Below are positions 1-64,000 of a DNA stretch of 64,000 nt, piece by piece (the stretch's first letter is position 1; each line of letters begins with the position of its first letter). A model generated the notes under the pieces. That model worked only from the letters and a program-made list of their open reading frames with translations, did not search any database and had not been told where the DNA came from. The DNA comes from an uncultured Lachnospiraceae bacterium. GTDB taxonomy: Bacteria > Bacillota > Clostridia > Lachnospirales > Lachnospiraceae. A program made the position numbers and the translations under genes. The stretch is from the NCBI GenBank assembly GCA_947625775.1, contig CANQPM010000002.1:124001-188000 (forward strand), in the 5' to 3' direction.

Positions 1-117
1 CCTGAACTTCATCGGAATATTGCTGTGTATGCGATGGAGCATGGAAAAACATTAAATGCGGCTGTTGAGGAAGCTATTGGAAATATGGTTGGAGCATCTA
101 AAATTAAGTATTTATGA
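1..117 (+). CDS. C-terminal fragment of a HicB-like / RHH-domain antitoxin-type protein (truncated by window edge)
   Basis: Frame 1 reads PELHRNIAVYAMEHGKTLNAAVEEAIGNMVGASKIKYL*, resembling the HicB C-terminal ribbon-helix-helix pattern (xLHxxLAxyAxxxgxSLNxxVxxAl). Confidence 0.5.
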   Translation, partial: PELHRNIAVYAMEHGKTLNAAVEEAIGNMVGASKIKYL

Positions 118-369
118 ATTGATATGTGAATGTCGTGGAGTAGCATATGCAAATATAAAGTATAAGGCAATTAGGAATGTGTGAGCGTGTTTTTAGATAT
201 GAGTTGTGCTCTGAAACAGGGGATTAATAACGTGTACGAGAATACGCAGTATGAATGGTAGGAAATATTTTATATAAACTGGAAAAGTATGAATATTTTT
301 CCATTCTTGTCCATATAATATAGTACAAAACATTTACTCAACAAAAATATAATGGACAAGGAGGCAGAA

Positions 370-591
370 ATGGCACGAGGAGTCAAAAAATCATTACAGG
401 AAAAGATTGCGCAGAAGGAGGAGCTGATTGACGCGCTTTCGCTTAGAATGAAGAAGGAGCGTGATGAGCTGAACGAGCTTCTGGAAATGCAGAAGATGGA
501 GGAGCTGAATGAGCTTCGCACGGCTGTAGAACAGTCTGGAATGGAAATATCCGAGCTTATACAGGTTGCCCAGATGCAGAACGCGCAGTAA
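370..591 (+). CDS. small coiled-coil hypothetical protein
   Basis: ORF with GGAGG upstream of ATG at 370 (MARGVKKSLQEKIAQ...); highly charged, helical. Confidence 0.5.
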   Translation: MARGVKKSLQEKIAQKEELIDALSLRMKKERDELNELLEMQKMEELNELRTAVEQSGMEISELIQVAQMQNAQ

Positions 592-739
592 AAGGCATTT
601 CAGAGAGACTGTAAAAATTTACAAAAATATTTTAAGAAAAAGTCCAAACACAATTGCGTACATAGCCTTTAATAAGGTATAATGGAAAGCAAGTGAGAGG
701 ACTTTTTTATATTAAAATAATAAAAATATGGAGGAAAAA

Positions 740-2125
740 ATGATAAACATACGAGAGCTATACCACAATTACAAGGAATATGCGGACAAGGAGGTTACAA
801 TCGGCGGCTGGCTTAGGAGCAAGAGGGACTCAAAGACTTTTGGCTTTCTGGTGGTGAACGACGGCACGTTTTTTGAGCCGCTGCAGGTGGTGTACAGCGA
901 TAAGCTGGGCAATTTCGCCGATATTTCAAGGCTGAACGTAGGCGCGGCGATAATTGCGACTGGCATTGTGACGCTTACGCCTGAGGCGAAGCAGCCGTTT
1001 GAGCTGCAGGCAACGGGAGTGGAGATAGAGGGCGACTCCACGCCTGATTATCCTTTGCAGAAAAAGCGCCACAGCTTTGAGTATCTTAGGACCATATCTC
1101 ATTTAAGACCGCGTACAAACACGTTTCAGGCGGTTTTCAGGGTGCGCTCTTTGTGCGCGTATGCGATACACAAGTTTTTCCAGGAGAGGGATTTTGTGTA
1201 TGTCCATACGCCGCTGATAACGGGAAGCGACTGTGAGGGCGCGGGCGAGATGTTTCAGGTGACGACGCTTGACTTGGCAAACATTCCGACGACGGCTGAC
1301 GGCAAGGTTGACTATGCAAAGGACTTTTTCAACAAGCCGACTAATCTCACGGTAAGCGGGCAGCTCAACGGCGAGACATATGCCATGGCGTTTAAGAACA
1401 TATATACTTTCGGACCTACTTTCCGCGCGGAAAATTCCAATACTACGCGCCACGCGGCGGAGTTTTGGATGATAGAGCCTGAGATTGCGTTTGCTGATTT
1501 GAAGGATGATATGATGCTTGCGGAGAGCATGCTTAAATACATTATCAACTATGTGCTTGAAAATGCGCCTGAGGAGATGGCGTTCTTTAACCAGTTTGTG
1601 GACAAGGGGCTGATTGAGAGATTAAAGCATGTGGCGGGCTCGGAGTTTGGGCATATAACTTATACTGACGCAATAGAGGAACTTGCAAAGCATAATGATG
1701 AGTTTGAGTACAAGGTATCATGGGGATGCGATTTGCAGACGGAGCATGAGAGGTATCTTACTGAAAAGCTTTTTGGGCGTCCTGTGTTTGTGACGGATTA
1801 TCCTAAGGAGATTAAGGCGTTTTATATGAAGCTTAATGATGATGGTAAGACTGTGGCGGCTATGGATTGTCTTGTGCCTGGGATTGGAGAGATTATCGGG
1901 GGCAGCCAGAGAGAGGATAAGCTTGAGGTGCTTGAAAAGAGAATGGCAGAGTGCGGCTTGAAGGCGGAAGATTATGATTTTTATCTTGACCTTAGAAGGT
2001 ATGGCAGCGCACGGCATGCGGGCTTTGGGCTTGGGTTTGAAAGGTGTGTGATGTATTTGACAGGGATGGGGAATATCAGGGATGTTATTCCGTTCCCTAG
2101 GACTGTTAATAATTGTGAGCTGTAA
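740..2125 (+). CDS. asnS: asparaginyl-tRNA synthetase
   Basis: Class II AsnRS throughout ([61 protein letters not shown]). GGAGG places the start at ATG 740. Confidence 0.97.
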
Positions 2126-2207
2126 GGTAAGAAGTACTGGTTGTTTATGTGTGATTATAGGGTATTGTGGCGATTTAGTTAAAAAGATTAGGGATAAATA
2201 AAATGTG

Positions 2208-2249
2208 CCTCGGGGGTAGTCGGTGTTTGGCTGGTTCCGAGGTTTTTTT
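2208..2249 (+). terminator. intrinsic terminator downstream of asnS
   Basis: CCTCGG...CCGAGG followed by TTTTTTT. Confidence 0.6.
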
Positions 2250-2264
2250 ATGTTGAGATTGGGA

Positions 2265-2519
2265 GGGGGAGGTGAATGAGGACGAGCCAGTCAGATATAA
2301 TGTCTGCTGCGCCTGTAGTGGGAATGCGAAATTTTCTAATGCAATGCGTGTAGGTGTATTAATGAGGTCGTGGTCGTCGGGAGGTGACATCCGTGTCGCC
2401 GCCCGACTAAAATCGGCGTCCGTGCCGATTTTACCACTTGGTATCGAGCATTGCATAAGAAAATTACGCATTCCCACTACAGGCGCAGCAGACATTATAT
2501 CAGGCTGGCTCTGGTTATT
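2265..2519 (+). repeat. family A palindromic element, copy A1
   Basis: 64-nt arms 2284-2347 / 2448-2511 pair at about 60/64 positions. Two inner hairpins (2376-2407, 2409-2432). About 255 bp is nearly identical to 3732-3985. Confidence 0.93.
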
Positions 2520-2730
2520 AGTAGAAATTATTATTAGTAGAATAAATTTTTGAGCAAAAATGCATACATTTTTGCTCAAAAATTGTATTGTGCAAAATGT
2601 CATACACTGTTCTTATTTTACGATATAAGTGGGTTAAAGTCAATAAAGTTTTTGTGCAATTTCACCATTATATACCGCAAAAACATATCGGCAAAAAAGT
2701 ATAGGTTTTTGCCGAAGCGGAGGAATATAG

Positions 2731-3723
2731 ATGGTGATTCAGATTAACAAAGAGGAAGTTATATCAAGACTGAATATGCTTAGGGGGCTTTTTGCGATTC
2801 TTATAGTTATTGGTCATTGTAGTCAGAGGTTTGAAAAGGAAATATTGCCATTTTTTATAATACATAAATTTAATATGGTAGGGGTGTGCTTTTTCTTTTT
2901 TGTATCGGGGATTAGCCTTACTTATAATTTTAGGACAAGGCAGAATTATCTTAAAAATTTTATTAAAAATAAAGTAGTTGTATTATTTTTGTTTGCGGTT
3001 TTAAATCAGGTTATCTATCATATTTTGAAAGCAGTTATATTAAATGAAAAATTAAATATACGCCTGTCTTTTTTTGGTGAATTTAATTGGTACATATATG
3101 AAATGATAGTTTTTTATATAATGTTTTATATGGTATTTCGGTTTATTGATAAAAGCATTGTCAGAAATATTACTTTATTTTTTCTTACATTTCTGGTGGC
3201 GGTGATTACTTTATATTTTTATAAATATGGTGAATGGGCGGGATGGAGTCAGGCTTATTATATTAGTTCATTTAGTTTTCCGTTTGGAATATTGATGAGT
3301 GAATATTTTGAAAGTATTATGAACAGATTAAATAAGCATATTGTGATTTATTGTATATTGCTTGTGTGTGTTGCGGCTGTCTGTTGTGTATCGCTTGCGC
3401 TTCCGAGGGATAGTTTTTTAGGTGGCGTTATATTGAAAAATATTATGGGAATTTGTATTATGACGGTTGTGACGGTTATGGTTTCTATTGTTGATATTAG
3501 GAAAATACCTGTCGTTGGAGCGGTAATATTATTTTTGACTGGGTATTCTACGGAGATATATTTGTATCAATTTTGCTGGTTGGATATAATTGCGAGATTG
3601 TATGAGAGAAGTGGGGTGGAGATAAATATAGGGTATATAGTTTTGGTTACGGGAGTAACGGTATTGACGGCGGTAGTTATGAGGAGGGTGGATTGGTATA
3701 TATTAAAGTATGTTAAAGGGTAG
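2731..3723 (+). CDS. acyltransferase family 3 (integral membrane O-acyltransferase)
   Basis: MLRGLFAILIVIGHCSQRF ... FFFFVSGISLTYNFR, multiple TM segments; typical Acyl_transf_3. Confidence 0.8.
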   Translation: MVIQINKEEVISRLNMLRGLFAILIVIGHCSQRFEKEILPFFIIHKFNMVGVCFFFFVSGISLTYNFRTRQNYLKNFIKNKVVVLFLFAVLNQVIYHILKAVILNEKLNIRLSFFGEFNWYIYEMIVFYIMFYMVFRFIDKSIVRNITLFFLTFLVAVITLYFYKYGEWAGWSQAYYISSFSFPFGILMSEYFESIMNRLNKHIVIYCILLVCVAAVCCVSLALPRDSFLGGVILKNIMGICIMTVVTVMVSIVDIRKIPVVGAVILFLTGYSTEIYLYQFCWLDIIARLYERSGVEINIGYIVLVTGVTVLTAVVMRRVDWYILKYVKG

Positions 3724-3731
3724 TGTGTTTT

Positions 3732-3985
3732 GGGGGAGGTGAATGAGGACGAGCCAGCCAGATATAATGTCTGCTGCGCCTGTAGTGGGAATGCGAAATT
3801 TTCTAATGCAATGCGTGTAGGTGTATTAATGAGGTCGTGGTCGTCGGGAGGCGACGTCCGTGTCGCCGCCCGACTAAAATCGGCATCCGTGCCGATTTTA
3901 CCACTTGGTATTGAGCATTGCATAAGAAAATTGCGCATTCCCACTAATGGCTTGCAGACATTATATCAGGCTGGCTCTGGTTATT
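3732..3985 (+). repeat. family A palindromic element, copy A2
   Basis: Near-identical to 2265-2519 in the same orientation. The 3' arm has a divergent block (aatggcttgcagac vs acaggcgcagcagac) giving an internal loop. Confidence 0.93.
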
Positions 3986-3994
3986 GGCAAAAAA

Positions 3995-4068
3995 ATAAAA
4001 ATCCCTGTTTCCTTTCTGGAGAATCACAGGAAATTGGTTTCGCGGATAGGGAATGGGGATTTTTATAT
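3995..4068. terminator. bidirectional terminator-like hairpin
   Basis: TAAAAATCCC ... GGGGATTTTTATA inverted repeat between convergent genes. Confidence 0.5.
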
Positions 4069-4092
4069 ATGTAATGAGCCTGGGTTGTGTAG

Positions 4093-4130
4093 GTCAAATG
4101 CCCCGCAGCTGTGCGCTGCGGGTGTTTGAC
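4093..4130. terminator. GC-rich hairpin between convergent genes
   Basis: GTCAAATGCCCCGCAGC-TGTGC-GCTGCGGGTGTTTGAC. Confidence 0.45.
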
Positions 4131-4199
4131 TATGTTGGGTTGTTGAAATGTATTTCAGTTTTTATTTTTCCTGCATTTATTAATTGTGTGGGTGTTTAA

Positions 4200-7100
4200 T
4201 TATGCCGATTTGTTAGCGGCATTATTTTTTGAATGTTGCTTTTTCTTCTCGGCGTTTTTGGCGGCGGCAGCGTTGCGGGCTTTGTTTGCGCGCTGTTTTG
4301 CGATATCAGTGGTGTTAGATGTCCGCGAGTTTTCGCTTATGTGCGAGTTTTCGTTTGCGGACTTGGCAGCGGTTTCCTGCGCTGCGTTCCTTTCTGCTGC
4401 AATTGCTTTATTAAGGTTTTTCTGTGCGGTAGACAGCATAAGCTTTATGCGGTTAAGCTGGTTTACCTCTGATGCGCCTGGATCATAGTCTATGGCGACT
4501 ATGTTTGCCTCGGGGTGGCGCTTTCTCAACTCCTTGATAACTCCTTTACCGACTACATGATTTGGCAGGCAGCCGAAGGGCTGTGTGCATATGATATTTG
4601 GCGTATCGTTATGTATGAGCTCCAGCATTTCGCCTGTCAGGAACCAGCCTTCGCCTGTCTGGTTGCCGAGTGATACGATTTCGGCGGCGTTTTTGGCTGT
4701 TTCGTAAATGTCGGCGGGCGGCGTGAAATGTCTGCTTGCGGCGAATGCCTCGCTCATAGGCTTTCTGAGCATTTGGATTGCCTTTATGCCGATCCTGCTT
4801 ATTTCAGCGCCCTTTTTGCTTGTGCCGAGGTTTTCTGCTTTGTACAGCTGATTGTAAAAGCAATAGAACATAAAGTCCATCAGGTCGGGAACTACAGCCT
4901 CCGCGCCTTCGTGCTCCAATAGCTCCACAAGGTGGTTGTTGGCGGCGGGAGAGAACTTCACAAGTATTTCCCCGACGACGCCGACGCGCGGCTTCTTTAT
5001 GTCAAGCGTAGGTATTGAGTCAAACTCCGAAATCATTTCCCTGCACATTTTTTTGTAAACAGAGAATGACAGATATTTGCGTCCAAGAAATTCGCAGCAT
5101 TTATCAATCCATTTTTTATGTACTCTGTCTACTGCGCCTTTTTCTGCCTCATATGGGCGCATTCTATATACGCAGCGCATAAATATGTCGCCGAAGTTTA
5201 CGGCGTATATGGCGCGCAGCAGCAGCATAGGAGTGAGCTTAAAGCCAGGGTTGCTTTCAAGCTTTGACAGGTTTATTGAAATGACGGGAATATGTCCGTA
5301 GCCTGCCTTGGCGAGCGCGCGGCGTATAAAGCCGATATAGTTTGTAGCGCGGCAGCCGCCGCCTGTCTGCGACATTACTACGGCAAGCTTGTCGGTGTCG
5401 TATTTTCCCGAAAGCACAGCCTCCATAATCTGTCCGACTACCAGAAGCGATGGGTAGCAGGCGTCGTTGTTTACGTATTTAAGACCTACATCAACGCTGT
5501 TGTGGTTGTCGTTATTCAGCACGACTAGATTGTAGCCGCAGCGCCTGAAGGTGGGCTCCAGCAGGTCAAAGTGAATCGGTGACATCTGCGGGCATAAAAT
5601 TGTGTAATTTTTGCGCATTTCCTTTGTGAAAAGCACTCTGTTCATTTTGCTTGAATTTATGGTGCGCTCCTGATGTCTTTGCTCCTTTACGCGGATAGCG
5701 GACAGCAGAGAGCGTATTCTTATGCGCGCCGCGCCGAGGTTGTTTACCTCGTCAATTTTAAGGCATGTGTAAATCTTGCCCGAGCCGCTCAAAATATCGT
5801 TGACTTGGTCGGTCGTGACAGCGTCAAGCCCGCAGCCGAAGGAATTAAGCTGTATTAAGTCTAAATCGTCGCGCGTCTTGACATAGCTTGCGGCGGCATA
5901 AAGCCTTGAATGGTACATCCACTGGTCGGACACGATAAGCGGGCGCTCTGGCTTTGCAAGGTGCGAAACTGAGTCCTCCGTCAATACGGCAATGCCATAA
6001 GACGTGATTAGCTCAGGTATTCCGTGGTTAATCTCAGGATCAATGTGGTACGGGCGTCCCGCAAGCACAATGCCGCGCTTATGGTTCTTTTCGAGGTAAG
6101 CGATGACCTCCTCACCCTTTTTGTACATATCATTGCGTGCCGCGCCAAGTTCAGCCCAGCCTGCGTCAACGGCAGCTTTAAGCTCGTCAGAGGGAATATC
6201 AGGAAATTCCTTTGCGAGCGACTGTGCGATAAGCGAAGGCTCCCTAAACGACATAAACGGATTTTTGAAGACAACTTCTCCGCGTCCGATTGCCTCGACA
6301 TTATTTTTGATGTTTTCAGAGTATGATGTCACGATAGGGCAGTTGTAGTGGTTGTTAGCCTCATCAAACTCATTTCTTTCATAAAACAGCGCAGGATAGA
6401 ATATGAAATCCACGCCTTCTTTGATAAGCCATTCTATGTGTCCGTGGGCAAGCTTTGCAGGGTAGCACTCGGACTCGCTTGGTATCGACTCGATGCCCAT
6501 TTCGTAAATCTTCCTGTTTGAAACGGGTGAGAGCACTACCTGATATTTTAGCTTTGTAAAAAACGTAAACCAGAACGGATAATTTTCGTACATATTCAGC
6601 ACGCGGGGTATGCCGACCTTGCCGCGCACGGCTTCACTTTCAGAAAGCGGCTCATAAGAAAACAGGCGTTTTAGCTTATAGTCAAACAGATTTGGGATAT
6701 CGCTGTTTGTCTTTGCCTTGCCAAGCCCTTTTTCGCAGCGGTTGCCTGATATGTAGCTTCTGCCGTCGGAAAATTTATTTACAGTAAGACGGCATGAGTT
6801 TGTGCAGCCCTTGCATTTTACAAGCGAGGTGTTAAAGCTGAGAGCGTTGATTTGCTCGATATTGAGCATAGTGCTTTCAGCTTCGGGAGCAAGCTGATAG
6901 CGCTCCCTTGCGATAAGCGCCGCGCCGAAAGCGCCCATTATGCCCGCGATGTCAGGTCTTATAGCATCGCAGCCCGCAATCTTTTCAAAGCTTCTAAGCA
7001 CGGCATCATTGTAAAAAGTGCCGCCCTGGACTACTATGTTTTTGCCAAGCTCGCTTGCGTCAGATACCTTTATGACCTTAAATAAGGCATTTTTTATTAC

Positions 7101-8639
7101 AGAATAGGCAAGTCCCGCCGAAATATCGGAAACCTCCGCGCCCTCCTTCTGCGCCTGCTTAACCTTTGAGTTCATAAATACTGTGCAGCGCGTGCCAAGG
7201 TCAATCGGATGCTTTGCAAACAGCGCCGCCTTTGCAAAATCCTCCACTGTGTAATTCAGCGATTTTGCGAAGGTCTCAATAAATGAGCCGCAGCCTGATG
7301 AGCATGCCTCGTTTAGCTGTACGGAATCGACAGTCTGATTTTTGATCTTGATGCACTTCATATCCTGTCCGCCGATATCTATTATACAGTCAACGTCAGG
7401 GTTAAAGAATGCGGCGGCATAGTAATGGGCGACCGTTTCAACCTCGCCCTCGTCAAGCATAAACGCCGCCTTGAAAAGCGCCTCGCCGTAGCCTGTTGAG
7501 CATGAGCGTACAATATGGGCGTCGCTTGGCAGCAGCGAATATATTTCCTGAATGGACTTAATTGCGGTATTCAGGGGGCTGCCGTTGTTGTTGCTGTAGA
7601 AAGAGTAGAGCAGCGTGCCGTCTTCCGCGACTACAGCGATTTTGGTAGTGGTAGAGCCCGCGTCAATACCCAAAAAGCAGTTGCCGTGATAATTTTTTAA
7701 TTCCGCGTTTTTGACATGGTGAGAGCCGTGCCTTTCTTTAAAAGCATTGTATTCGTTTTCGTCAGCAAAAAGCGGTTCCATGCGCGCCACTTCAAATTCC
7801 ATTTTTATGTCAGAGGAAAGTTTATCAGCCATTTCCTTCATGGTAAAGGAAACGTCTTCCTTTGCGTTGAGCGCCGAGCCGATAGCGGCAAAAAGGTGCG
7901 AATTTTCAGTGTTTATGATATGCTCATCATCAAGCTTCAATGTGCGTATAAACGCCGCCCGAAGCTCGGACAAAAAGTGGAGCGGTCCTCCAAGAAACGC
8001 CACGTGTCCGCGTATAGGCTTGCCGCAGGCTAGTCCGCTTATTGTCTGGTTTACGACTGCCTGGAAAATAGACGCGGACAAATCCTCCTTTGTCGCGCCC
8101 TCGTTTATAAGCGGCTGTATATCAGTCTTTGCGAAAACGCCGCAGCGCGCGGCAATAGTGTAGAGCGAATGGTAATTTTTGGCATATTCGTTTAATCCCG
8201 ACGCGTCGGTCTGGATAAGCGACGCCATCTGGTCGATAAAAGAGCCTGTACCGCCTGCGCATATGCCGTTCATGCGCTGTTCGACATTTCCGCCCTCAAA
8301 ATATATGATTTTGGCGTCCTCGCCGCCAAGCTCGATAGCCACGTCTGTCTTTGGCGCAAGCTCCGAAAGCGCCGTGGAAACGGAAATTACCTCCTGCACA
8401 AAAGGAACACCCAAGTGGTTGGCAAGCGTGAGTCCGCCAGAGCCTGTAATCATTGGGTGGAGTGTAATATTTCCAAGCTTAGAATAAGCATCATTTAAAA
8501 GTGAAGAAAGAGTTTCCCTGATGTTTGCATAATGTCTTTTGTAATCAGAGAATAATAAGTTATGCGAGGCGTCAAGTATCGCCACCTTTACTGTAGTGGA
8601 ACCAATATCAATGCCGAGCGTGTAGAACTCTTTTTCCAT
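4200..8639 (-). CDS. large acyl-CoA dehydratase activase (two BadF/BadG/HgdC ATPase domains + DUF2229/HgdB-like region)
   Basis: 1479 aa; [16 protein letters not shown] and [16 protein letters not shown] repeated ASKHA domains; [17 protein letters not shown]-terminal CoA-dehydratase-like region. Confidence 0.9.
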
Positions 8640-9084
8640 TCAAAATCCTCCATTCCTAGTGTACCCGCAAACTGTTGACGGCAAAATGCACAAGCGCCGA
8701 GACAGTTATGGCAGGTAAAGACGCTGCAACCTATAGACAGGCTGCGTATTTATATAGATGATATCAGCATAATTCGATAATTTTTACATACATTTGCTAT
8801 TATACGACAGTGTTTAGAAAAAGGCAATAAAACAAATGCTGAAAAAATAAGGAAATTATAAAAAAATATGCAGCATTTCATATTAAAATGATAATCAAAA
8901 ATGATAATCGGCGTGAAATTGGTTTACTTTTTGGGTTATGAATGGTACAATGTTTAAATATGGTAAATAATCAATGTATGCGGGCGAATAAAAAGGCAAA
9001 TAAAGAACAAATAAGAGATTTTGCGGCTTTGCTGCTTATAAAAAATAATAGTCTGCCTGCGTCAGAAAGGAAATGATTATAATA

Positions 9085-9966
9085 ATGAATTTTTTGTATA
9101 AACTGGAAAGAAAATTCGGCAAATATGCCATACCGAATATTTCGCTGTATCTGATACTGTGCTATGCGTGCGGTTATCTTATGAATATGATAAATCCGAT
9201 GTTTTTGAATTATCTGACACTAAATCCGTATCTTATTCTTCATGGGCAGATTTGGCGCATAGTGACGTGGATCTTGGTGCCGCCGTCAAGGCTTGATTTC
9301 TGGACAATTATTATGCTGTACTTTTATTATTCAATAGGTACGAACCTTGAGCGCACGTGGGGGACGTTTTATTATAATTTGTATTTGTTTATGGGTATGC
9401 TGTTTACGGTGATTGGCAGTTTTGTTGTTATGGGGATAAGTTATCTGCCGATTACGGATATAAATGCTGTGCTGCAGATAAGCGGACCTGAGGCGTATTT
9501 TTCAAGTGTTGCGCTTTATTTTAGTACGTATTATATAAATATGTCGATTTTCTTGGGGTTTGCGGCGACTTTTCCGAACGTTCAGGTGCTTTTGATGTTT
9601 ATTCTGCCTATAAAGGTGAAATGGCTGGGTGTGGCGTATGCGGTGCTGCTTTTGGTGGAATTTTTGCAGAGTATTATTATTGGAAAGATTGTTATTGCGG
9701 CGTCGCTGCTTAATTTTGTGGTGTTTTTCTTCCTTACGCGCAGCAGTTTGCGGATGAGGATGTCGCCGAAGCAGGTTAGGAGGCGGCATGAGTATAAGAG
9801 GGAGGTTAAGAGGGCTAGGCCGGTGGCGATATCTAAGCATAAGTGTGCGATTTGCGGGAAGAATAGTGAGGATAATCCGGAGGCGGAGTTTCGGTTTTGT
9901 TCGAAGTGTAATGGGAATTATGAGTATTGTCAGGATCATTTGTTTACACATACGCATGTGAAGTAA
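9085..9966 (+). CDS. rhomboid-superfamily-like membrane protein with C-terminal zinc-ribbon-like Cys/His tail (probably catalytically inactive)
   Basis: HGQIWRIVTW...YYSIGTNLERTWGTFYYNLY rhomboid-like signature but no GxSG; tail CAICGK...CSKCNGNYEYCQDHLFTHTH. Start could be 9073. Confidence 0.65.
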   Translation: MNFLYKLERKFGKYAIPNISLYLILCYACGYLMNMINPMFLNYLTLNPYLILHGQIWRIVTWILVPPSRLDFWTIIMLYFYYSIGTNLERTWGTFYYNLYLFMGMLFTVIGSFVVMGISYLPITDINAVLQISGPEAYFSSVALYFSTYYINMSIFLGFAATFPNVQVLLMFILPIKVKWLGVAYAVLLLVEFLQSIIIGKIVIAASLLNFVVFFFLTRSSLRMRMSPKQVRRRHEYKREVKRARPVAISKHKCAICGKNSEDNPEAEFRFCSKCNGNYEYCQDHLFTHTHVK

Positions 9967-9984
9967 GGTATGTATTAAGCGGTC

Positions 9985-10150
9985 GCCCGAGAAGGGGCAT
10001 ATTTCCCCTGCGGACATCGCTTGCGCTCAGTGGGAAACGTAGCGGTACTAAGCTCAATGGCGCTGTAAAAGGAGCTACGCTTTTACAGCTTATTTCGCTA
10101 AGTGCCGACGTTTCCCAAGGTCCTTAGGGGAAATATGCCCCTTCTCGGGC
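9985..10150 (+). repeat. family B palindromic element, copy B1
   Basis: Perfect 24-bp outer stem GCCCGAGAAGGGGCATATTTCCCC (9985-10008 / 10127-10150), TGGGAAACGT/ACGTTTCCCA helix, apical GCTGTAAAAG-GAGCTACG-CTTTTACAGC hairpin. Homologous to the reverse complement of 32187-32351. Confidence 0.95.
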
Positions 10151-10233
10151 TAGGTTTTTGAGAATGCTTGGATAATTAATTGGTGAAGTGGATTAGATTA
10201 ATTTTGAATGTAAAAAGTAATAAGGTGATGTAG

Positions 10234-10977
10234 ATGGAATTAGATCAGCGGGCGTTTGCGGAGGCGTTGGAGCAGTTGAGGGAGACGGCGCGGCTGCAGG
10301 GGAATATGTTGACGAGTGAGCAGATTAGTGAGGCTTTTGGGGAGTGGAAGCTTGAAAAGGCGCAGCTTTTGTTGATACATGATTATCTTAAGAATAATAA
10401 GATAAGTATTGATGAAGTGAATGATTCGGAGGAAAATCTTTCGGATGATGATGTGAATTTTCTTAATATGTATCTTGATGAGCTGAAGGAGCTGCCGAGG
10501 GTTTCGGATGGGGAGAAGCGCGCGGTGATGATGTCGGCTCTTGCGGGAGACAATGCGGCGAGGGAGCGGTTGGTTAAATTGTTTTTGCCGAATGTGGTGG
10601 AGATATCGAGGCTTTATGCGGGGCAGGGGGCGCTTGTTGAGGATTTGATTGGCGAGGGCAATGTTGCGGTTGCGATGGCGGTGACTATGCTTGAATGTGT
10701 TGAGGGTGTTGACGAGGTTGAGGGTTTTATTGGCAAGATGATTATGGATGCTATGGAGGAGTATATCAGTGAAAACGCGGACAGCAGGCAGGCGGGGGAG
10801 AATGTTCTTGCGAAGGTTAATGATGTGAATGACAAGGCTAAGGAGCTTTATGATAGTCTTTTGCGCAAGGTGACTGTGAAGGAGGTTGCGGACGAGATGG
10901 GTATTGGCGAAGACGAGGTGCGGGAGGCTGTTAAATTTTCGGCAAATAATATTGAGTATATAGAGGGCGAGAATTGA
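10234..10977 (+). CDS. degenerate sigma-70-like protein (region 1.2/2.1-2.2 and a region-3-like HTH; no recognisable 2.4 or region 4)
   Basis: DDDVNFLNMYLDELKELPRVSDGEKRAVMMSALAGDNAARERLVKLFLPNVVEISRLYAGQGALVEDLIGEGNVAVAMAV ... VTVKEVADEMGIGEDEVREAV. Confidence 0.7.
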   Translation: MELDQRAFAEALEQLRETARLQGNMLTSEQISEAFGEWKLEKAQLLLIHDYLKNNKISIDEVNDSEENLSDDDVNFLNMYLDELKELPRVSDGEKRAVMMSALAGDNAARERLVKLFLPNVVEISRLYAGQGALVEDLIGEGNVAVAMAVTMLECVEGVDEVEGFIGKMIMDAMEEYISENADSRQAGENVLAKVNDVNDKAKELYDSLLRKVTVKEVADEMGIGEDEVREAVKFSANNIEYIEGEN

Positions 10978-11059
10978 AGATTAGGTTTTTCGGGCAGGAT
11001 TTTGGCTGATGTGTGGTTTTGGCTTGTAAATGGCTGTTGACGGTAGGATGAGGGGAATA

Positions 11060-11482
11060 ATGGCAAATAAATATGACGATTTCAAGTATGTGATTCAGGA
11101 TATGAATTGTATTTACTTTGGAAGGGAGCTTACCTATGGCGAGCTTATGGAGAGGGAGGACGTGCCTTTTAAATTCAAGGCGATAATTAATACGCATATT
11201 GAAAAGGACGCGGTGCTTGATGAGAAGGTTTCGGAGCATATTTTGAGGATTTCGGAGCAGGAGTTTAGCTATAGAATTTTTGAGCAGCTTAAAATGAACA
11301 TAAGGGTTAGCTATCAGGCGCAGAAGAAAAATCTGCTGGGGAAGCAGAGTGTCAAATGGGTGCATAAGGTCTGCCCTATAGGGAAGTTTTGTGGTGAGTA
11401 CCGCGAGATGGTGAAGGCGCAGAAGGCGCGCATAGAGGAGATTTCCATATCTAAGCTTGCGCTTATGACGATAAGCATATAA
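11060..11482 (+). CDS. conserved hypothetical protein
   Basis: ORF from ATG 11060 (MANKYDDFKYVIQDMNCIYFGREL...), compact spacing to neighbours. Confidence 0.6.
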   Translation: MANKYDDFKYVIQDMNCIYFGRELTYGELMEREDVPFKFKAIINTHIEKDAVLDEKVSEHILRISEQEFSYRIFEQLKMNIRVSYQAQKKNLLGKQSVKWVHKVCPIGKFCGEYREMVKAQKARIEEISISKLALMTISI

Positions 11483-11664
11483 ATCAGGCAATTGTGGCGG
11501 TCTGGCTGGCGGCATAGGATTTGTATAAAATATAAGGAATAAGAGTGCCTTGCACGCAGCTTACTGTATTGGTATTTAGCCGCGGATTTGTATATTTTTA
11601 CATAAATTCGGACAATTTCGGATACATTTTAAAATTACATAATAATACAATGGAGAGGTTTACA

Positions 11665-14592
11665 ATGAAAAATATTGAAGAATTAAAAAATTACGAGCTT
11701 ATAGAGAAAAGGCAGATAGACGACATCAAATCGACAGGGTATCTTTTAAGGCACAAAAAGACGGGCGCGCGGATTGCGCTTATCAGCAATGATGATGAGA
11801 ACAAGGTGTTCAATATCGGTTTCCGTACCCCGCCTGCGGACTCTACGGGAGTGGCGCATATTATAGAACATTCAGTGCTTTGCGGTTCAAGGGAGTTTCC
11901 GCTAAAGGATCCGTTTGTGGAGCTTGTCAAGGGCTCGCTTAACACTTTTTTGAATGCTATGACATACAGCGACAAGACGGTATATCCTGTGGCAAGCTGC
12001 AATGGCAAGGATTTCCAAAACCTTATGCACGTCTATCTTGACGCAGTTTTTTATCCGAATATTTACAATGAAAAAAAGATATTTATGCAGGAGGGCTGGC
12101 ACTATGAGATGGAGAGCGCTGACAGCCCGCTTACGATAAACGGCGTAGTTTACAATGAGATGAAGGGCGCGTTTTCATCGCCTGACGAGATTAATGACAG
12201 GGAAAGCTTTAATTCGCTTTTCCCAGATACGGCATACGGCGTGGAGTCGGGCGGCGATCCTAAGGACATACCAAGCCTTACTTATGAGCAGTTCCTTGAT
12301 TTCCACAGGCGTTATTATCACCCGTCAAACAGTTATATTTATCTATATGGCGATATGGATATGGCGGAGAAGCTTGAGTGGATTGATGAGCATTATTTAA
12401 GTAAATTTGACCGTCTGGAGATTGACTCCGCTCTTAGGCTGCAAAAGCCATTTGAAAAGCCGATAGAGATACAAAAGGAGTACCCTATTACGGACGACGA
12501 AAGCCTTGAAAACAACACTTATCTTTCATACAATGCTGTGGTGGGTACAAGTCGCGACAAGGAGCTTTATTTTGCCATGCAGATTTTGGAGTATGCAATC
12601 TGCTCATCATCTGCGGCACCGCTAAAGCTTGCGCTTATCCGTAAAAATATAGGTACGGAGGTTTACTCGGTCTATGACAATGGTGTATATCAGCCTTATT
12701 TTTCAATCGTGGCAAAAAATGCGAACGCTTCGCAGAAGGATGAGTTTGTCGCGGCGATAGAGGAGGAGCTTAAACGCCTTGTAAAAGAGGGCATTGACAA
12801 AAAGGCTCTGCTTGCGGGACTGAATATGTACGAGTTTAAGTACAGGGAGGCGGATTTCGGCTCATATCCCAAGGGGCTTATGTATGGTCTGCAGATGCTT
12901 GATTCGTGGCTGTATGACGACAATATGCCGTTTGATATGATTGAAGCGCTTGACGTATTTAAGCTTTTAAGGGAAAAGATAGATACGGACTACTATGAGA
13001 GGCTTATTGAAAAATATCTTATAAACAACACGCACAAGACAATAGTAGTGCTGTCGCCCAGCGCAGGGCTTACCGAAAAGACGGAAAAAGAGCTTGCGGA
13101 TAAGCTTGAGGCGTACAAGAACAGTCTTGACAGCGCGCAGATTGATGAAATTGTGGAAAATACGCGCGCGCTAAGGGAATATCAGGAAAAGGAAGATTCG
13201 GCGGAGGATTTGGCAAAGCTGCCTATGCTCAAGCGTTCGGATATGAAGAAAAAGTCGGACGGCTTTGTAAACGAGGTAAGGCATGCAGGCGGTGTAAATG
13301 TGCTTTTCCACAATATAGAGACAAACGGGATAGGCTATGTAAAGCTTATTTTTGACGCGTCGCAGATTCCGTATGAGCTGTTTAAATATATTGGAATACT
13401 GAAAAACGTGCTTGGCTATGTCGATACGCAGAATTATGATTTTGGTTCGCTTTACAATGAAATGAATATCCATACGGGCGGTATTGTGAGCTCTGTGAAT
13501 ACCTATGTCAATGCCAAAAAGCTTGATGAATACAAATTGACCTTTGAAGTCAAGACAAAGGCGATGTATGACGAGCTTGGGGCGGCGTTTGGGCTTTTAG
13601 AGGAAATAATGACGAGGTCGAAGTTTGATGACGAGGAGCGCATACTTGAAATTTTGGAGGAGCTTAAATCAAGGATGCAGGGCAGTATGACGTCGGGCGG
13701 GCATGCGCTTGCGGCAATCAGGGCAATGTCATATTTCAGCGAGACGGCTGCGGTGTCGGAGCTTGTGAATGGTATCCCATGCTACAGGCTTTTGGAGGAG
13801 CTTACGGCGGATTTTGAGGGGCGCAAAAAGGAGCTGATTGAGAAGCTTGGCGAGCTTACGAGGAGTATTTTCAGACCTGAAAATCTTATGGTTGATATTA
13901 CCGCGACAGAGGAGGGGTATGAGTGTCTTGAGGGGCTTATGCCTGCGCTGAGGGACAGTCTTTATACTGGCGCGGTGAAGAAGGAGTTGTTTGGCATTGA
14001 AACGCTGAAACGCAATGAGGCATTTTCGACTTCGGCGCAGATACAGTATGTGTGCCGTGCGGGTAATTATATGAGTGGGACTGATTTTAAATATACGGGC
14101 GCGCTTAGGGTGTTGAAGGTTATACTGGGGTATGATTATTTGTGGAGCAATATTCGTGTGAAGGGCGGGGCATATGGCTGTATGTGCAGTTTTGGAAAGA
14201 CTGGCGACAGTTATCTTGTGTCGTATCGTGACCCTAACCTTAAAAAGACGGTAGATGTGTATGAGGGTACGGGGGATTATTTAAGGAATTTTGATGCGGA
14301 TGAGAAAGAGATGACGAAGTATATTATAGGGGCGGTTAGTGAATTGGATGTGCCGCTTACGCCGTCGCAGAAAGGTAGCCGTTCGTCAAGTGCTTATCTT
14401 ACGAATCTTGATGTTTTGGAGGTGCAGAGGGAGAGAGATGAGGTGCTGGGGTGTACGGCGGAGGATATTAGGAGATTGGCGGGTTATGTTGATGCGATTA
14501 TTGAGCAGGAGGTTGTCTGTGTTGTGGGGAATGGACAGGCGATTGAGGAGAATAAGGAACTGTTTGGGGTGATTGAGCCGTTGTTTCATTAG
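11665..14592 (+). CDS. M16C family zinc metallopeptidase (presequence protease/insulinase-like)
   Basis: HIIEHSVLCGS (HxxEH), FLNAMTYSDKTVYPVAS; start ATG 11665 after GGAGAGG. Confidence 0.92.
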   Translation: MKNIEELKNYELIEKRQIDDIKSTGYLLRHKKTGARIALISNDDENKVFNIGFRTPPADSTGVAHIIEHSVLCGSREFPLKDPFVELVKGSLNTFLNAMTYSDKTVYPVASCNGKDFQNLMHVYLDAVFYPNIYNEKKIFMQEGWHYEMESADSPLTINGVVYNEMKGAFSSPDEINDRESFNSLFPDTAYGVESGGDPKDIPSLTYEQFLDFHRRYYHPSNSYIYLYGDMDMAEKLEWIDEHYLSKFDRLEIDSALRLQKPFEKPIEIQKEYPITDDESLENNTYLSYNAVVGTSRDKELYFAMQILEYAICSSSAAPLKLALIRKNIGTEVYSVYDNGVYQPYFSIVAKNANASQKDEFVAAIEEELKRLVKEGIDKKALLAGLNMYEFKYREADFGSYPKGLMYGLQMLDSWLYDDNMPFDMIEALDVFKLLREKIDTDYYERLIEKYLINNTHKTIVVLSPSAGLTEKTEKELADKLEAYKNSLDSAQIDEIVENTRALREYQEKEDSAEDLAKLPMLKRSDMKKKSDGFVNEVRHAGGVNVLFHNIETNGIGYVKLIFDASQIPYELFKYIGILKNVLGYVDTQNYDFGSLYNEMNIHTGGIVSSVNTYVNAKKLDEYKLTFEVKTKAMYDELGAAFGLLEEIMTRSKFDDEERILEILEELKSRMQGSMTSGGHALAAIRAMSYFSETAAVSELVNGIPCYRLLEELTADFEGRKKELIEKLGELTRSIFRPENLMVDITATEEGYECLEGLMPALRDSLYTGAVKKELFGIETLKRNEAFSTSAQIQYVCRAGNYMSGTDFKYTGALRVLKVILGYDYLWSNIRVKGGAYGCMCSFGKTGDSYLVSYRDPNLKKTVDVYEGTGDYLRNFDADEKEMTKYIIGAVSELDVPLTPSQKGSRSSSAYLTNLDVLEVQRERDEVLGCTAEDIRRLAGYVDAIIEQEVVCVVGNGQAIEENKELFGVIEPLFH

Positions 14593-14608
14593 GTGTTTTC
14601 TGCCGACC

Positions 14609-14687
14609 GAATTTGTGCGAAATATACAAAAACGCGACTAGTGCGCAGTGCGAATCGTCGCTTATTTTGTATATTTCGCCCAAATTC
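14609..14687 (+). repeat. family C palindromic element, copy C1
   Basis: GAATTTGTGCGAAATATACAAAA / TTTTGTATATTTCGCCCAAATTC (22/23 paired) plus inner GCGAC/GTCGC. Flanks GTTTTC..CCG and CTACGTT shared with C2-C4. Confidence 0.9.
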
Positions 14688-14745
14688 TACGTTGTATAAT
14701 AATTTATGAAAAAAATGTTATTGTGGGAGGTTTTGGCAGCCGTCC

Positions 14746-14825
14746 GAATTTAGTCAAAATATATAAAATCGCGACTTGGTGCGCGATGCGAAACGTCGCT
14801 GATTTTATATATTTTGACTAAATTC
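14746..14825 (+). repeat. family C palindromic element, copy C2 (tandem with C1)
   Basis: GAATTTAGTCAAAATATATAAAATC... / ...GATTTTATATATTTTGACTAAATTC perfect stem; inner GCGAC/GTCGC; CTACGTTAT flank. Confidence 0.9.
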
Positions 14826-14931
14826 TACGTTATTGAATGGGGTTCGTAAATGCATAGACATATGAATAGATAATAATGGTGATGGTTGTATAAAGCGGTT
14901 ATAAAGGTTATAAAATTAAGAGGAAATGCAG

Positions 14932-15843
14932 ATGAGTGAAAATAATCCAAAATACAAATCGGGTTTTGCGGCGCTTATAGGCAGGCCGAATGTGGGGAAG
15001 TCGACGTTGATGAATCGGCTTATTGGGCAGAAGATTGCTATTACGTCGAGGAAGCCGCAGACTACCAGGAACCGCATACAGACGGTTTATACGTCGGATG
15101 AGGGGCAGATAGTGTTTGTGGATACGCCGGGGATACATAAGGCGAAAAATAAGCTGGGCGATTATATGGTGAATATTGCGGAAAAGAGCTTAAAAGGCGT
15201 TGACGTGGTTTTGTGGCTTGTGGAGCCGACAGATTATATTGGGGCGGGAGAGCAGCATATAATAGAACAGCTGAAACGCGTAAAGGCGCCGATTATTCTT
15301 GTGATAAACAAGGTGGACACTGTTAAGAGGGAGCAGCTTTTGGGGTATATTGACGCGTACAGGAAGCAGCTTGATTTTGCGGAGATTGTCCCTGTGTCGG
15401 CATTGAAGGGCGAGAATACGGATACTCTGATAGAACAGATTATGAAATATCTTCCTTATGGACCTGCATTTTATGATGAGGACACGATTACTGACCAGCC
15501 GACTCGGCAGATTGTGGCGGAGCTGGTCCGTGAGAAGGTGCTGCGCAGCATTGATGAGGAAATTCCGCATGGCGTGGCGGTGGTTGTGGAAAATATGAAG
15601 TACACAAAAAAGATGGTCAACATTGACGCTACTATTATTTGCGAGAAGGATTCACACAAGGGGATTATTATAGGAAAAGGCGGCGCAATGCTAAAAAAAA
15701 TCGGCTCGCTGGCGCGTCCTGAGATAGAGGATTTGCTTGAAAAACAGGTGAATCTGCAGCTGTGGGTGAAGGTTAAAAAAGACTGGCGCGACAGTGATTA
15801 TCTCATCAGAAATTTTGGCTATTACCAAAAAGAAAATGAATAA
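14932..15843 (+). CDS. era: GTPase Era
   Basis: GRPNVGKSTLMNRLIGQKIAITSRKPQTTRNRIQ, DTPGIHK, NKVD, C-terminal KH domain (GIIIGKGGAMLKKIG). Confidence 0.97.
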   Translation: MSENNPKYKSGFAALIGRPNVGKSTLMNRLIGQKIAITSRKPQTTRNRIQTVYTSDEGQIVFVDTPGIHKAKNKLGDYMVNIAEKSLKGVDVVLWLVEPTDYIGAGEQHIIEQLKRVKAPIILVINKVDTVKREQLLGYIDAYRKQLDFAEIVPVSALKGENTDTLIEQIMKYLPYGPAFYDEDTITDQPTRQIVAELVREKVLRSIDEEIPHGVAVVVENMKYTKKMVNIDATIICEKDSHKGIIIGKGGAMLKKIGSLARPEIEDLLEKQVNLQLWVKVKKDWRDSDYLIRNFGYYQKENE

Positions 15844-15940
15844 ATTTGGCTCATAAGCACAACCTATCTATGTGATAAAAAATGCTTTCCGCGCAGGCAA
15901 AAACGAAGCGGGCGGCAGCATAAAATTACATGGAAAGGAT

Positions 15941-16129
15941 ATGACGGGAATGTACGATGAGGAATGGGACCGATTTATGCAGACGGGGCAGATATGCGAT
16001 TACCTGGCATATAAAAAGCTGCCGCCAATGAAAAGCGACATTGGCAAGTCGGAGGATATACGCAAATTTGAATATGCAGGAATTTCTAACATTAACAGGG
16101 ATAGTAATAAAATCAGAGCCGATAGGTGA
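15941..16129 (+). CDS. YqzL-like small protein
   Basis: MTGMYDEEWDRFMQTGQICDYLAYKK matches the W-x2-F-x2-TG-x-I/V-x2-YL pattern in the expected era-yqzL-recO context. Confidence 0.5.
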   Translation: MTGMYDEEWDRFMQTGQICDYLAYKKLPPMKSDIGKSEDIRKFEYAGISNINRDSNKIRADR

Positions 16130-16724
16130 ATATGACAGGCGTGTCGTTATTTTGACAAAGGAGCGCGGGAAAATATCAGCGTTTGCCAAGCTTGCGAGAA
16201 AGCCAAACAACCGCCTTATGGCGCCGACAAATCCGTTTTCCTTCGGGCAGTTTAAGCTTTATGAGGGGAGGAGCTCATACAGTCTGTCGGAGGCGGAGAT
16301 TACAAACTATTTTGAGGAATTAAGGCAGGATTACGTTGGGGCGTATTATGGAATGTATTTTCTTGAGATATGCGATTATTATGCAAGGGAAAACATTGAC
16401 GAAACGCAGATGTTAAAGCTCTTATATCAGGCATTGAGGGCGCTTTTGTCGCCAAGCTTTGACAATCGGCTTGTGAGGTGCATTTTTGAGATTAAAGCCA
16501 TTGCCATCAACGGTGAGATGGGGTATGACGGAAAAATCAAGGGGCTTGGCGATACGGCAGCCTATACGGTTGACTACATAATAAAAACACAGCCCGAAAA
16601 GCTTTTTTCCTTTAAGGTGACAGATGAGGCTGTAGACGAACTAAGGCAGTTCTGCAAAAGCCTGTGCAGCAGCCGCTTTGACAAAAATTTTAAAAGTCTT
16701 GAAATACTTGAAAATATGGAATAG
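16074..16724 (+). CDS. recO: DNA repair protein RecO
   Basis: LTLTGIVIKSEPIGEYDRRVVILTKERGKISAFAKLARKPNNRLMAPTNPF; start uncertain (TTG 16068 or ATG 16074). Confidence 0.9.
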   Translation: MQEFLTLTGIVIKSEPIGEYDRRVVILTKERGKISAFAKLARKPNNRLMAPTNPFSFGQFKLYEGRSSYSLSEAEITNYFEELRQDYVGAYYGMYFLEICDYYARENIDETQMLKLLYQALRALLSPSFDNRLVRCIFEIKAIAINGEMGYDGKIKGLGDTAAYTVDYIIKTQPEKLFSFKVTDEAVDELRQFCKSLCSSRFDKNFKSLEILENME

Positions 16725-16778
16725 TATGTTTATAATATAAAAATGGTGCGGGAAATATGGCGGTATGGGAGGATTTTT

Positions 16779-17441
16779 ATGAAAAAAATTTTTAAGTCAG
16801 GGGCATATGCCGCAATTCTTTTTGCAGTGTGCGCACTGGCTCTTACGGCGTGCGGCAAAAACGGCGCGCAGGAGGAGGGCACAGTTGACAGCAAGGAGCT
16901 TTCAGCTATTTCCGTGAAAAAGGACGGTACTGTTGAGGGCAGGATTGTCGAGGATTTTGGGGAGGAATACTATGATGAGGCGGGGCTAAAGTCTATGATA
17001 GACGAGGCTGTAAGCGAATACAGCGCAGAGTCGCCTTCAGCTAAGATAACGTTAAAATCGTGCAAGGCTTCTGACGGAAAAATAAACGTTGAGATGGAGT
17101 ACGGCGATTACAAGGCATATGCGGGCTTTAATAATGAGGATTTTTTTGTCGGCACGATACAGGAGGCGTATGCGGAAGGGTATGGATTGGATTATATTCT
17201 AAGCGCGGCTGCGGCGGATAAGGTTGAGACAATATCAAAACAGGATATATTAAATATGGGGGAAAACCATATCATGATTTTTGAGAGAACGGCAGCAGAT
17301 GATGATGAGCCGATTGTTTCTCCGCTCAGGATTAATTGCTTTGATGAAATACTGTATGTGAGCGAAGGCGTTACGGCTGTCGGTAAGAAAAGCGCTAATT
17401 TTACGCTTTCAGAGGGTATGGGAGTGATTGTCTTTAAATAA
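16779..17441 (+). CDS. lipoprotein of unknown function
   Basis: Signal peptide and lipobox LTAC (MKKIFKSGAYAAILFAVCALALTACGKNG); GGGAGG RBS before ATG 16779. Confidence 0.75.
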   Translation: MKKIFKSGAYAAILFAVCALALTACGKNGAQEEGTVDSKELSAISVKKDGTVEGRIVEDFGEEYYDEAGLKSMIDEAVSEYSAESPSAKITLKSCKASDGKINVEMEYGDYKAYAGFNNEDFFVGTIQEAYAEGYGLDYILSAAAADKVETISKQDILNMGENHIMIFERTAADDDEPIVSPLRINCFDEILYVSEGVTAVGKKSANFTLSEGMGVIVFK

Positions 17442-17520
17442 CAGTTTTTTAACATATGTTATTGAATAAAAAATGTAAGATATTATTATAAAAACTAAAA
17501 AATATAGAGGAGAAATTACT

Positions 17521-18909
17521 ATGGAAAAGACACTTGACAAAATTGTTAATCTTTCAAAGGCGAGAGGGTTTGTATATCCTGGCTCGGAGATTTACGGCGG
17601 GCTGGCAAACACATGGGATTACGGAAACCTTGGCGTAGAGCTTAAAAACAATGTAAAAAAGGCATGGTGGCAGAAGTTTATCACGGAAAATCCATATAAT
17701 GTAGGCGTTGACTGTGCCATTCTTATGAATCCGCAGACGTGGGTTGCGTCAGGACATCTTGGCGGATTTTCTGATCCTCTTATGGACTGCAAGGAGTGCC
17801 ATGAGCGTTTCCGCGCCGATAAGATTATAGAGGATTATGCCGCAGAGAACAATATCGCGCTTGACGGCTCTATAGACGGCTGGCCACAGGAAAAGATGAA
17901 AAAGTTTATCGAGGACAACAATGTGCCGTGTCCTTCGTGCGGCAAGCACAATTTTACGGATATCAGACAGTTTAACCTTATGTTTAAGACTTTCCAGGGC
18001 GTTACAGAGGACGCTAAAAACACAGTATATTTGAGACCAGAAACTGCACAAGGCATTTTCGTGAATTTTAAAAACGTGCAGAGGACATCGAGGAAAAAGA
18101 TACCGTTTGGCATAGGCCAGATTGGAAAGTCGTTTAGAAATGAGATAACGCCGGGCAACTTTACTTTCAGGACAAGGGAGTTTGAGCAGATGGAGCTTGA
18201 ATTTTTCTGTGAGCCTGATACGGATTTGGAGTGGTTTGCATACTGGAAACAGTTCTGCATTGACTGGCTAAAGAGCCTTGGAATGAAGGAAGATGAGATG
18301 CGTGTGCGCGACCATGAGAAGGAGGAGCTTTCATTCTACTCAAAGGCGACGACTGATATTGAGTTTCTGTTCCCGTTTGGCTGGGGCGAGCTTTGGGGCA
18401 TTGCGGACAGGACAGACTACGACCTTACGCAGCACCAGAATACGTCGGGGCAGGATTTGACATACTTTGATGATGAAAAGAAGGAAAAATACATACCGTA
18501 TGTTATAGAGCCGTCGCTTGGCGCGGACAGAGTAGTGCTTGCGTTCCTCTGCGCGGCATACGACGAGGAGGATTTAGGCGAGGGAGATATGAGGACAGTG
18601 CTCCGTTTCCACCCTGCGCTTGCTCCTGTCAAGATTGGCGTGCTCCCGCTCAGCAAAAAGCTTAACGAGGGCGCGGAGAAGATTTACGCACAGCTTTCAA
18701 AGAAGTACAACTGCGAGTTTGACGACAGGGGAAATATCGGAAAGAGATACCGCCGTCAGGACGAGATAGGCACGCCGTTCTGCGTGACATATGATTTTGA
18801 GTCTGAAAATGACAATGCCGTGACGGTGCGCTTCCGCGATTCTATGGAGCAGGTGCGCGTGAAGATTGATGAGCTTGACGCTTACTTTGATGACAAGTTT
18901 ACATTTTAG
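17521..18909 (+). CDS. glyS: glycyl-tRNA synthetase (class II, dimeric type)
   Basis: [53 protein letters not shown]. Confidence 0.97.
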
Positions 18910-19005
18910 CCTTAACGTATATGACTGCATAGAAGGTTTGCAATTTTGCGGCTTGCGGTTATGTGAACAAATATAATATCTGTATGAAAATTGGAGGAAA
19001 AGGTT

Positions 19006-21666
19006 GTGAAAAAATACGGAGTAAACGAGCTTAGGCGCATGTTCCTTGAATTTTTTGAGAGCAAGGAGCATCTTGCGATGAAAAGCTTTTCGCTGGTGCC
19101 CCACAATGACAACAGCTTATTGATAATCAATTCAGGTATGGCGCCGTTAAAGCCATATTTTACGGGGCAGGAGATACCGCCGAGAAGGCGCGTCACCACA
19201 TGCCAGAAGTGTGTCAGGACGGGCGATATTGACAATGTGGGCAAGACTGCAAGGCACCTTACGTTTTTTGAGATGCTTGGCAATTTCTCCTTTGGCGATT
19301 ATTTTAAGAAAGAGTCGCTTGCGTGGAGCTGGGAGTTTCTTACAAAGGTAGTCGGCTTAGATCCTGAGAGGCTTTATCCTTCGATTTACAGTGAAGATGA
19401 CGAGGCTTTTGAAATCTGGACAAAGCAGATTGGCGTGCCTGCAGAGAAGATTACGCGTTTTTACCGCGATCCTGAGACTGGCGAGTGCGATAATTTCTGG
19501 GAGCATGGCGCAGGACCGTGCGGACCTTGCTCGGAGATTTACTATGACAGGGGCATAAAATATGGCTGCGGGAAGCCTGATTGCAAGGTGGGCTGTGACT
19601 GCGACCGTTTTATGGAGGTCTGGAACAACGTATTTACACAGTTTGACGGTGACGGACATGGACATTATGAGGAGCTTGCACAGAAAAATATAGATACGGG
19701 AATGGGCTTGGAGCGCCTTGCCGTAGTGGTGCAGGACGTTGACACGGTATTTGACATCAACACCATGAAGGCTATCCGTGATAAAATCTGCGAGATTGCG
19801 GGCGCAGAGTATCTTGCCGATGAGAAAAAAGACGTTTCCATAAGGCTTATCACGGATCATATGCGTTCGTCAACTTTTATGATTTCAGACGGAATACTTC
19901 CGTCAAACGAGGGCAGGGGCTATGTGCTCAGGCGTCTTATCAGGCGTGTGGCAAGGCATGGAAGGCTTCTTGGCATTGAAGGCAAATTCCTTACAAAAGT
20001 TGCTCAGACTGTAATTGATGAGTGCAAGGACGGCTATCCCGAGCTTGAAGAAAAGAAGGACTTTATCTTCAATGTGCTTGTACAGGAGGAGGATAAGTTC
20101 AGCAAGACTATCGATCAGGGGCTTGGCATTCTGGCTGATATGGAAGATAAGCTCAATAAAGAGGGCAAAAAGACGCTTGACGGCGCTGACGCATTCAGGC
20201 TTTATGACACTTATGGCTTCCCGCTTGACCTTACGATAGAGATATTGGAGGAGAAGGGCTTTGGAGTAGATGAGGACGGCTTTAAGGCAGCAATGAAGGA
20301 GCAGAAGGAAACCGCCAGAAAGGCGCGCAAGGAGACGAATTACATGGGCGCTGACGTGACGGTTTACGAGTCGCTTGATCCTTCGATAACCACCAGCTTT
20401 GTAGGCTATGATAAGCTTACATACACTTCAAAGGTGACGGCGCTTACCACGGAGGACGAGGTAGTCGAGGCGCTCACTGACGGACAGGCGGGCACGATTA
20501 TAGTGGAGGAAACGCCGTTTTACGCTACAATGGGCGGTCAGGAGGCAGACACAGGCATTATCACTCTGGGCGACAGCGCGGAGTTTGAGGTAAAGGACAC
20601 GATTAAGCTTCTCGGAGGCAAGGTAGGCCATGTGGGCGTTGTCACAAAGGGAATGTTTAAGATGGGCGACAATGTCACGCTCAGCGTAAACGAGGCGAAG
20701 CGCGCGGACACATGCAAAAACCACAGCGCGACGCATCTTCTGCAGAAAGCGCTTAGGACAGTGCTTGGCACTCATGTAGAGCAGGCGGGATCATTTGTAA
20801 ACGAGGACAGGCTTAGGTTTGACTTTACGCATTTTCAGGCTATGACGGCAGAGGAGCTTGAAAAGGTAGAGCAGATGGTGATAGAGCAGATTGCGAATAA
20901 TCTGGACGTAAAAACAGAGGTAATGACGCTTGAAGAAGCCAAAAAGACAGGCGCGATGGCACTTTTTGGCGAAAAGTACGGTGAGACTGTAAGAGTGGTA
21001 AAAATGGGAGATTTCTCTACAGAGCTTTGCGGCGGCACTCATGTAGGCAATACGGGTGCGATTATGGCGTTTAAGATTGTATCTGAAAGCGGAGTGGCAT
21101 CGGGCGTGAGGAGAATAGAGGCGCTTACAGGCAATGGCGTTTTTAAGTATTATAAGAACTTGGAGGCGGAGCTTGAAAAGTGCGCAAAGATTGTAAAGAC
21201 TACGCCGTCTGCGCTTACTGAAAGGCTTGAGCATCTAATGGCGGAGGTCAAGGCGCTGCAGGGCGAGAATGAGTCGTTAAAGAGCAAGGCTGCGAAGGAC
21301 GCGCTTGGCGATGTTATGGACAAGGTTGTGGAAATAAAGGGTGTAAAGCTTCTCGCTGCGCGTGTTGACGGTGTGGATATGAACGGGCTGAGGGACTTAG
21401 GCGACCAGTTAAAGGGTAAGCTTGGCGAGGGCGTGGTAGTGCTTGCGTCAGGCGTTGACGGCAAGGTCAATCTCGTAGCTATGGCGACAGAGGGCGCTAT
21501 GGCAAAGGGCGCGCATGCGGGCAATCTCATAAAAGCAATTGCGGCTACGGTTGGCGGCGGAGGCGGCGGACGCCCCAATATGGCGCAGGCAGGCGGCAAG
21601 AATCCTGAAGGGATAGATAAGGCTGTGGAGGAAGTTAAAGGCGTGCTGGAGGGGCAGATTAAGTAA
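19006..21666 (+). CDS. alaS: alanyl-tRNA synthetase
   Basis: Start GTG 19006 after GGAGG; HLAMKSFSLVPHNDNSLLIINSGMAPLKPYF; CGGTHVGNTG; GGGGGGRPNMAQAGG. Confidence 0.97.
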   Translation: MKKYGVNELRRMFLEFFESKEHLAMKSFSLVPHNDNSLLIINSGMAPLKPYFTGQEIPPRRRVTTCQKCVRTGDIDNVGKTARHLTFFEMLGNFSFGDYFKKESLAWSWEFLTKVVGLDPERLYPSIYSEDDEAFEIWTKQIGVPAEKITRFYRDPETGECDNFWEHGAGPCGPCSEIYYDRGIKYGCGKPDCKVGCDCDRFMEVWNNVFTQFDGDGHGHYEELAQKNIDTGMGLERLAVVVQDVDTVFDINTMKAIRDKICEIAGAEYLADEKKDVSIRLITDHMRSSTFMISDGILPSNEGRGYVLRRLIRRVARHGRLLGIEGKFLTKVAQTVIDECKDGYPELEEKKDFIFNVLVQEEDKFSKTIDQGLGILADMEDKLNKEGKKTLDGADAFRLYDTYGFPLDLTIEILEEKGFGVDEDGFKAAMKEQKETARKARKETNYMGADVTVYESLDPSITTSFVGYDKLTYTSKVTALTTEDEVVEALTDGQAGTIIVEETPFYATMGGQEADTGIITLGDSAEFEVKDTIKLLGGKVGHVGVVTKGMFKMGDNVTLSVNEAKRADTCKNHSATHLLQKALRTVLGTHVEQAGSFVNEDRLRFDFTHFQAMTAEELEKVEQMVIEQIANNLDVKTEVMTLEEAKKTGAMALFGEKYGETVRVVKMGDFSTELCGGTHVGNTGAIMAFKIVSESGVASGVRRIEALTGNGVFKYYKNLEAELEKCAKIVKTTPSALTERLEHLMAEVKALQGENESLKSKAAKDALGDVMDKVVEIKGVKLLAARVDGVDMNGLRDLGDQLKGKLGEGVVVLASGVDGKVNLVAMATEGAMAKGAHAGNLIKAIAATVGGGGGGRPNMAQAGGKNPEGIDKAVEEVKGVLEGQIK

Positions 21667-21692
21667 AATAGTGGCATATGAATAGTGAGGGT

Positions 21693-21749
21693 GTCGCACT
21701 AAGAATATGTTATTTAATAATATCTTGTATATATTTTACTTAGTGCGGC
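21693..21749. repeat. inverted repeat (hairpin) downstream of alaS
   Basis: GTCGCACTAAG ... CTTAGTGCGGC (one G.T); AT-rich interior with ATATCTTGTAT. Confidence 0.6.
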
Positions 21750-21828
21750 AGCTTCTTAATGAAAAATAGGGCATTTGAGCATATATGCTATATTATAATT
21801 ATAGTAAACCTGCGAGAGGAGAATTATC

Positions 21829-23157
21829 ATGTGCATACGGGCAACAGAGTTATCACAAATGCAGGATGCGTTTGCATCAACACCGCTTACGACGCCATCG
21901 GAGCTTAGAGAGTTTTATCAGGAAACGGCGCATGCAAGGACTGGTGATGATTTTTCAGATTTTGTGAAAAGCCTTTCTCTTAAATTGGAAGACAGCAAAG
22001 AAGTTGTTCAGCATATATTGTTTGTCGGTCACCCGGGATGTGGCAAGACGACAGAGCTTTTTCAGCTTTTTCAAAAGACTCAGAATATGGGCTTTGTATC
22101 ATGCTTTGGACGTTGCGATTTGGAGTTAGACTCAGCAGATATTGAATATACAGATGTCTTGTTTTTTGTGTTGGATTTATTGGTAAAGGCTGCTGATGAA
22201 AATGACATTGATATAGATGCTTCATTAATAAGCGAAATTCATAGCTATTGGAAAGACGAAATTGAGATAATAAAGACCGAAGGCAGGCAGGAAGAATCAA
22301 GCATATCGGGCGGCGCTTCGGCAGAAGCTGGAATTCGGGGATTGATTAAAGTATTTACTGAGATAAAAGGAATTATTAAAAATGGCTCAGAGTCAAGGCG
22401 GCAGATTAGAAATCGTATCGAACCAAGAAGCAGCGAGCTAGTGAACAAAATACAGAGGATTATATGGGAAATATCTAATAAAGCTGATGGAATGGGGAAG
22501 AAAAAAGTCCCTTTAGTTATTTTGGACGGATTAGATAAAATACCTTTGGAGCAGGCAAGAAAAATTTTTAAAGAAAACGGCGCACGTTTTTCATTGCTAA
22601 ATGTGCATCTTATTGTGACCTTTCCCATAGCGCTCACTTATACGCCAGAGTATAGCGACATTACTATATGGTTTCCAAATCCTGAAAAGCTGCCTATGAT
22701 AAAGCTGCGCAAGTGGGAAAATAATAGGTACATTGATGGATATACAGAAGGCATAGATACTATGAAGCAAATTGTAAGGAAACGTGCGAATGAAAGCCTG
22801 TTTGACGAGGGAGTTCTGGATAAGCTTATAGCACAGACAGGAGGATATATTAGAGACTTGTTTCGCTGTATATCTAAAGCGGCTAATCGGGCCAGGATGA
22901 GGTTAGCTCAGACAATCTCGCTGGAAGATGCGCAAGTTGCTTTGGATAATTTGGAGTCCGATCTTAATGGCAGATATGATGCGAATATGATACCTATTAT
23001 GAAGAAGATATATAATGGAGAAAAGCATGTGTCTACATCTAGTATGATAACAAGATTATTGCAGGTGGGGGCAGTGCTTGAATATAATGGGCAGAAATGG
23101 TGTGATTTGCATCCGTTAGTCGAAAAGTGGCTGAAAGAACACGGAAGGCTAAATTGA
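21829..23157 (+). CDS. P-loop NTPase (STAND/AAA-like)
   Basis: Walker A GHPGCGKTTE, Walker B VPLVILDGLDKI. Confidence 0.7.
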   Translation: MCIRATELSQMQDAFASTPLTTPSELREFYQETAHARTGDDFSDFVKSLSLKLEDSKEVVQHILFVGHPGCGKTTELFQLFQKTQNMGFVSCFGRCDLELDSADIEYTDVLFFVLDLLVKAADENDIDIDASLISEIHSYWKDEIEIIKTEGRQEESSISGGASAEAGIRGLIKVFTEIKGIIKNGSESRRQIRNRIEPRSSELVNKIQRIIWEISNKADGMGKKKVPLVILDGLDKIPLEQARKIFKENGARFSLLNVHLIVTFPIALTYTPEYSDITIWFPNPEKLPMIKLRKWENNRYIDGYTEGIDTMKQIVRKRANESLFDEGVLDKLIAQTGGYIRDLFRCISKAANRARMRLAQTISLEDAQVALDNLESDLNGRYDANMIPIMKKIYNGEKHVSTSSMITRLLQVGAVLEYNGQKWCDLHPLVEKWLKEHGRLN

Positions 23158-23174
23158 TTTATGGGGGGCATGCT

Positions 23175-24572
23175 ATGGATAATTGGGAGCAGTATAATAA
23201 TGAGCAATATGGCATGCTGCGATTTGCTGTTAATGATACGAGCGCGGGGATATGTCTTTTTCGCGCGGATAGTCCAGTATTCCAGATAGACATTGCAAGG
23301 CGATTAAAGCAGGAAACACAAAAAAAATGTTATATATTAAATATGGCTATGGTCAGCCATGACCTTATGCCGGATAGCGCTGTGAAGATGCGTAAACTTT
23401 TAGAAGGTCATGAAGAATGTAGAGTAATTGTTATATGTAATCTGCAGCTTTGCGGTATTGAGTTAGGCGATGAAGATTATATCCGAAGGCTGAATTATAT
23501 GCGTGATCAATTGCTTTCTATGAATAAGGTCTGGGTGTTTGGAATGCAAAATTATTTTGCTGTTCTGATGAGCCGGCACGCCATAGATTTGTATTCCTGC
23601 ATTATGAATCATTTCGATTTTAAATCGTATGAAGAAGTATCTATTATGGAACTGAAAATGGATGATTTTACAGGCAATATTAAAACTGAAATGGATCGTT
23701 TTATGACTTTGCGGAAAGGAATAGAAAAAAGAGGAGTAGAAAATGTTTCTATTAATGAGCTGTTTGAACTGATTACAACGTGGAATGGCATATATGAATA
23801 TTGTACGGAAGAAACGGCTTTGCTTGTTGAAAGGGTTTGTAAACGGATTTATATCAGTATGCCTCATTCTGATATTACTGCAAGAGAATGTGAAAGGTAT
23901 CATATATTAGCAATAGCATATAGCCATTTAGGAGATTACGGAACTTCTTTTGAAATTATGTCTTTGATAAAGAAAAATTTTAAAAAGATTGCTCGGAAAC
24001 ATAATGAACAAGACTTTATGTTTGAATACCTGTATGGAAATATATATATTGAAGCGGGAAAATATGCTGATGCAATAAGCACCTTTAATCGTTTGATTTC
24101 ATATTATGGCGGGATTAATTTATGCTTCTATGAAAAATATAGAGCAAGTGATAAGCTTGCATGGGCATATGCATGCATGGGAAATTATGATAAGGCGGTT
24201 GATATATATACCCAGACGTGCCTGCTTATTGATGAGAATGCTGCAGAAGAATGTTACAAGGCATTGCTATGGAATGATAAAGGCGCATGCTTGTTGGCAA
24301 AGTGTGATTATTCAAATGCCTTGAAGAGTTTTTTGAAGGCGGAGGCTTTGATAAATAAAAAAGCTTTCATAGGTATGCATGCAAAAGTGAATGTTCTGAA
24401 AAATATAGGCTACACATATAAATTGCTTGGTGATTATAATAAGGGCATTGATTTTTTGACAAAGGCTAAAAATCTGTTGACGCAGACAGATGAGGATATT
24501 TTCAAAACAGACAAAATGAAGTTTATTGATTATACAATAAAGGAATGTAAAGATAATCTTATGGGCTGGTAA
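23175..24572 (+). CDS. TPR protein with N-terminal degenerate NTPase-like domain
   Basis: YIRRLNYMRDQLLSMNKVWVFGMQNYFAVLMSRHAIDLYSCIMNHFDF resembles the LNxxRDxLxxxxxxxVfxxpxxxaxxlxxxApDlWsw segment of STAND-type proteins; TPRs such as YGNIYIEAGKYADAISTFNRLI and GYTYKLLGDYNKGIDFLTKA. Confidence 0.6.
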   Translation: MDNWEQYNNEQYGMLRFAVNDTSAGICLFRADSPVFQIDIARRLKQETQKKCYILNMAMVSHDLMPDSAVKMRKLLEGHEECRVIVICNLQLCGIELGDEDYIRRLNYMRDQLLSMNKVWVFGMQNYFAVLMSRHAIDLYSCIMNHFDFKSYEEVSIMELKMDDFTGNIKTEMDRFMTLRKGIEKRGVENVSINELFELITTWNGIYEYCTEETALLVERVCKRIYISMPHSDITARECERYHILAIAYSHLGDYGTSFEIMSLIKKNFKKIARKHNEQDFMFEYLYGNIYIEAGKYADAISTFNRLISYYGGINLCFYEKYRASDKLAWAYACMGNYDKAVDIYTQTCLLIDENAAEECYKALLWNDKGACLLAKCDYSNALKSFLKAEALINKKAFIGMHAKVNVLKNIGYTYKLLGDYNKGIDFLTKAKNLLTQTDEDIFKTDKMKFIDYTIKECKDNLMGW

Positions 24573-24639
24573 CAGAAATTTGATTATAAGAAGCATGGAA
24601 GAAGTATTTGGAGAAGATGATATATGAGGATAAAATATT

Positions 24640-25318
24640 CATTTAATAGGAAAAGGATTATATTAACAGCTATTTTTTCAGTTATCAGTCGAAAATTATA
24701 TCTTTATTTGAGAATAAAGACGACAATCCGCTATTTGTATATGGAATTACAATGCAGAATCATGGAGGATATGTATATGATGGCTTTGAATCCGATGTAG
24801 AGGTTGAAAATTTAAATAATGATTATGAAGATTTGAATCAATATCTTTCATTAATACATATAAGTGATGAGGCATTGGAAACATTTATAAATTATTTCAT
24901 GAACTATGATGAGAAGATTGTTATTTTATGGAGATCATCAGCCGCGTATGTCAGATGAATTTTATAATGAAATTGGTGTCGCAAGTGACTCTATAGAGAA
25001 ATATAAGGTTCCGTTTTTCATATGGAAAAATTATGAAAGCGAAGAAACAGTATATGAACTTACAAGCTTGAATTTCCTCTCGGCTATACTTCTTGAAACC
25101 GCGCAAATGGATGTACCTCCACATTTTTCATTTCTTTATGATTTACAGGATAGCGTCAGCGCAGTCAATGCATATGGGGATATATTGTTGATGGACAGTA
25201 TTATTCATATGATGCCAAAAATATTTTGGAGGGAATAAAAGACCAATTTGAACAGTATCATATATTTCAATATGCAAATATTTTTGATGAAAATTCGGAT
25301 AAAAGTATTTTTAACTGA
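24640..25318 (+). pseudogene. decayed LTA-synthase/sulfatase-family gene (C-terminal half, multiple frameshifts)
   Basis: Fragments in different frames align as one protein: SKIISLFENKDDNPLFVYGITMQNHGGYVYDGF / DEALETFINYFMNYDEKIVIL / FYGDHQPRMSDEFYNEIG...VPFFIWKNYESEETVYELTSLNFLSAILLETAQM / GIKDQFEQYHIFQYANIFDEN. Confidence 0.75.
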
Positions 25319-25417
25319 TTACAGTATTTGATATAACAGGTGTTTGCGAAAGCGTATTCAGTGATGTAGAATTTAGAAAACGTAGAACAGATGATTAATA
25401 AAAAATAGGAAAGCGAT

Positions 25418-26488
25418 ATGAAAAATTATAATTTCACTCTCATAATCCCGTCTCTCAATCCAGATGAAAAGCTTTCACAGACTATTCAAAACGCCATTGA
25501 TGCAGGCATTGGGGATATTATCCTTGTTGATGACGGAAGCGATGCGGAGTATAAAAAACATTTTATTGAGCTTGAACAAAAGCATTCCGAAGTAGCGCTC
25601 CTAACTCATAATAAAAACCTCGGAAAAGGCGCGGCGCTAAAAACCGCATTCACATATTTTCTGGAGAACAGGCAGGGCAGCGACGGCGTAGTAACTGCCG
25701 ACGCAGACGGTCAGCACAAGATAGAGGATATTATAAGCTGCGCAGAGGAGATGATGCGTGACAGGCACGCCATAGTGCTGGGCTGTCGGGATTTCGGGCT
25801 TGAGAATGTCCCGCCTAAAAGCCGTTTTGGCAACAAAGCGACATCGCTCGTATTCCGTTTGTTTTTCGGTATGGGCATTTCTGACACGCAGACAGGCCTG
25901 CGCGCCATACCTGCCGAATACGTAAGCGAAATGCTTGAAATAAAGGGAACTAGGTACGAATACGAAACAAATATGCTGATTTTCATTGGCGGTCATAAGA
26001 TACCATACCGAGAAGTCAAAATAGAAACTCTTTATTTTGACGACAACAGCGCGACGCATTTTCGCCCGATACGTGACTCAATACGCGTGTATGGATTAAT
26101 TTTTAAATACGCCGCCAATTCCCTTGCGTCAGCAGTGGTTGATATTCTGATGTTTTATTTGCTTGGACAGTTTATCTTTACGGGCGGGGGCAGGATTGCG
26201 GTACTGTTTTCAACAGTGGCGGCAAGGGTGGTTTCATCAATTGTAAATTTTGCATTAAATAAAAGGTTTGTATTTGACAACCGCTCGGGTTTTATAAAGA
26301 CGTTTGCAAAATATGTATGCCTTGCGGTGCCTGTAATGCTTATATCATGGCTCAGCGTGTACGCATTGTCGCACGCTATGAAAACAGGCCAGCTTGGGCG
26401 TACATTGTGGAAGGCTCTGATAGACACCATACTTTTTATAGTAAGCTTTCGCGTGCAGCGCAGCTGGGTATTTACGGACAAAAACTGA
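25418..26488 (+). CDS. glycosyltransferase family 2 (DPM1-like) fused to GtrA-like membrane domain
   Basis: LIIPSLNPDEKLSQTIQNA, ILVDDGSD, TADADGQHKIEDI; C-terminal TM GtrA (NFALNKRFVFDN). Confidence 0.88.
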   Translation: MKNYNFTLIIPSLNPDEKLSQTIQNAIDAGIGDIILVDDGSDAEYKKHFIELEQKHSEVALLTHNKNLGKGAALKTAFTYFLENRQGSDGVVTADADGQHKIEDIISCAEEMMRDRHAIVLGCRDFGLENVPPKSRFGNKATSLVFRLFFGMGISDTQTGLRAIPAEYVSEMLEIKGTRYEYETNMLIFIGGHKIPYREVKIETLYFDDNSATHFRPIRDSIRVYGLIFKYAANSLASAVVDILMFYLLGQFIFTGGGRIAVLFSTVAARVVSSIVNFALNKRFVFDNRSGFIKTFAKYVCLAVPVMLISWLSVYALSHAMKTGQLGRTLWKALIDTILFIVSFRVQRSWVFTDKN

Positions 26489-26521
26489 TGATGAACCGCT
26501 AAAGCGGCATGGAGGATTATT

Positions 26522-27646
26522 ATGAAATCAAACAGTACAAAAAAGAAAAAAAGGAATAACGGTCTGCGTGCGTCAACAGTTATAGGCAGGACAGCGCTTG
26601 TATTTTTTACCATAATATTTATCCTGCTGTTTACGCTTGCCGCCCTCTGCTACACGCTTTTGACGGGACCAAGCCCTGCAATGCGTGACAGAGTAGTGCT
26701 TTCGGCTATGCAGGCGAGCGCGACTAAGTGGCTGCCAGGACTGTTTCTAGACGATGCCCTTGTAGATGAAATCTGCGAAAAAAGCGCCAATGTGCAGGAG
26801 GAGGTTATTGCCATGGGCGCATTCAAGGCGGACTCAGATGAGGAAAAGACGCAGGAGACTCCCGCAGATGAATGGGACAGCGCTATAGACGGCATGATTT
26901 ACAAGACATACAGCGGCGCTACATATAAGGCATATATGCTTATTGTAAAGGATCCGTCGCGCGTGTATGTAGGCACGTCAAGCGATTACAAAAGCGGGCA
27001 GATAGGCGCGCGCATATTTGACATAGTAGAGCGTGAAAATGCCATAGCGGCAATCAACGGCGGCGAATTTGAGGACACAAACGGCCATGGGACAGGCAAC
27101 ACCCCCGTAGGCTTAACATATTCAAAGGGGAGCTGCGTATGGAATGACGGTCTCAGGCGTACTTTTATAGGCTTTGACAGCAATAACGTGCTTCACGCGG
27201 TCGAATCGATAACAAAGGCAGAAGCGGACGCGCTTGGAATGAGAGACGCGGTCTCGTTTCAGACGGGAAATGTGCTAATTACAAACGACAATGAAAATGT
27301 CACGCTGTATTACTCGGAAAATAACGTAGGCATGTCCCAGCGCACGGCTATAGGCCAGAGAGCAGACGGAGCCGTTATTTTACTGGTGACAGACGGAAGA
27401 AGCGCAAGCAGCCTTGGAGCGACAAAAAACGACCTTATAGACCTGCTTGTATCAGAAGGAGCGGTAGTGGCAGGAATGCTTGACGGCGGCTCCTCCGCAA
27501 TGATGTACTACAGGGATTACTATACAAAATACGGCATTGCCGCTTCAGAACTCGACGAATATCAAAAACAGGGACTGACAAACAAATACAAGGCGTTTAC
27601 TAAGCCGCGCCATATACCGACATATTTTCTTGTAAAGCCTGAATAA
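26522..27646 (+). CDS. exported phosphodiester glycosidase (NAGPA-domain) protein
   Basis: INGGEFEDTNGHGTGNTPVGLTYSKG, QRTAIGQRADGAVILLVTDGR, AGMLDGGSSAMMYY. Confidence 0.8.
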   Translation: MKSNSTKKKKRNNGLRASTVIGRTALVFFTIIFILLFTLAALCYTLLTGPSPAMRDRVVLSAMQASATKWLPGLFLDDALVDEICEKSANVQEEVIAMGAFKADSDEEKTQETPADEWDSAIDGMIYKTYSGATYKAYMLIVKDPSRVYVGTSSDYKSGQIGARIFDIVERENAIAAINGGEFEDTNGHGTGNTPVGLTYSKGSCVWNDGLRRTFIGFDSNNVLHAVESITKAEADALGMRDAVSFQTGNVLITNDNENVTLYYSENNVGMSQRTAIGQRADGAVILLVTDGRSASSLGATKNDLIDLLVSEGAVVAGMLDGGSSAMMYYRDYYTKYGIAASELDEYQKQGLTNKYKAFTKPRHIPTYFLVKPE

Positions 27647-27664
27647 TGAAAAGAGGGAGCACAT

Positions 27665-28798
27665 ATGAAAAAAAAGGGAAAAAAGAAAAATGGAAATAAA
27701 ATTGCAAAAATTCCTGTTTTTTACCTGATATATCTGACAGTGACGGCTGCCGTGATTTTTGCCATAGTTCTTTCCATGCAGCTTGTCAGAAGCAGGCTTG
27801 CAGAGTATGAGGCCGCCCAGCCAAGGTATGTCGCGGCGGAGGTATTTGCACAGTATTTCCAGCCGATTGACTATAATTCCCTGCTTGCAGACTCGAACTA
27901 TGAGGCAGGCGAGGCTGGAACCGATGAATTGATAGAATATCTTAAAAATGAGATAGGCGACAGCAGGCTTACATACGCGGCAGGCTCGTCAGATGACGAA
28001 AATGAGGTTAAATATATCGTAAAGGCAGGGCAGAAGCAGCTTGCGGCAATAGTGCTTACTACAGCTGATGCCAAGACAAAGCATGGGTATGACACATACG
28101 AATATTCGCATATGGACTTATATTTAAACACAGATGAATATTTAAAGGAGCTGTCGTCATATACAGTCAAAGCGCCTTCCTCATATACGGTAGAGCTGGA
28201 CGGAAGCGCGCTTTCAAAGGAGCTTGTGACATCGACTTACATGCAGGAGGATATTCTGCAGTATTGCCCGTCAGACGTTCCCGGCATTGAGTATTCGGTA
28301 TATACCATAACGGGGCTTGATAAAGCGCCTGGCGAGGTAAAGGTATCCGCGCCGGACGGTACGGCCGCTGAAGTTTCATTTGATGACGAGACAAATACAT
28401 ATACCAGCAGCCTTGCATACAGCGGGCAGCTTGCCGCGGAATACACGGAGCCTGTGACAAAGGCGATTGAAGGGTACGCCGCGTATATACAGGCTGCCGA
28501 GAATGTAAGCCTGGACAGCATAAAAGGCTATTATGACACAAGCTCAAAGGTGTACTCGGAGATTGTGGCTATGAGCGGCGACAGATGGATGGTAAACGCG
28601 GGGGGCGGCATTGATTTTGAAGATGTCCAGGTGGGAGAGTTTTATGCGCATACGCCTGAAATTTTCTCATGCCACATTTCATTTACACAGTACATACACA
28701 GGGCGGGCAGCGAGGACTATGTTGATGCTATTGACAAGTATGTGTTCCTGCATCTTGTCAATGGGGAATATAAGATATATTATTGGTATAATGCGTAA
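27665..28798 (+). CDS. membrane-anchored exported hypothetical protein
   Basis: One N-terminal TM helix then extracellular-type sequence; adjacent to the NAGPA gene. Confidence 0.6.
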   Translation: MKKKGKKKNGNKIAKIPVFYLIYLTVTAAVIFAIVLSMQLVRSRLAEYEAAQPRYVAAEVFAQYFQPIDYNSLLADSNYEAGEAGTDELIEYLKNEIGDSRLTYAAGSSDDENEVKYIVKAGQKQLAAIVLTTADAKTKHGYDTYEYSHMDLYLNTDEYLKELSSYTVKAPSSYTVELDGSALSKELVTSTYMQEDILQYCPSDVPGIEYSVYTITGLDKAPGEVKVSAPDGTAAEVSFDDETNTYTSSLAYSGQLAAEYTEPVTKAIEGYAAYIQAAENVSLDSIKGYYDTSSKVYSEIVAMSGDRWMVNAGGGIDFEDVQVGEFYAHTPEIFSCHISFTQYIHRAGSEDYVDAIDKYVFLHLVNGEYKIYYWYNA

Positions 28799-28836
28799 AA
28801 AAACGTGAAAAAATTTTCCTTTTTTGAAAAAAAGTG

Positions 28837-28864
28837 TTGACGTATCATAAATATATGTTATAAT
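28837..28864 (+). promoter_or_regulatory. sigma-A-type promoter upstream of rpsU
   Basis: TTGACG - 16 bp - TATAAT. Confidence 0.7.
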
Positions 28865-28940
28865 CTTAAATGTGCAATTATTAAACCCGAACAGTCTGGC
28901 ACACGATAATTAGGGCTGGAGGGAGGTTAGGTGTGATAGT

Positions 28941-29117
28941 ATGTCAAATGTAATCGTTAAAGAAAACGAAACTTTGGACAGCGCTTTACGCAGATTTAAG
29001 AGAAGCTGTGCGAAGGCAGGAATCCAGCAGGAAATCCGCAAGAGAGAGCATTATGAGAAGCCAAGCGTAAAACGTAAGAAGAAGTCTGAAGCAGCTAGGA
29101 AGCGTAAATATAATTAA
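28941..29117 (+). CDS. rpsU: 30S ribosomal protein S21
   Basis: 58-aa ORF not in supplied track: [58 protein letters not shown]. Confidence 0.95.
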
Positions 29118-29124
29118 TGAAGTG

Positions 29125-29154
29125 AAATCCTTGGCATTTGTCAAGGATTTTTTC
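29125..29154 (+). terminator. rpsU intrinsic terminator
   Basis: AAATCCTTG-GCATTTGT-CAAGGATTTTTT. Confidence 0.8.
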
Positions 29155-29256
29155 ATCTGAATGTCAGTTAAACGGGCTGGACAGCAAGACGCAAGGGTAG
29201 CGTTTCAGCTGATAGCTGATGACAGTCAGCATGAAAATGTAAGGGAGAGATTAGTT

Positions 29257-29844
29257 ATGTTAAAGAATATTGAGATTGCAGGATATGACCTGTATCATCT
29301 TGTAGCGTGCTTTTTCTTGTTCAGCATTATAGGCTGGGTGGTTGAGTCGATATATATGTCATTCTGCAACAAAAAGCTCACAAACAGGGGATTTATGACG
29401 GGACCGTTCTGTCCCATATACGGTTTTGGGGCTACGGCGGGGTACATACTTCTTCATCCGTTTGCGGATCACATAGTGCTTTTGTATCTGGCAGGGGCGC
29501 TGCTTGCCACGGTATTTGAGTTTCTGGTGGCTAAGCTTATGATTAAGCTTTTCGGCGAGGTATGGTGGGATTATAACGACAAGTTCTGCAATTACAAAGG
29601 CGTTGTGTGCCTTGAAAGCACGCTTGCATGGGGAGTGTATGCCGTCATAATCATCACGTTTTTGTTTGACAAGGTTATGAGCTTTGTAGACAAATACCCT
29701 CATTCGTGGGGGATTAAGACAATCACGCTGATATTCGTCATGGCGCTGTTTGACTTCTGCTATCATTTTGCCATGTCCGTGAAAATAAGCGATGAAAAAA
29801 GGGAGGAGCTTTCAGAGCTTTACCATAGGCTCAGAAGGAAGTAA
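29257..29844 (+). CDS. putative ABC-transporter type IV / CmpB-like membrane protein
   Basis: FSIIGWVVESIYMSFCNKKLTNRGFMTGPFCPIYGFGA ... LFGEVWWDYNDKFCNYKGVVCLESTLAWG. Confidence 0.75.
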   Translation: MLKNIEIAGYDLYHLVACFFLFSIIGWVVESIYMSFCNKKLTNRGFMTGPFCPIYGFGATAGYILLHPFADHIVLLYLAGALLATVFEFLVAKLMIKLFGEVWWDYNDKFCNYKGVVCLESTLAWGVYAVIIITFLFDKVMSFVDKYPHSWGIKTITLIFVMALFDFCYHFAMSVKISDEKREELSELYHRLRRK

Positions 29845-29972
29845 ACCAAAGGCAGTCAGTATTGTAAAATTCATTGTGGGCGGCAGCTTAAATGCCGTCC
29901 ATATTGCATAAGAAAGGCAAAAACCGCATAGATTTCTTAATAAATGGTAGTAAAACCGATAGAGGGATGCCT

Positions 29973-31148
29973 ATGTGGTTTAGGAAAAGATTATTTTGCA
30001 TACTGATGGCGTTGACGTTGGCATTGCAGATAGCAGCGTCTGATACGCTTGTCGTCAGGGCGGAAGGACCTGAGATAACGTCTCCGTCAGCTATACTTGT
30101 GGAGGCGACGACAGGCACAGTCCTGTTTGAGAAAAATCCTGATGAGGTGAGGAGCCCCGCAAGCATCACGAAAATAATGACGCTGCTGCTTACGTTTGAG
30201 GCGCTGGAGAACGGCAGGATAAAGCTTGAGGACGAGGTTGTAACAAGCGAGTACGCCATGTCTATGGGCGGTTCGCAGGTGTTTTTGGAGGCTGGCGAGG
30301 TACAGACGGTTGACACGCTTATAAAGTGTATTGCCGTGGCAAGCGGAAATGACGCGTCTGTTGCCATGGCTGAGTTTCTTGCGGGGAGTGAGGCGGACTT
30401 TGTAAACCAGATGAATGAAAAAGCGGCGCAGCTTGGAATGACTAACACTCATTTTGTCGACTGCTGCGGGCTTTCAAATGATATGGAGCACCATACTACG
30501 GCAAGGGATGTGGCGATAATGTCAAGGGAGCTGATTACAAAATATCCTCAGGTATATAATTACACGAAAATATGGCAGGAGGATATCACGCACGTCACAG
30601 GAAGGGGCAGCACGCCATTTACGCTGTCAAGCACCAACAAGCTGTTGAAACAGTACCAGTGGACCACAGGGCTGAAAACAGGCTCCACAAACCTCGCAAA
30701 GTACTGTTTTAGCGCGACGGCAAGCAAAGACGATATCAACCTTATAGCCGTGATAATGGGCGCGCCTGATCATAAGGCAAGATTCTCAGAGGCGCAGAGC
30801 CTTTTGGAATACGGCTTTGCCATGACACGGCTTTATGTAGACGAGAGCGAAAATAAGCTTTCACCTATAGCGGTAAAGGGCGGCAAGGAGGATTACGTGG
30901 AGCTTGCTCCCGAAAAGACGTTTAGGTATCTTGACACGACAGGCGCGGATTTTACCCAGATTGAAAAAAGCTTTGAGTACGGCGATGAGCTTATAGCGCC
31001 AGTAGACGAGGGCACGGCGGCAGGGCGGATTGTGTACAAATTAAACGGAAACATAATAGGCAGCGTACCCCTGCGCACAGTAAAAGGCGTGGAGAAGGCG
31101 TATTATTTTGATTACCTGAAAAGGCTTATGATGGAATACATGCTGTAA
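29973..31148 (+). CDS. D-alanyl-D-alanine carboxypeptidase (S11, DacF-like)
   Basis: SPASITKIMT (SxxK), SGNDASVAMAE (SxN), TGLKTGSTN (KTG). Confidence 0.92.
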   Translation: MWFRKRLFCILMALTLALQIAASDTLVVRAEGPEITSPSAILVEATTGTVLFEKNPDEVRSPASITKIMTLLLTFEALENGRIKLEDEVVTSEYAMSMGGSQVFLEAGEVQTVDTLIKCIAVASGNDASVAMAEFLAGSEADFVNQMNEKAAQLGMTNTHFVDCCGLSNDMEHHTTARDVAIMSRELITKYPQVYNYTKIWQEDITHVTGRGSTPFTLSSTNKLLKQYQWTTGLKTGSTNLAKYCFSATASKDDINLIAVIMGAPDHKARFSEAQSLLEYGFAMTRLYVDESENKLSPIAVKGGKEDYVELAPEKTFRYLDTTGADFTQIEKSFEYGDELIAPVDEGTAAGRIVYKLNGNIIGSVPLRTVKGVEKAYYFDYLKRLMMEYML

Positions 31149-31287
31149 GCTGCCAATTATTATAAAAAGCGGTATGTTCTGCCCAATGGCGGACAGCCGT
31201 TAAAGCCGCTGATTAGCATTGCCTGCCGTGTAAACGCTAAGTAAAGGGGCAAATGGCAGCATGCATATTTATAGAAAGGTCATTTTA

Positions 31288-32169
31288 ATGGGCAATATAT
31301 TTTGGATAATAGCTGTGGCTGTGATAGCGGCAGGCATAGGACTGCTTACAGTCGGAGTCATTGACGGCAACAGGTTTGTTGTGGTAAAGGAAGAATTTGA
31401 GCTTCCGAATATCGCAAAGGAATGTCGCTTTGTGCTTATCTCAGACCTCCACAACAAGATATACGGAAAGAAAAACGACAAGCTTATAAATGCAATAGAA
31501 AATATAAATCCCGATTTTATATTGATCGCGGGCGACTTAGTGACCTCAAGGGAAAAAGAGGACATGACGCCCGCAATCGAGCTTGTAAACACGCTCAGTA
31601 AGCATTACCACATATATTACGGAATGGGCAACCACGAAACAAAAATAAAAAGCCGCCGTGAGGATTTTGGAGATATGTTTGACGTGCTCAAAAAAAGCAT
31701 TGACAGCCCAAATGTCACTATGCTTGAAAATGAGTGTGTCATACTTTCCGATTACAATATAGCCCTCACGGGGCTTGAGCTTGATTTGGAATATTTCGCG
31801 CATTTCAGAAAAAAGCCCATGGCAGAAGATTACTTAAACACTACAATAGGAAAGCCGCGCCGTGGACGCTGCAATATACTTATCGCGCACAATCCCGATT
31901 ATTTTGAAGAATACTCCGACTGGGGCGCAGACTTGGTTCTCTCGGGACACATTCACGGCGGCATCATGCGCCTTCCAGTCCTCGGCGGAGTAATAGCCCC
32001 CTCATACAGACTTTTCCCCAAATACGACGGAGGCATATTCAAAGAAAAAAATTCAACAATGCTCCTCAGCAGAGGCATAGGCTCACACACCATTCCGTTA
32101 AGGTTTTTCAACCCCGCAGAACTCCACGCCGTTACAATAAAACCTGCTGAAAAACCTGCTGAAACATAG
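31288..32169 (+). CDS. metallophosphoesterase (YkuE-like)
   Basis: LISDLHNKIYG, IAGDLVTS, GMGNHE, GHIHGG. Confidence 0.9.
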   Translation: MGNIFWIIAVAVIAAGIGLLTVGVIDGNRFVVVKEEFELPNIAKECRFVLISDLHNKIYGKKNDKLINAIENINPDFILIAGDLVTSREKEDMTPAIELVNTLSKHYHIYYGMGNHETKIKSRREDFGDMFDVLKKSIDSPNVTMLENECVILSDYNIALTGLELDLEYFAHFRKKPMAEDYLNTTIGKPRRGRCNILIAHNPDYFEEYSDWGADLVLSGHIHGGIMRLPVLGGVIAPSYRLFPKYDGGIFKEKNSTMLLSRGIGSHTIPLRFFNPAELHAVTIKPAEKPAET

Positions 32170-32186
32170 GACACGCCAAAACCCTA

Positions 32187-32351
32187 GCCCGAGCAGGATA
32201 TATATCCCATGAAGACCTTTGGGGAGCGTCGGCACTTAGTGAGACGAGCCGTAAAAGCGTAGCTCCTTTTACGGCGCAGCCGAACTTAGTGTCCGCTACG
32301 CTTCCCACTAAGCGCAAGCGGGTCTGAATGGGATATATATCCTGCTCGGGC
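32187..32351 (-). repeat. family B palindromic element, copy B2 (inverted relative to B1)
   Basis: Perfect 24-bp outer stem GCCCGAGCAGGATATATATCCCAT; internal sequence aligns to the reverse complement of B1; apical CCGTAAAAG-GAGCTACG-CTTTTACGG. Confidence 0.95.
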
Positions 32352-32479
32352 GACCGCATTAATCACACACTCATTAAAAACAACATAACCAAAAACAACA
32401 GTTTGCCTTGCACTTTTTCCAAAATTTATGTAGAATAAAAAAAGCGCTGATAAAAACTGCAGACAAAGGATTGAAAAAA

Positions 32480-33229
32480 ATGGCAATATCCGTAAAGCTT
32501 GAAGTATTTGAAGGTCCTCTTGACCTTCTGCTTCACCTTATAGAAAAAAACAAAATAGACATATACGACATTCCAATAGTCGTGATAACAGAGCAGTACC
32601 TCGATTACATCAAGCAGATGGAAACAGAGGACATGAACATAATGAGCGAGTTTCTAGTCATGGCGGCGACACTCCTCGACATAAAATGCCGAATGTTGCT
32701 GCCAAAGGAGGTAAACGAGGAAGGCGAGGAGGAAGATCCAAGAGCCGAGCTTGTCCAAAAGCTGTTGGAATACAAAATGTATAAGTATATGGCGATTGAA
32801 CTTAGGGACAAGCAGGTAGACGCTGCCAAAAGCTGGTACAAAAAGCCCATGCTCCCCAAGGAGGTGCAGGATTACCAGTATCCGATAGATTACGCGGAGC
32901 TTATAGGCGACATGACGCTTGCAAAGCTCCACGAGATTTTCAAGCAGGCGATTAAACGTCAGGAGGACAAGATAGATCCCATCAGAAGCAAATTTGGCAC
33001 GATAGAGAAAGACGAAATAAATCTCGAAGAAAAGCAAGGCTACATAGAAGAATATGTCAGAAACCATAAGCGTTTCAGCTTTAGAAAGCTTTTGGAGCGC
33101 CAGGGCAGCAAAATGGAAGTGATAGTGACATTTCTCGCAGTGCTGGAAATGATGAAGCAGGGCATCATTGAAATAGAGCAGGAGGACACCTTCTCCGACA
33201 TAATAATCACATCAAGCATTGCAGCATAA
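32480..33229 (+). CDS. scpA: segregation and condensation protein A
   Basis: KLEVFEGPLDLLLHLIEKNKIDIYDIPI. Confidence 0.96.
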   Translation: MAISVKLEVFEGPLDLLLHLIEKNKIDIYDIPIVVITEQYLDYIKQMETEDMNIMSEFLVMAATLLDIKCRMLLPKEVNEEGEEEDPRAELVQKLLEYKMYKYMAIELRDKQVDAAKSWYKKPMLPKEVQDYQYPIDYAELIGDMTLAKLHEIFKQAIKRQEDKIDPIRSKFGTIEKDEINLEEKQGYIEEYVRNHKRFSFRKLLERQGSKMEVIVTFLAVLEMMKQGIIEIEQEDTFSDIIITSSIAA

Positions 33230-33345
33230 GTGCGGATAACCGCCATAAGCCAATGGCATAGATGCATTTAAAAATTCGGATTTAGCCTGTGAGCTTTCAA
33301 GGCAGGAGGCTTATATTTGGTATAGCTGAAAGGTTGTGTATATAT

Positions 33346-33915
33346 TTGGATAAGGATAAAATAGAAGCGGTTATTGAGGCTGTGCTTTTTGCAATGGGCG
33401 ATTCCGTGGAAATGTCAAAGCTTGCCTATGTGCTTGAAATGACAGAGATAGAAATACGCGCGATAATCGCCGACATGAACATCAAATATGAAAAAGAGGA
33501 CAGGGGAATATGCATAGTGGAGCTCGACAACGCCTTTCAGCTCTGCACTAAGCCCGAACTGTACGAATATCTGATAAAAGTGGCAAAAGCGCCGCGAAAA
33601 TACGTCATGTCGGACACGCTTTTGGAAACCCTGTCAATAATAGCGTACAAGCAGCCAGTGACAAGGCTTGAGGTTGAGAAGATAAGGGGCGTAAGCAGCG
33701 ACCATGCGATAAACCGCCTGATGGAATATAATCTCATACAGGAGCTTGGCAGGCTCGATGCCCCAGGGCGTCCGCTGCTTTTCGGCACGACGGAGGAGTT
33801 TTTGAGAACATTCGGCGTCAAATCGCTCGGCGACCTGCCTACGCTCAATCCCGACCAGCTTGAAGATTTCAAAAAGCAGGCTGAGGAGGAGGCGGATTTA
33901 AAGGTTGATATTTAA
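33346..33915 (+). CDS. scpB: segregation and condensation protein B
   Basis: IEAVIEAVLFAMGD ... LETLSIIAYKQPVTRLEVEKIRGVSSDHAI; start (TTG 33346 or GTG 33289) uncertain. Confidence 0.94.
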   Translation: MDKDKIEAVIEAVLFAMGDSVEMSKLAYVLEMTEIEIRAIIADMNIKYEKEDRGICIVELDNAFQLCTKPELYEYLIKVAKAPRKYVMSDTLLETLSIIAYKQPVTRLEVEKIRGVSSDHAINRLMEYNLIQELGRLDAPGRPLLFGTTEEFLRTFGVKSLGDLPTLNPDQLEDFKKQAEEEADLKVDI

Positions 33916-34013
33916 ATTTGTGCTTAGTCACAAATTCGCATGTACATCAAGAATTGGGGATTAGTGTGAAAAATAAATTTTTCACACTGTGCGTCAAGAA
34001 TGGGGGGATTAGT

Positions 34014-34637
34014 ATGCGCGAGGGAAAGATATGCGTGCTTGGCGTGGCGGGCGGCTCGGCGTCAGGCAAGACCACAATCATCAAAAAACTGAGAGAGTAT
34101 TTCGGAGATGGGATTGCCGTCATAAGCCATGACAGCTACTATAAAGCGCATGATGAAATGCCCTATGAGGAGCGCTGCAGGCTGAACTATGACCACCCCG
34201 ATTCATTTGAGTCCGACAAGATGGCGGAGGACATACGTAGGCTTATCAAAGGCTACAGCATAGATATGCCCGTATATGACTACCGCATACACAACCGCTC
34301 AAAAGAAACGGTAAAGATAGAGCCTAAGCCTGTCATCATTATGGAGGGCATACTGGTGCTTGAAAACCGTGAGCTTAGGGATTTGATGGACATAAAAATT
34401 TTTGTCGATACTGACGCGGATGAGCGTCTGATGCGCCGCATAAAGCGTGACATGGCGGAACGCGGGCGCAGCATAGAGTCCATTATCGACCAATACAGCC
34501 AGACTGTAAAGCCGATGCATGAGGAGTTTGTCGAGCCGTCAAAAAAATATGCAGACATCATTATACCGCGCGGTGGCGAAAACATCGCAGGGCTTGATAT
34601 GCTGACTACGTATCTAAGAAAAAAGCTCAATGAGTAA
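34014..34637 (+). CDS. udk: uridine kinase family protein
   Basis: GVAGGSASGKTTIIKKL, ISHDSYYKAHDEMPYEERCRLNYDHPDSFE; alternative in-frame GTG at 33966. Confidence 0.9.
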   Translation: MREGKICVLGVAGGSASGKTTIIKKLREYFGDGIAVISHDSYYKAHDEMPYEERCRLNYDHPDSFESDKMAEDIRRLIKGYSIDMPVYDYRIHNRSKETVKIEPKPVIIMEGILVLENRELRDLMDIKIFVDTDADERLMRRIKRDMAERGRSIESIIDQYSQTVKPMHEEFVEPSKKYADIIIPRGGENIAGLDMLTTYLRKKLNE

Positions 34638-35385
34638 ACGCGTCTTCCCAGTTGTTTCTGAAATGCTTATCGCGGTACTTTGCGGGGGTTATGCCCTCGT
34701 ATTTCTTAAACACCTGTATAAAGTGGCTTTGTGACGAAAAGGCGAGATAATTGGCTATGTCAGTGGCGCTGTAGTCCGAATAGCACAGCAGGTTTTTTGC
34801 CTTTTCAAGCTTCTGCAGCATGATGTATTCGCTTATGGACATACCGATTTCCTTAAAAAACAGCTTTGACAAATAGCTTTCCGAGAGCTTTACATGATCT
34901 GCAAGCTGCTTTAGGGTGATGCGACTGTGTATATGGCTGTAAATATAGTCCATGCACAGCACAATCGGCTTTGACAGTATCTGGCTTTTTTTCAGGGTGA
35001 GCATTTTGTTGCAGAAGTCAAGGCTCATATTTTGGTGTATTTCCTCTATTTCCGTAATGCTTTTGCAGGAATCCATTTTCCTTATGTAAAAATCGCTCAG
35101 GCTGTACGCCCTTTCCTGCTCCATTCCCTTGTCCACGCAGTAGCGCGTGATAAGGGCGGCGGTGATGACAAAATGATACCTGATGTTCTGCAGGGAATTT
35201 TCCGAGAGAATGCCCATTCCGTTTGGATTTGTGAAGGTGTGCGAGGAAAGGTTTTCCGTCACGGCTTCGATATTTCCCTCTGAAACAGCGATATAAAAAT
35301 TAAATTCGTCTTCTATGGGGCGGTGTGCCCTGGCTATTTCGTGCTGTATAAATTCATCTTTGTACCATTCTTTCTGTATATCCAT
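34627..35385 (-). CDS. AraC family transcriptional regulator
   Basis: C-terminal double HTH: ITLKQLADHVKLSESYLSKLFFKEIGMSISEYIMLQKLEKAKNLL...FSSQSHFIQVFKKYEGITPAKYR. Confidence 0.92.
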   Translation of the reverse strand: MDIQKEWYKDEFIQHEIARAHRPIEDEFNFYIAVSEGNIEAVTENLSSHTFTNPNGMGILSENSLQNIRYHFVITAALITRYCVDKGMEQERAYSLSDFYIRKMDSCKSITEIEEIHQNMSLDFCNKMLTLKKSQILSKPIVLCMDYIYSHIHSRITLKQLADHVKLSESYLSKLFFKEIGMSISEYIMLQKLEKAKNLLCYSDYSATDIANYLAFSSQSHFIQVFKKYEGITPAKYRDKHFRNNWEDAFTH

Positions 35386-35693
35386 AACAATCCCTCCGTA
35401 CTATTTTAATGTGCTGATTATAAGATAGCATTATTTTGATATTATGGCAAATAATATATAAAAAAATTTCAAAATTTTTGAAACGATGTCAATATCATTA
35501 TATTTAAGACATTAAAATGATGTATGCAATACGAAAGTATCTATATAATAACCACAACAGCAGGTTGTGATACGGCAATCAGATATTGATGGCAAATCAG
35601 ATATGAGCGTCATTATATTGCGTATCATGGCATTGCGCATTTGCAGTTGTTTGGCAGTTTATATCAGTTTAATTTAAGAAACGGAGGATTTCA

Positions 35694-38399
35694 ATGAAAA
35701 AAATAGAATTTATTGACAATTATGGCGGATTCAGACTGGAAAATCCAGAGCAGCTAAGCTACCTGTATTTTCCGATTGCGGGTGAGACGGGCGTGATGGG
35801 CAGCATTACGCCTGAGCTTGGCGGCGACAGCAAGACAAGCCAGAATACATTTCTGCTGGAGCCTGTGACCTGCGAGAGCTTACATAACAATAAATCGACA
35901 AGGAATTTCTGGGTAAAGCTTGACGGCGGAGAATACTGGTCCGCGACAGGAGTAAGCTCTGGACAGCAGGCGGAAAAATTTAAGAAGGACAAAGAAAAAA
36001 CAAGCTTGGAGGCTGGTCTTTTGTACCAGACTGTGCGCCGCAAATCAGATAAGCTGCAGCTTGAAAGCGAGATAACCTCATTTGTGCCGTACAGAGGCAT
36101 GAAAACAGAATTGACTAAGATAGTCATAAAAAACTGCGCGGACACGCCAAGGAGCATACAGGGCATATGCGCCGTGCCTATCTATGGCAGAAGCGCTGAC
36201 AACATCCGCGACCACAGAAACGTCACAAGCATGCTGAACAGGATATATACAATGGGCTACGGCGTGGCGGTGAACCCGACGCTGACCTTTGACGAGAGGG
36301 GACACAAGATAAATCAGGTTGTGTACGGCGTGTTTGGAAGCTGCGGCGGAGAGCGGCCAGTCGGCTTTTATCCGACAGTTGATGATTTTATAGGTGAAGG
36401 CGGTAGCTTTGAAAATCCGCGTGCGGTGACAGACGGGGCGCTTCCCGTGACGGCGTCAGGGCAGGAGATAGACGGCTACGAGGCCATGGGCGGTTTGGAA
36501 TTTGCCCCCGTAATTGTGAAAGCAGGGGAAAGCATTACCTTTATTATGGCGCTTTCGTATGGCGACGGGACAGTGGAGGAGCTTGAAGCAGACACGGTAA
36601 AGCTGCTTGGCGAAGGCGCATTTGACGATTTGCTCGAAGATACGAAAAAACATTGGAGAGAGATAAATAATATCAGCTACAGCTCGGCGGATAAATATTT
36701 TGACAAGTGGATTTACTGGGTTAATTTCCAGCCTGTATTGAGGAGAATTTACGGTTGCTCATTTCTGCCGCACCATGATTACGGAAAAGGCGGCAGGGGC
36801 TGGCGCGATTTGTGGCAGGACTGTCTTGCGCTGCTGCTTATGAACCCCGACGGCGTAAGGGAAATGCTGCGCAACAATTTCTGCGGCGTGAGAATTGACG
36901 GAACAAACGCGACAATTATAGGCAGCGGGCAGGGAGAGTTTATCGCGGACAGGAACGGCATAGCGCGCGTGTGGATGGACCACGGCGTATGGCCGTTTAT
37001 CACGACAAAGCTCTATCTTGACGAGACAGGCGACTACGGCTTTTTGTTCGAGGAGATACCTTATTTTAAAGATAAAATCATATGCAGGGGCGAGGCGGCT
37101 GACGAGCTGTGGAATGAGCAGCAGGGTTGTAACCAGATGGACCCCTTTGCAAAGGAATACAAAGGGACAGTGCTGGAGCATATTTTAGTCGAGCTTCTGA
37201 CTTCATTCTATGACGTCGGCGAGCACAACCATATCCGCATACGCGGAGCAGACTGGAATGACGCGCTTGATATGGCAAAGGAGCGCGGAGAGAGCGTAGC
37301 GTTTACAATGATGTACGGCAGGAATATGCGTCAGTTGTGCGAGGTGCTTTCTGCGGCAAAGGAGCTTTTAGGCATTGAAAAGGTATCAATATTGAAAGAA
37401 ATATCAATGCTTTTGGGCGATAAGGACTGGTGCTATGATAACGTCTCCGCAAAGCAGTCGCTGCTGAAAAAATACTCTGACACATGCAGCCATGAAGTAA
37501 GCGGCGAAAAGGACGAAATCGCTATTGACAAACTAATTGAAAATCTTTCAGGCAAAGCAGACTGGATAACAGAAAACGTGCAGCGGCAGGAATGGCTTAG
37601 CGAAGACAGCACAACAGGCTGGTTTAACGGCTATTACGATAATGACGGACAGCAGCTCGAACGCGCCGCGTCAAACGGCAATTCACAGATTATGCTCACA
37701 AGCCAAGTATTCGCCATTATGTCAGGCGTCGCATCAGATGAGCAGACAAAAAGCATTGTAAAAGCAGCCGACAAATATCTGTATGAGCCGTCAGTCGGAG
37801 GCTACAGGCTTAACACTGATTTTCACGAGGTTAAGCTTAATATGGGGCGCATGTTCGGCTTTGCATACGGACAAAAGGAAAATGGCGCAGTATTCAGCCA
37901 TATGGCGGTTATGTACGCAAAAGCGCTTTATGAACGTGGCTTCATCAAAGAAGGCTATAAAGTCATAAACAGCCTCTACAGCCACGCAGGCGACATAGAA
38001 CATTCACGCATCTATCCAGGCATTCCCGAATACTTCATGCCAAACGGCAGAGGCGTGTATCATTACCTCACAGGCGCGGCAAGCTGGCTGCTGCTCACAG
38101 TGCTGACAGAAATATACGGCATAAAAGGACTAAACGGAAACCTCATGCTGTCGCCAAAGCTTCTGGCAGAGCAGTTTGACAACGAAGGAAAAGCAAGCGT
38201 CAAATGCAAATTTTCAGGCAGGAGCATAATCGTCACTTACATAAATAAGGACAAACGCGAATATGGTAGCTACAGCATAAAGAAAGTCAGCATCAACGGA
38301 AAAGAATATTCAAATATGAAAAATTCTGTAATTTCAAGGAAGGAGATTTTGAGCCTTGACGAAAATGCAGATAATGAAATCTTAGTAGAGCTTGGCTAA
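35694..38399 (+). CDS. GH94-family glycoside phosphorylase (beta-glucobiose phosphorylase-like)
   Basis: WRDLWQDCLALLLMNPDGVREML, RGADWNDALDMAKERGESVAFTM, PEYFMPNGRGVYHYLTGAASWLLLTVL. Confidence 0.85.
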   Translation: MKKIEFIDNYGGFRLENPEQLSYLYFPIAGETGVMGSITPELGGDSKTSQNTFLLEPVTCESLHNNKSTRNFWVKLDGGEYWSATGVSSGQQAEKFKKDKEKTSLEAGLLYQTVRRKSDKLQLESEITSFVPYRGMKTELTKIVIKNCADTPRSIQGICAVPIYGRSADNIRDHRNVTSMLNRIYTMGYGVAVNPTLTFDERGHKINQVVYGVFGSCGGERPVGFYPTVDDFIGEGGSFENPRAVTDGALPVTASGQEIDGYEAMGGLEFAPVIVKAGESITFIMALSYGDGTVEELEADTVKLLGEGAFDDLLEDTKKHWREINNISYSSADKYFDKWIYWVNFQPVLRRIYGCSFLPHHDYGKGGRGWRDLWQDCLALLLMNPDGVREMLRNNFCGVRIDGTNATIIGSGQGEFIADRNGIARVWMDHGVWPFITTKLYLDETGDYGFLFEEIPYFKDKIICRGEAADELWNEQQGCNQMDPFAKEYKGTVLEHILVELLTSFYDVGEHNHIRIRGADWNDALDMAKERGESVAFTMMYGRNMRQLCEVLSAAKELLGIEKVSILKEISMLLGDKDWCYDNVSAKQSLLKKYSDTCSHEVSGEKDEIAIDKLIENLSGKADWITENVQRQEWLSEDSTTGWFNGYYDNDGQQLERAASNGNSQIMLTSQVFAIMSGVASDEQTKSIVKAADKYLYEPSVGGYRLNTDFHEVKLNMGRMFGFAYGQKENGAVFSHMAVMYAKALYERGFIKEGYKVINSLYSHAGDIEHSRIYPGIPEYFMPNGRGVYHYLTGAASWLLLTVLTEIYGIKGLNGNLMLSPKLLAEQFDNEGKASVKCKFSGRSIIVTYINKDKREYGSYSIKKVSINGKEYSNMKNSVISRKEILSLDENADNEILVELG

Positions 38400-38468
38400 G
38401 CAATTGTATCATATGTTGTCAGCGGAATGTATATAGAGATATTTACGGGACTTTATTTCGATAACGTA

Positions 38469-38548
38469 GAGTTTGGGTGAAATATACAAAACAAGCGACG
38501 ATTCGCATCGCGCACCAAGTCGCGGTTTTGTATATTTCGCACAAACTC
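38469..38548 (-). repeat. family C palindromic element, copy C3 (inverted relative to C1/C2)
   Basis: GAGTTTGGGTGAAATATACAAAA / TTTTGTATATTTCGCACAAACTC; inner AGCGACGATTCGCATCGCGCACCAAGTCGC; flank ATAACGTA. Confidence 0.9.
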
Positions 38549-38616
38549 GGACGGTTGAAAACACGTTCCGCAATTACCAAACACAAAGGATTTTTTAAGT
38601 CCTATTCGATAACGTA

Positions 38617-38694
38617 GAATTTAGGCGAAATATATAAAATAAGCAGTGCCTTGCGCAGCACCGCACTGCGTTTTTATATATTTTGACTAAATTC
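38617..38694 (-). repeat. family C palindromic element, copy C4 (tandem with C3)
   Basis: GAATTTAGGCGAAATATATAAAA / TTTTATATATTTTGACTAAATTC; inner GCAGTGC/GCACTGC; flank ATAACGTA; 3' flank GAAAACATTCCACAATTACC matches C3 flank. Confidence 0.9.
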
Positions 38695-38757
38695 GAACGG
38701 TTTAGAAAACATTCCACAATTACCTATATAAATATAACACAGAGAGGGGCATAAAAC

Positions 38758-39654
38758 ATGAAAGAAATACTAAAATACGCAAAAGCAATCTGCTACTCAG
38801 GCTACAGGAAAGGTCAAAGCCCAAAGACAGGCATATGCCCAAGCTATGAGCAGATAAAAGAAGATATACAAATTTTAAACCAAGAAGGCTACCGCTACAT
38901 AAGAATGTACGATCCCAACCAACACGCCGAATACGTAATATCCGCAATCCGCGAACTAAAACTCACCATGACCTGCATGATAGGCATAGATCCCAAACCC
39001 GAGCGCAATAACCCCAACAGCTCATCAGGCACGCAAAACTTCTCCAATGAGGAACTTGAAAACAACAAAAAACATAACGAAAATGAACTAAAAAAACTTA
39101 TCAAACTCGCAAACGAAAACGAAGACGTACTTCAGGCAGTATCTATCGGCAATGAAAACACACCCTCATGGGGCACAGAAATTGTCCCCGTCGAAAGACT
39201 CATGTATTTTGCCCAGACACTAAAAGCCTCAGTCAAACAAGCCGTAACATATAATGAAGGATACCTTGAATGGAAAGAATTAAAAGAACTTGGAAATATG
39301 CTCGATATCATATCCATACACAGTTATCCGCTGTGGGCAGGAAAAACAATCAACGAAGCGCTTGACTTTAATAAAAGACATTATGACGATATGAAAGCAT
39401 TTTTCCCCGACAAACAGATAATATTTACAGAGGCAGGCTGGGCGACAGGAGGGACATCTTCCAAAATTGACTCCAAAAATATATCCGTTGAGAACCAGAA
39501 ACGCTACATCACAGAGCTTAATAAATATCTTGATGATAATAAAATAGTAGCGTTTATCTTTGAGGCGTTCGACGAATACTGGAAAAGCGACGACGACGGA
39601 GTAGAAAGGCACTGGGGTCTGTATGATGAGGACAGGAAACGCAAGTGGCAGTAA
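38758..39654 (+). CDS. GH17-family beta-1,3-glucan hydrolase (no signal peptide; cytoplasmic)
   Basis: AVSIGNENTPSWGTE (catalytic NE) and IIFTEAGWATGG (catalytic E); YSGYRKGQSP. Confidence 0.85.
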   Translation: MKEILKYAKAICYSGYRKGQSPKTGICPSYEQIKEDIQILNQEGYRYIRMYDPNQHAEYVISAIRELKLTMTCMIGIDPKPERNNPNSSSGTQNFSNEELENNKKHNENELKKLIKLANENEDVLQAVSIGNENTPSWGTEIVPVERLMYFAQTLKASVKQAVTYNEGYLEWKELKELGNMLDIISIHSYPLWAGKTINEALDFNKRHYDDMKAFFPDKQIIFTEAGWATGGTSSKIDSKNISVENQKRYITELNKYLDDNKIVAFIFEAFDEYWKSDDDGVERHWGLYDEDRKRKWQ

Positions 39655-39826
39655 ATAAGAACTTTACATTTCTCAAGCTGGATAAGCAAATTTCCAGTTC
39701 CCACATTGCATACAGTAGAGATTATAAATGAAAAATTTAGTAAAATAAACAAAAGATTCTTTACATCAGAATTTGTAAAGGATATACTAAAATTATAGAT
39801 TAATAAAATACTATAAGGGGAACAGA

Positions 39827-40786
39827 ATGGCAAAAGAGAAACAAGAGGCAGAAAAGAAACAGAAGCTGCAGTGGCATCCCGCATTTGCAGCGGCTCTTGA
39901 AATGGAGCTTTTGGAGAATAAGGACGACTTGGAATTTGAAAGAGAACATAACCTTAACAGAAAACCCCTGCTGATAGATTGTCTGGTAATCAAAAAGAAA
40001 AAGAATGTAGTCATAAAGAATGAGATAGGAAAATTCTTTAGGAAGTACAACATAATCGAATACAAATCAGCGAAAGATTCACTGTCAATAGATGATGTGG
40101 CAAAGACACAGGGGTATGCCCATTTATATAAGGCATATGGCGAAGGCATTGATGCAGTAAAGTTTGATGAAGTGTCCGTCACGCTGATACGCGAATCAAA
40201 GCCCATTGGATTATTCAAGTATTTTGAAGAAAACAGCTACATGGTATCAAATCCATACAAAGGGATATATTACATAGAAAGCGGGTTAAAGTTTCCGACA
40301 CAGATAATGGTAGGAAAAGAGCTTACCCATGAGAACCACGAGTGGTTTAATCTGCTGTCGGATAAGGTGACAAAGCAGGAAATGGCAAGAGCCATCGAAT
40401 ACTCAAGGAATGTAAGAAGTAAGAATGAGCGGGAACTGATAGACGCCATATTTGAAGTGAGCGCATTGGCAAACAAAAATGTAGTGGAAGAATTAAAGAT
40501 GGGGGATGAGGATATGTGTCAGGCATTGATGGAGATAATGAAACCAGAAATCGAAGAAGTAGTAAATACAGCAGTATTGCAGGAACGCAAAGAAACAACA
40601 GAACGTGTTGAAAAGGAAACAACAGAACGAGTCGAGCGGGAAACGACAGAACGCGTCACAGAACGCGCAATTAAAGTAGCAGTTGAAATGCTTCGCAGCC
40701 TGAACCTAGGAAATCCTGAAATTAAGGAAGCATTGCAAAAGAATTACAATCTTTCAGAGGAAGAAGCGCTTTCTTATCTTAAATAA
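39827..40786 (+). CDS. PD-(D/E)XK nuclease/transposase-like (Rpn-like) protein with C-terminal heptad repeat
   Basis: IIEYKSAKDSLSIDDVAKTQGYAHLYKAYG (E-x-K core) and repetitive ETTERVE coiled-coil tail. Confidence 0.55.
   Translation: MAKEKQEAEKKQKLQWHPAFAAALEMELLENKDDLEFEREHNLNRKPLLIDCLVIKKKKNVVIKNEIGKFFRKYNIIEYKSAKDSLSIDDVAKTQGYAHLYKAYGEGIDAVKFDEVSVTLIRESKPIGLFKYFEENSYMVSNPYKGIYYIESGLKFPTQIMVGKELTHENHEWFNLLSDKVTKQEMARAIEYSRNVRSKNERELIDAIFEVSALANKNVVEELKMGDEDMCQALMEIMKPEIEEVVNTAVLQERKETTERVEKETTERVERETTERVTERAIKVAVEMLRSLNLGNPEIKEALQKNYNLSEEEALSYLK
40592..40670 (+). repeat. 24-bp in-frame tandem repeat
   Basis: GAAACAACAGAACGTGTTGAAAAG / GAAACAACAGAACGAGTCGAGCGG / GAAACGACAGAACGCGTC... Confidence 0.85.
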
Positions 40787-40841
40787 ATCATAAATATGTA
40801 TTGTAGCCGATACATATAGAAATAGAAACAAAATAACAAAA

Positions 40842-40878
40842 TCACGAACCACCAGCAGGTCTGGTGGTTCGTGACTTT
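40842..40878. terminator. strong hairpin terminator
   Basis: TCACGAACCACCAG-CAGGT-CTGGTGGTTCGTGACTTTAT. Confidence 0.75.
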
Positions 40879-41093
40879 ATAACAGTAAGAAGATGATTAA
40901 AATGTGGGTTGACAATTATTTAATAAAGTTGCATAGTAAATATAGGTATTCTGCATAATTTTACTATAATAATGGAAAAATTTGCTGTGCACCACAGTCA
41001 GGCAATATAGATATAAAAAGCGTAGCAGGTAAATAATGAAACTGGAAACAATTAATTTTATTGCGCAGAAGCATGCGCGGAAAAGGGGTTGCT

Positions 41094-42581
41094 ATGTTAG
41101 AGAAAATTGATTTGACAAAGTCGCTTGGCAAAAAGGAGTACAAGGCGAAAATGGCTGAGCTTGAGCCAAAGCTTGCCCAGCTCCAAAGAGACCTCAAAAA
41201 TATGGGCGTGCCTGTGATGATTGTTTTTGAGGGCTTTGGCGCGGCAGGCAAGGGCACTCAGATAAACCGCCTGATAGAGGCGCTTGACCCGAGAGGATTC
41301 ACGGTGTACTCCACAGACGCGGAGACAAGTGAGGAGGCAATGCACCCGTTTTTGTGGCGTTTCTGGACAAAGACGCCCGAGAAGGGCAGGATAGCCGTAT
41401 TTGACAGGAGCTGGTACAGAAAGCTTCTGGTGGACAGATACGACAAAAAAACGCCTAAAAAGGACATCCCCATAGTTTTGGAGGACATAAAGAGCTTTGA
41501 AAAACAGCTTACCGACGGCGGCACTATGCTCATAAAATTTTTCCTCGACATATCAGAGCAGGAGCAGAAGAAACGCTTTAAAAAGCTGATGGAAAAGAAA
41601 GCGACAAAATGGCGCGTGACAGAAAACGATATGGACAGAAACAAGCATTTTGACAAGTATCTGGAAATGGCGGACGAAATGCTTACCAAGACGGACACGG
41701 AATACGCTCCCTGGACAATCGTGGAAGCTGATGATGAGCGGTTTGCCACAGTGAAGATATTAACCACTGTAGTCAACGCTTTTAAGGAGCGCCGCAAAAA
41801 GGAAAAATCACTCGCAAAGCCAGAGATAGACGGCAAATTTAACGGTGCAAGCTTAAATGACAGCGTACTAAAAAAGGTAGACCTTTCAAAGAAACTCAGC
41901 AAAAAGGAATACGAAAAACGCGTTGATGAATTGCAGAAACGCCTAAAACTCCTGCACGGCAGACTTTATGCGGAGCGCATACCCGTAGTGCTTGCCTTTG
42001 AGGGCTGGGACGCTGGCGGTAAGGGCGGCGCGATAAAGCGTCTTACGAGGGCGCTTGATCCGAGGGGTTATGCGGTAAATCCAACAAGCTCACCCAACGA
42101 TATAGAGCGCGCACATCATTATCTGTGGCGTTTCTGGACAAAAATGCCAAAAGACGGGCACATCGCCATTTTTGACAGGACATGGTACGGAAGGGTTATG
42201 GTGGAGCGCATAGAGGGATTCTGCTCTACGCAGGACTGGCAGCGCGCGTACAAGGAAATGAACGAAATGGAGCAGCAGCTTGTAAACCATGGCGCGATAG
42301 TGATTAAATTCTGGCTGCACATAGACAAGGACGAGCAGGCGCGCCGTTTCAAGGACAGGCAGGACAATCCCGAAAAGAGCTGGAAGATTACAGACGAGGA
42401 CTGGCGCAACCGCGAAAAATGGGAGCTTTATGAGCAGGCGGTTGACGATATGCTTGTAAAGACGTCAACGGCGAACGCACCCTGGGTAATCGTGGAAGGC
42501 AACGACAAGTATTATGCGCGCGTCAAAGTGCTTGAAACAGTGGTAAACGCAATTGAAGAACGTCTGAAAAAGGACAAATAA
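41094..42581 (+). CDS. polyphosphate:AMP phosphotransferase (two PPK2 domains)
   Basis: Two PPK2 modules: IVFEGFGAAGKGTQINRL..FWTKTPEKGRIAVFDRSWY and LAFEGWDAGGKGGAIKRL..FWTKMPKDGHIAIFDRTWYGRVMVER. Confidence 0.92.
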   Translation: MLEKIDLTKSLGKKEYKAKMAELEPKLAQLQRDLKNMGVPVMIVFEGFGAAGKGTQINRLIEALDPRGFTVYSTDAETSEEAMHPFLWRFWTKTPEKGRIAVFDRSWYRKLLVDRYDKKTPKKDIPIVLEDIKSFEKQLTDGGTMLIKFFLDISEQEQKKRFKKLMEKKATKWRVTENDMDRNKHFDKYLEMADEMLTKTDTEYAPWTIVEADDERFATVKILTTVVNAFKERRKKEKSLAKPEIDGKFNGASLNDSVLKKVDLSKKLSKKEYEKRVDELQKRLKLLHGRLYAERIPVVLAFEGWDAGGKGGAIKRLTRALDPRGYAVNPTSSPNDIERAHHYLWRFWTKMPKDGHIAIFDRTWYGRVMVERIEGFCSTQDWQRAYKEMNEMEQQLVNHGAIVIKFWLHIDKDEQARRFKDRQDNPEKSWKITDEDWRNREKWELYEQAVDDMLVKTSTANAPWVIVEGNDKYYARVKVLETVVNAIEERLKKDK

Positions 42582-42626
42582 GAAAAAACAAATAAGAAAA
42601 AGCAAATAAGGCAAGGAGGAATTTTT

Positions 42627-43232
42627 ATGAATAAAAACGCGATGCACAAAATAACATATGGTTTGTATATACTTACGGCGAAGGAGGGTGAAAAGGATAA
42701 CGGCTGTATCGTAAACACGGTTTGCCAGGTCACGTCTGAGCCGAACCGCATAGCGGTAGCCGTAAATAAGGGCAACTACACGCATGACATGATACAGCGC
42801 ACAGGCGTATTCAACGTGTCAATTCTTACTGAAAAATCAAAATTTGACACCTACAAGCACTGGGGCTTTCAAAGCGGCAAAGACGTGGACAAGGCGGAGC
42901 AGATAAGCTTTAAACGCTCTGAAAACGGGCTTATTTATATCACGGAGGAAACAAACGCCTATATTTCCGCAAAGGTACTTTCCACGGTTGATTTAGGCAC
43001 GCACACGCTTTTTATAGCTGATGTGACAGACGCTGATGTCCTGGGCGAGGACGAGTCGGTATCATACAGCTTTTACCAGAAAAACATCAAATCTGCGCCC
43101 AAGGCCGCCGAGGCTCAGAAAAAAGGCTTTATCTGCACTGTGTGCGGCTACATATATGAGGGAGACATCCTTCCCGACGACTTCATCTGCCCATGGTGCA
43201 AGCACCCAGCGTCAGATTTTCAGCCCTTATAA
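42627..43232 (+). CDS. flavin reductase domain + rubredoxin fusion (high-molecular-weight rubredoxin)
   Basis: GLYILTAKEGEKDNGCIVNTVCQVTSEPNRIAVAVNK; C-terminal FICTVCGYIYEGDILPDDFICPWCKHPASDF. Confidence 0.92.
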   Translation: MNKNAMHKITYGLYILTAKEGEKDNGCIVNTVCQVTSEPNRIAVAVNKGNYTHDMIQRTGVFNVSILTEKSKFDTYKHWGFQSGKDVDKAEQISFKRSENGLIYITEETNAYISAKVLSTVDLGTHTLFIADVTDADVLGEDESVSYSFYQKNIKSAPKAAEAQKKGFICTVCGYIYEGDILPDDFICPWCKHPASDFQPL

Positions 43233-43368
43233 GGCGGGGGCGCTGTGACTTGCTTTGCGTTTCGGGTACAATATTGAGCAGTACATTAAGCTGCGGCAGG
43301 GCTATTTGAGCCGTAGCGGACATATATTTTTATTAAAACCTTCATTTATAAAAGGAAAATAAAAATAT

Positions 43369-44625
43369 ATGGATATAATAAAAAAACGACTGTTATTGCT
43401 TGCCGTAGTTTTAACATTGACACTGGGCTGCGTAAGTTCGCCCTCGCAAAATGCCTATGCCCAGACGCCTGACTTAAAGCTGTACGCAAAGGCGGCAGTG
43501 CTTATGGACGCAGACACAGGGCGCGTGCTTTTTGAGCGCGACGGCAGCGAGCAGCTTGCCATGGCAAGCACGACAAAGATAATGACGCTTATAGTGACGC
43601 TTGAAAACGCCAATCTTGAGGACACTGTAGAGGTGTCCTCTTATGCGGCGTCAATGCCCGACGTGCAGCTGAACATAAGGGAAGGGGAGCAGTACAGGCT
43701 AAAGGACCTGACATATTCCCTTATGCTGGAGTCGCACAATGACAGCGCCGTGGCGATAGCGGAGCATGTAGGCGGCAGCGTAGAAAAATTTGCGTCAATG
43801 ATGAACAAAAAGGCGCGGGAAATAGGCTGCAAGGACACATATTTTATTACGCCAAACGGACTTGACGCCACGGACGGCGACAAATTTCACTGTACGACGG
43901 CGCATGACCTGGCGCTGATAATGTCGTACTGTATCACAAAATCCCCTCAAAAAGAGCAGTTTCTGGAAATAACACGCACTCCCTCATATTCCTTTACAGA
44001 CATATCGGGCAAAAGAAGCTTTAGCTGTACAAACCATAACGCTTTTTTGTCAATGATGCAGGGCGCGCTCTCAGGCAAAACAGGCTTTACGAACAAGGCT
44101 GGCTATTGCTATGTCGGCGCTCTGCAGCGTGACGGAAAAACGCTTGTCGTAGCCTTGCTTGCCTGCGGCTGGCCCAGCCATAAAACCTACAAATGGAGCG
44201 ACACGAGGACGCTCATGGAATACGGGCTTGCAAACTACGATTTCAGGTCGCTTGACGAGGCGCCGCTCCCAAAGCAGACCTTAGAGCCCATACCGATACA
44301 CGGGGCGAAAGGCAATGCCATAAATGAAACAGTGCTTGCAGATGTTGAGCTTTTGGAGCATGAAAACGCGGAAAATGGAAAAAATGAAGGAAATGTTTCA
44401 AATACGGACAAAATATTGCTCAGGGATGATGAAAAAATAACAGTAACCCTTCATAAAGTAAAGGAACTCAGCGCTCCCGTAAAGGCAGGCGACAGGGCAG
44501 GCCATATAAGCTATTGTGTCGGAAACGAGGAGTTAAAACGGCTTGATCTTGTAATCACGGAAAATAGGGAGAAGATAGACATTGACTGGTGCATCAGGCA
44601 GGTGTTTATGCATTGGACACTGTAA
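43369..44625 (+). CDS. D-alanyl-D-alanine carboxypeptidase (second copy, S11)
   Basis: MASTTKIMTLIVTLENA (SxxK), SHNDSAVAIAEHVGG, GKTGFTNKAGYC. Confidence 0.92.
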   Translation: MDIIKKRLLLLAVVLTLTLGCVSSPSQNAYAQTPDLKLYAKAAVLMDADTGRVLFERDGSEQLAMASTTKIMTLIVTLENANLEDTVEVSSYAASMPDVQLNIREGEQYRLKDLTYSLMLESHNDSAVAIAEHVGGSVEKFASMMNKKAREIGCKDTYFITPNGLDATDGDKFHCTTAHDLALIMSYCITKSPQKEQFLEITRTPSYSFTDISGKRSFSCTNHNAFLSMMQGALSGKTGFTNKAGYCYVGALQRDGKTLVVALLACGWPSHKTYKWSDTRTLMEYGLANYDFRSLDEAPLPKQTLEPIPIHGAKGNAINETVLADVELLEHENAENGKNEGNVSNTDKILLRDDEKITVTLHKVKELSAPVKAGDRAGHISYCVGNEELKRLDLVITENREKIDIDWCIRQVFMHWTL

Positions 44626-44789
44626 AAAATAAAATTTTTCAAAATAAAATAACAAAAAATATTAAATTTTACTAGGCGTATTGATTAATCTGTGCTATAC
44701 TGGAAATGACGTAATTTTTGGAATATTTTGAAAAAATTGCGTAATGAAATTTTTATTTTATTTTTAAATATAAAAATGGAGGTTATAAA

Positions 44790-46223
44790 ATGAGTACAAC
44801 TTCAAGTCTGGCAAGTAAAAGAATTGAATCTTTACTTGATGAAAGCAGTTTCGTTGAAATTGGCGCGCTTGTTACGGCGAGAGCCACTGATTTCAATCTG
44901 AAACAAACCGAAACTCCTTCCGACGGCGTAGTGACGGGATACGGAGTTATCAACGGCAATCTTGTATATGTGTATAGCCAGGACGCTTCAGTGCTGAACG
45001 GCTCAGTAGGCGAGATGCACGCTAAAAAGATTGTCGGTCTCTATGACCTTGCCTTAAAGACAGGGGCGCCCGTTATCGGTCTTATCGATTCGGCAGGTCT
45101 TAGGCTTCAGGAAGCAACGGATGCGCTGAATGCGTTTGGCGAGATATATCTCAAACAGACGCTTGCATCAGGGGTAATCCCGCAGATTACGGCGGTATTC
45201 GGAAGCTGCGGCGGCGGTCTTGCGCTTATTCCAACACTTACCGACTTCACCTTTATGGAGGGCTCAAAGGCAAAGCTTTTCGTAAACTCACCAAATGCGC
45301 TTGACGGCAACAATATCTCAAAATGCGATTCTTCAAGCGCCGATTTCCAGAGCAAGGAGAGCGGCATAGTTGACGTTGTCGCTGATGAGGCGGAGATTTT
45401 TGCAAAGATAAGAGAGCTTGTATCTTTACTTCCTGCCAACAATATGGACGATGCGTCAGACACTGAATGTACGGACGATTTAAACAGAGTATGCGCTGAC
45501 CTTGCAAACTGCGTTGGGGATACTTCCATTGCGCTTTCAAATATTGCGGACAATAATGCCTTCTTTGAAGTAAAGGAGAATTACGCAAAGGATATGGTGA
45601 CAGGCTTTATAAAGCTTAACGGCATTACAGTCGGCTGTGTGGCAAACCGCACGGAGGTTTACAATGCGGAGGGTGAAGTGGACGAGAAGTTTGACGCTGT
45701 ACTGTCAGCGGAGGGCTGCGAGAAGGCTTCCGAATTTATAAGCTTTTGCGACGCTTTCAACATTCCCGTGCTTTCGCTTACCAACGTAAAGGGCTACAAG
45801 GCTACAATGTGCAGCGAAAAGCGCATTGCCAAGGCAGTGGCAAAGCTCACCTACGCATTTGCAAACGCTACAGTGCCAAAGGTAAATGTAATCATCGGCA
45901 AGGCATACGGCAGCGCGTACGTCGCTATGAACTCAAAGGCTATCGGCGCGGATATCACTATCGCGTGGGCTGACGCGGAGATAGGCTCTATGGATGCGAC
46001 GCTTGCCGCAAAGATTATGTATGAGGGACAAGGCGCTGATGTTATCAATGAAAAGGCTAAGGAGTACGCTGCATTGCAGACAAGCGCGGCAGGAGCGGCA
46101 AGGAGAGGCTATGTAGACCAGATTATCGAGGCTGCCGATACAAGAAAATATGTGATAGGCGCTTTTGAAATGCTCTACACAAAGAGAGCGCAGCGCCCCT
46201 CTAAGAAACACGGCACAGTCTAG
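44790..46223 (+). CDS. biotin-dependent acyl-CoA carboxyltransferase (MmdA/12S-type)
   Basis: VVTGYGVINGNLVYVYSQDASVLNGSVGEMHAKKI; KAYGSAYVAMNSKAIGADITIAWADAEIGSM. Confidence 0.88.
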   Translation: MSTTSSLASKRIESLLDESSFVEIGALVTARATDFNLKQTETPSDGVVTGYGVINGNLVYVYSQDASVLNGSVGEMHAKKIVGLYDLALKTGAPVIGLIDSAGLRLQEATDALNAFGEIYLKQTLASGVIPQITAVFGSCGGGLALIPTLTDFTFMEGSKAKLFVNSPNALDGNNISKCDSSSADFQSKESGIVDVVADEAEIFAKIRELVSLLPANNMDDASDTECTDDLNRVCADLANCVGDTSIALSNIADNNAFFEVKENYAKDMVTGFIKLNGITVGCVANRTEVYNAEGEVDEKFDAVLSAEGCEKASEFISFCDAFNIPVLSLTNVKGYKATMCSEKRIAKAVAKLTYAFANATVPKVNVIIGKAYGSAYVAMNSKAIGADITIAWADAEIGSMDATLAAKIMYEGQGADVINEKAKEYAALQTSAAGAARRGYVDQIIEAADTRKYVIGAFEMLYTKRAQRPSKKHGTV

Positions 46224-46242
46224 GAAAGGGTGAACGTTAATT

Positions 46243-47046
46243 ATGAAAAAAATCATAAAGGCATTATTAATGCTTACCTGTGTTTTTGCATTGACGGCAT
46301 GCGGCGCAGAAGAAACCGTTTCGGAGGTTCAGCAGAACAAAATAGATGTTGCTAAGCAGCGTGTAAGTGATATCATAACAGTATTTGAGTCGATAGTGAA
46401 TGAAGGCCAGGCTGACGAATTTCTTGACAATTACGATAATGTCGAGCTTTCAGCGCTGTTTGAGCAGAGCGGATACAGAACCGAAGGGACAGCCGTAAGG
46501 TCTGCGATTACTTCGTTCAAGTCAGGTATTGAGGATATGGGCGGTATTTCCGCGATAGGCGATGTTTCCGCTGAATTTGACGAGGACACGATTACGGTTA
46601 CGGTAAATGTCACAGGCGCAAATAAAAACGGCAAGGTAGAGCTTATCTTTTCAAATGATATCTTCCTTTCAATGGAGTCATGCACTTTAAATGTTGACGA
46701 AACATTTGGCTCGCTTATGGAAGGCGCGGCGCTCAATACTCTGCTTGGCATGGGCACGGTATTTGTCGTACTGATTCTGATAAGCATTATCATAGCGCAG
46801 TTTGAAAGAATTAACAAATTTGTGACAAACCGCGAAAAGAAGAATGAGCAGGCACAGGCATCTGCGCCCGCCCCTGCGCCAACACCTGTAATTGAACAGC
46901 CTCAGGCAGAGGAGGAGCTTTCTGATGACGAGGAGCTTGTGGCGGTTATAGCTGCGGCGATTGCGGCGTATGAAGGTACAAGTACAGAAGGCTTCCAGGT
47001 AAGAAGCATTAAGAGAGCAAGTAATGGAGGTTGGAAAAAACATTAA
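46243..47046 (+). CDS. lipoprotein-type N-terminal domain fused to OadG-like Na+ pump gamma subunit
   Basis: Lipobox MLTCVFALTACG; TM GMGTVFVVLILISIIIAQF; Pro/Ala linker; C-terminal EELVAVIAAAIAAYEG...FQVRSIKRASNGGWK typical of OadG. Confidence 0.82.
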   Translation: MKKIIKALLMLTCVFALTACGAEETVSEVQQNKIDVAKQRVSDIITVFESIVNEGQADEFLDNYDNVELSALFEQSGYRTEGTAVRSAITSFKSGIEDMGGISAIGDVSAEFDEDTITVTVNVTGANKNGKVELIFSNDIFLSMESCTLNVDETFGSLMEGAALNTLLGMGTVFVVLILISIIIAQFERINKFVTNREKKNEQAQASAPAPAPTPVIEQPQAEEELSDDEELVAVIAAAIAAYEGTSTEGFQVRSIKRASNGGWKKH

Positions 47047-47198
47047 GAAATTCTAATCACTCAGCAGCAATGGCTGCTTCGTGAAGAATTTCTAAATGTT
47101 TCGAAAAACGCAAGGGCAGCGTTTTTCCCTGGTTAAATTAATAACTAATTAATAATGAAAAAAAATAATAGCCAACAATCGGCAGAAGGAGAGAAAAA

Positions 47199-47573
47199 AT
47201 GAAAAATTATACAATTACCGTAAATGGAAACGTATATGATGTAGTAGTAGAGGAGGGCGCGGGGACGGGCGCTCCTGCGGCGGCGCCGAAGGCTGCTCCT
47301 AAAGCAGCGCCGAAGGCGGCTCCTGCAGCTCCCAAGGCAGCGGCGTCAGGTGCACAGGGAAGCGTTAAGATTGAGGCAGGCGCGGCAGGCAAGGTATTCA
47401 AGATTGAAGCTAATGTAGGCCAGGCTGTCAAGAAAGGCGATACAGTAGTAATCGTAGAAGCCATGAAGATGGAAATTCCTGTAGTAGCTCCGCAGGACGG
47501 TACTGTAGCGAGCGTCAATGTGGCGGTAGGCGATGCTGTAGAGGCTGGCGCTGTACTTGCGACATTGAATTAA
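47199..47573 (+). CDS. biotin carboxyl carrier protein (sodium-pump decarboxylase)
   Basis: Ala/Pro/Lys linker and biotinylation motif VEAMKMEIPVVAPQDGTV. Confidence 0.95.
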   Translation: MKNYTITVNGNVYDVVVEEGAGTGAPAAAPKAAPKAAPKAAPAAPKAAASGAQGSVKIEAGAAGKVFKIEANVGQAVKKGDTVVIVEAMKMEIPVVAPQDGTVASVNVAVGDAVEAGAVLATLN

Positions 47574-47608
47574 AAGAAAACCTTTAAATACTATAGGAGG
47601 TCAACAAA

Positions 47609-48757
47609 ATGTCTTATATAGCAGAAACATTGAACAATCTGATACACCAGACGGCGTTTTTCAACATTAGTTTTGGCAATGTAATCATGATTGGCGTTGC
47701 TTGCGTATTTTTATACCTTGCTATTGCAAAGGGCTTTGAGCCGCTGCTTTTAACTCCGATAGCTTTCGGTATGCTGCTTGTCAATATTTATCCTGATATT
47801 ATCGCGCCTATCGGCGAGGACGGTACAGCGGGCGGATTGCTGTATTATTTCTATCTGCTTGACGAGTGGGCAATCCTTCCCTCGCTCATATTTATGGGCG
47901 TTGGGGCTATGACGGATTTCGGTCCTTTGATTGCCAATCCCAAGAGCTTCCTGCTCGGCGCGGCGGCGCAGTTTGGCATATTCGCCGCATACTTTGGGGC
48001 TATCGCTATGGGCTTCAATGATAAAGCGGCAGCGGCAGTATCAATAATCGGCGGCGCTGATGGTCCTACATCTATATTCCTTGCGGGAAAGCTTGGACAG
48101 ACAGGTCTGCTTGGACCTATCGCAGTAGCGGCATATTCATATATGGCGCTGGTACCGCTTATCCAGCCGCCTATAATGAAAGCTCTCACTACTGAAAAAG
48201 AGAGAAAAATCAAGATGGCGCAGCTTCGCCCTGTAACAAAGCTTGAAAAGATTTTATTCCCGATAGTTGTTACGATAGTCGTGTGCCTGATACTTCCCAC
48301 TACAGCCCCGCTTGTAGGCATGCTTATGCTTGGCAATCTCTTTAGGGAGTCAGGCGTGGTAAGGCAGCTCACGGATACGGCGTCAAACGCGCTTATGTAT
48401 ATCGTTGTTATCCTGCTTGGCACGTCAGTAGGCGCTACGACAAGCGCGGAAGCGTTTTTGAACTGGGATACGATTAAGATAGTTATTTTAGGACTTGCGG
48501 CATTTGCGTTTGGCACGGCGGCGGGCGTGCTGTTTGGCAAGCTTATGTGCATTGCCACGAAGGGCAAGGTAAATCCTTTGATTGGTTCGGCTGGAGTTTC
48601 GGCGGTTCCTATGGCGGCGCGAGTTTCACAGAAGGTCGGCGCGGAGGCAGACCCTACCAACTTCCTGCTCATGCACGCTATGGGACCTAATGTGGCGGGC
48701 GTTATCGGCACAGCGGTAGCCGCGGGTACGTTTATGGCAATCTTTGGGGTATTTTAA
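47609..48757 (+). CDS. sodium ion-translocating decarboxylase beta subunit
   Basis: [20 protein letters not shown]-type signature ([21 protein letters not shown]), [13 protein letters not shown], multiple TMs. Confidence 0.95.
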
Positions 48758-48873
48758 GCATACCTAAAAAATAAATTGTGTTATTGATTAATCATTTTTC
48801 TTCAAAATATAAGGAGGAAAATTCCTCTGCTCGATAGAGGAGCTTGTATTAAAAAAAACAAGGAGGAATAAAA

Positions 48874-50310
48874 ATGTCAGAAACAGTTAAAAAACCTGTT
48901 GGGATTACCGAGACAGTGCTCCGCGATTCCCATCAGTCATTAATAGCGACAAGAATGCCGACGGAGCTTATGCTCCCCATTCTTGAAACAATGGATAAGG
49001 TCGGCTATCACTCACTGGAGTGCTGGGGCGGCGCTACATTTGATGCGTCACTTCGTTTCTTAAAGGAAGACCCATGGGAGAGACTTAGGAAAATCAGGGA
49101 TAAGGTTAAGAACACAAAGCTCCAGATGCTTTTCAGAGGCCAGAATATCCTTGGCTACCGTCATTATGCGGACGATGTTGTTACAGAGTTCGTTGAAAAG
49201 TCTATCGCAAACGGCATTGATATAATCCGTATTTTTGACTGCTTTAACGATTTGAGAAATTTGCAGTGTGCGGTAAACGCCGCAAACGCTATCAAAAAGA
49301 GAGAGGGCAGGGGACACGCGCAGGTTGCGCTTTCCTATACTCTGGGCGATGCCTATACGCTTGAATACTGGATGAAGATGGCTCATGACATTGAGGAGAT
49401 GGGCGCTGATTCTATCTGTATCAAGGATATGGCAGGTTTGCTCGTGCCTTACAAGGCTGAGGAGCTTATCAAGGCTATGAAGTCTTCGACAAAGCTTCCT
49501 ATCCAGCTCCACACGCACTATACTTCGGGTGTGGCTTCAATGACTTACCTGAAAGCGGTAGAGGCTGGCGTAGACGTCATTGACTGTGCGATTTCTCCGT
49601 TTGCGCTCGGCACATCTCAGCCTGCTACAGAGGTTATGGTGGAGACCTTCAAGGGCACTCCGTATGACACAGGCTTTGACCAGAATCTTCTCGCTCAGAT
49701 TGCGGAGCATTTCCGTCCCTACAGAGAGGAGTGTTTAAAGAACGGGCTGCTTAATCCCAAGGTGCTTGGCGTTGATATCAAGACATTGCTTTATCAGGTG
49801 CCAGGCGGTATGCTTTCAAATATGGTCAGCCAGCTTAAAGAGCAGAACGCCGAGGATAAATATTATGAAGTGCTTGAGGAAATCCCCAGAGTGCGTAAAG
49901 ACCTTGGTGAGCCTCCCCTTGTTACGCCGTCATCTCAGATCGTCGGCACGCAGGCGGTATTTAACGTGCTTATGGGCGAGCGCTACAAGATGGCTACAAA
50001 GGAGACAAAGGCGGTTCTTCGCGGCGAGTATGGCCAGACTGTCAAGCCCTTCAACAAAGAGGTGCAGGATAAGGTGCTTTCCGATGAGGAGAAGGCACAC
50101 ATCATCACCTGCCGTCCCGCAGATAATATTCCTAATGAGTTAGCTAAGATTGAGGAAGAAATGAAGGAGTGGAAACAGCAGGACGAGGACGTATTGTCAT
50201 ACGCATTGTTCCCGCAGGTTGCTACAGAATTCTTTAAGTATCGTCAGGCTCAGCAGGAAAAGGTTGATATGTCGCAGGCTGATACAAAAAATGGAGCTTA
50301 TCCCGTATAA
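48874..50310 (+). CDS. oadA: oxaloacetate decarboxylase alpha / 5S-type carboxyltransferase (no C-terminal biotin domain)
   Basis: ITETVLRDSHQSLIATRMPTELMLPI; ECWGGATFDASLRFL; IHTHYTSG-type motif (QLHTHYTSGVASMTYLKAVEAGVDVIDCAI). Confidence 0.93.
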   Translation: MSETVKKPVGITETVLRDSHQSLIATRMPTELMLPILETMDKVGYHSLECWGGATFDASLRFLKEDPWERLRKIRDKVKNTKLQMLFRGQNILGYRHYADDVVTEFVEKSIANGIDIIRIFDCFNDLRNLQCAVNAANAIKKREGRGHAQVALSYTLGDAYTLEYWMKMAHDIEEMGADSICIKDMAGLLVPYKAEELIKAMKSSTKLPIQLHTHYTSGVASMTYLKAVEAGVDVIDCAISPFALGTSQPATEVMVETFKGTPYDTGFDQNLLAQIAEHFRPYREECLKNGLLNPKVLGVDIKTLLYQVPGGMLSNMVSQLKEQNAEDKYYEVLEEIPRVRKDLGEPPLVTPSSQIVGTQAVFNVLMGERYKMATKETKAVLRGEYGQTVKPFNKEVQDKVLSDEEKAHIITCRPADNIPNELAKIEEEMKEWKQQDEDVLSYALFPQVATEFFKYRQAQQEKVDMSQADTKNGAYPV

Positions 50311-50323
50311 AACGGGTGAAGGT

Positions 50324-50361
50324 CAGTATCGGGTTAAGTTCCTTAACCCGATACTGTTTTT
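50324..50361 (+). terminator. terminator of the decarboxylase operon
   Basis: CAGTATCGGGTTAAG-TTC-CTTAACCCGATACTG-TTTTT, perfect 15-bp stem. Confidence 0.93.
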
Positions 50362-50409
50362 AGCCTGCAAAGGGCGAGGGTAGCCTATAGGGGAGTAGGA
50401 GGTTATACT

Positions 50410-50955
50410 ATGGCAAGGAAAGAACAAATAACAAAGGAAAAAATTTTGGAAACTGCCTTTGACTTGGCCAGAGAGGAAGGGATAGACAGCGTGACGGCGA
50501 GAAAGCTTGCCACGCGCATAGGCTGTTCGACGCAGCCGATTTTCAGGGTTTATTCAAATATGAATGAGCTTTATACAGACATATACCAGAAAGCGACAGA
50601 TACATTCAATGATTACTATGAAAGCTTCAAGTCTGAGATTGATACGCCGTTTATACATCTTGGGCTTGCTTATATAAATTACGCGAAGGAGCAGAGCGAG
50701 CTTTTTAAGCTGCTTTTCCAGTCGGATAAAAGAGGAAACAAGAGCCTGTACGAGCTTTTAAACGGAAAGAGCGGGGCTGTCACAAAGGAGATAAACAGGG
50801 CGGCGGAAAACGGGTGCAAAAACCCGAGCGGGCTGTTTATGAAGATGTGGATATTTATTTACGGGTGCGCATGCATGGCGCTCACGGGGGATTATGACCT
50901 TACGCAGGAGGAAACCGTAGAATTTTTGCAGGATATATATAAGGGCTGCGCGTAA
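50410..50955 (+). CDS. TetR/AcrR family regulator
   Basis: ILETAFDLAREEGIDSVTARKLATRIGCSTQPIFRVYSNMNEL. Confidence 0.88.
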   Translation: MARKEQITKEKILETAFDLAREEGIDSVTARKLATRIGCSTQPIFRVYSNMNELYTDIYQKATDTFNDYYESFKSEIDTPFIHLGLAYINYAKEQSELFKLLFQSDKRGNKSLYELLNGKSGAVTKEINRAAENGCKNPSGLFMKMWIFIYGCACMALTGDYDLTQEETVEFLQDIYKGCA

Positions 50956-51025
50956 AGGGCGGCAGAAAATGCAAATATACAGATACGGGACAGGTTTAAC
51001 AAATGTGAAAAGTTGAGGTCTGCAC

Positions 51026-51985
51026 ATGGAAGAAAGATATGACATCAAAGAAGGATATGACATCATATCACGGATAAACGAAAAATACAATAAAATGAGC
51101 AAAGGCCACAAAAAGATTGCAACCTTTATTATAGACCACTATGAGCAGGCAGCGTTTATGACGGCGGCAAAGCTTGGAAAGACAGTCGGCATAAGCGAGT
51201 CTACTGTGGTGCGCTTTGCTTATGCCCTTGGCTATGAGGGCTATCCAGAGTTTCAGGACGACTTGGCTGAGTGGGTGAAAAACAAGCTCAACTCAATCCA
51301 GAAAATCGGGGCGAAATACGGCAAAAGCACGCAGTCTGAAATTTTGACATCAGTTTTAAACGCAGATATAGAAAAGATAGACGATACAATAGAGCATGTA
51401 GATCCGCAGGCATTTGAAACGGCGGTGGACATTATATTAAACGCAAAGCGCGTGTACATCATAGGCATCAGGAGCTGCAAGCCTCTTGCGGAATTTATGC
51501 ATTTTTACCTCAATATGATACGCGGAGATGTGTACCTGCTTTCATCAACAAGCACTTCGGAAATTTTTGAGCAGATGCTGAGGATCGACTCAAAGGACGC
51601 GATTATCGGGATAAGCTTTCCGCGGTACTCAATGAGGACATTAAAGGCGATGGAGCTTGCAAACGATAAAAACGCAAAAGTAATAACAATCACGGACACG
51701 ATACATTCGCCTATGTGCCTGTATTCCTCGTGCAACCTTATGGCGAGGAGCGATATGGTTTCGATAGTGGATTCGCTTGTAGCGCCGCTAAGCCTTATAA
51801 ACGCGCTTGTAGTTGCGCTTTGCCTTAAACGCCCTGATGACGTGAAAAGAAATCTTGAATCGCTTGAATACGCATGGGACAATTATCAGGTATATTTAAA
51901 AGACGAGATTAATTTTATAGATGATGATATGCTGATGCTGCCGCTTCAGGGGCAGATGGAGCAGAAAAGAAGGAAAAAGAATTGA
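51026..51985 (+). CDS. MurR/RpiR family regulator (HTH + SIS)
   Basis: KKIATFIIDHYEQAAFMTAAKLGKTVGISESTVVRFAYALGYEGYPEFQ; SIS domain. Confidence 0.93.
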   Translation: MEERYDIKEGYDIISRINEKYNKMSKGHKKIATFIIDHYEQAAFMTAAKLGKTVGISESTVVRFAYALGYEGYPEFQDDLAEWVKNKLNSIQKIGAKYGKSTQSEILTSVLNADIEKIDDTIEHVDPQAFETAVDIILNAKRVYIIGIRSCKPLAEFMHFYLNMIRGDVYLLSSTSTSEIFEQMLRIDSKDAIIGISFPRYSMRTLKAMELANDKNAKVITITDTIHSPMCLYSSCNLMARSDMVSIVDSLVAPLSLINALVVALCLKRPDDVKRNLESLEYAWDNYQVYLKDEINFIDDDMLMLPLQGQMEQKRRKKN

Positions 51986-53313
51986 GCAGTGGCAATATCG
52001 CGGTAATAGGCGGCGGCGCGGCGGGAATGATGGCGGCAATAGCGGCTGCAAAAAGAAGCAAAGGCAGTGGCAGGGTTATAATTATAGAAAAAAATGAGAA
52101 GCTTGGCAAAAAGCTTTTTATCACGGGAAAGGGCAGGTGCAATGTGACAAACGCCTGCGAGACAGGTGAGCTTTTCGGCAGCATAACGGAACATTCAAAA
52201 TTTTTATACAGCGCAGTTTATGGCTTTGACAACAGCGCTGTTATGAATTTTTTTGAGGAGGCAGGCTGTAAGCTTAAAATAGAGCGCGGGCAGCGTGTAT
52301 TCCCAGTATCGGACCACAGTTCGGATGTTATAAAGGCGTTGGAGCATGAGCTTAGGAGATTCGGAGTGGAAATCCTGCTTAACAGTGAGGTTAAACGGGT
52401 GCAGCTTGCGGATTTGGCTGAAAATCCAGAAGATGATAAAACTTCAAAAGCAAAATTAAAATCAAAGCAGAATAAAAAGGCAGTCGGGGTTGAATACTTT
52501 GACAGGCAGTCAAAGAAAACACATGTGATAAACGCCGAGAGCGTCATAGTGGCGACAGGCGGCATCTCGTATGAGCGTACAGGCTCTACAGGCGACGGCT
52601 ACCGTTTCGCGCAGGCGTGCGGCCACAAGGTCACGGAGCTTTCACCCGCGCTTGTGCCGTTTTCGGTCAGTGAGGAATGGTGCCATGAACTTCAGGGACT
52701 TTCGCTGAAAAATGTACAGGCAGTCGTAGAAGACGGCGGAAAGCAGATTTTTTCAGATTTTGGCGAGATGCTTTTTACTCATTACGGCGTCAGCGGACCG
52801 CTGATATTGAGCGCAAGCAGCTATTTTGTGCATAAGGGCTGTAAAAAGGCAAAGCTTTACATAGATTTAAAACCGGCGCTTACTGACGAGCAGCTGGACA
52901 GGCGCATACTGAGGGAATTTGACAGCAGCAAAAACAAGCAGTTTAAAAATGCGATTACAAGCCTTTTTCCTGCAAAGCTTATACCCGTTATGCCAAGGCT
53001 TGCGGGGATTAATCCTGATAAAAAGGTAAACGAGGTCACGAAGGAGGAGCGCGAGCGCTTTGTTAAGGCGATAAAGCATATGGAGCTTACGGTAACGGGA
53101 GTGCGTGGGTATGATGAGGCGATTATTACCAAAGGCGGAGTGGAGCTCAAGGAGATAAATCCCTCCACTATGGAATCAAAGCTTGTAAAGGGGCTTTATT
53201 TTGCGGGCGAGGTGCTTGACTTAGACGCGCTTACGGGCGGGTTTAACCTGCAGATTGCATGGTCTACGGGGCATCTTGCGGGCGAGTCGGCGGCGGAGTC
53301 TGCCAGAGCTTGA
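51982..53313 (+). CDS. HI0933/BaiN-family NAD(P)/FAD-dependent oxidoreductase
   Basis: IAVIGGGAAGMMAAIAAAK, KLFITGKGRCNVTNAC, GLYFAGEVLDLDALTGGFNLQIAWSTGHLAG. Confidence 0.93.
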   Translation: MSSGNIAVIGGGAAGMMAAIAAAKRSKGSGRVIIIEKNEKLGKKLFITGKGRCNVTNACETGELFGSITEHSKFLYSAVYGFDNSAVMNFFEEAGCKLKIERGQRVFPVSDHSSDVIKALEHELRRFGVEILLNSEVKRVQLADLAENPEDDKTSKAKLKSKQNKKAVGVEYFDRQSKKTHVINAESVIVATGGISYERTGSTGDGYRFAQACGHKVTELSPALVPFSVSEEWCHELQGLSLKNVQAVVEDGGKQIFSDFGEMLFTHYGVSGPLILSASSYFVHKGCKKAKLYIDLKPALTDEQLDRRILREFDSSKNKQFKNAITSLFPAKLIPVMPRLAGINPDKKVNEVTKEERERFVKAIKHMELTVTGVRGYDEAIITKGGVELKEINPSTMESKLVKGLYFAGEVLDLDALTGGFNLQIAWSTGHLAGESAAESARA

Positions 53314-53344
53314 GAAATAAATTATAAGGAAGGAAATTAGAAAA

Positions 53345-54001
53345 ATGAGCTACAGTATAGCGATTGACGGTCCTGCGGGAGCGGGAAAAAGCACAATAGC
53401 AAAGCTTATCGCAAAAAAGAAGGGATTTATATATGTTGATACAGGCGCGATGTACAGGGCGATTGCACTGTTTTTGATTGAAAAGGGAATAAGCGCGGAC
53501 GAGCAGGACAAAATCAGCAGCGCGGTAAAGGAAGCTGATGTGACAATCAGCTACGAAAACGGCGAGCAGATAGTATGGCTCAACGGTCGCAACGTAAACG
53601 GTCTGATACGCACGGAGGAGGTAAGCAAAATGACCTCTCAAAGCAGCGTAAACAAAGACGTGCGCGAAAAGCTTGTCGAGCTGCAGCGTGCGCTTGCCAA
53701 AAAGGAAAACGTAGTGATGGACGGAAGGGATATCGGCACCTGTGTCCTGCCCGACGCCGACGTAAAGGTTTATCTCACGGCAAGCAGCCATGTGAGGGCA
53801 GTAAGGCGCAGCGAGGAGTTAAAGGCAAAGGGCGAGCCCTGTGAGCTTGATGTCATTGAGAAGGACATTATAGACAGGGATTACCGCGACATGCACAGGG
53901 ATATTTCGCCGCTGCGTCAGGCGGACGACGCTGTACTTTTGGATTCATCGGATATGACGATAGATGAAGTAGCTGACGCCATCATAAATATGTGCAGATA
54001 A
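53345..54001 (+). CDS. cmk: cytidylate kinase
   Basis: IAIDGPAGAGKSTIAKLIAKKKGFIYVDTGAMYRAIAL; DGRDIGTCVLPDADVKVYLTAS. Confidence 0.97.
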   Translation: MSYSIAIDGPAGAGKSTIAKLIAKKKGFIYVDTGAMYRAIALFLIEKGISADEQDKISSAVKEADVTISYENGEQIVWLNGRNVNGLIRTEEVSKMTSQSSVNKDVREKLVELQRALAKKENVVMDGRDIGTCVLPDADVKVYLTASSHVRAVRRSEELKAKGEPCELDVIEKDIIDRDYRDMHRDISPLRQADDAVLLDSSDMTIDEVADAIINMCR

Positions 54002-54017
54002 CAGGAGGGCGTGCCAA

Positions 54018-54869
54018 TTGGAAGTGGTTTTGGCTAAAGCGTCAGGCTTTTGCTTTGGCGTAAAGCGTGCGGTGGACACCGTATATGAGCAGGCGGCGTC
54101 AGGCGGCGACATATATACATATGGCGATATAGTGCATAATGAGGAAGTAGTAAAGGACTTGCGCAAAAAGGGCGTAAAGGTTCTGGAGAGCCGCGAGGAG
54201 CTTTTGGAGCTAAAAAGCGGCAGGGTGATTATACGCGCGCACGGAGTGTCAAGGGAAATATGCGGCCTGATAGAAGAAAAAGGGCTTGAATGCATCGACG
54301 CGACCTGTCCGTTTGTAAAGCGCATACACAATATAGTCGAAAAGGAATCATCAAACGGGCGCAGCATAATCATTATCGGAAACGACGGACACCCCGAGGT
54401 TGAGGGCATCAAGGGCTGGACACAAACAGTTGCTTATGTGATAGAATCGCGTGAGCAGGCGCAGGATTTCAAGGCAAAAGAGGGTGAAAAGCTGTGTATT
54501 GTGTCCCAAACGACATTTAACTACAAGAAATTTCAAGAATTAGTTGAAATTTTTCAAAAAAAAGGTTATGATATAATTGTTGCGAATACTATATGCAACG
54601 CAACGCAAGAACGTCAGACGGAGGCGAGCAGGCTTGCAGCCAAGGCTGATGTTATGATTGTTATAGGCGGCGCTCACAGCTCCAATACACGTAAGCTGTA
54701 CGAGCTTTGCAAAAACGGGTGTGAGCATACCTACTATATACAAACACTGGAGGACCTGCGAACAATAGAATTACCTAATTCTGTAAAAATGGTAGGCATC
54801 ACAGCGGGGGCTTCTACCCCAAACAAAATAATTGAGGAGGTTCAAAATTATGTCAGAGTTAACTTTTGA
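54018..54869 (+). CDS. ispH: 4-hydroxy-3-methylbut-2-enyl diphosphate reductase
   Basis: TTG start; ASGFCFGVKRAVD, IRAHGVS, DATCPFVKRIH, TAGASTPNKIIEEV. Confidence 0.96.
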   Translation: MEVVLAKASGFCFGVKRAVDTVYEQAASGGDIYTYGDIVHNEEVVKDLRKKGVKVLESREELLELKSGRVIIRAHGVSREICGLIEEKGLECIDATCPFVKRIHNIVEKESSNGRSIIIIGNDGHPEVEGIKGWTQTVAYVIESREQAQDFKAKEGEKLCIVSQTTFNYKKFQELVEIFQKKGYDIIVANTICNATQERQTEASRLAAKADVMIVIGGAHSSNTRKLYELCKNGCEHTYYIQTLEDLRTIELPNSVKMVGITAGASTPNKIIEEVQNYVRVNF

Positions 54870-56010
54870 ACAAATGTTAGAAGAATCATTAAAAACTATT
54901 CATACAGGAGAGGTAATTGAAGGTACAGTCATCGATGTTAAGCCCGAAGAAATCGTACTTAATATCGGTTACAAGTCAGACGGTATCCTTACGCGCAGCG
55001 AATACACCAATGAGCCGAATGTAGACCTTACAACTATCGTAAAGCCTGATGACAAGATGGAGGTTAAGGTTCTTAAAGTAAACGACGGTGAGGGACAGGT
55101 GCTTCTCACCTACAAGCGTCTTGCGGCTGACAGAGGCAACAAGAGGATTGAGGAAGCGTACAACAACAAGGAGGTACTCAAGGCAAAGGTATCCCAGGTG
55201 CTTGACGGCGGTTTAAGCGTAGTAGTTGACGAGGTAAGGATTTTCATTCCCGCAAGCCTTGTTTCAGATGTGTACGAGAGAGATTTGAATAAATATGCGG
55301 GACAGGAGATTGAGTTCGTAATCAGCGAGTATAATCCCAAGAGGAGAAGATATATCGGCGACCGCAAGCAGCTTATCGTTGCTAAGAAGGCGGAGCTTCA
55401 GAAGGAGCTGTTTGAGAGAATCAGCGTAGGCGACATTGTTGAAGGCACTGTAAAGAACGTGACTGACTTTGGCGCGTTTATCGACCTTGGCGGCGTAGAC
55501 GGTCTGCTCCATATCTCAGAGATGTCCTGGGGACGTGTTGAAAATCCCAAGAAGGTATTCAAGGTTGGCGAGAATTTAAAGGTATTGATTAAGGATATCG
55601 ACGGCACTAAGGTTGCGCTTTCGCTTAAATTTGACGATTCAAATCCTTGGAAGAATGCGGCATCTAAGTATGCGTCAGGCAATGTGGTGACAGGCAAGGT
55701 TGCCAGAATGACTGATTTTGGCGCGTTTATCGAGCTTGAGCCTGGTATTGATGCGCTGCTTCACGTATCGCAGATTGCAAAGGAGCATATCGAGAAGCCT
55801 TCCGATGTACTGGCAGTAGGGCAGGAGGTTACGGCAAAGGTCGTTGACTTTAATGAGGAGAGCAAGAAGATAAGCCTCAGCATTAAGGCGCTGCTTGCAC
55901 CCGAGGCAAAAGAAGCTCCCAAGAATGACAAGGAAGATGACGCGGAGGCTGTATCTGTAGATATCGACGCAGTCATCGCAAAGCAGGAAGCAGAGGAAAA
56001 CAACGAATAA
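54850..56010 (+). CDS. rpsA: 30S ribosomal protein S1-like (S1 RNA-binding domain protein)
   Basis: Four S1 repeats (e.g. GTVKNVTDFGAFIDLGGVDGLLHISEMSWGR); start ATG 54850 overlaps the ispH 3' end. Confidence 0.94.
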   Translation: MSELTFEQMLEESLKTIHTGEVIEGTVIDVKPEEIVLNIGYKSDGILTRSEYTNEPNVDLTTIVKPDDKMEVKVLKVNDGEGQVLLTYKRLAADRGNKRIEEAYNNKEVLKAKVSQVLDGGLSVVVDEVRIFIPASLVSDVYERDLNKYAGQEIEFVISEYNPKRRRYIGDRKQLIVAKKAELQKELFERISVGDIVEGTVKNVTDFGAFIDLGGVDGLLHISEMSWGRVENPKKVFKVGENLKVLIKDIDGTKVALSLKFDDSNPWKNAASKYASGNVVTGKVARMTDFGAFIELEPGIDALLHVSQIAKEHIEKPSDVLAVGQEVTAKVVDFNEESKKISLSIKALLAPEAKEAPKNDKEDDAEAVSVDIDAVIAKQEAEENNE

Positions 56011-56033
56011 TTAAGAGTTACTTGAAATACAAT

Positions 56034-56066
56034 GCACTAGAAACAAAAAGTTTCTAGTGCAATTTG
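56034..56066 (+). terminator. hairpin downstream of rpsA
   Basis: GCACTAGAAAC-AAAAA-GTTTCTAGTGC-AATTT. Confidence 0.6.
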
Positions 56067-56173
56067 TGTATATTTATATATGGCATACGGCAAATGCGCA
56101 ATGGCATAGGCAGCTGCGAGAGGAAGTTTTATACGCCTAATATGATAATAAAGCGAAAGGGGAATACTTTCAT

Positions 56174-56953
56174 ATGGCATATGATTATGAATATTTCAAA
56201 AAAGAGGTTTTTGCATTAACAAAGATTGACCTGAACGCATACAAGGAAAAGCAGATGAAACGCCGCATTGACACGCTTATAGCAAAGCATAAGGTAGTAG
56301 GCTATGACAAGTTTGTAGCTAAATTGCGTGACGACAAGACGGTATTTGACGACTTTGTAAATTATCTTACTATCAACGTATCAGAATTTTACAGAAACCC
56401 CGAGCAGTGGCGGCTTATGGACAAGGAGATTATCCCCGAGCTTATCAGCAAGTTCGGCAAAAACCTCAAGATATGGAGCGCGGCGTGTTCTACAGGCGAC
56501 GAGCCGTATTCGCTTGTTATGGCGTTTTCCAAATTTATACCGTTAAATCAGATAAACATTATCGCTACGGATATTGACAAACAGGTTATAGAGAAGGCAA
56601 AGCTCGGGCTTTACAATGAAAAGAGCATTGCGGCGGTGCCTGATGAATTTAAGAAGAAATACTTTACAAAGGTAGGCCCGTCTTACCAGATTTCAAATGA
56701 GATTAAGGCGAGAGTGCAGTTTAAGCAGCACAATCTTTTGAAGGATACATACCCTGACAAGTGCGATTTGATAGTGTGCAGGAATGTGCTTATATACTTT
56801 ACTGAGGAGGCAAAGGACGAGGTATTCCGCAAGTTTAACGCGTCGTTAAAGCCAGAGGGTATTCTGTTTATCGGCAGCACGGAGCAGATTATGAATTATA
56901 AAGAGATTAACTATGAGAGGAAAAATTCTTTCTTCTATGTTAAGTGCAAATAG
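56174..56953 (+). CDS. cheR: chemotaxis protein methyltransferase CheR
   Basis: KIWSAACSTGDEPYSLVMAF; CDLIVCRNVLIYFTEEAKDEVFRKFNASLKPEGILFIGSTEQI. Confidence 0.95.
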   Translation: MAYDYEYFKKEVFALTKIDLNAYKEKQMKRRIDTLIAKHKVVGYDKFVAKLRDDKTVFDDFVNYLTINVSEFYRNPEQWRLMDKEIIPELISKFGKNLKIWSAACSTGDEPYSLVMAFSKFIPLNQINIIATDIDKQVIEKAKLGLYNEKSIAAVPDEFKKKYFTKVGPSYQISNEIKARVQFKQHNLLKDTYPDKCDLIVCRNVLIYFTEEAKDEVFRKFNASLKPEGILFIGSTEQIMNYKEINYERKNSFFYVKCK

Positions 56954-57039
56954 AATGACGCGGCGCTTGGCAGTTAATGAATGAAAACAAGAAAACAATA
57001 TAAAATACGTTTTGCGGTTTTTTTGTTGTAATGAATAAT

Positions 57040-57084
57040 AAAATCGGCATAACCAATGTATTTGTTGGGTATGTCGATTTTTTT
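57040..57084 (+). terminator. terminator downstream of cheR
   Basis: AAATCGGCATAACC ... GGGTATGTCGATTTTTTT. Confidence 0.7.
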
Positions 57085-57097
57085 GGCTTATAGATAC

Positions 57098-57195
57098 GGG
57101 GCTGTCGCACCGAGAAACATAAGTGAAAAATACAGTATCGTTTGATTAAATATTATGCTATATCTTGTATGCCTAATCCTTATTGCGATAGCCCC
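57098..57195. repeat. inverted repeat GGGGCTGTCGCA...TGCGATAGCCCC
   Basis: 12-nt terminal inverted arms (one G.T) bounding ~98 bp AT-rich sequence with ATATCTTGTAT. Confidence 0.6.
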
Positions 57196-57289
57196 ATTGC
57201 GCCCTATTGCGCTGAATACGAGTCGTTGGACGCGTATTTTCTATTGCAATCGTATGAATCTGCAGAAAGCTGTGGAGTGCGCCGCTTGA

Positions 57290-58384
57290 TTAAAGCATCA
57301 TATTTAATATATGCTGGGCGTATTTGTTAAAGGATTCGCGCTGCGTCTTAAACTCGTCGGTAAGCTCAAAGAATATCTGCTTGTCATCATAATCGCGCTT
57401 GAAAAACGGAGTAAACACAAAATCCCATTGCGGCAGATATGATGATGCTTTTCTGGTGTAGCAGTTACGCGCCTTGGCAGGGCGGCGGTATTCCTTATCG
57501 ACAAACGCCGCGACTGATTTATGTAAAGCGATATCCTCCTTGGGAAGATAGTAGTAGTCCTTGTAATTAGAGTAAAAATACTTCATTTCCTCCTCGTAAA
57601 TAGGCACTCTGAGCTTTCCCTCCCTGCCCAAGCCTTTAAAATAGCAGTCGTTTGCGCTGTAGGATATTTCCACGGGAAGCGCGGATGGAAGCTTTAGGTT
57701 CATAATTATTTCAGGCTTTTGATTTTGCTTGGAATCCTTATAATAATTTGCCTGAACCTTCGTGACCTTTACAGGCTTGTGAAAAAGGTCAAACACTGAA
57801 AGCACGGATATTATATCGAACATGCCGCGCAAATCCTCCTCATTGTGCAGCAGGAGAAAATGCTCTTTTTCAGCGTCGCGCGTGAGCACATAATCATGGT
57901 AAACGTCGATTAGCTCGCCGCCGCTGGAAGTGTCCTCGCGCGAGATGTTTATAAAATTTTCGATTGTTTTTTGTCTGCAGTCGGGAAGCTTTAAAAACGA
58001 CTTATACGGGGCGATGCGCTTGTAAATATCAATGCCCTCGAGATTGCTGAAATCAAAGGAAATCTCATATTGCTCAAGCTTGGCGGTGAGGTATGGAATG
58101 TCAAATCGGTTGCCGTTAAAATGTATCAGGTAACGGTAAGACGCGGCAAATTCCGCAAACGCCTTTAAGACATTTTCCTCGTCATCATAATTTACCGCAA
58201 GCCACTGAACAGAGCGCCAGCAGTCAGCCTCATAGTAAGCGCAGCCAATCATATACAGATTAGAGCTCTTTGCATAAAGCCCTGTGGTTTCTATATCTAT
58301 AAACAATGCCGTGTTTATGTCGCACAGCTCCTCAATAGGGTATTGCGGCTTTAACCCTTGAAAATCGTTTTGAATACATTTCAT
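57290..58384 (-). CDS. YprB-type RNase H-like 3'-5' exonuclease domain protein
   Basis: NTALFIDIETTGLYAKSSNLYMIGCAYYE (DxE), LIHFNGNRFDIPYL, LLHNEEDLRGMFDI. Confidence 0.85.
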   Translation of the reverse strand: MKCIQNDFQGLKPQYPIEELCDINTALFIDIETTGLYAKSSNLYMIGCAYYEADCWRSVQWLAVNYDDEENVLKAFAEFAASYRYLIHFNGNRFDIPYLTAKLEQYEISFDFSNLEGIDIYKRIAPYKSFLKLPDCRQKTIENFINISREDTSSGGELIDVYHDYVLTRDAEKEHFLLLHNEEDLRGMFDIISVLSVFDLFHKPVKVTKVQANYYKDSKQNQKPEIIMNLKLPSALPVEISYSANDCYFKGLGREGKLRVPIYEEEMKYFYSNYKDYYYLPKEDIALHKSVAAFVDKEYRRPAKARNCYTRKASSYLPQWDFVFTPFFKRDYDDKQIFFELTDEFKTQRESFNKYAQHILNMML

Positions 58385-58662
58385 AGCTTTTCTCCATTCA
58401 TTTTTAATGTATTTCCATTGGTACAGACGTACAGACGATATACTGTTAAGAAAATTATATACATAAAATATGGAAAAATCAAGGGTATGCTGCAAATCAA
58501 TCAAGGTTGTTTGCAGGACGTGCATGCACCATTGTAAGAGAAGGCGGCAAAATTAAAAATAAATAAAAATACAGTTGCAGAACTGTAAATAGTTATGTAT
58601 AATATAAATATCAAAGGGCTTCCAATTACCAAGGAGTTGGAAGCCTAATAAAAAAACACGGC

Positions 58663-58676
58663 GGAAAACGTTTTCC
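58663..58676. promoter_or_regulatory. LacI/cre-type operator candidate
   Basis: Perfect 14-bp palindrome GGAAAACGTTTTCC with the AACGTT core, upstream of the GH13 gene. Confidence 0.6.
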
Positions 58677-58698
58677 AAAAACTTTTGAGGCTTGTTCC

Positions 58699-58828
58699 GT
58701 GTATCAGTAATGCCTTAACTGTTTGAAATAGTTAAACATATTCGGGATTTGTACTTTTTATAAAACCTTTGAAATTATCTATTTTTAAACAGTATAAAGC
58801 ATAATTTAAGGCAGGTCAGCTGATACAC
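58699..58828 (+). promoter_or_regulatory. long-range leader stem-loop upstream of GH13 gene
   Basis: GTGTATCAG (58699) / CTGATACAC (58820); TGCCTTAA (58711) / TTAAGGCA (58806); ACTGTTTGAAATAG (58718) / CTATTTTTAAACAGT (58779). Confidence 0.6.
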
Positions 58829-58861
58829 TGGAACACATTAAGAAAGGACAGGTTTGCATTT

Positions 58862-60637
58862 ATGGAATTTGCGTCAGTTTATCACAGGACAATAGACAAT
58901 TACTGCTACATGCTTGATGAAAACCAGCTCATCATCAATTTAAAGACTGGCTATGATGTCAGGGAAGTAAACATCATATACGGCGACCCGTTTGCAAACG
59001 GCATACTCGGCGGCGGCGAGGAGTGGACAGGCGACAAGGCAAATGTGCCGTTTAAGAAAAGGCTTAAATACCAGATTTGGTGGACTACGACAATAAATCC
59101 GCAGTTTAAGCGGCTGAAATATTACTTTGAGCTTGTGACGGACAGCGAGAAATGGTACTACTTTGAGGACGGCTTCGTGAGCGAGGAGCAGATGAACCTC
59201 AAAGGGCGCAGCCGCCAGTGCTTTACTATGCCGTGGCTTAATCCAAGTGATGTCAACCGTGTGCCGAGTTGGGTAAATGATACGGTATGGTATCAGATTT
59301 TCCCAGACAGGTTCTGCAACGGCGACGCTTCCATAAATCCTGAAAATACAAAGCCCTGGAAATGCGAGGGCGGGGTAGGGCACAGGGATTTTTACGGCGG
59401 CGACATACAGGGAATTATAGACAAGCTTGACTACCTGCAGGATTTAGGCATTACAGGCATTTACACTACGCCGATTAACGAATCGCCGTCAAACCACAAG
59501 TATGATACGACTGACTATGAGAAGATAGACCCCCATTTTGGCGACGACGCGACTATGAAACGCTTTGTTGACGAGGCGCATAAGCGCGGCATAAGGGTTA
59601 TGATAGACGCGGTTTTCAATCACAGCGGATATTTTTTCAAGCCGTGGCAGGATGTGCTTAAAAATGGCAGGGAGTCAGAATATTTTGACTGGTTTATGAT
59701 AAACGAGTTCCCGTTTTCCGACAAGTGGGACGCGGCGAAGAAAGGGCAGCTCTATACGTTTGCGTTTTTTGACTCAATGCCAAAGCTCAACACAAACAAC
59801 AAGGCAGTCCGCGATTATCTTATCGGCGTCGCATGCGGCTGGGTGAAAAAATACGGCATAGACGGCATACGCATGGACGTTGCAAACGAGGTTTCGCACA
59901 CCTTCTGCAAAGAGCTGCGAAAAGCTTTAAAAGCGATAAATCCTGAAATCTATCTTCTTGGCGAGATATGGCATGACGCTATTCCTTGGCTTAGGGGCGA
60001 CGAGTACGACTCTGTAATGAATTATCCGCTCGCGGGTAGCATGAAGGACTTTTTCATAGACAAGAGCCTCACGGGAGAGGACTTTGAATTTATGATAAAC
60101 CGCTGCTATACAAACTATATGCAGCAGACAAACGACGTGCTTTTCAATATGCTTGACTCGCACGACACGATTCGCCTTAAAAACGTGACAAGCGGGCTCG
60201 ACGAGTACAACTGTCTGCTTGCGCTGCTGTTTACTATGCCTGGCAGCGTGTGCATATATTACGGCACTGAGATAGGAATGGAGGGAAGCTACGACCCTGA
60301 TTGCCGCCGTTGTATGCCGTGGGAGGACATAGAGCAGGGCAAGTACAATGAGCAGATTTCACTCACAAAACAGCTTATAAAGCTGCGCAGGGAAGAACCG
60401 CTTATGCGTGAGCGCAACTTCCATTTCCCGTCGGACTACGCCAATCCGAGGATTGTGCAGTTCCAGAAAATGGGGTGGGGCGAGACGCTTGAGGTGATTG
60501 TCAACAGCAGTGATGATGATGTCGAGATAATAAAGGACAAAAACAGCAAGATAGTATTTTCAAGAAAGCTCGAGGGCGACATACTTCATGCAAACGGCGT
60601 CTGCATAAGGTATTTGAGCAATCAAAGGAATATCTGA
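58862..60637 (+). CDS. GH13 neopullulanase/cyclomaltodextrinase-like alpha-glucosidase
   Basis: WYQIFPDRFCNGD, GIYTTPINESPSNHKYDTTDY, VMIDAVFNHSG, GIRMDVANEV, LLGEIWHDA, MLDSHDTIR. Confidence 0.95.
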   Translation: MEFASVYHRTIDNYCYMLDENQLIINLKTGYDVREVNIIYGDPFANGILGGGEEWTGDKANVPFKKRLKYQIWWTTTINPQFKRLKYYFELVTDSEKWYYFEDGFVSEEQMNLKGRSRQCFTMPWLNPSDVNRVPSWVNDTVWYQIFPDRFCNGDASINPENTKPWKCEGGVGHRDFYGGDIQGIIDKLDYLQDLGITGIYTTPINESPSNHKYDTTDYEKIDPHFGDDATMKRFVDEAHKRGIRVMIDAVFNHSGYFFKPWQDVLKNGRESEYFDWFMINEFPFSDKWDAAKKGQLYTFAFFDSMPKLNTNNKAVRDYLIGVACGWVKKYGIDGIRMDVANEVSHTFCKELRKALKAINPEIYLLGEIWHDAIPWLRGDEYDSVMNYPLAGSMKDFFIDKSLTGEDFEFMINRCYTNYMQQTNDVLFNMLDSHDTIRLKNVTSGLDEYNCLLALLFTMPGSVCIYYGTEIGMEGSYDPDCRRCMPWEDIEQGKYNEQISLTKQLIKLRREEPLMRERNFHFPSDYANPRIVQFQKMGWGETLEVIVNSSDDDVEIIKDKNSKIVFSRKLEGDILHANGVCIRYLSNQRNI

Positions 60638-60645
60638 CAGTCTGC

Positions 60646-62310
60646 TTAATCGGATGCTGATTTAAAGCCATCGGCGATATCAGCTCCGATTAAGCTTATG
60701 CTCATTTTCCGCGGTATTGCGGGAAATGCGTCATATCCGACTTTGTCTCCGCTTTGCGGGTAATAGAAGCGCGCGCCGTTTATTTCAAAGCTGTCAAGTT
60801 CATATACGCCGTAATCCTGCTGTTTTACATAGTATGGTTTTTTGAGTTCGATATTTATGTGCCTTGCAAGCGCAATAAATTTGACGGCTGAGAACAGCGC
60901 TAAAAAGGCTATGAATACTTTCCAAAAAGCCTTTTTGCCGCATAATTGACCTGCCAATATTCCTACTGTTAAAAAAATCATAAGAAGAACATATGCGTAT
61001 CCGTACCTGAGAAGCGGAGCTGAAAGCTGCCAGAATATGTATGAGGCAGCTACGGCGGCTATCGCCAGGCAATTGTCGGGTGTCAGGACAGCTGTTCTTA
61101 TCGGTTTGAGTGCAGCCGCTGCGATAAGCAGTATTATACATAGTATGTCCAGTACAATAAAAAGCTTTCCTAATGCGGGAAGCGTTTCCGAAAACCAGTG
61201 CGGGAACCAATCAGTTATCGGCAGATTTACCAGCGCGGAATTGTATAAGCCGCGCCCCCATGTCTTTATTTCCGCCGCATCAATGGCCGCCATTTCCGCG
61301 GGGATTTTCCAATCAACATTGAAAATGTCAAGCTCAGGAAACGGATATAATAGATAGCCGGAAATAATGATATTTCGGATAATCCAAGGCAGGATGACAG
61401 CCACTCCCATAAATATATATATCACGATATCTTTCCACCGTTTTTCTTTTATGAGCATACAGGCAGGCTTTACCACAAGCAGAAGTATGAACCCTGCGGT
61501 AAGCTTTAAGGTTATCGCGTACACGCAGCCCACGCATATTAGGGCATAGGGAGCGGCGCTTTTCGTGTTTTCTTCTGTCAGGGAAAGCCATTTGATTATA
61601 ATAAAAAACACGGCGCACATAATCGCGTAATCAGAGGCGGGAGACGTTATTTCGCCATATATGGTGGTGAGATAGTAGAATGCCGCCAGCCTTGCAAAGT
61701 CGGAGAGCCTTATTTTTTTAAGCTTGGGAAGCCTTGACAGCCCTAAAACCTCTACGCTTAACATCAATGTCAAAAATCCGTTTACTGCGTGCAATGACTG
61801 ACAGCCTAAAAACCTCATGCTGTAAAGCGCTGACAGGGCGAAGAAGGAGCTGTTGTATGCAAACCGTAAATGTATGTTTCCAAGCCCCTTCACAACGCCG
61901 TATTCTTCTATCCAGCGTATGCTTTGCGCATGATAAAGGTCTGAGTCATAATGCATATATCCGCGTGAGGCGCAGAAAGCCCATATTAATATAAGCACGG
62001 GAATGCCAAGCCTGATAAAACGGGAGACATGTCGCATATTTTCCGCAAGGCAGCTGAATACGCCTTTGCGCAGCGCTGCAAATGCTGCAATACAGACAGA
62101 CAGCATTATAACATTCGCCGCAGCGCCGACCTTATGAAAACAGCTGAAAATTTGGGAATACACGGTTGCCGCGACAATGCCCGCGGATATAATGCCGCTT
62201 ATGCTTTTAATTTCATATCCTGATATTTTCTTTATAATATGTGAAAACAAGTATCCCATCATAAATAGCGTAAAAGCCATATAGCCCCAATTTGCAATGA
62301 CTGAAAGCAA
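60646..62310 (-). CDS. multi-pass membrane protein, possible glycosyltransferase-like (LIC_10190-type)
   Basis: About 12 TM segments; YDSDLYHAQSIRWIEEYGVVKGLGNIHLRFAYNSSFF. Confidence 0.6.
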   Translation of the reverse strand: MLSVIANWGYMAFTLFMMGYLFSHIIKKISGYEIKSISGIISAGIVAATVYSQIFSCFHKVGAAANVIMLSVCIAAFAALRKGVFSCLAENMRHVSRFIRLGIPVLILIWAFCASRGYMHYDSDLYHAQSIRWIEEYGVVKGLGNIHLRFAYNSSFFALSALYSMRFLGCQSLHAVNGFLTLMLSVEVLGLSRLPKLKKIRLSDFARLAAFYYLTTIYGEITSPASDYAIMCAVFFIIIKWLSLTEENTKSAAPYALICVGCVYAITLKLTAGFILLLVVKPACMLIKEKRWKDIVIYIFMGVAVILPWIIRNIIISGYLLYPFPELDIFNVDWKIPAEMAAIDAAEIKTWGRGLYNSALVNLPITDWFPHWFSETLPALGKLFIVLDILCIILLIAAAALKPIRTAVLTPDNCLAIAAVAASYIFWQLSAPLLRYGYAYVLLMIFLTVGILAGQLCGKKAFWKVFIAFLALFSAVKFIALARHINIELKKPYYVKQQDYGVYELDSFEINGARFYYPQSGDKVGYDAFPAIPRKMSISLIGADIADGFKSASD

Positions 62311-62471
62311 ACTAATATCCCTCCTGAAATAATATAAAAGTTACAGATAAAAGGCATACAAAACACGACTGCGTCATTTTGCATGCCTTCTGTGATACTC
62401 AAAATCATGATATGGAAATGATATATAATTTCAATAATGCCCTGCGCTAAGCAGTGGGAATTTGTAACCGC

Positions 62472-63881
62472 TTATTTTCTGAAAATAACAATCTCTGTCT
62501 TTTCAGTATCGCCAAGCCTTCGGAGCAAGTCCTGCATGCCGTGTATAGCCTTCTGATATACAAAGAATGCGTCATATGTTTTCTGGAAGTATTCAAGCGC
62601 AAGCTCTGTGTTGCCTTCTTCCTTTGCCTCCCAGGACTTTGTAGCCCATTTATGCACGTCAAGATGCGCGCGCTTCAATGTGGCAAATTCGGAACTGTTT
62701 GTGATAGAAGGATTTTTCTGGGCGGCAATCCATTTGCCAATCTTGCAGCTTTCGGGATTGTTGAGCTGCGTAACCTTGAGATGTTCAAAATTAACGGCGT
62801 TGTTGTAAACGCGCCACATCAGGATAAAGTGGTCTATCTCAAACACGCGCAGCCAGTCCTGCTGGGTAATCTCCGCAAAACCGCGCACCATATCGCTTCT
62901 GGCAGTATCGATATAACGCCCGATCTGGAAGATGTGAGTACCCTGCTCCATACAGTCCTTGGCAAGCTCCACGTAGCTTTCGGAGATGTTTGAAATCTGC
63001 TTTGTGAAATCCCTTGTAACATTTGTCTGTGTATCAATATCCTCAAATACATTGTCAATTTTTTCTTTGATTACCATCATCTGGCTTGTCATCTTTTCGA
63101 CGTCTGTAAGAGATGCCTCGACACGCGAGTTGCCCTCCTCGAGCTTGGCGGTGGTGTCGTCCATTGACGTGGCAAGCACGTTTATGTCATTTCTAAGCTC
63201 AGTAACCTGCTTGACGATATCCTCTGCGGATTCCGCGGTATTGTTTGAAAGCTGGCGCACTTGGTCTGCGACTACGGCAAAGCCTTTGCCTGCTTCGCCC
63301 GCCCTTGCAGCCTCAATGGAAGCGTTAAGCGCAAGCAGATTGCTTCGGTTTGCGACCTGCTTTACAAGGTTTACAATCTCGCCGATTTTGTCAATCTTCT
63401 CCTGGAACTTCTGAACCTCGCCGTTTATCTTGGAAATGCGCTCGGAGGATTCGTTTACGACTTTAATGCTTTCATTCATGTTGTCAGCGCTGTTTTTTAC
63501 CACGTTTAACATTTCGTGGGTATTTTCGCGTATGTGCGCCATGTTGCTTGAGATATTTTCAATGGAATTTTCGAGATTCTGCCCGGAAACCTCCATATTT
63601 GAAATAGACTCCGACTGCGAATTGACCTGGTCGAGAGTTTTCTTAACATATGAATTGTCGCCGATTGACTCCATGGCATCGTTTAAGCGCATTACAAAGT
63701 TGTTGTTAGAGCGCTTAAAGGCATGGATAACCTCGTTGAACTTCTGTCCGCATGACGGATCTGCGAAAGCGGAAGTGTCTATATCGTCATACTGACCGCT
63801 TATCACCCTGTCCATAGCCTGCATTAAAAGCTCCATATCGTTGTTAGGCGCCACATTGGCTGAAACACGTTTTTTTAGCAT
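62472..63881 (-). CDS. soluble methyl-accepting chemotaxis protein with C-terminal CZB (zinc-binding) domain
   Basis: MCP hairpin [59 protein letters not shown]...[11 protein letters not shown]...[12 protein letters not shown]; no TM. Confidence 0.92.
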
Positions 63882-64000
63882 TATGTACCTCCCCGTAAAA
63901 TCTTAAAATTTGTTATACATTTTGAAAAAATAAATCAGCATATATATATAGTGTAACACACAATCTACAAAAAGGAAAACAAAAATTATATTTTTTTGTG

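Follow-up and report, generated by a model that had tools for sequence, protein, structure and literature searches.

Family B, a dispersed hairpin element of a small Lachnospiraceae clade whose outer stem is probably kept paired mainly by arm-to-arm copying in DNA

Family B, of which two copies (B1 and B2) lie in the window, i.e. the whole stretch of 64,000 nt analysed here, is most probably (roughly 0.6 by our estimate) a dispersed REP/MITE-like hairpin element in which pairing is kept mainly by DNA-level copying of one arm onto its partner. It is best classed as a new family of hairpin elements from a small Lachnospiraceae clade, some 166 bp long plus end motifs of about 12 nt, and is best explained as belonging to a group of two or more sister families, including TwoAYGGAY, with shared ends and different cores. 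On the same best explanation, the conserved part is the asymmetric core, the outer stem being required to pair and largely free in sequence. Regarding the mechanism, one strand would fold into a hairpin during replication, repair or mobilisation, and a polymerase would switch template and rewrite one arm from the other; changes, indels included, would thus enter both arms together. Since one arm appears to be mainly copied onto the other in DNA, covariation alone is here no proof of a working RNA. B would then be a clear natural case of textbook RNA covariation made largely by DNA templating, which bears on covariation-based RNA discovery.

The sequences and coordinates previously assigned to B1 and B2 were borne out on rechecking. 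Both copies are intergenic and their folding far exceeds that of shuffled sequences (z of -12.3 for B1 and -11.3 for B2). Their features, together with the two proposed sister elements of the window, are:

9985 to 10150, minus (conserved, putative sense strand): element B1, 166 bp; model R1 gives 181 bits on the minus strand versus 75.7 bits on the plus strand.
10126 to 10150, minus: B1 outer stem P1, 5' arm (minus sense), 25 nt.
9985 to 10009, minus: B1 outer stem P1, 3' arm, 25 nt, fully complementary to 10126-10150.
10010 to 10015, minus: B1 internal loop a (2 nt) and P2 strand GGAC; partner 10120-10125.
10018 to 10025, minus: B1 mini-hairpin CGCTTGCG, in the place of which several other copies carry a hairpin of about 60 nt.
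10031 to 10040, minus: B1 helix P3 strand; partner 10108-10117.
10062 to 10089, minus: B1 apical hairpin P6, arms 10062-10071 and 10080-10089.
10072 to 10079: conserved loop of B1 P6, GAGCTACG on the plus strand.
10151 to 10162, minus: B1 5' end motif beyond the stem; family consensus CCAAYAACCTA (minus sense), from the flank consensus of 97 copies.
9972 to 9984, minus: B1 3' end motif beyond the stem; family consensus GACCTCTTGCCA (minus sense), from the flank consensus of 97 copies.
32187 to 32351, plus (sense): element B2, 165 bp; P1 arms 32187-32210 and 32328-32351.
2284 to 2511, minus: proposed sister element, with an Rfam TwoAYGGAY core at 2315-2479 (minus, 87.3 bits), an individual outer stem and the end motifs that B also has.
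3751 to 3977, minus: proposed sister element, with an Rfam TwoAYGGAY core at 3782-3947 (minus, 95 bits), an individual outer stem and the end motifs that B also has.

Read along the conserved strand, the element runs from the CCAAYAACCTA end motif through P1 (about 25 bp), loop a, P2, P3, P4, loop b and P5 to the apical hairpin, and its 3' side then comprises a short third hairpin (CGCTTGCG), P1' and the end motif GACCTCTTGCCA. Loop a is a GA/GA internal loop in 67 of 99 copies and loop b in 93 of the 99. Some parts of P1 are constant, namely a terminal GCC(C), a central ATA and an inner CCC, the remainder being variable yet paired. A third hairpin of about 60 nt stands at the same position in L024, L026, L034, L042, L108, L118, L122, L124 and L144, and which loci carry it varies between species. 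That it could be an independent nested element was ruled out: in the source genome (G000) it occurs only within B copies, and it is therefore regarded as a variant arm of B. One copy of 94 nt (L220:2853-2946) has lost most of its core, with a perfect outer stem and intact ends.

In G000 (3.75 Mb), 41 distinct copies were located from 45 match rows, for a total of some 40 to 45 dispersed copies. Two close congeners, both rabbit-gut Lachnospiraceae, give at least 40 match rows each, namely G020, the contigs of which match the MAG Lapin-023__bin85, and G017, the contigs of which match Lapin-028__bin75. A third congener, G027, gives 32 rows, some of which are both strands of one copy, and holds at least 21 copies, the number examined. 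With a covariance model built from 69 copies, many hits were obtained in only four of the 38 genomes of the genus, G027 being the fourth, and three others among the 38 have a single hit each. A DNA search of phage and plasmid collections returned no B match. About 25 B sites are common to two or three species, i.e. constitute orthologous loci.

The earlier note described the outer stems of B1 and B2 as perfectly paired yet rewritten at 11 positions. The perfect pairing holds, over 25 bp in B1 and 24 bp in B2, but the count does not: in register, the two copies differ by five substituted pairs and one paired 1-bp indel, the figure of 11 being inflated by the register shift that affects an ungapped comparison. 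In the family alignment, B2 is one base pair short, the same pair being missing from both arms. The paired apical change (CTG/CAG to CCG/CGG) and the conserved apical loop are both present. Far from being absent, or from giving way to arms that vary independently, covariation is overwhelming across copies. When 69 distinct copies taken from three genomes are compared over 62 pairs, 98.7% of the cells pair, as against 87.1% in shuffles, with 495 doubly changed cells (shuffle mean 106) and double-sided changes at 42 of the 62 pairs; slid controls reach at most 46.6% paired and at most 90 doubly changed cells. In other words, the pattern seen between B1 and B2 is real, general to the family and far above chance. 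P1 is the most rewritten helix of B, and one of its pairs displays all four Watson-Crick types (GC 27, UA 17, AU 16, CG 6).

Very strong covariation is also what a functional structured RNA would leave, provided that it is transcribed and that its pairs are restored by ordinary compensatory mutation via G.U intermediates. We consider this explanation rather unlikely, even though the presence on one strand of two conserved internal loops of the GA/GA type, the higher score of the putative sense strand (the 181 versus 75.7 bits of B1) and the greater conservation of the elements relative to their immediate flanks speak for it, as do the near-exclusive covariation of P5 by transitions, as in RNA helices, and the 26 GU versus 3 AC cells of P3. 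Those GU cells come mostly from two columns, however, and P4b and P5 lean the opposite way (AC 20, GU 5). Besides, the P1 cells of 99 copies comprise 2419 Watson-Crick pairs, 21 GU, 14 AC and 10 others, that is 1.8% mismatches with no G.U bias (p=0.31 for GU versus AC). Selection on an RNA had been read from early A.C mismatches, and this reading was dropped, GU and AC being balanced in P1 once counted. The forty-odd copies are moreover dispersed in both orientations relative to genes, and B as a known Rfam family was discarded, none being matched at the gathering threshold. Conversions of loops to the complement of the opposite arm and paired indels, both described below, likewise tell against a structured RNA.

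At orthologous loci, P1 differs in place by 33 double versus 22 single changes in 773 pairs, as exemplified by L016/L145 and by the set L038/L065/L095. Loop a, which is unpaired in most copies, has become exactly complementary to the opposite arm in 11 of the 99 (about ten loci); its state varies between species in five orthologue sets (L013, L015, L038, L042 and L044), and in the G027 subfamily it is paired in most copies. At the apex, the asymmetric segment is the exact reverse complement of the opposite arm in L044 (G000) and L114 (G020), unlike in their G017 orthologue L073, which retains the common apical state, and the same conversion arose independently in L034a and L070. Indels paired in both arms are found in B2, L011, L018 and L072. 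Taken together, the orthologue changes, the loop conversions, the paired indels and the rare, unbiased mismatches point to arm-to-arm copying in DNA.

Of the two explanations offered in the earlier note, arm-to-arm correction by template switching is thus supported, namely by loop-to-complement conversion, paired indels and the lack of wobble bias. The other, a structure under selection, survives in a weak sense, in that the continued pairing of the copies and the conservation of their core at orthologous loci imply retention of a long hairpin. It gains nothing in favour of RNA from the covariation, which is not independent evidence because DNA templating also yields it, and which therefore fails to discriminate between an RNA and a DNA reading. 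As the cores are conserved at orthologous sites although their flanks diverge, selection on the structure of B is likely also at work and would account for retention of the hairpin. Template switching is an established cause of compensatory changes and has been described for RNA gene hairpins (PMC8794818). B resembles quasipalindrome correction and template-switch mutation in its homogenised arms, loop-to-complement conversion and multi-base compensatory changes (PMC8794818, PMC7202029), the paired multi-base changes and loop conversions being here polarised by orthologues; it differs in involving about 100 copies of one element, with a focus on the outer stem and loops that are otherwise conserved.

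The actual event is probably template switching, and not the renewed synthesis of one arm from the other in the course of transposition. The latter would have the outer stem remade at each transposition, one arm being re-synthesised from the other via a single-strand (DNA or RNA) intermediate, diversified, and near-static from then on. This is distinctly unlikely in our judgement, although three observations would fit it. In G027 copy pairs with cores at most 2% apart (mean 1%), 15% of P1 pairs differ on both arms. The double changes of P1 are transversion-rich (17/33), as compared with the single changes of P1 (4/22, p=0.022) and the double changes of the inner helices (3/41, p=4e-5). Most orthologous loci, finally, keep their own distinctive P1 across species. 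Against it, P1 also changes in place at orthologues, in the 33 double and 22 single changes reported above, and the intermediate and the enzyme are both putative. Under arm-to-arm copying, the transversion excess of P1 is a residual puzzle, as plain mutation-then-correction does not predict it.

In the apparently young G027 subfamily, change is about 15-fold faster in the outer stem than in the core, and 13 of 589 P1 pairs overall are mismatched. From the contrast between 15% in P1 and about 1% in the core, it follows that either P1 is rewritten much faster or conversion homogenises the core. Conversion between copies does seem to act as well, given that different loci carry extra hairpins at identical positions. 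A concerted-evolution account goes further, in that conversion would homogenise the core, the stem would escape at the edge of homology, and pairing would be a by-product of occasional conversion and arm correction. It accommodates the confinement of the extra hairpin to B copies in G000, its presence in L042 and not in L103/L072, and in L144 and not in L041, at the same core position, as well as orthologues in which many core sites change at once with P1 unchanged (L012/L147, L011/L105). It is nevertheless very unlikely, for conversion alone cannot move both arms of one locus to stems unique to that locus, as in the L038 set.

Regarding mobility, the copies probably spread by transposition in trans. 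B is unbiased with respect to gene orientation (42 ++, 35 --) and stands at no fixed distance from genes. A role as terminator or cis-regulator was rejected on these grounds, and a selfish or mobile repeat fits better. The Y1 HUH transposase was dropped as a candidate mobiliser, being uncorrelated with the presence of the element: there is none in G020, fragments only in G000, and one in G017, with a stop codon. A search for an autonomous element with B ends (at most three mismatches) gave only B copies, one of them core-deleted. No clean target duplication was found at B; two empty sites are not cleanly alignable and look like losses, and a flank search for further ones led to loci that are filled or rearranged.

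Hairpins of the REP/RAYT and IS200/IS605 systems are abundant intergenic imperfect palindromes, bulged and strand-asymmetric, with hairpin-flanking motifs. B is likewise an intergenic bulged palindrome with strand asymmetry and flanking motifs, but it is larger and its presence is untracked by any Y1 transposase. With bacterial MITEs, B shares a short, non-coding sequence, dispersal in both orientations and long inverted ends; it differs in that neither an autonomous partner nor a target duplication was found and in that its inverted ends vary in concert between copies.

The same genome harbours 16 copies of TwoAYGGAY (Rfam RF01731), to which the two other large inverted repeats in the window belong, all with the end motifs of B and with individually rewritten, perfect outer stems. 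The likeness thus comprises the end motifs, an outer stem perfect in each copy and a flank skew on the same strand, whereas the cores differ, B being devoid of the pair of AYGGAY hairpin loops. B lies below the RF01731 gathering threshold (43 bits), B1 and B2 being unreported in the window scan, and a search with RF01731 found nothing at E<=5 around B1 and nothing in ten further B loci. Tandem GA motifs were reported for TwoAYGGAY in the RMfam study (PMC4333381), and B has its two GA/GA internal loops. The literature consulted gives no function for TwoAYGGAY, CsrA binding having been proposed by one study. As their ends and their stem rewriting match those of B, the copies of this orphan family may be mobile hairpins, not regulatory RNAs.

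The most surprising part of the findings on B is the asymmetry of its flanks. The sign of the skew follows element orientation at 123 of 131 loci (B and TwoAYGGAY together), on a kilobase scale. On the sense strand, C exceeds G at 107 of 115 B loci (within about 110 nt) and at all 16 TwoAYGGAY loci (within 150 nt). Around B, its sign does not change from one side of the element to the other; the skew amounts to about -0.45 nearby and fades by 1.5-3 kb. Both GC and AT skew are concerned, in the window around 1.9 kb, 3.4 kb, 10.5 kb and 32.1 kb. On contig C2, 28.6% of the 400-nt windows near B or TwoAYGGAY have |skew|>0.4, versus 1.4% of those far away. The skew is visible at third codon positions in genes of both orientations, passing in same-sense genes from -0.39 near the element to +0.05 to +0.09 far from it, as judged with simple longest-ORF gene calls.

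In orthologue trios, and with modest counts, substitutions within 200 nt of the element are asymmetric (G>A 0.044 versus C>T 0.028, p=0.026; T>C 0.030 versus A>G 0.016, p=0.0014), those beyond 700 nt being strand-symmetric. In G027, whose B copies look young, the skew is weak. The ongoing substitutions and the weakness of the skew at young copies make the elements the likelier cause of the skew, as compared with an insertion preference. Two sites devoid of element still carry skew; they were rejected as proof that skew preceded insertion, both being probable element losses, because G017 has an element at the B2 locus (flank match) and one whose stem is that of the G020 copy. The skew would be accounted for if, at the element, DNA underwent opening, nick-and-gap repair or re-copying in a strand-specific manner. 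More tentatively, it is possible that B and TwoAYGGAY are foci of strand-specific DNA processing, which would both rewrite the arms and drive a mutation gradient over about 1-1.5 kb on each side, thereby shaping local skew. If the elements do cause the skewed flanks, this would indicate strand-specific processing at element sites and represent a little-described route for small repeats to shape base composition.

One B copy (L100:1545-1711) sits in a strong skew of opposite sign (+0.83), as if its interior had been inverted in place. In the window, a third type of hairpin, of about 80 bp, occurs in pairs (14609-14687 and 14746-14825; 38469-38548 and 38617-38694). Its ends resemble by eye those of B and TwoAYGGAY (AACGTA/GA...TC/GGACGG, the slashes marking boundaries), and it coincides with further skew extremes at 14.4 kb and 38.7 kb.
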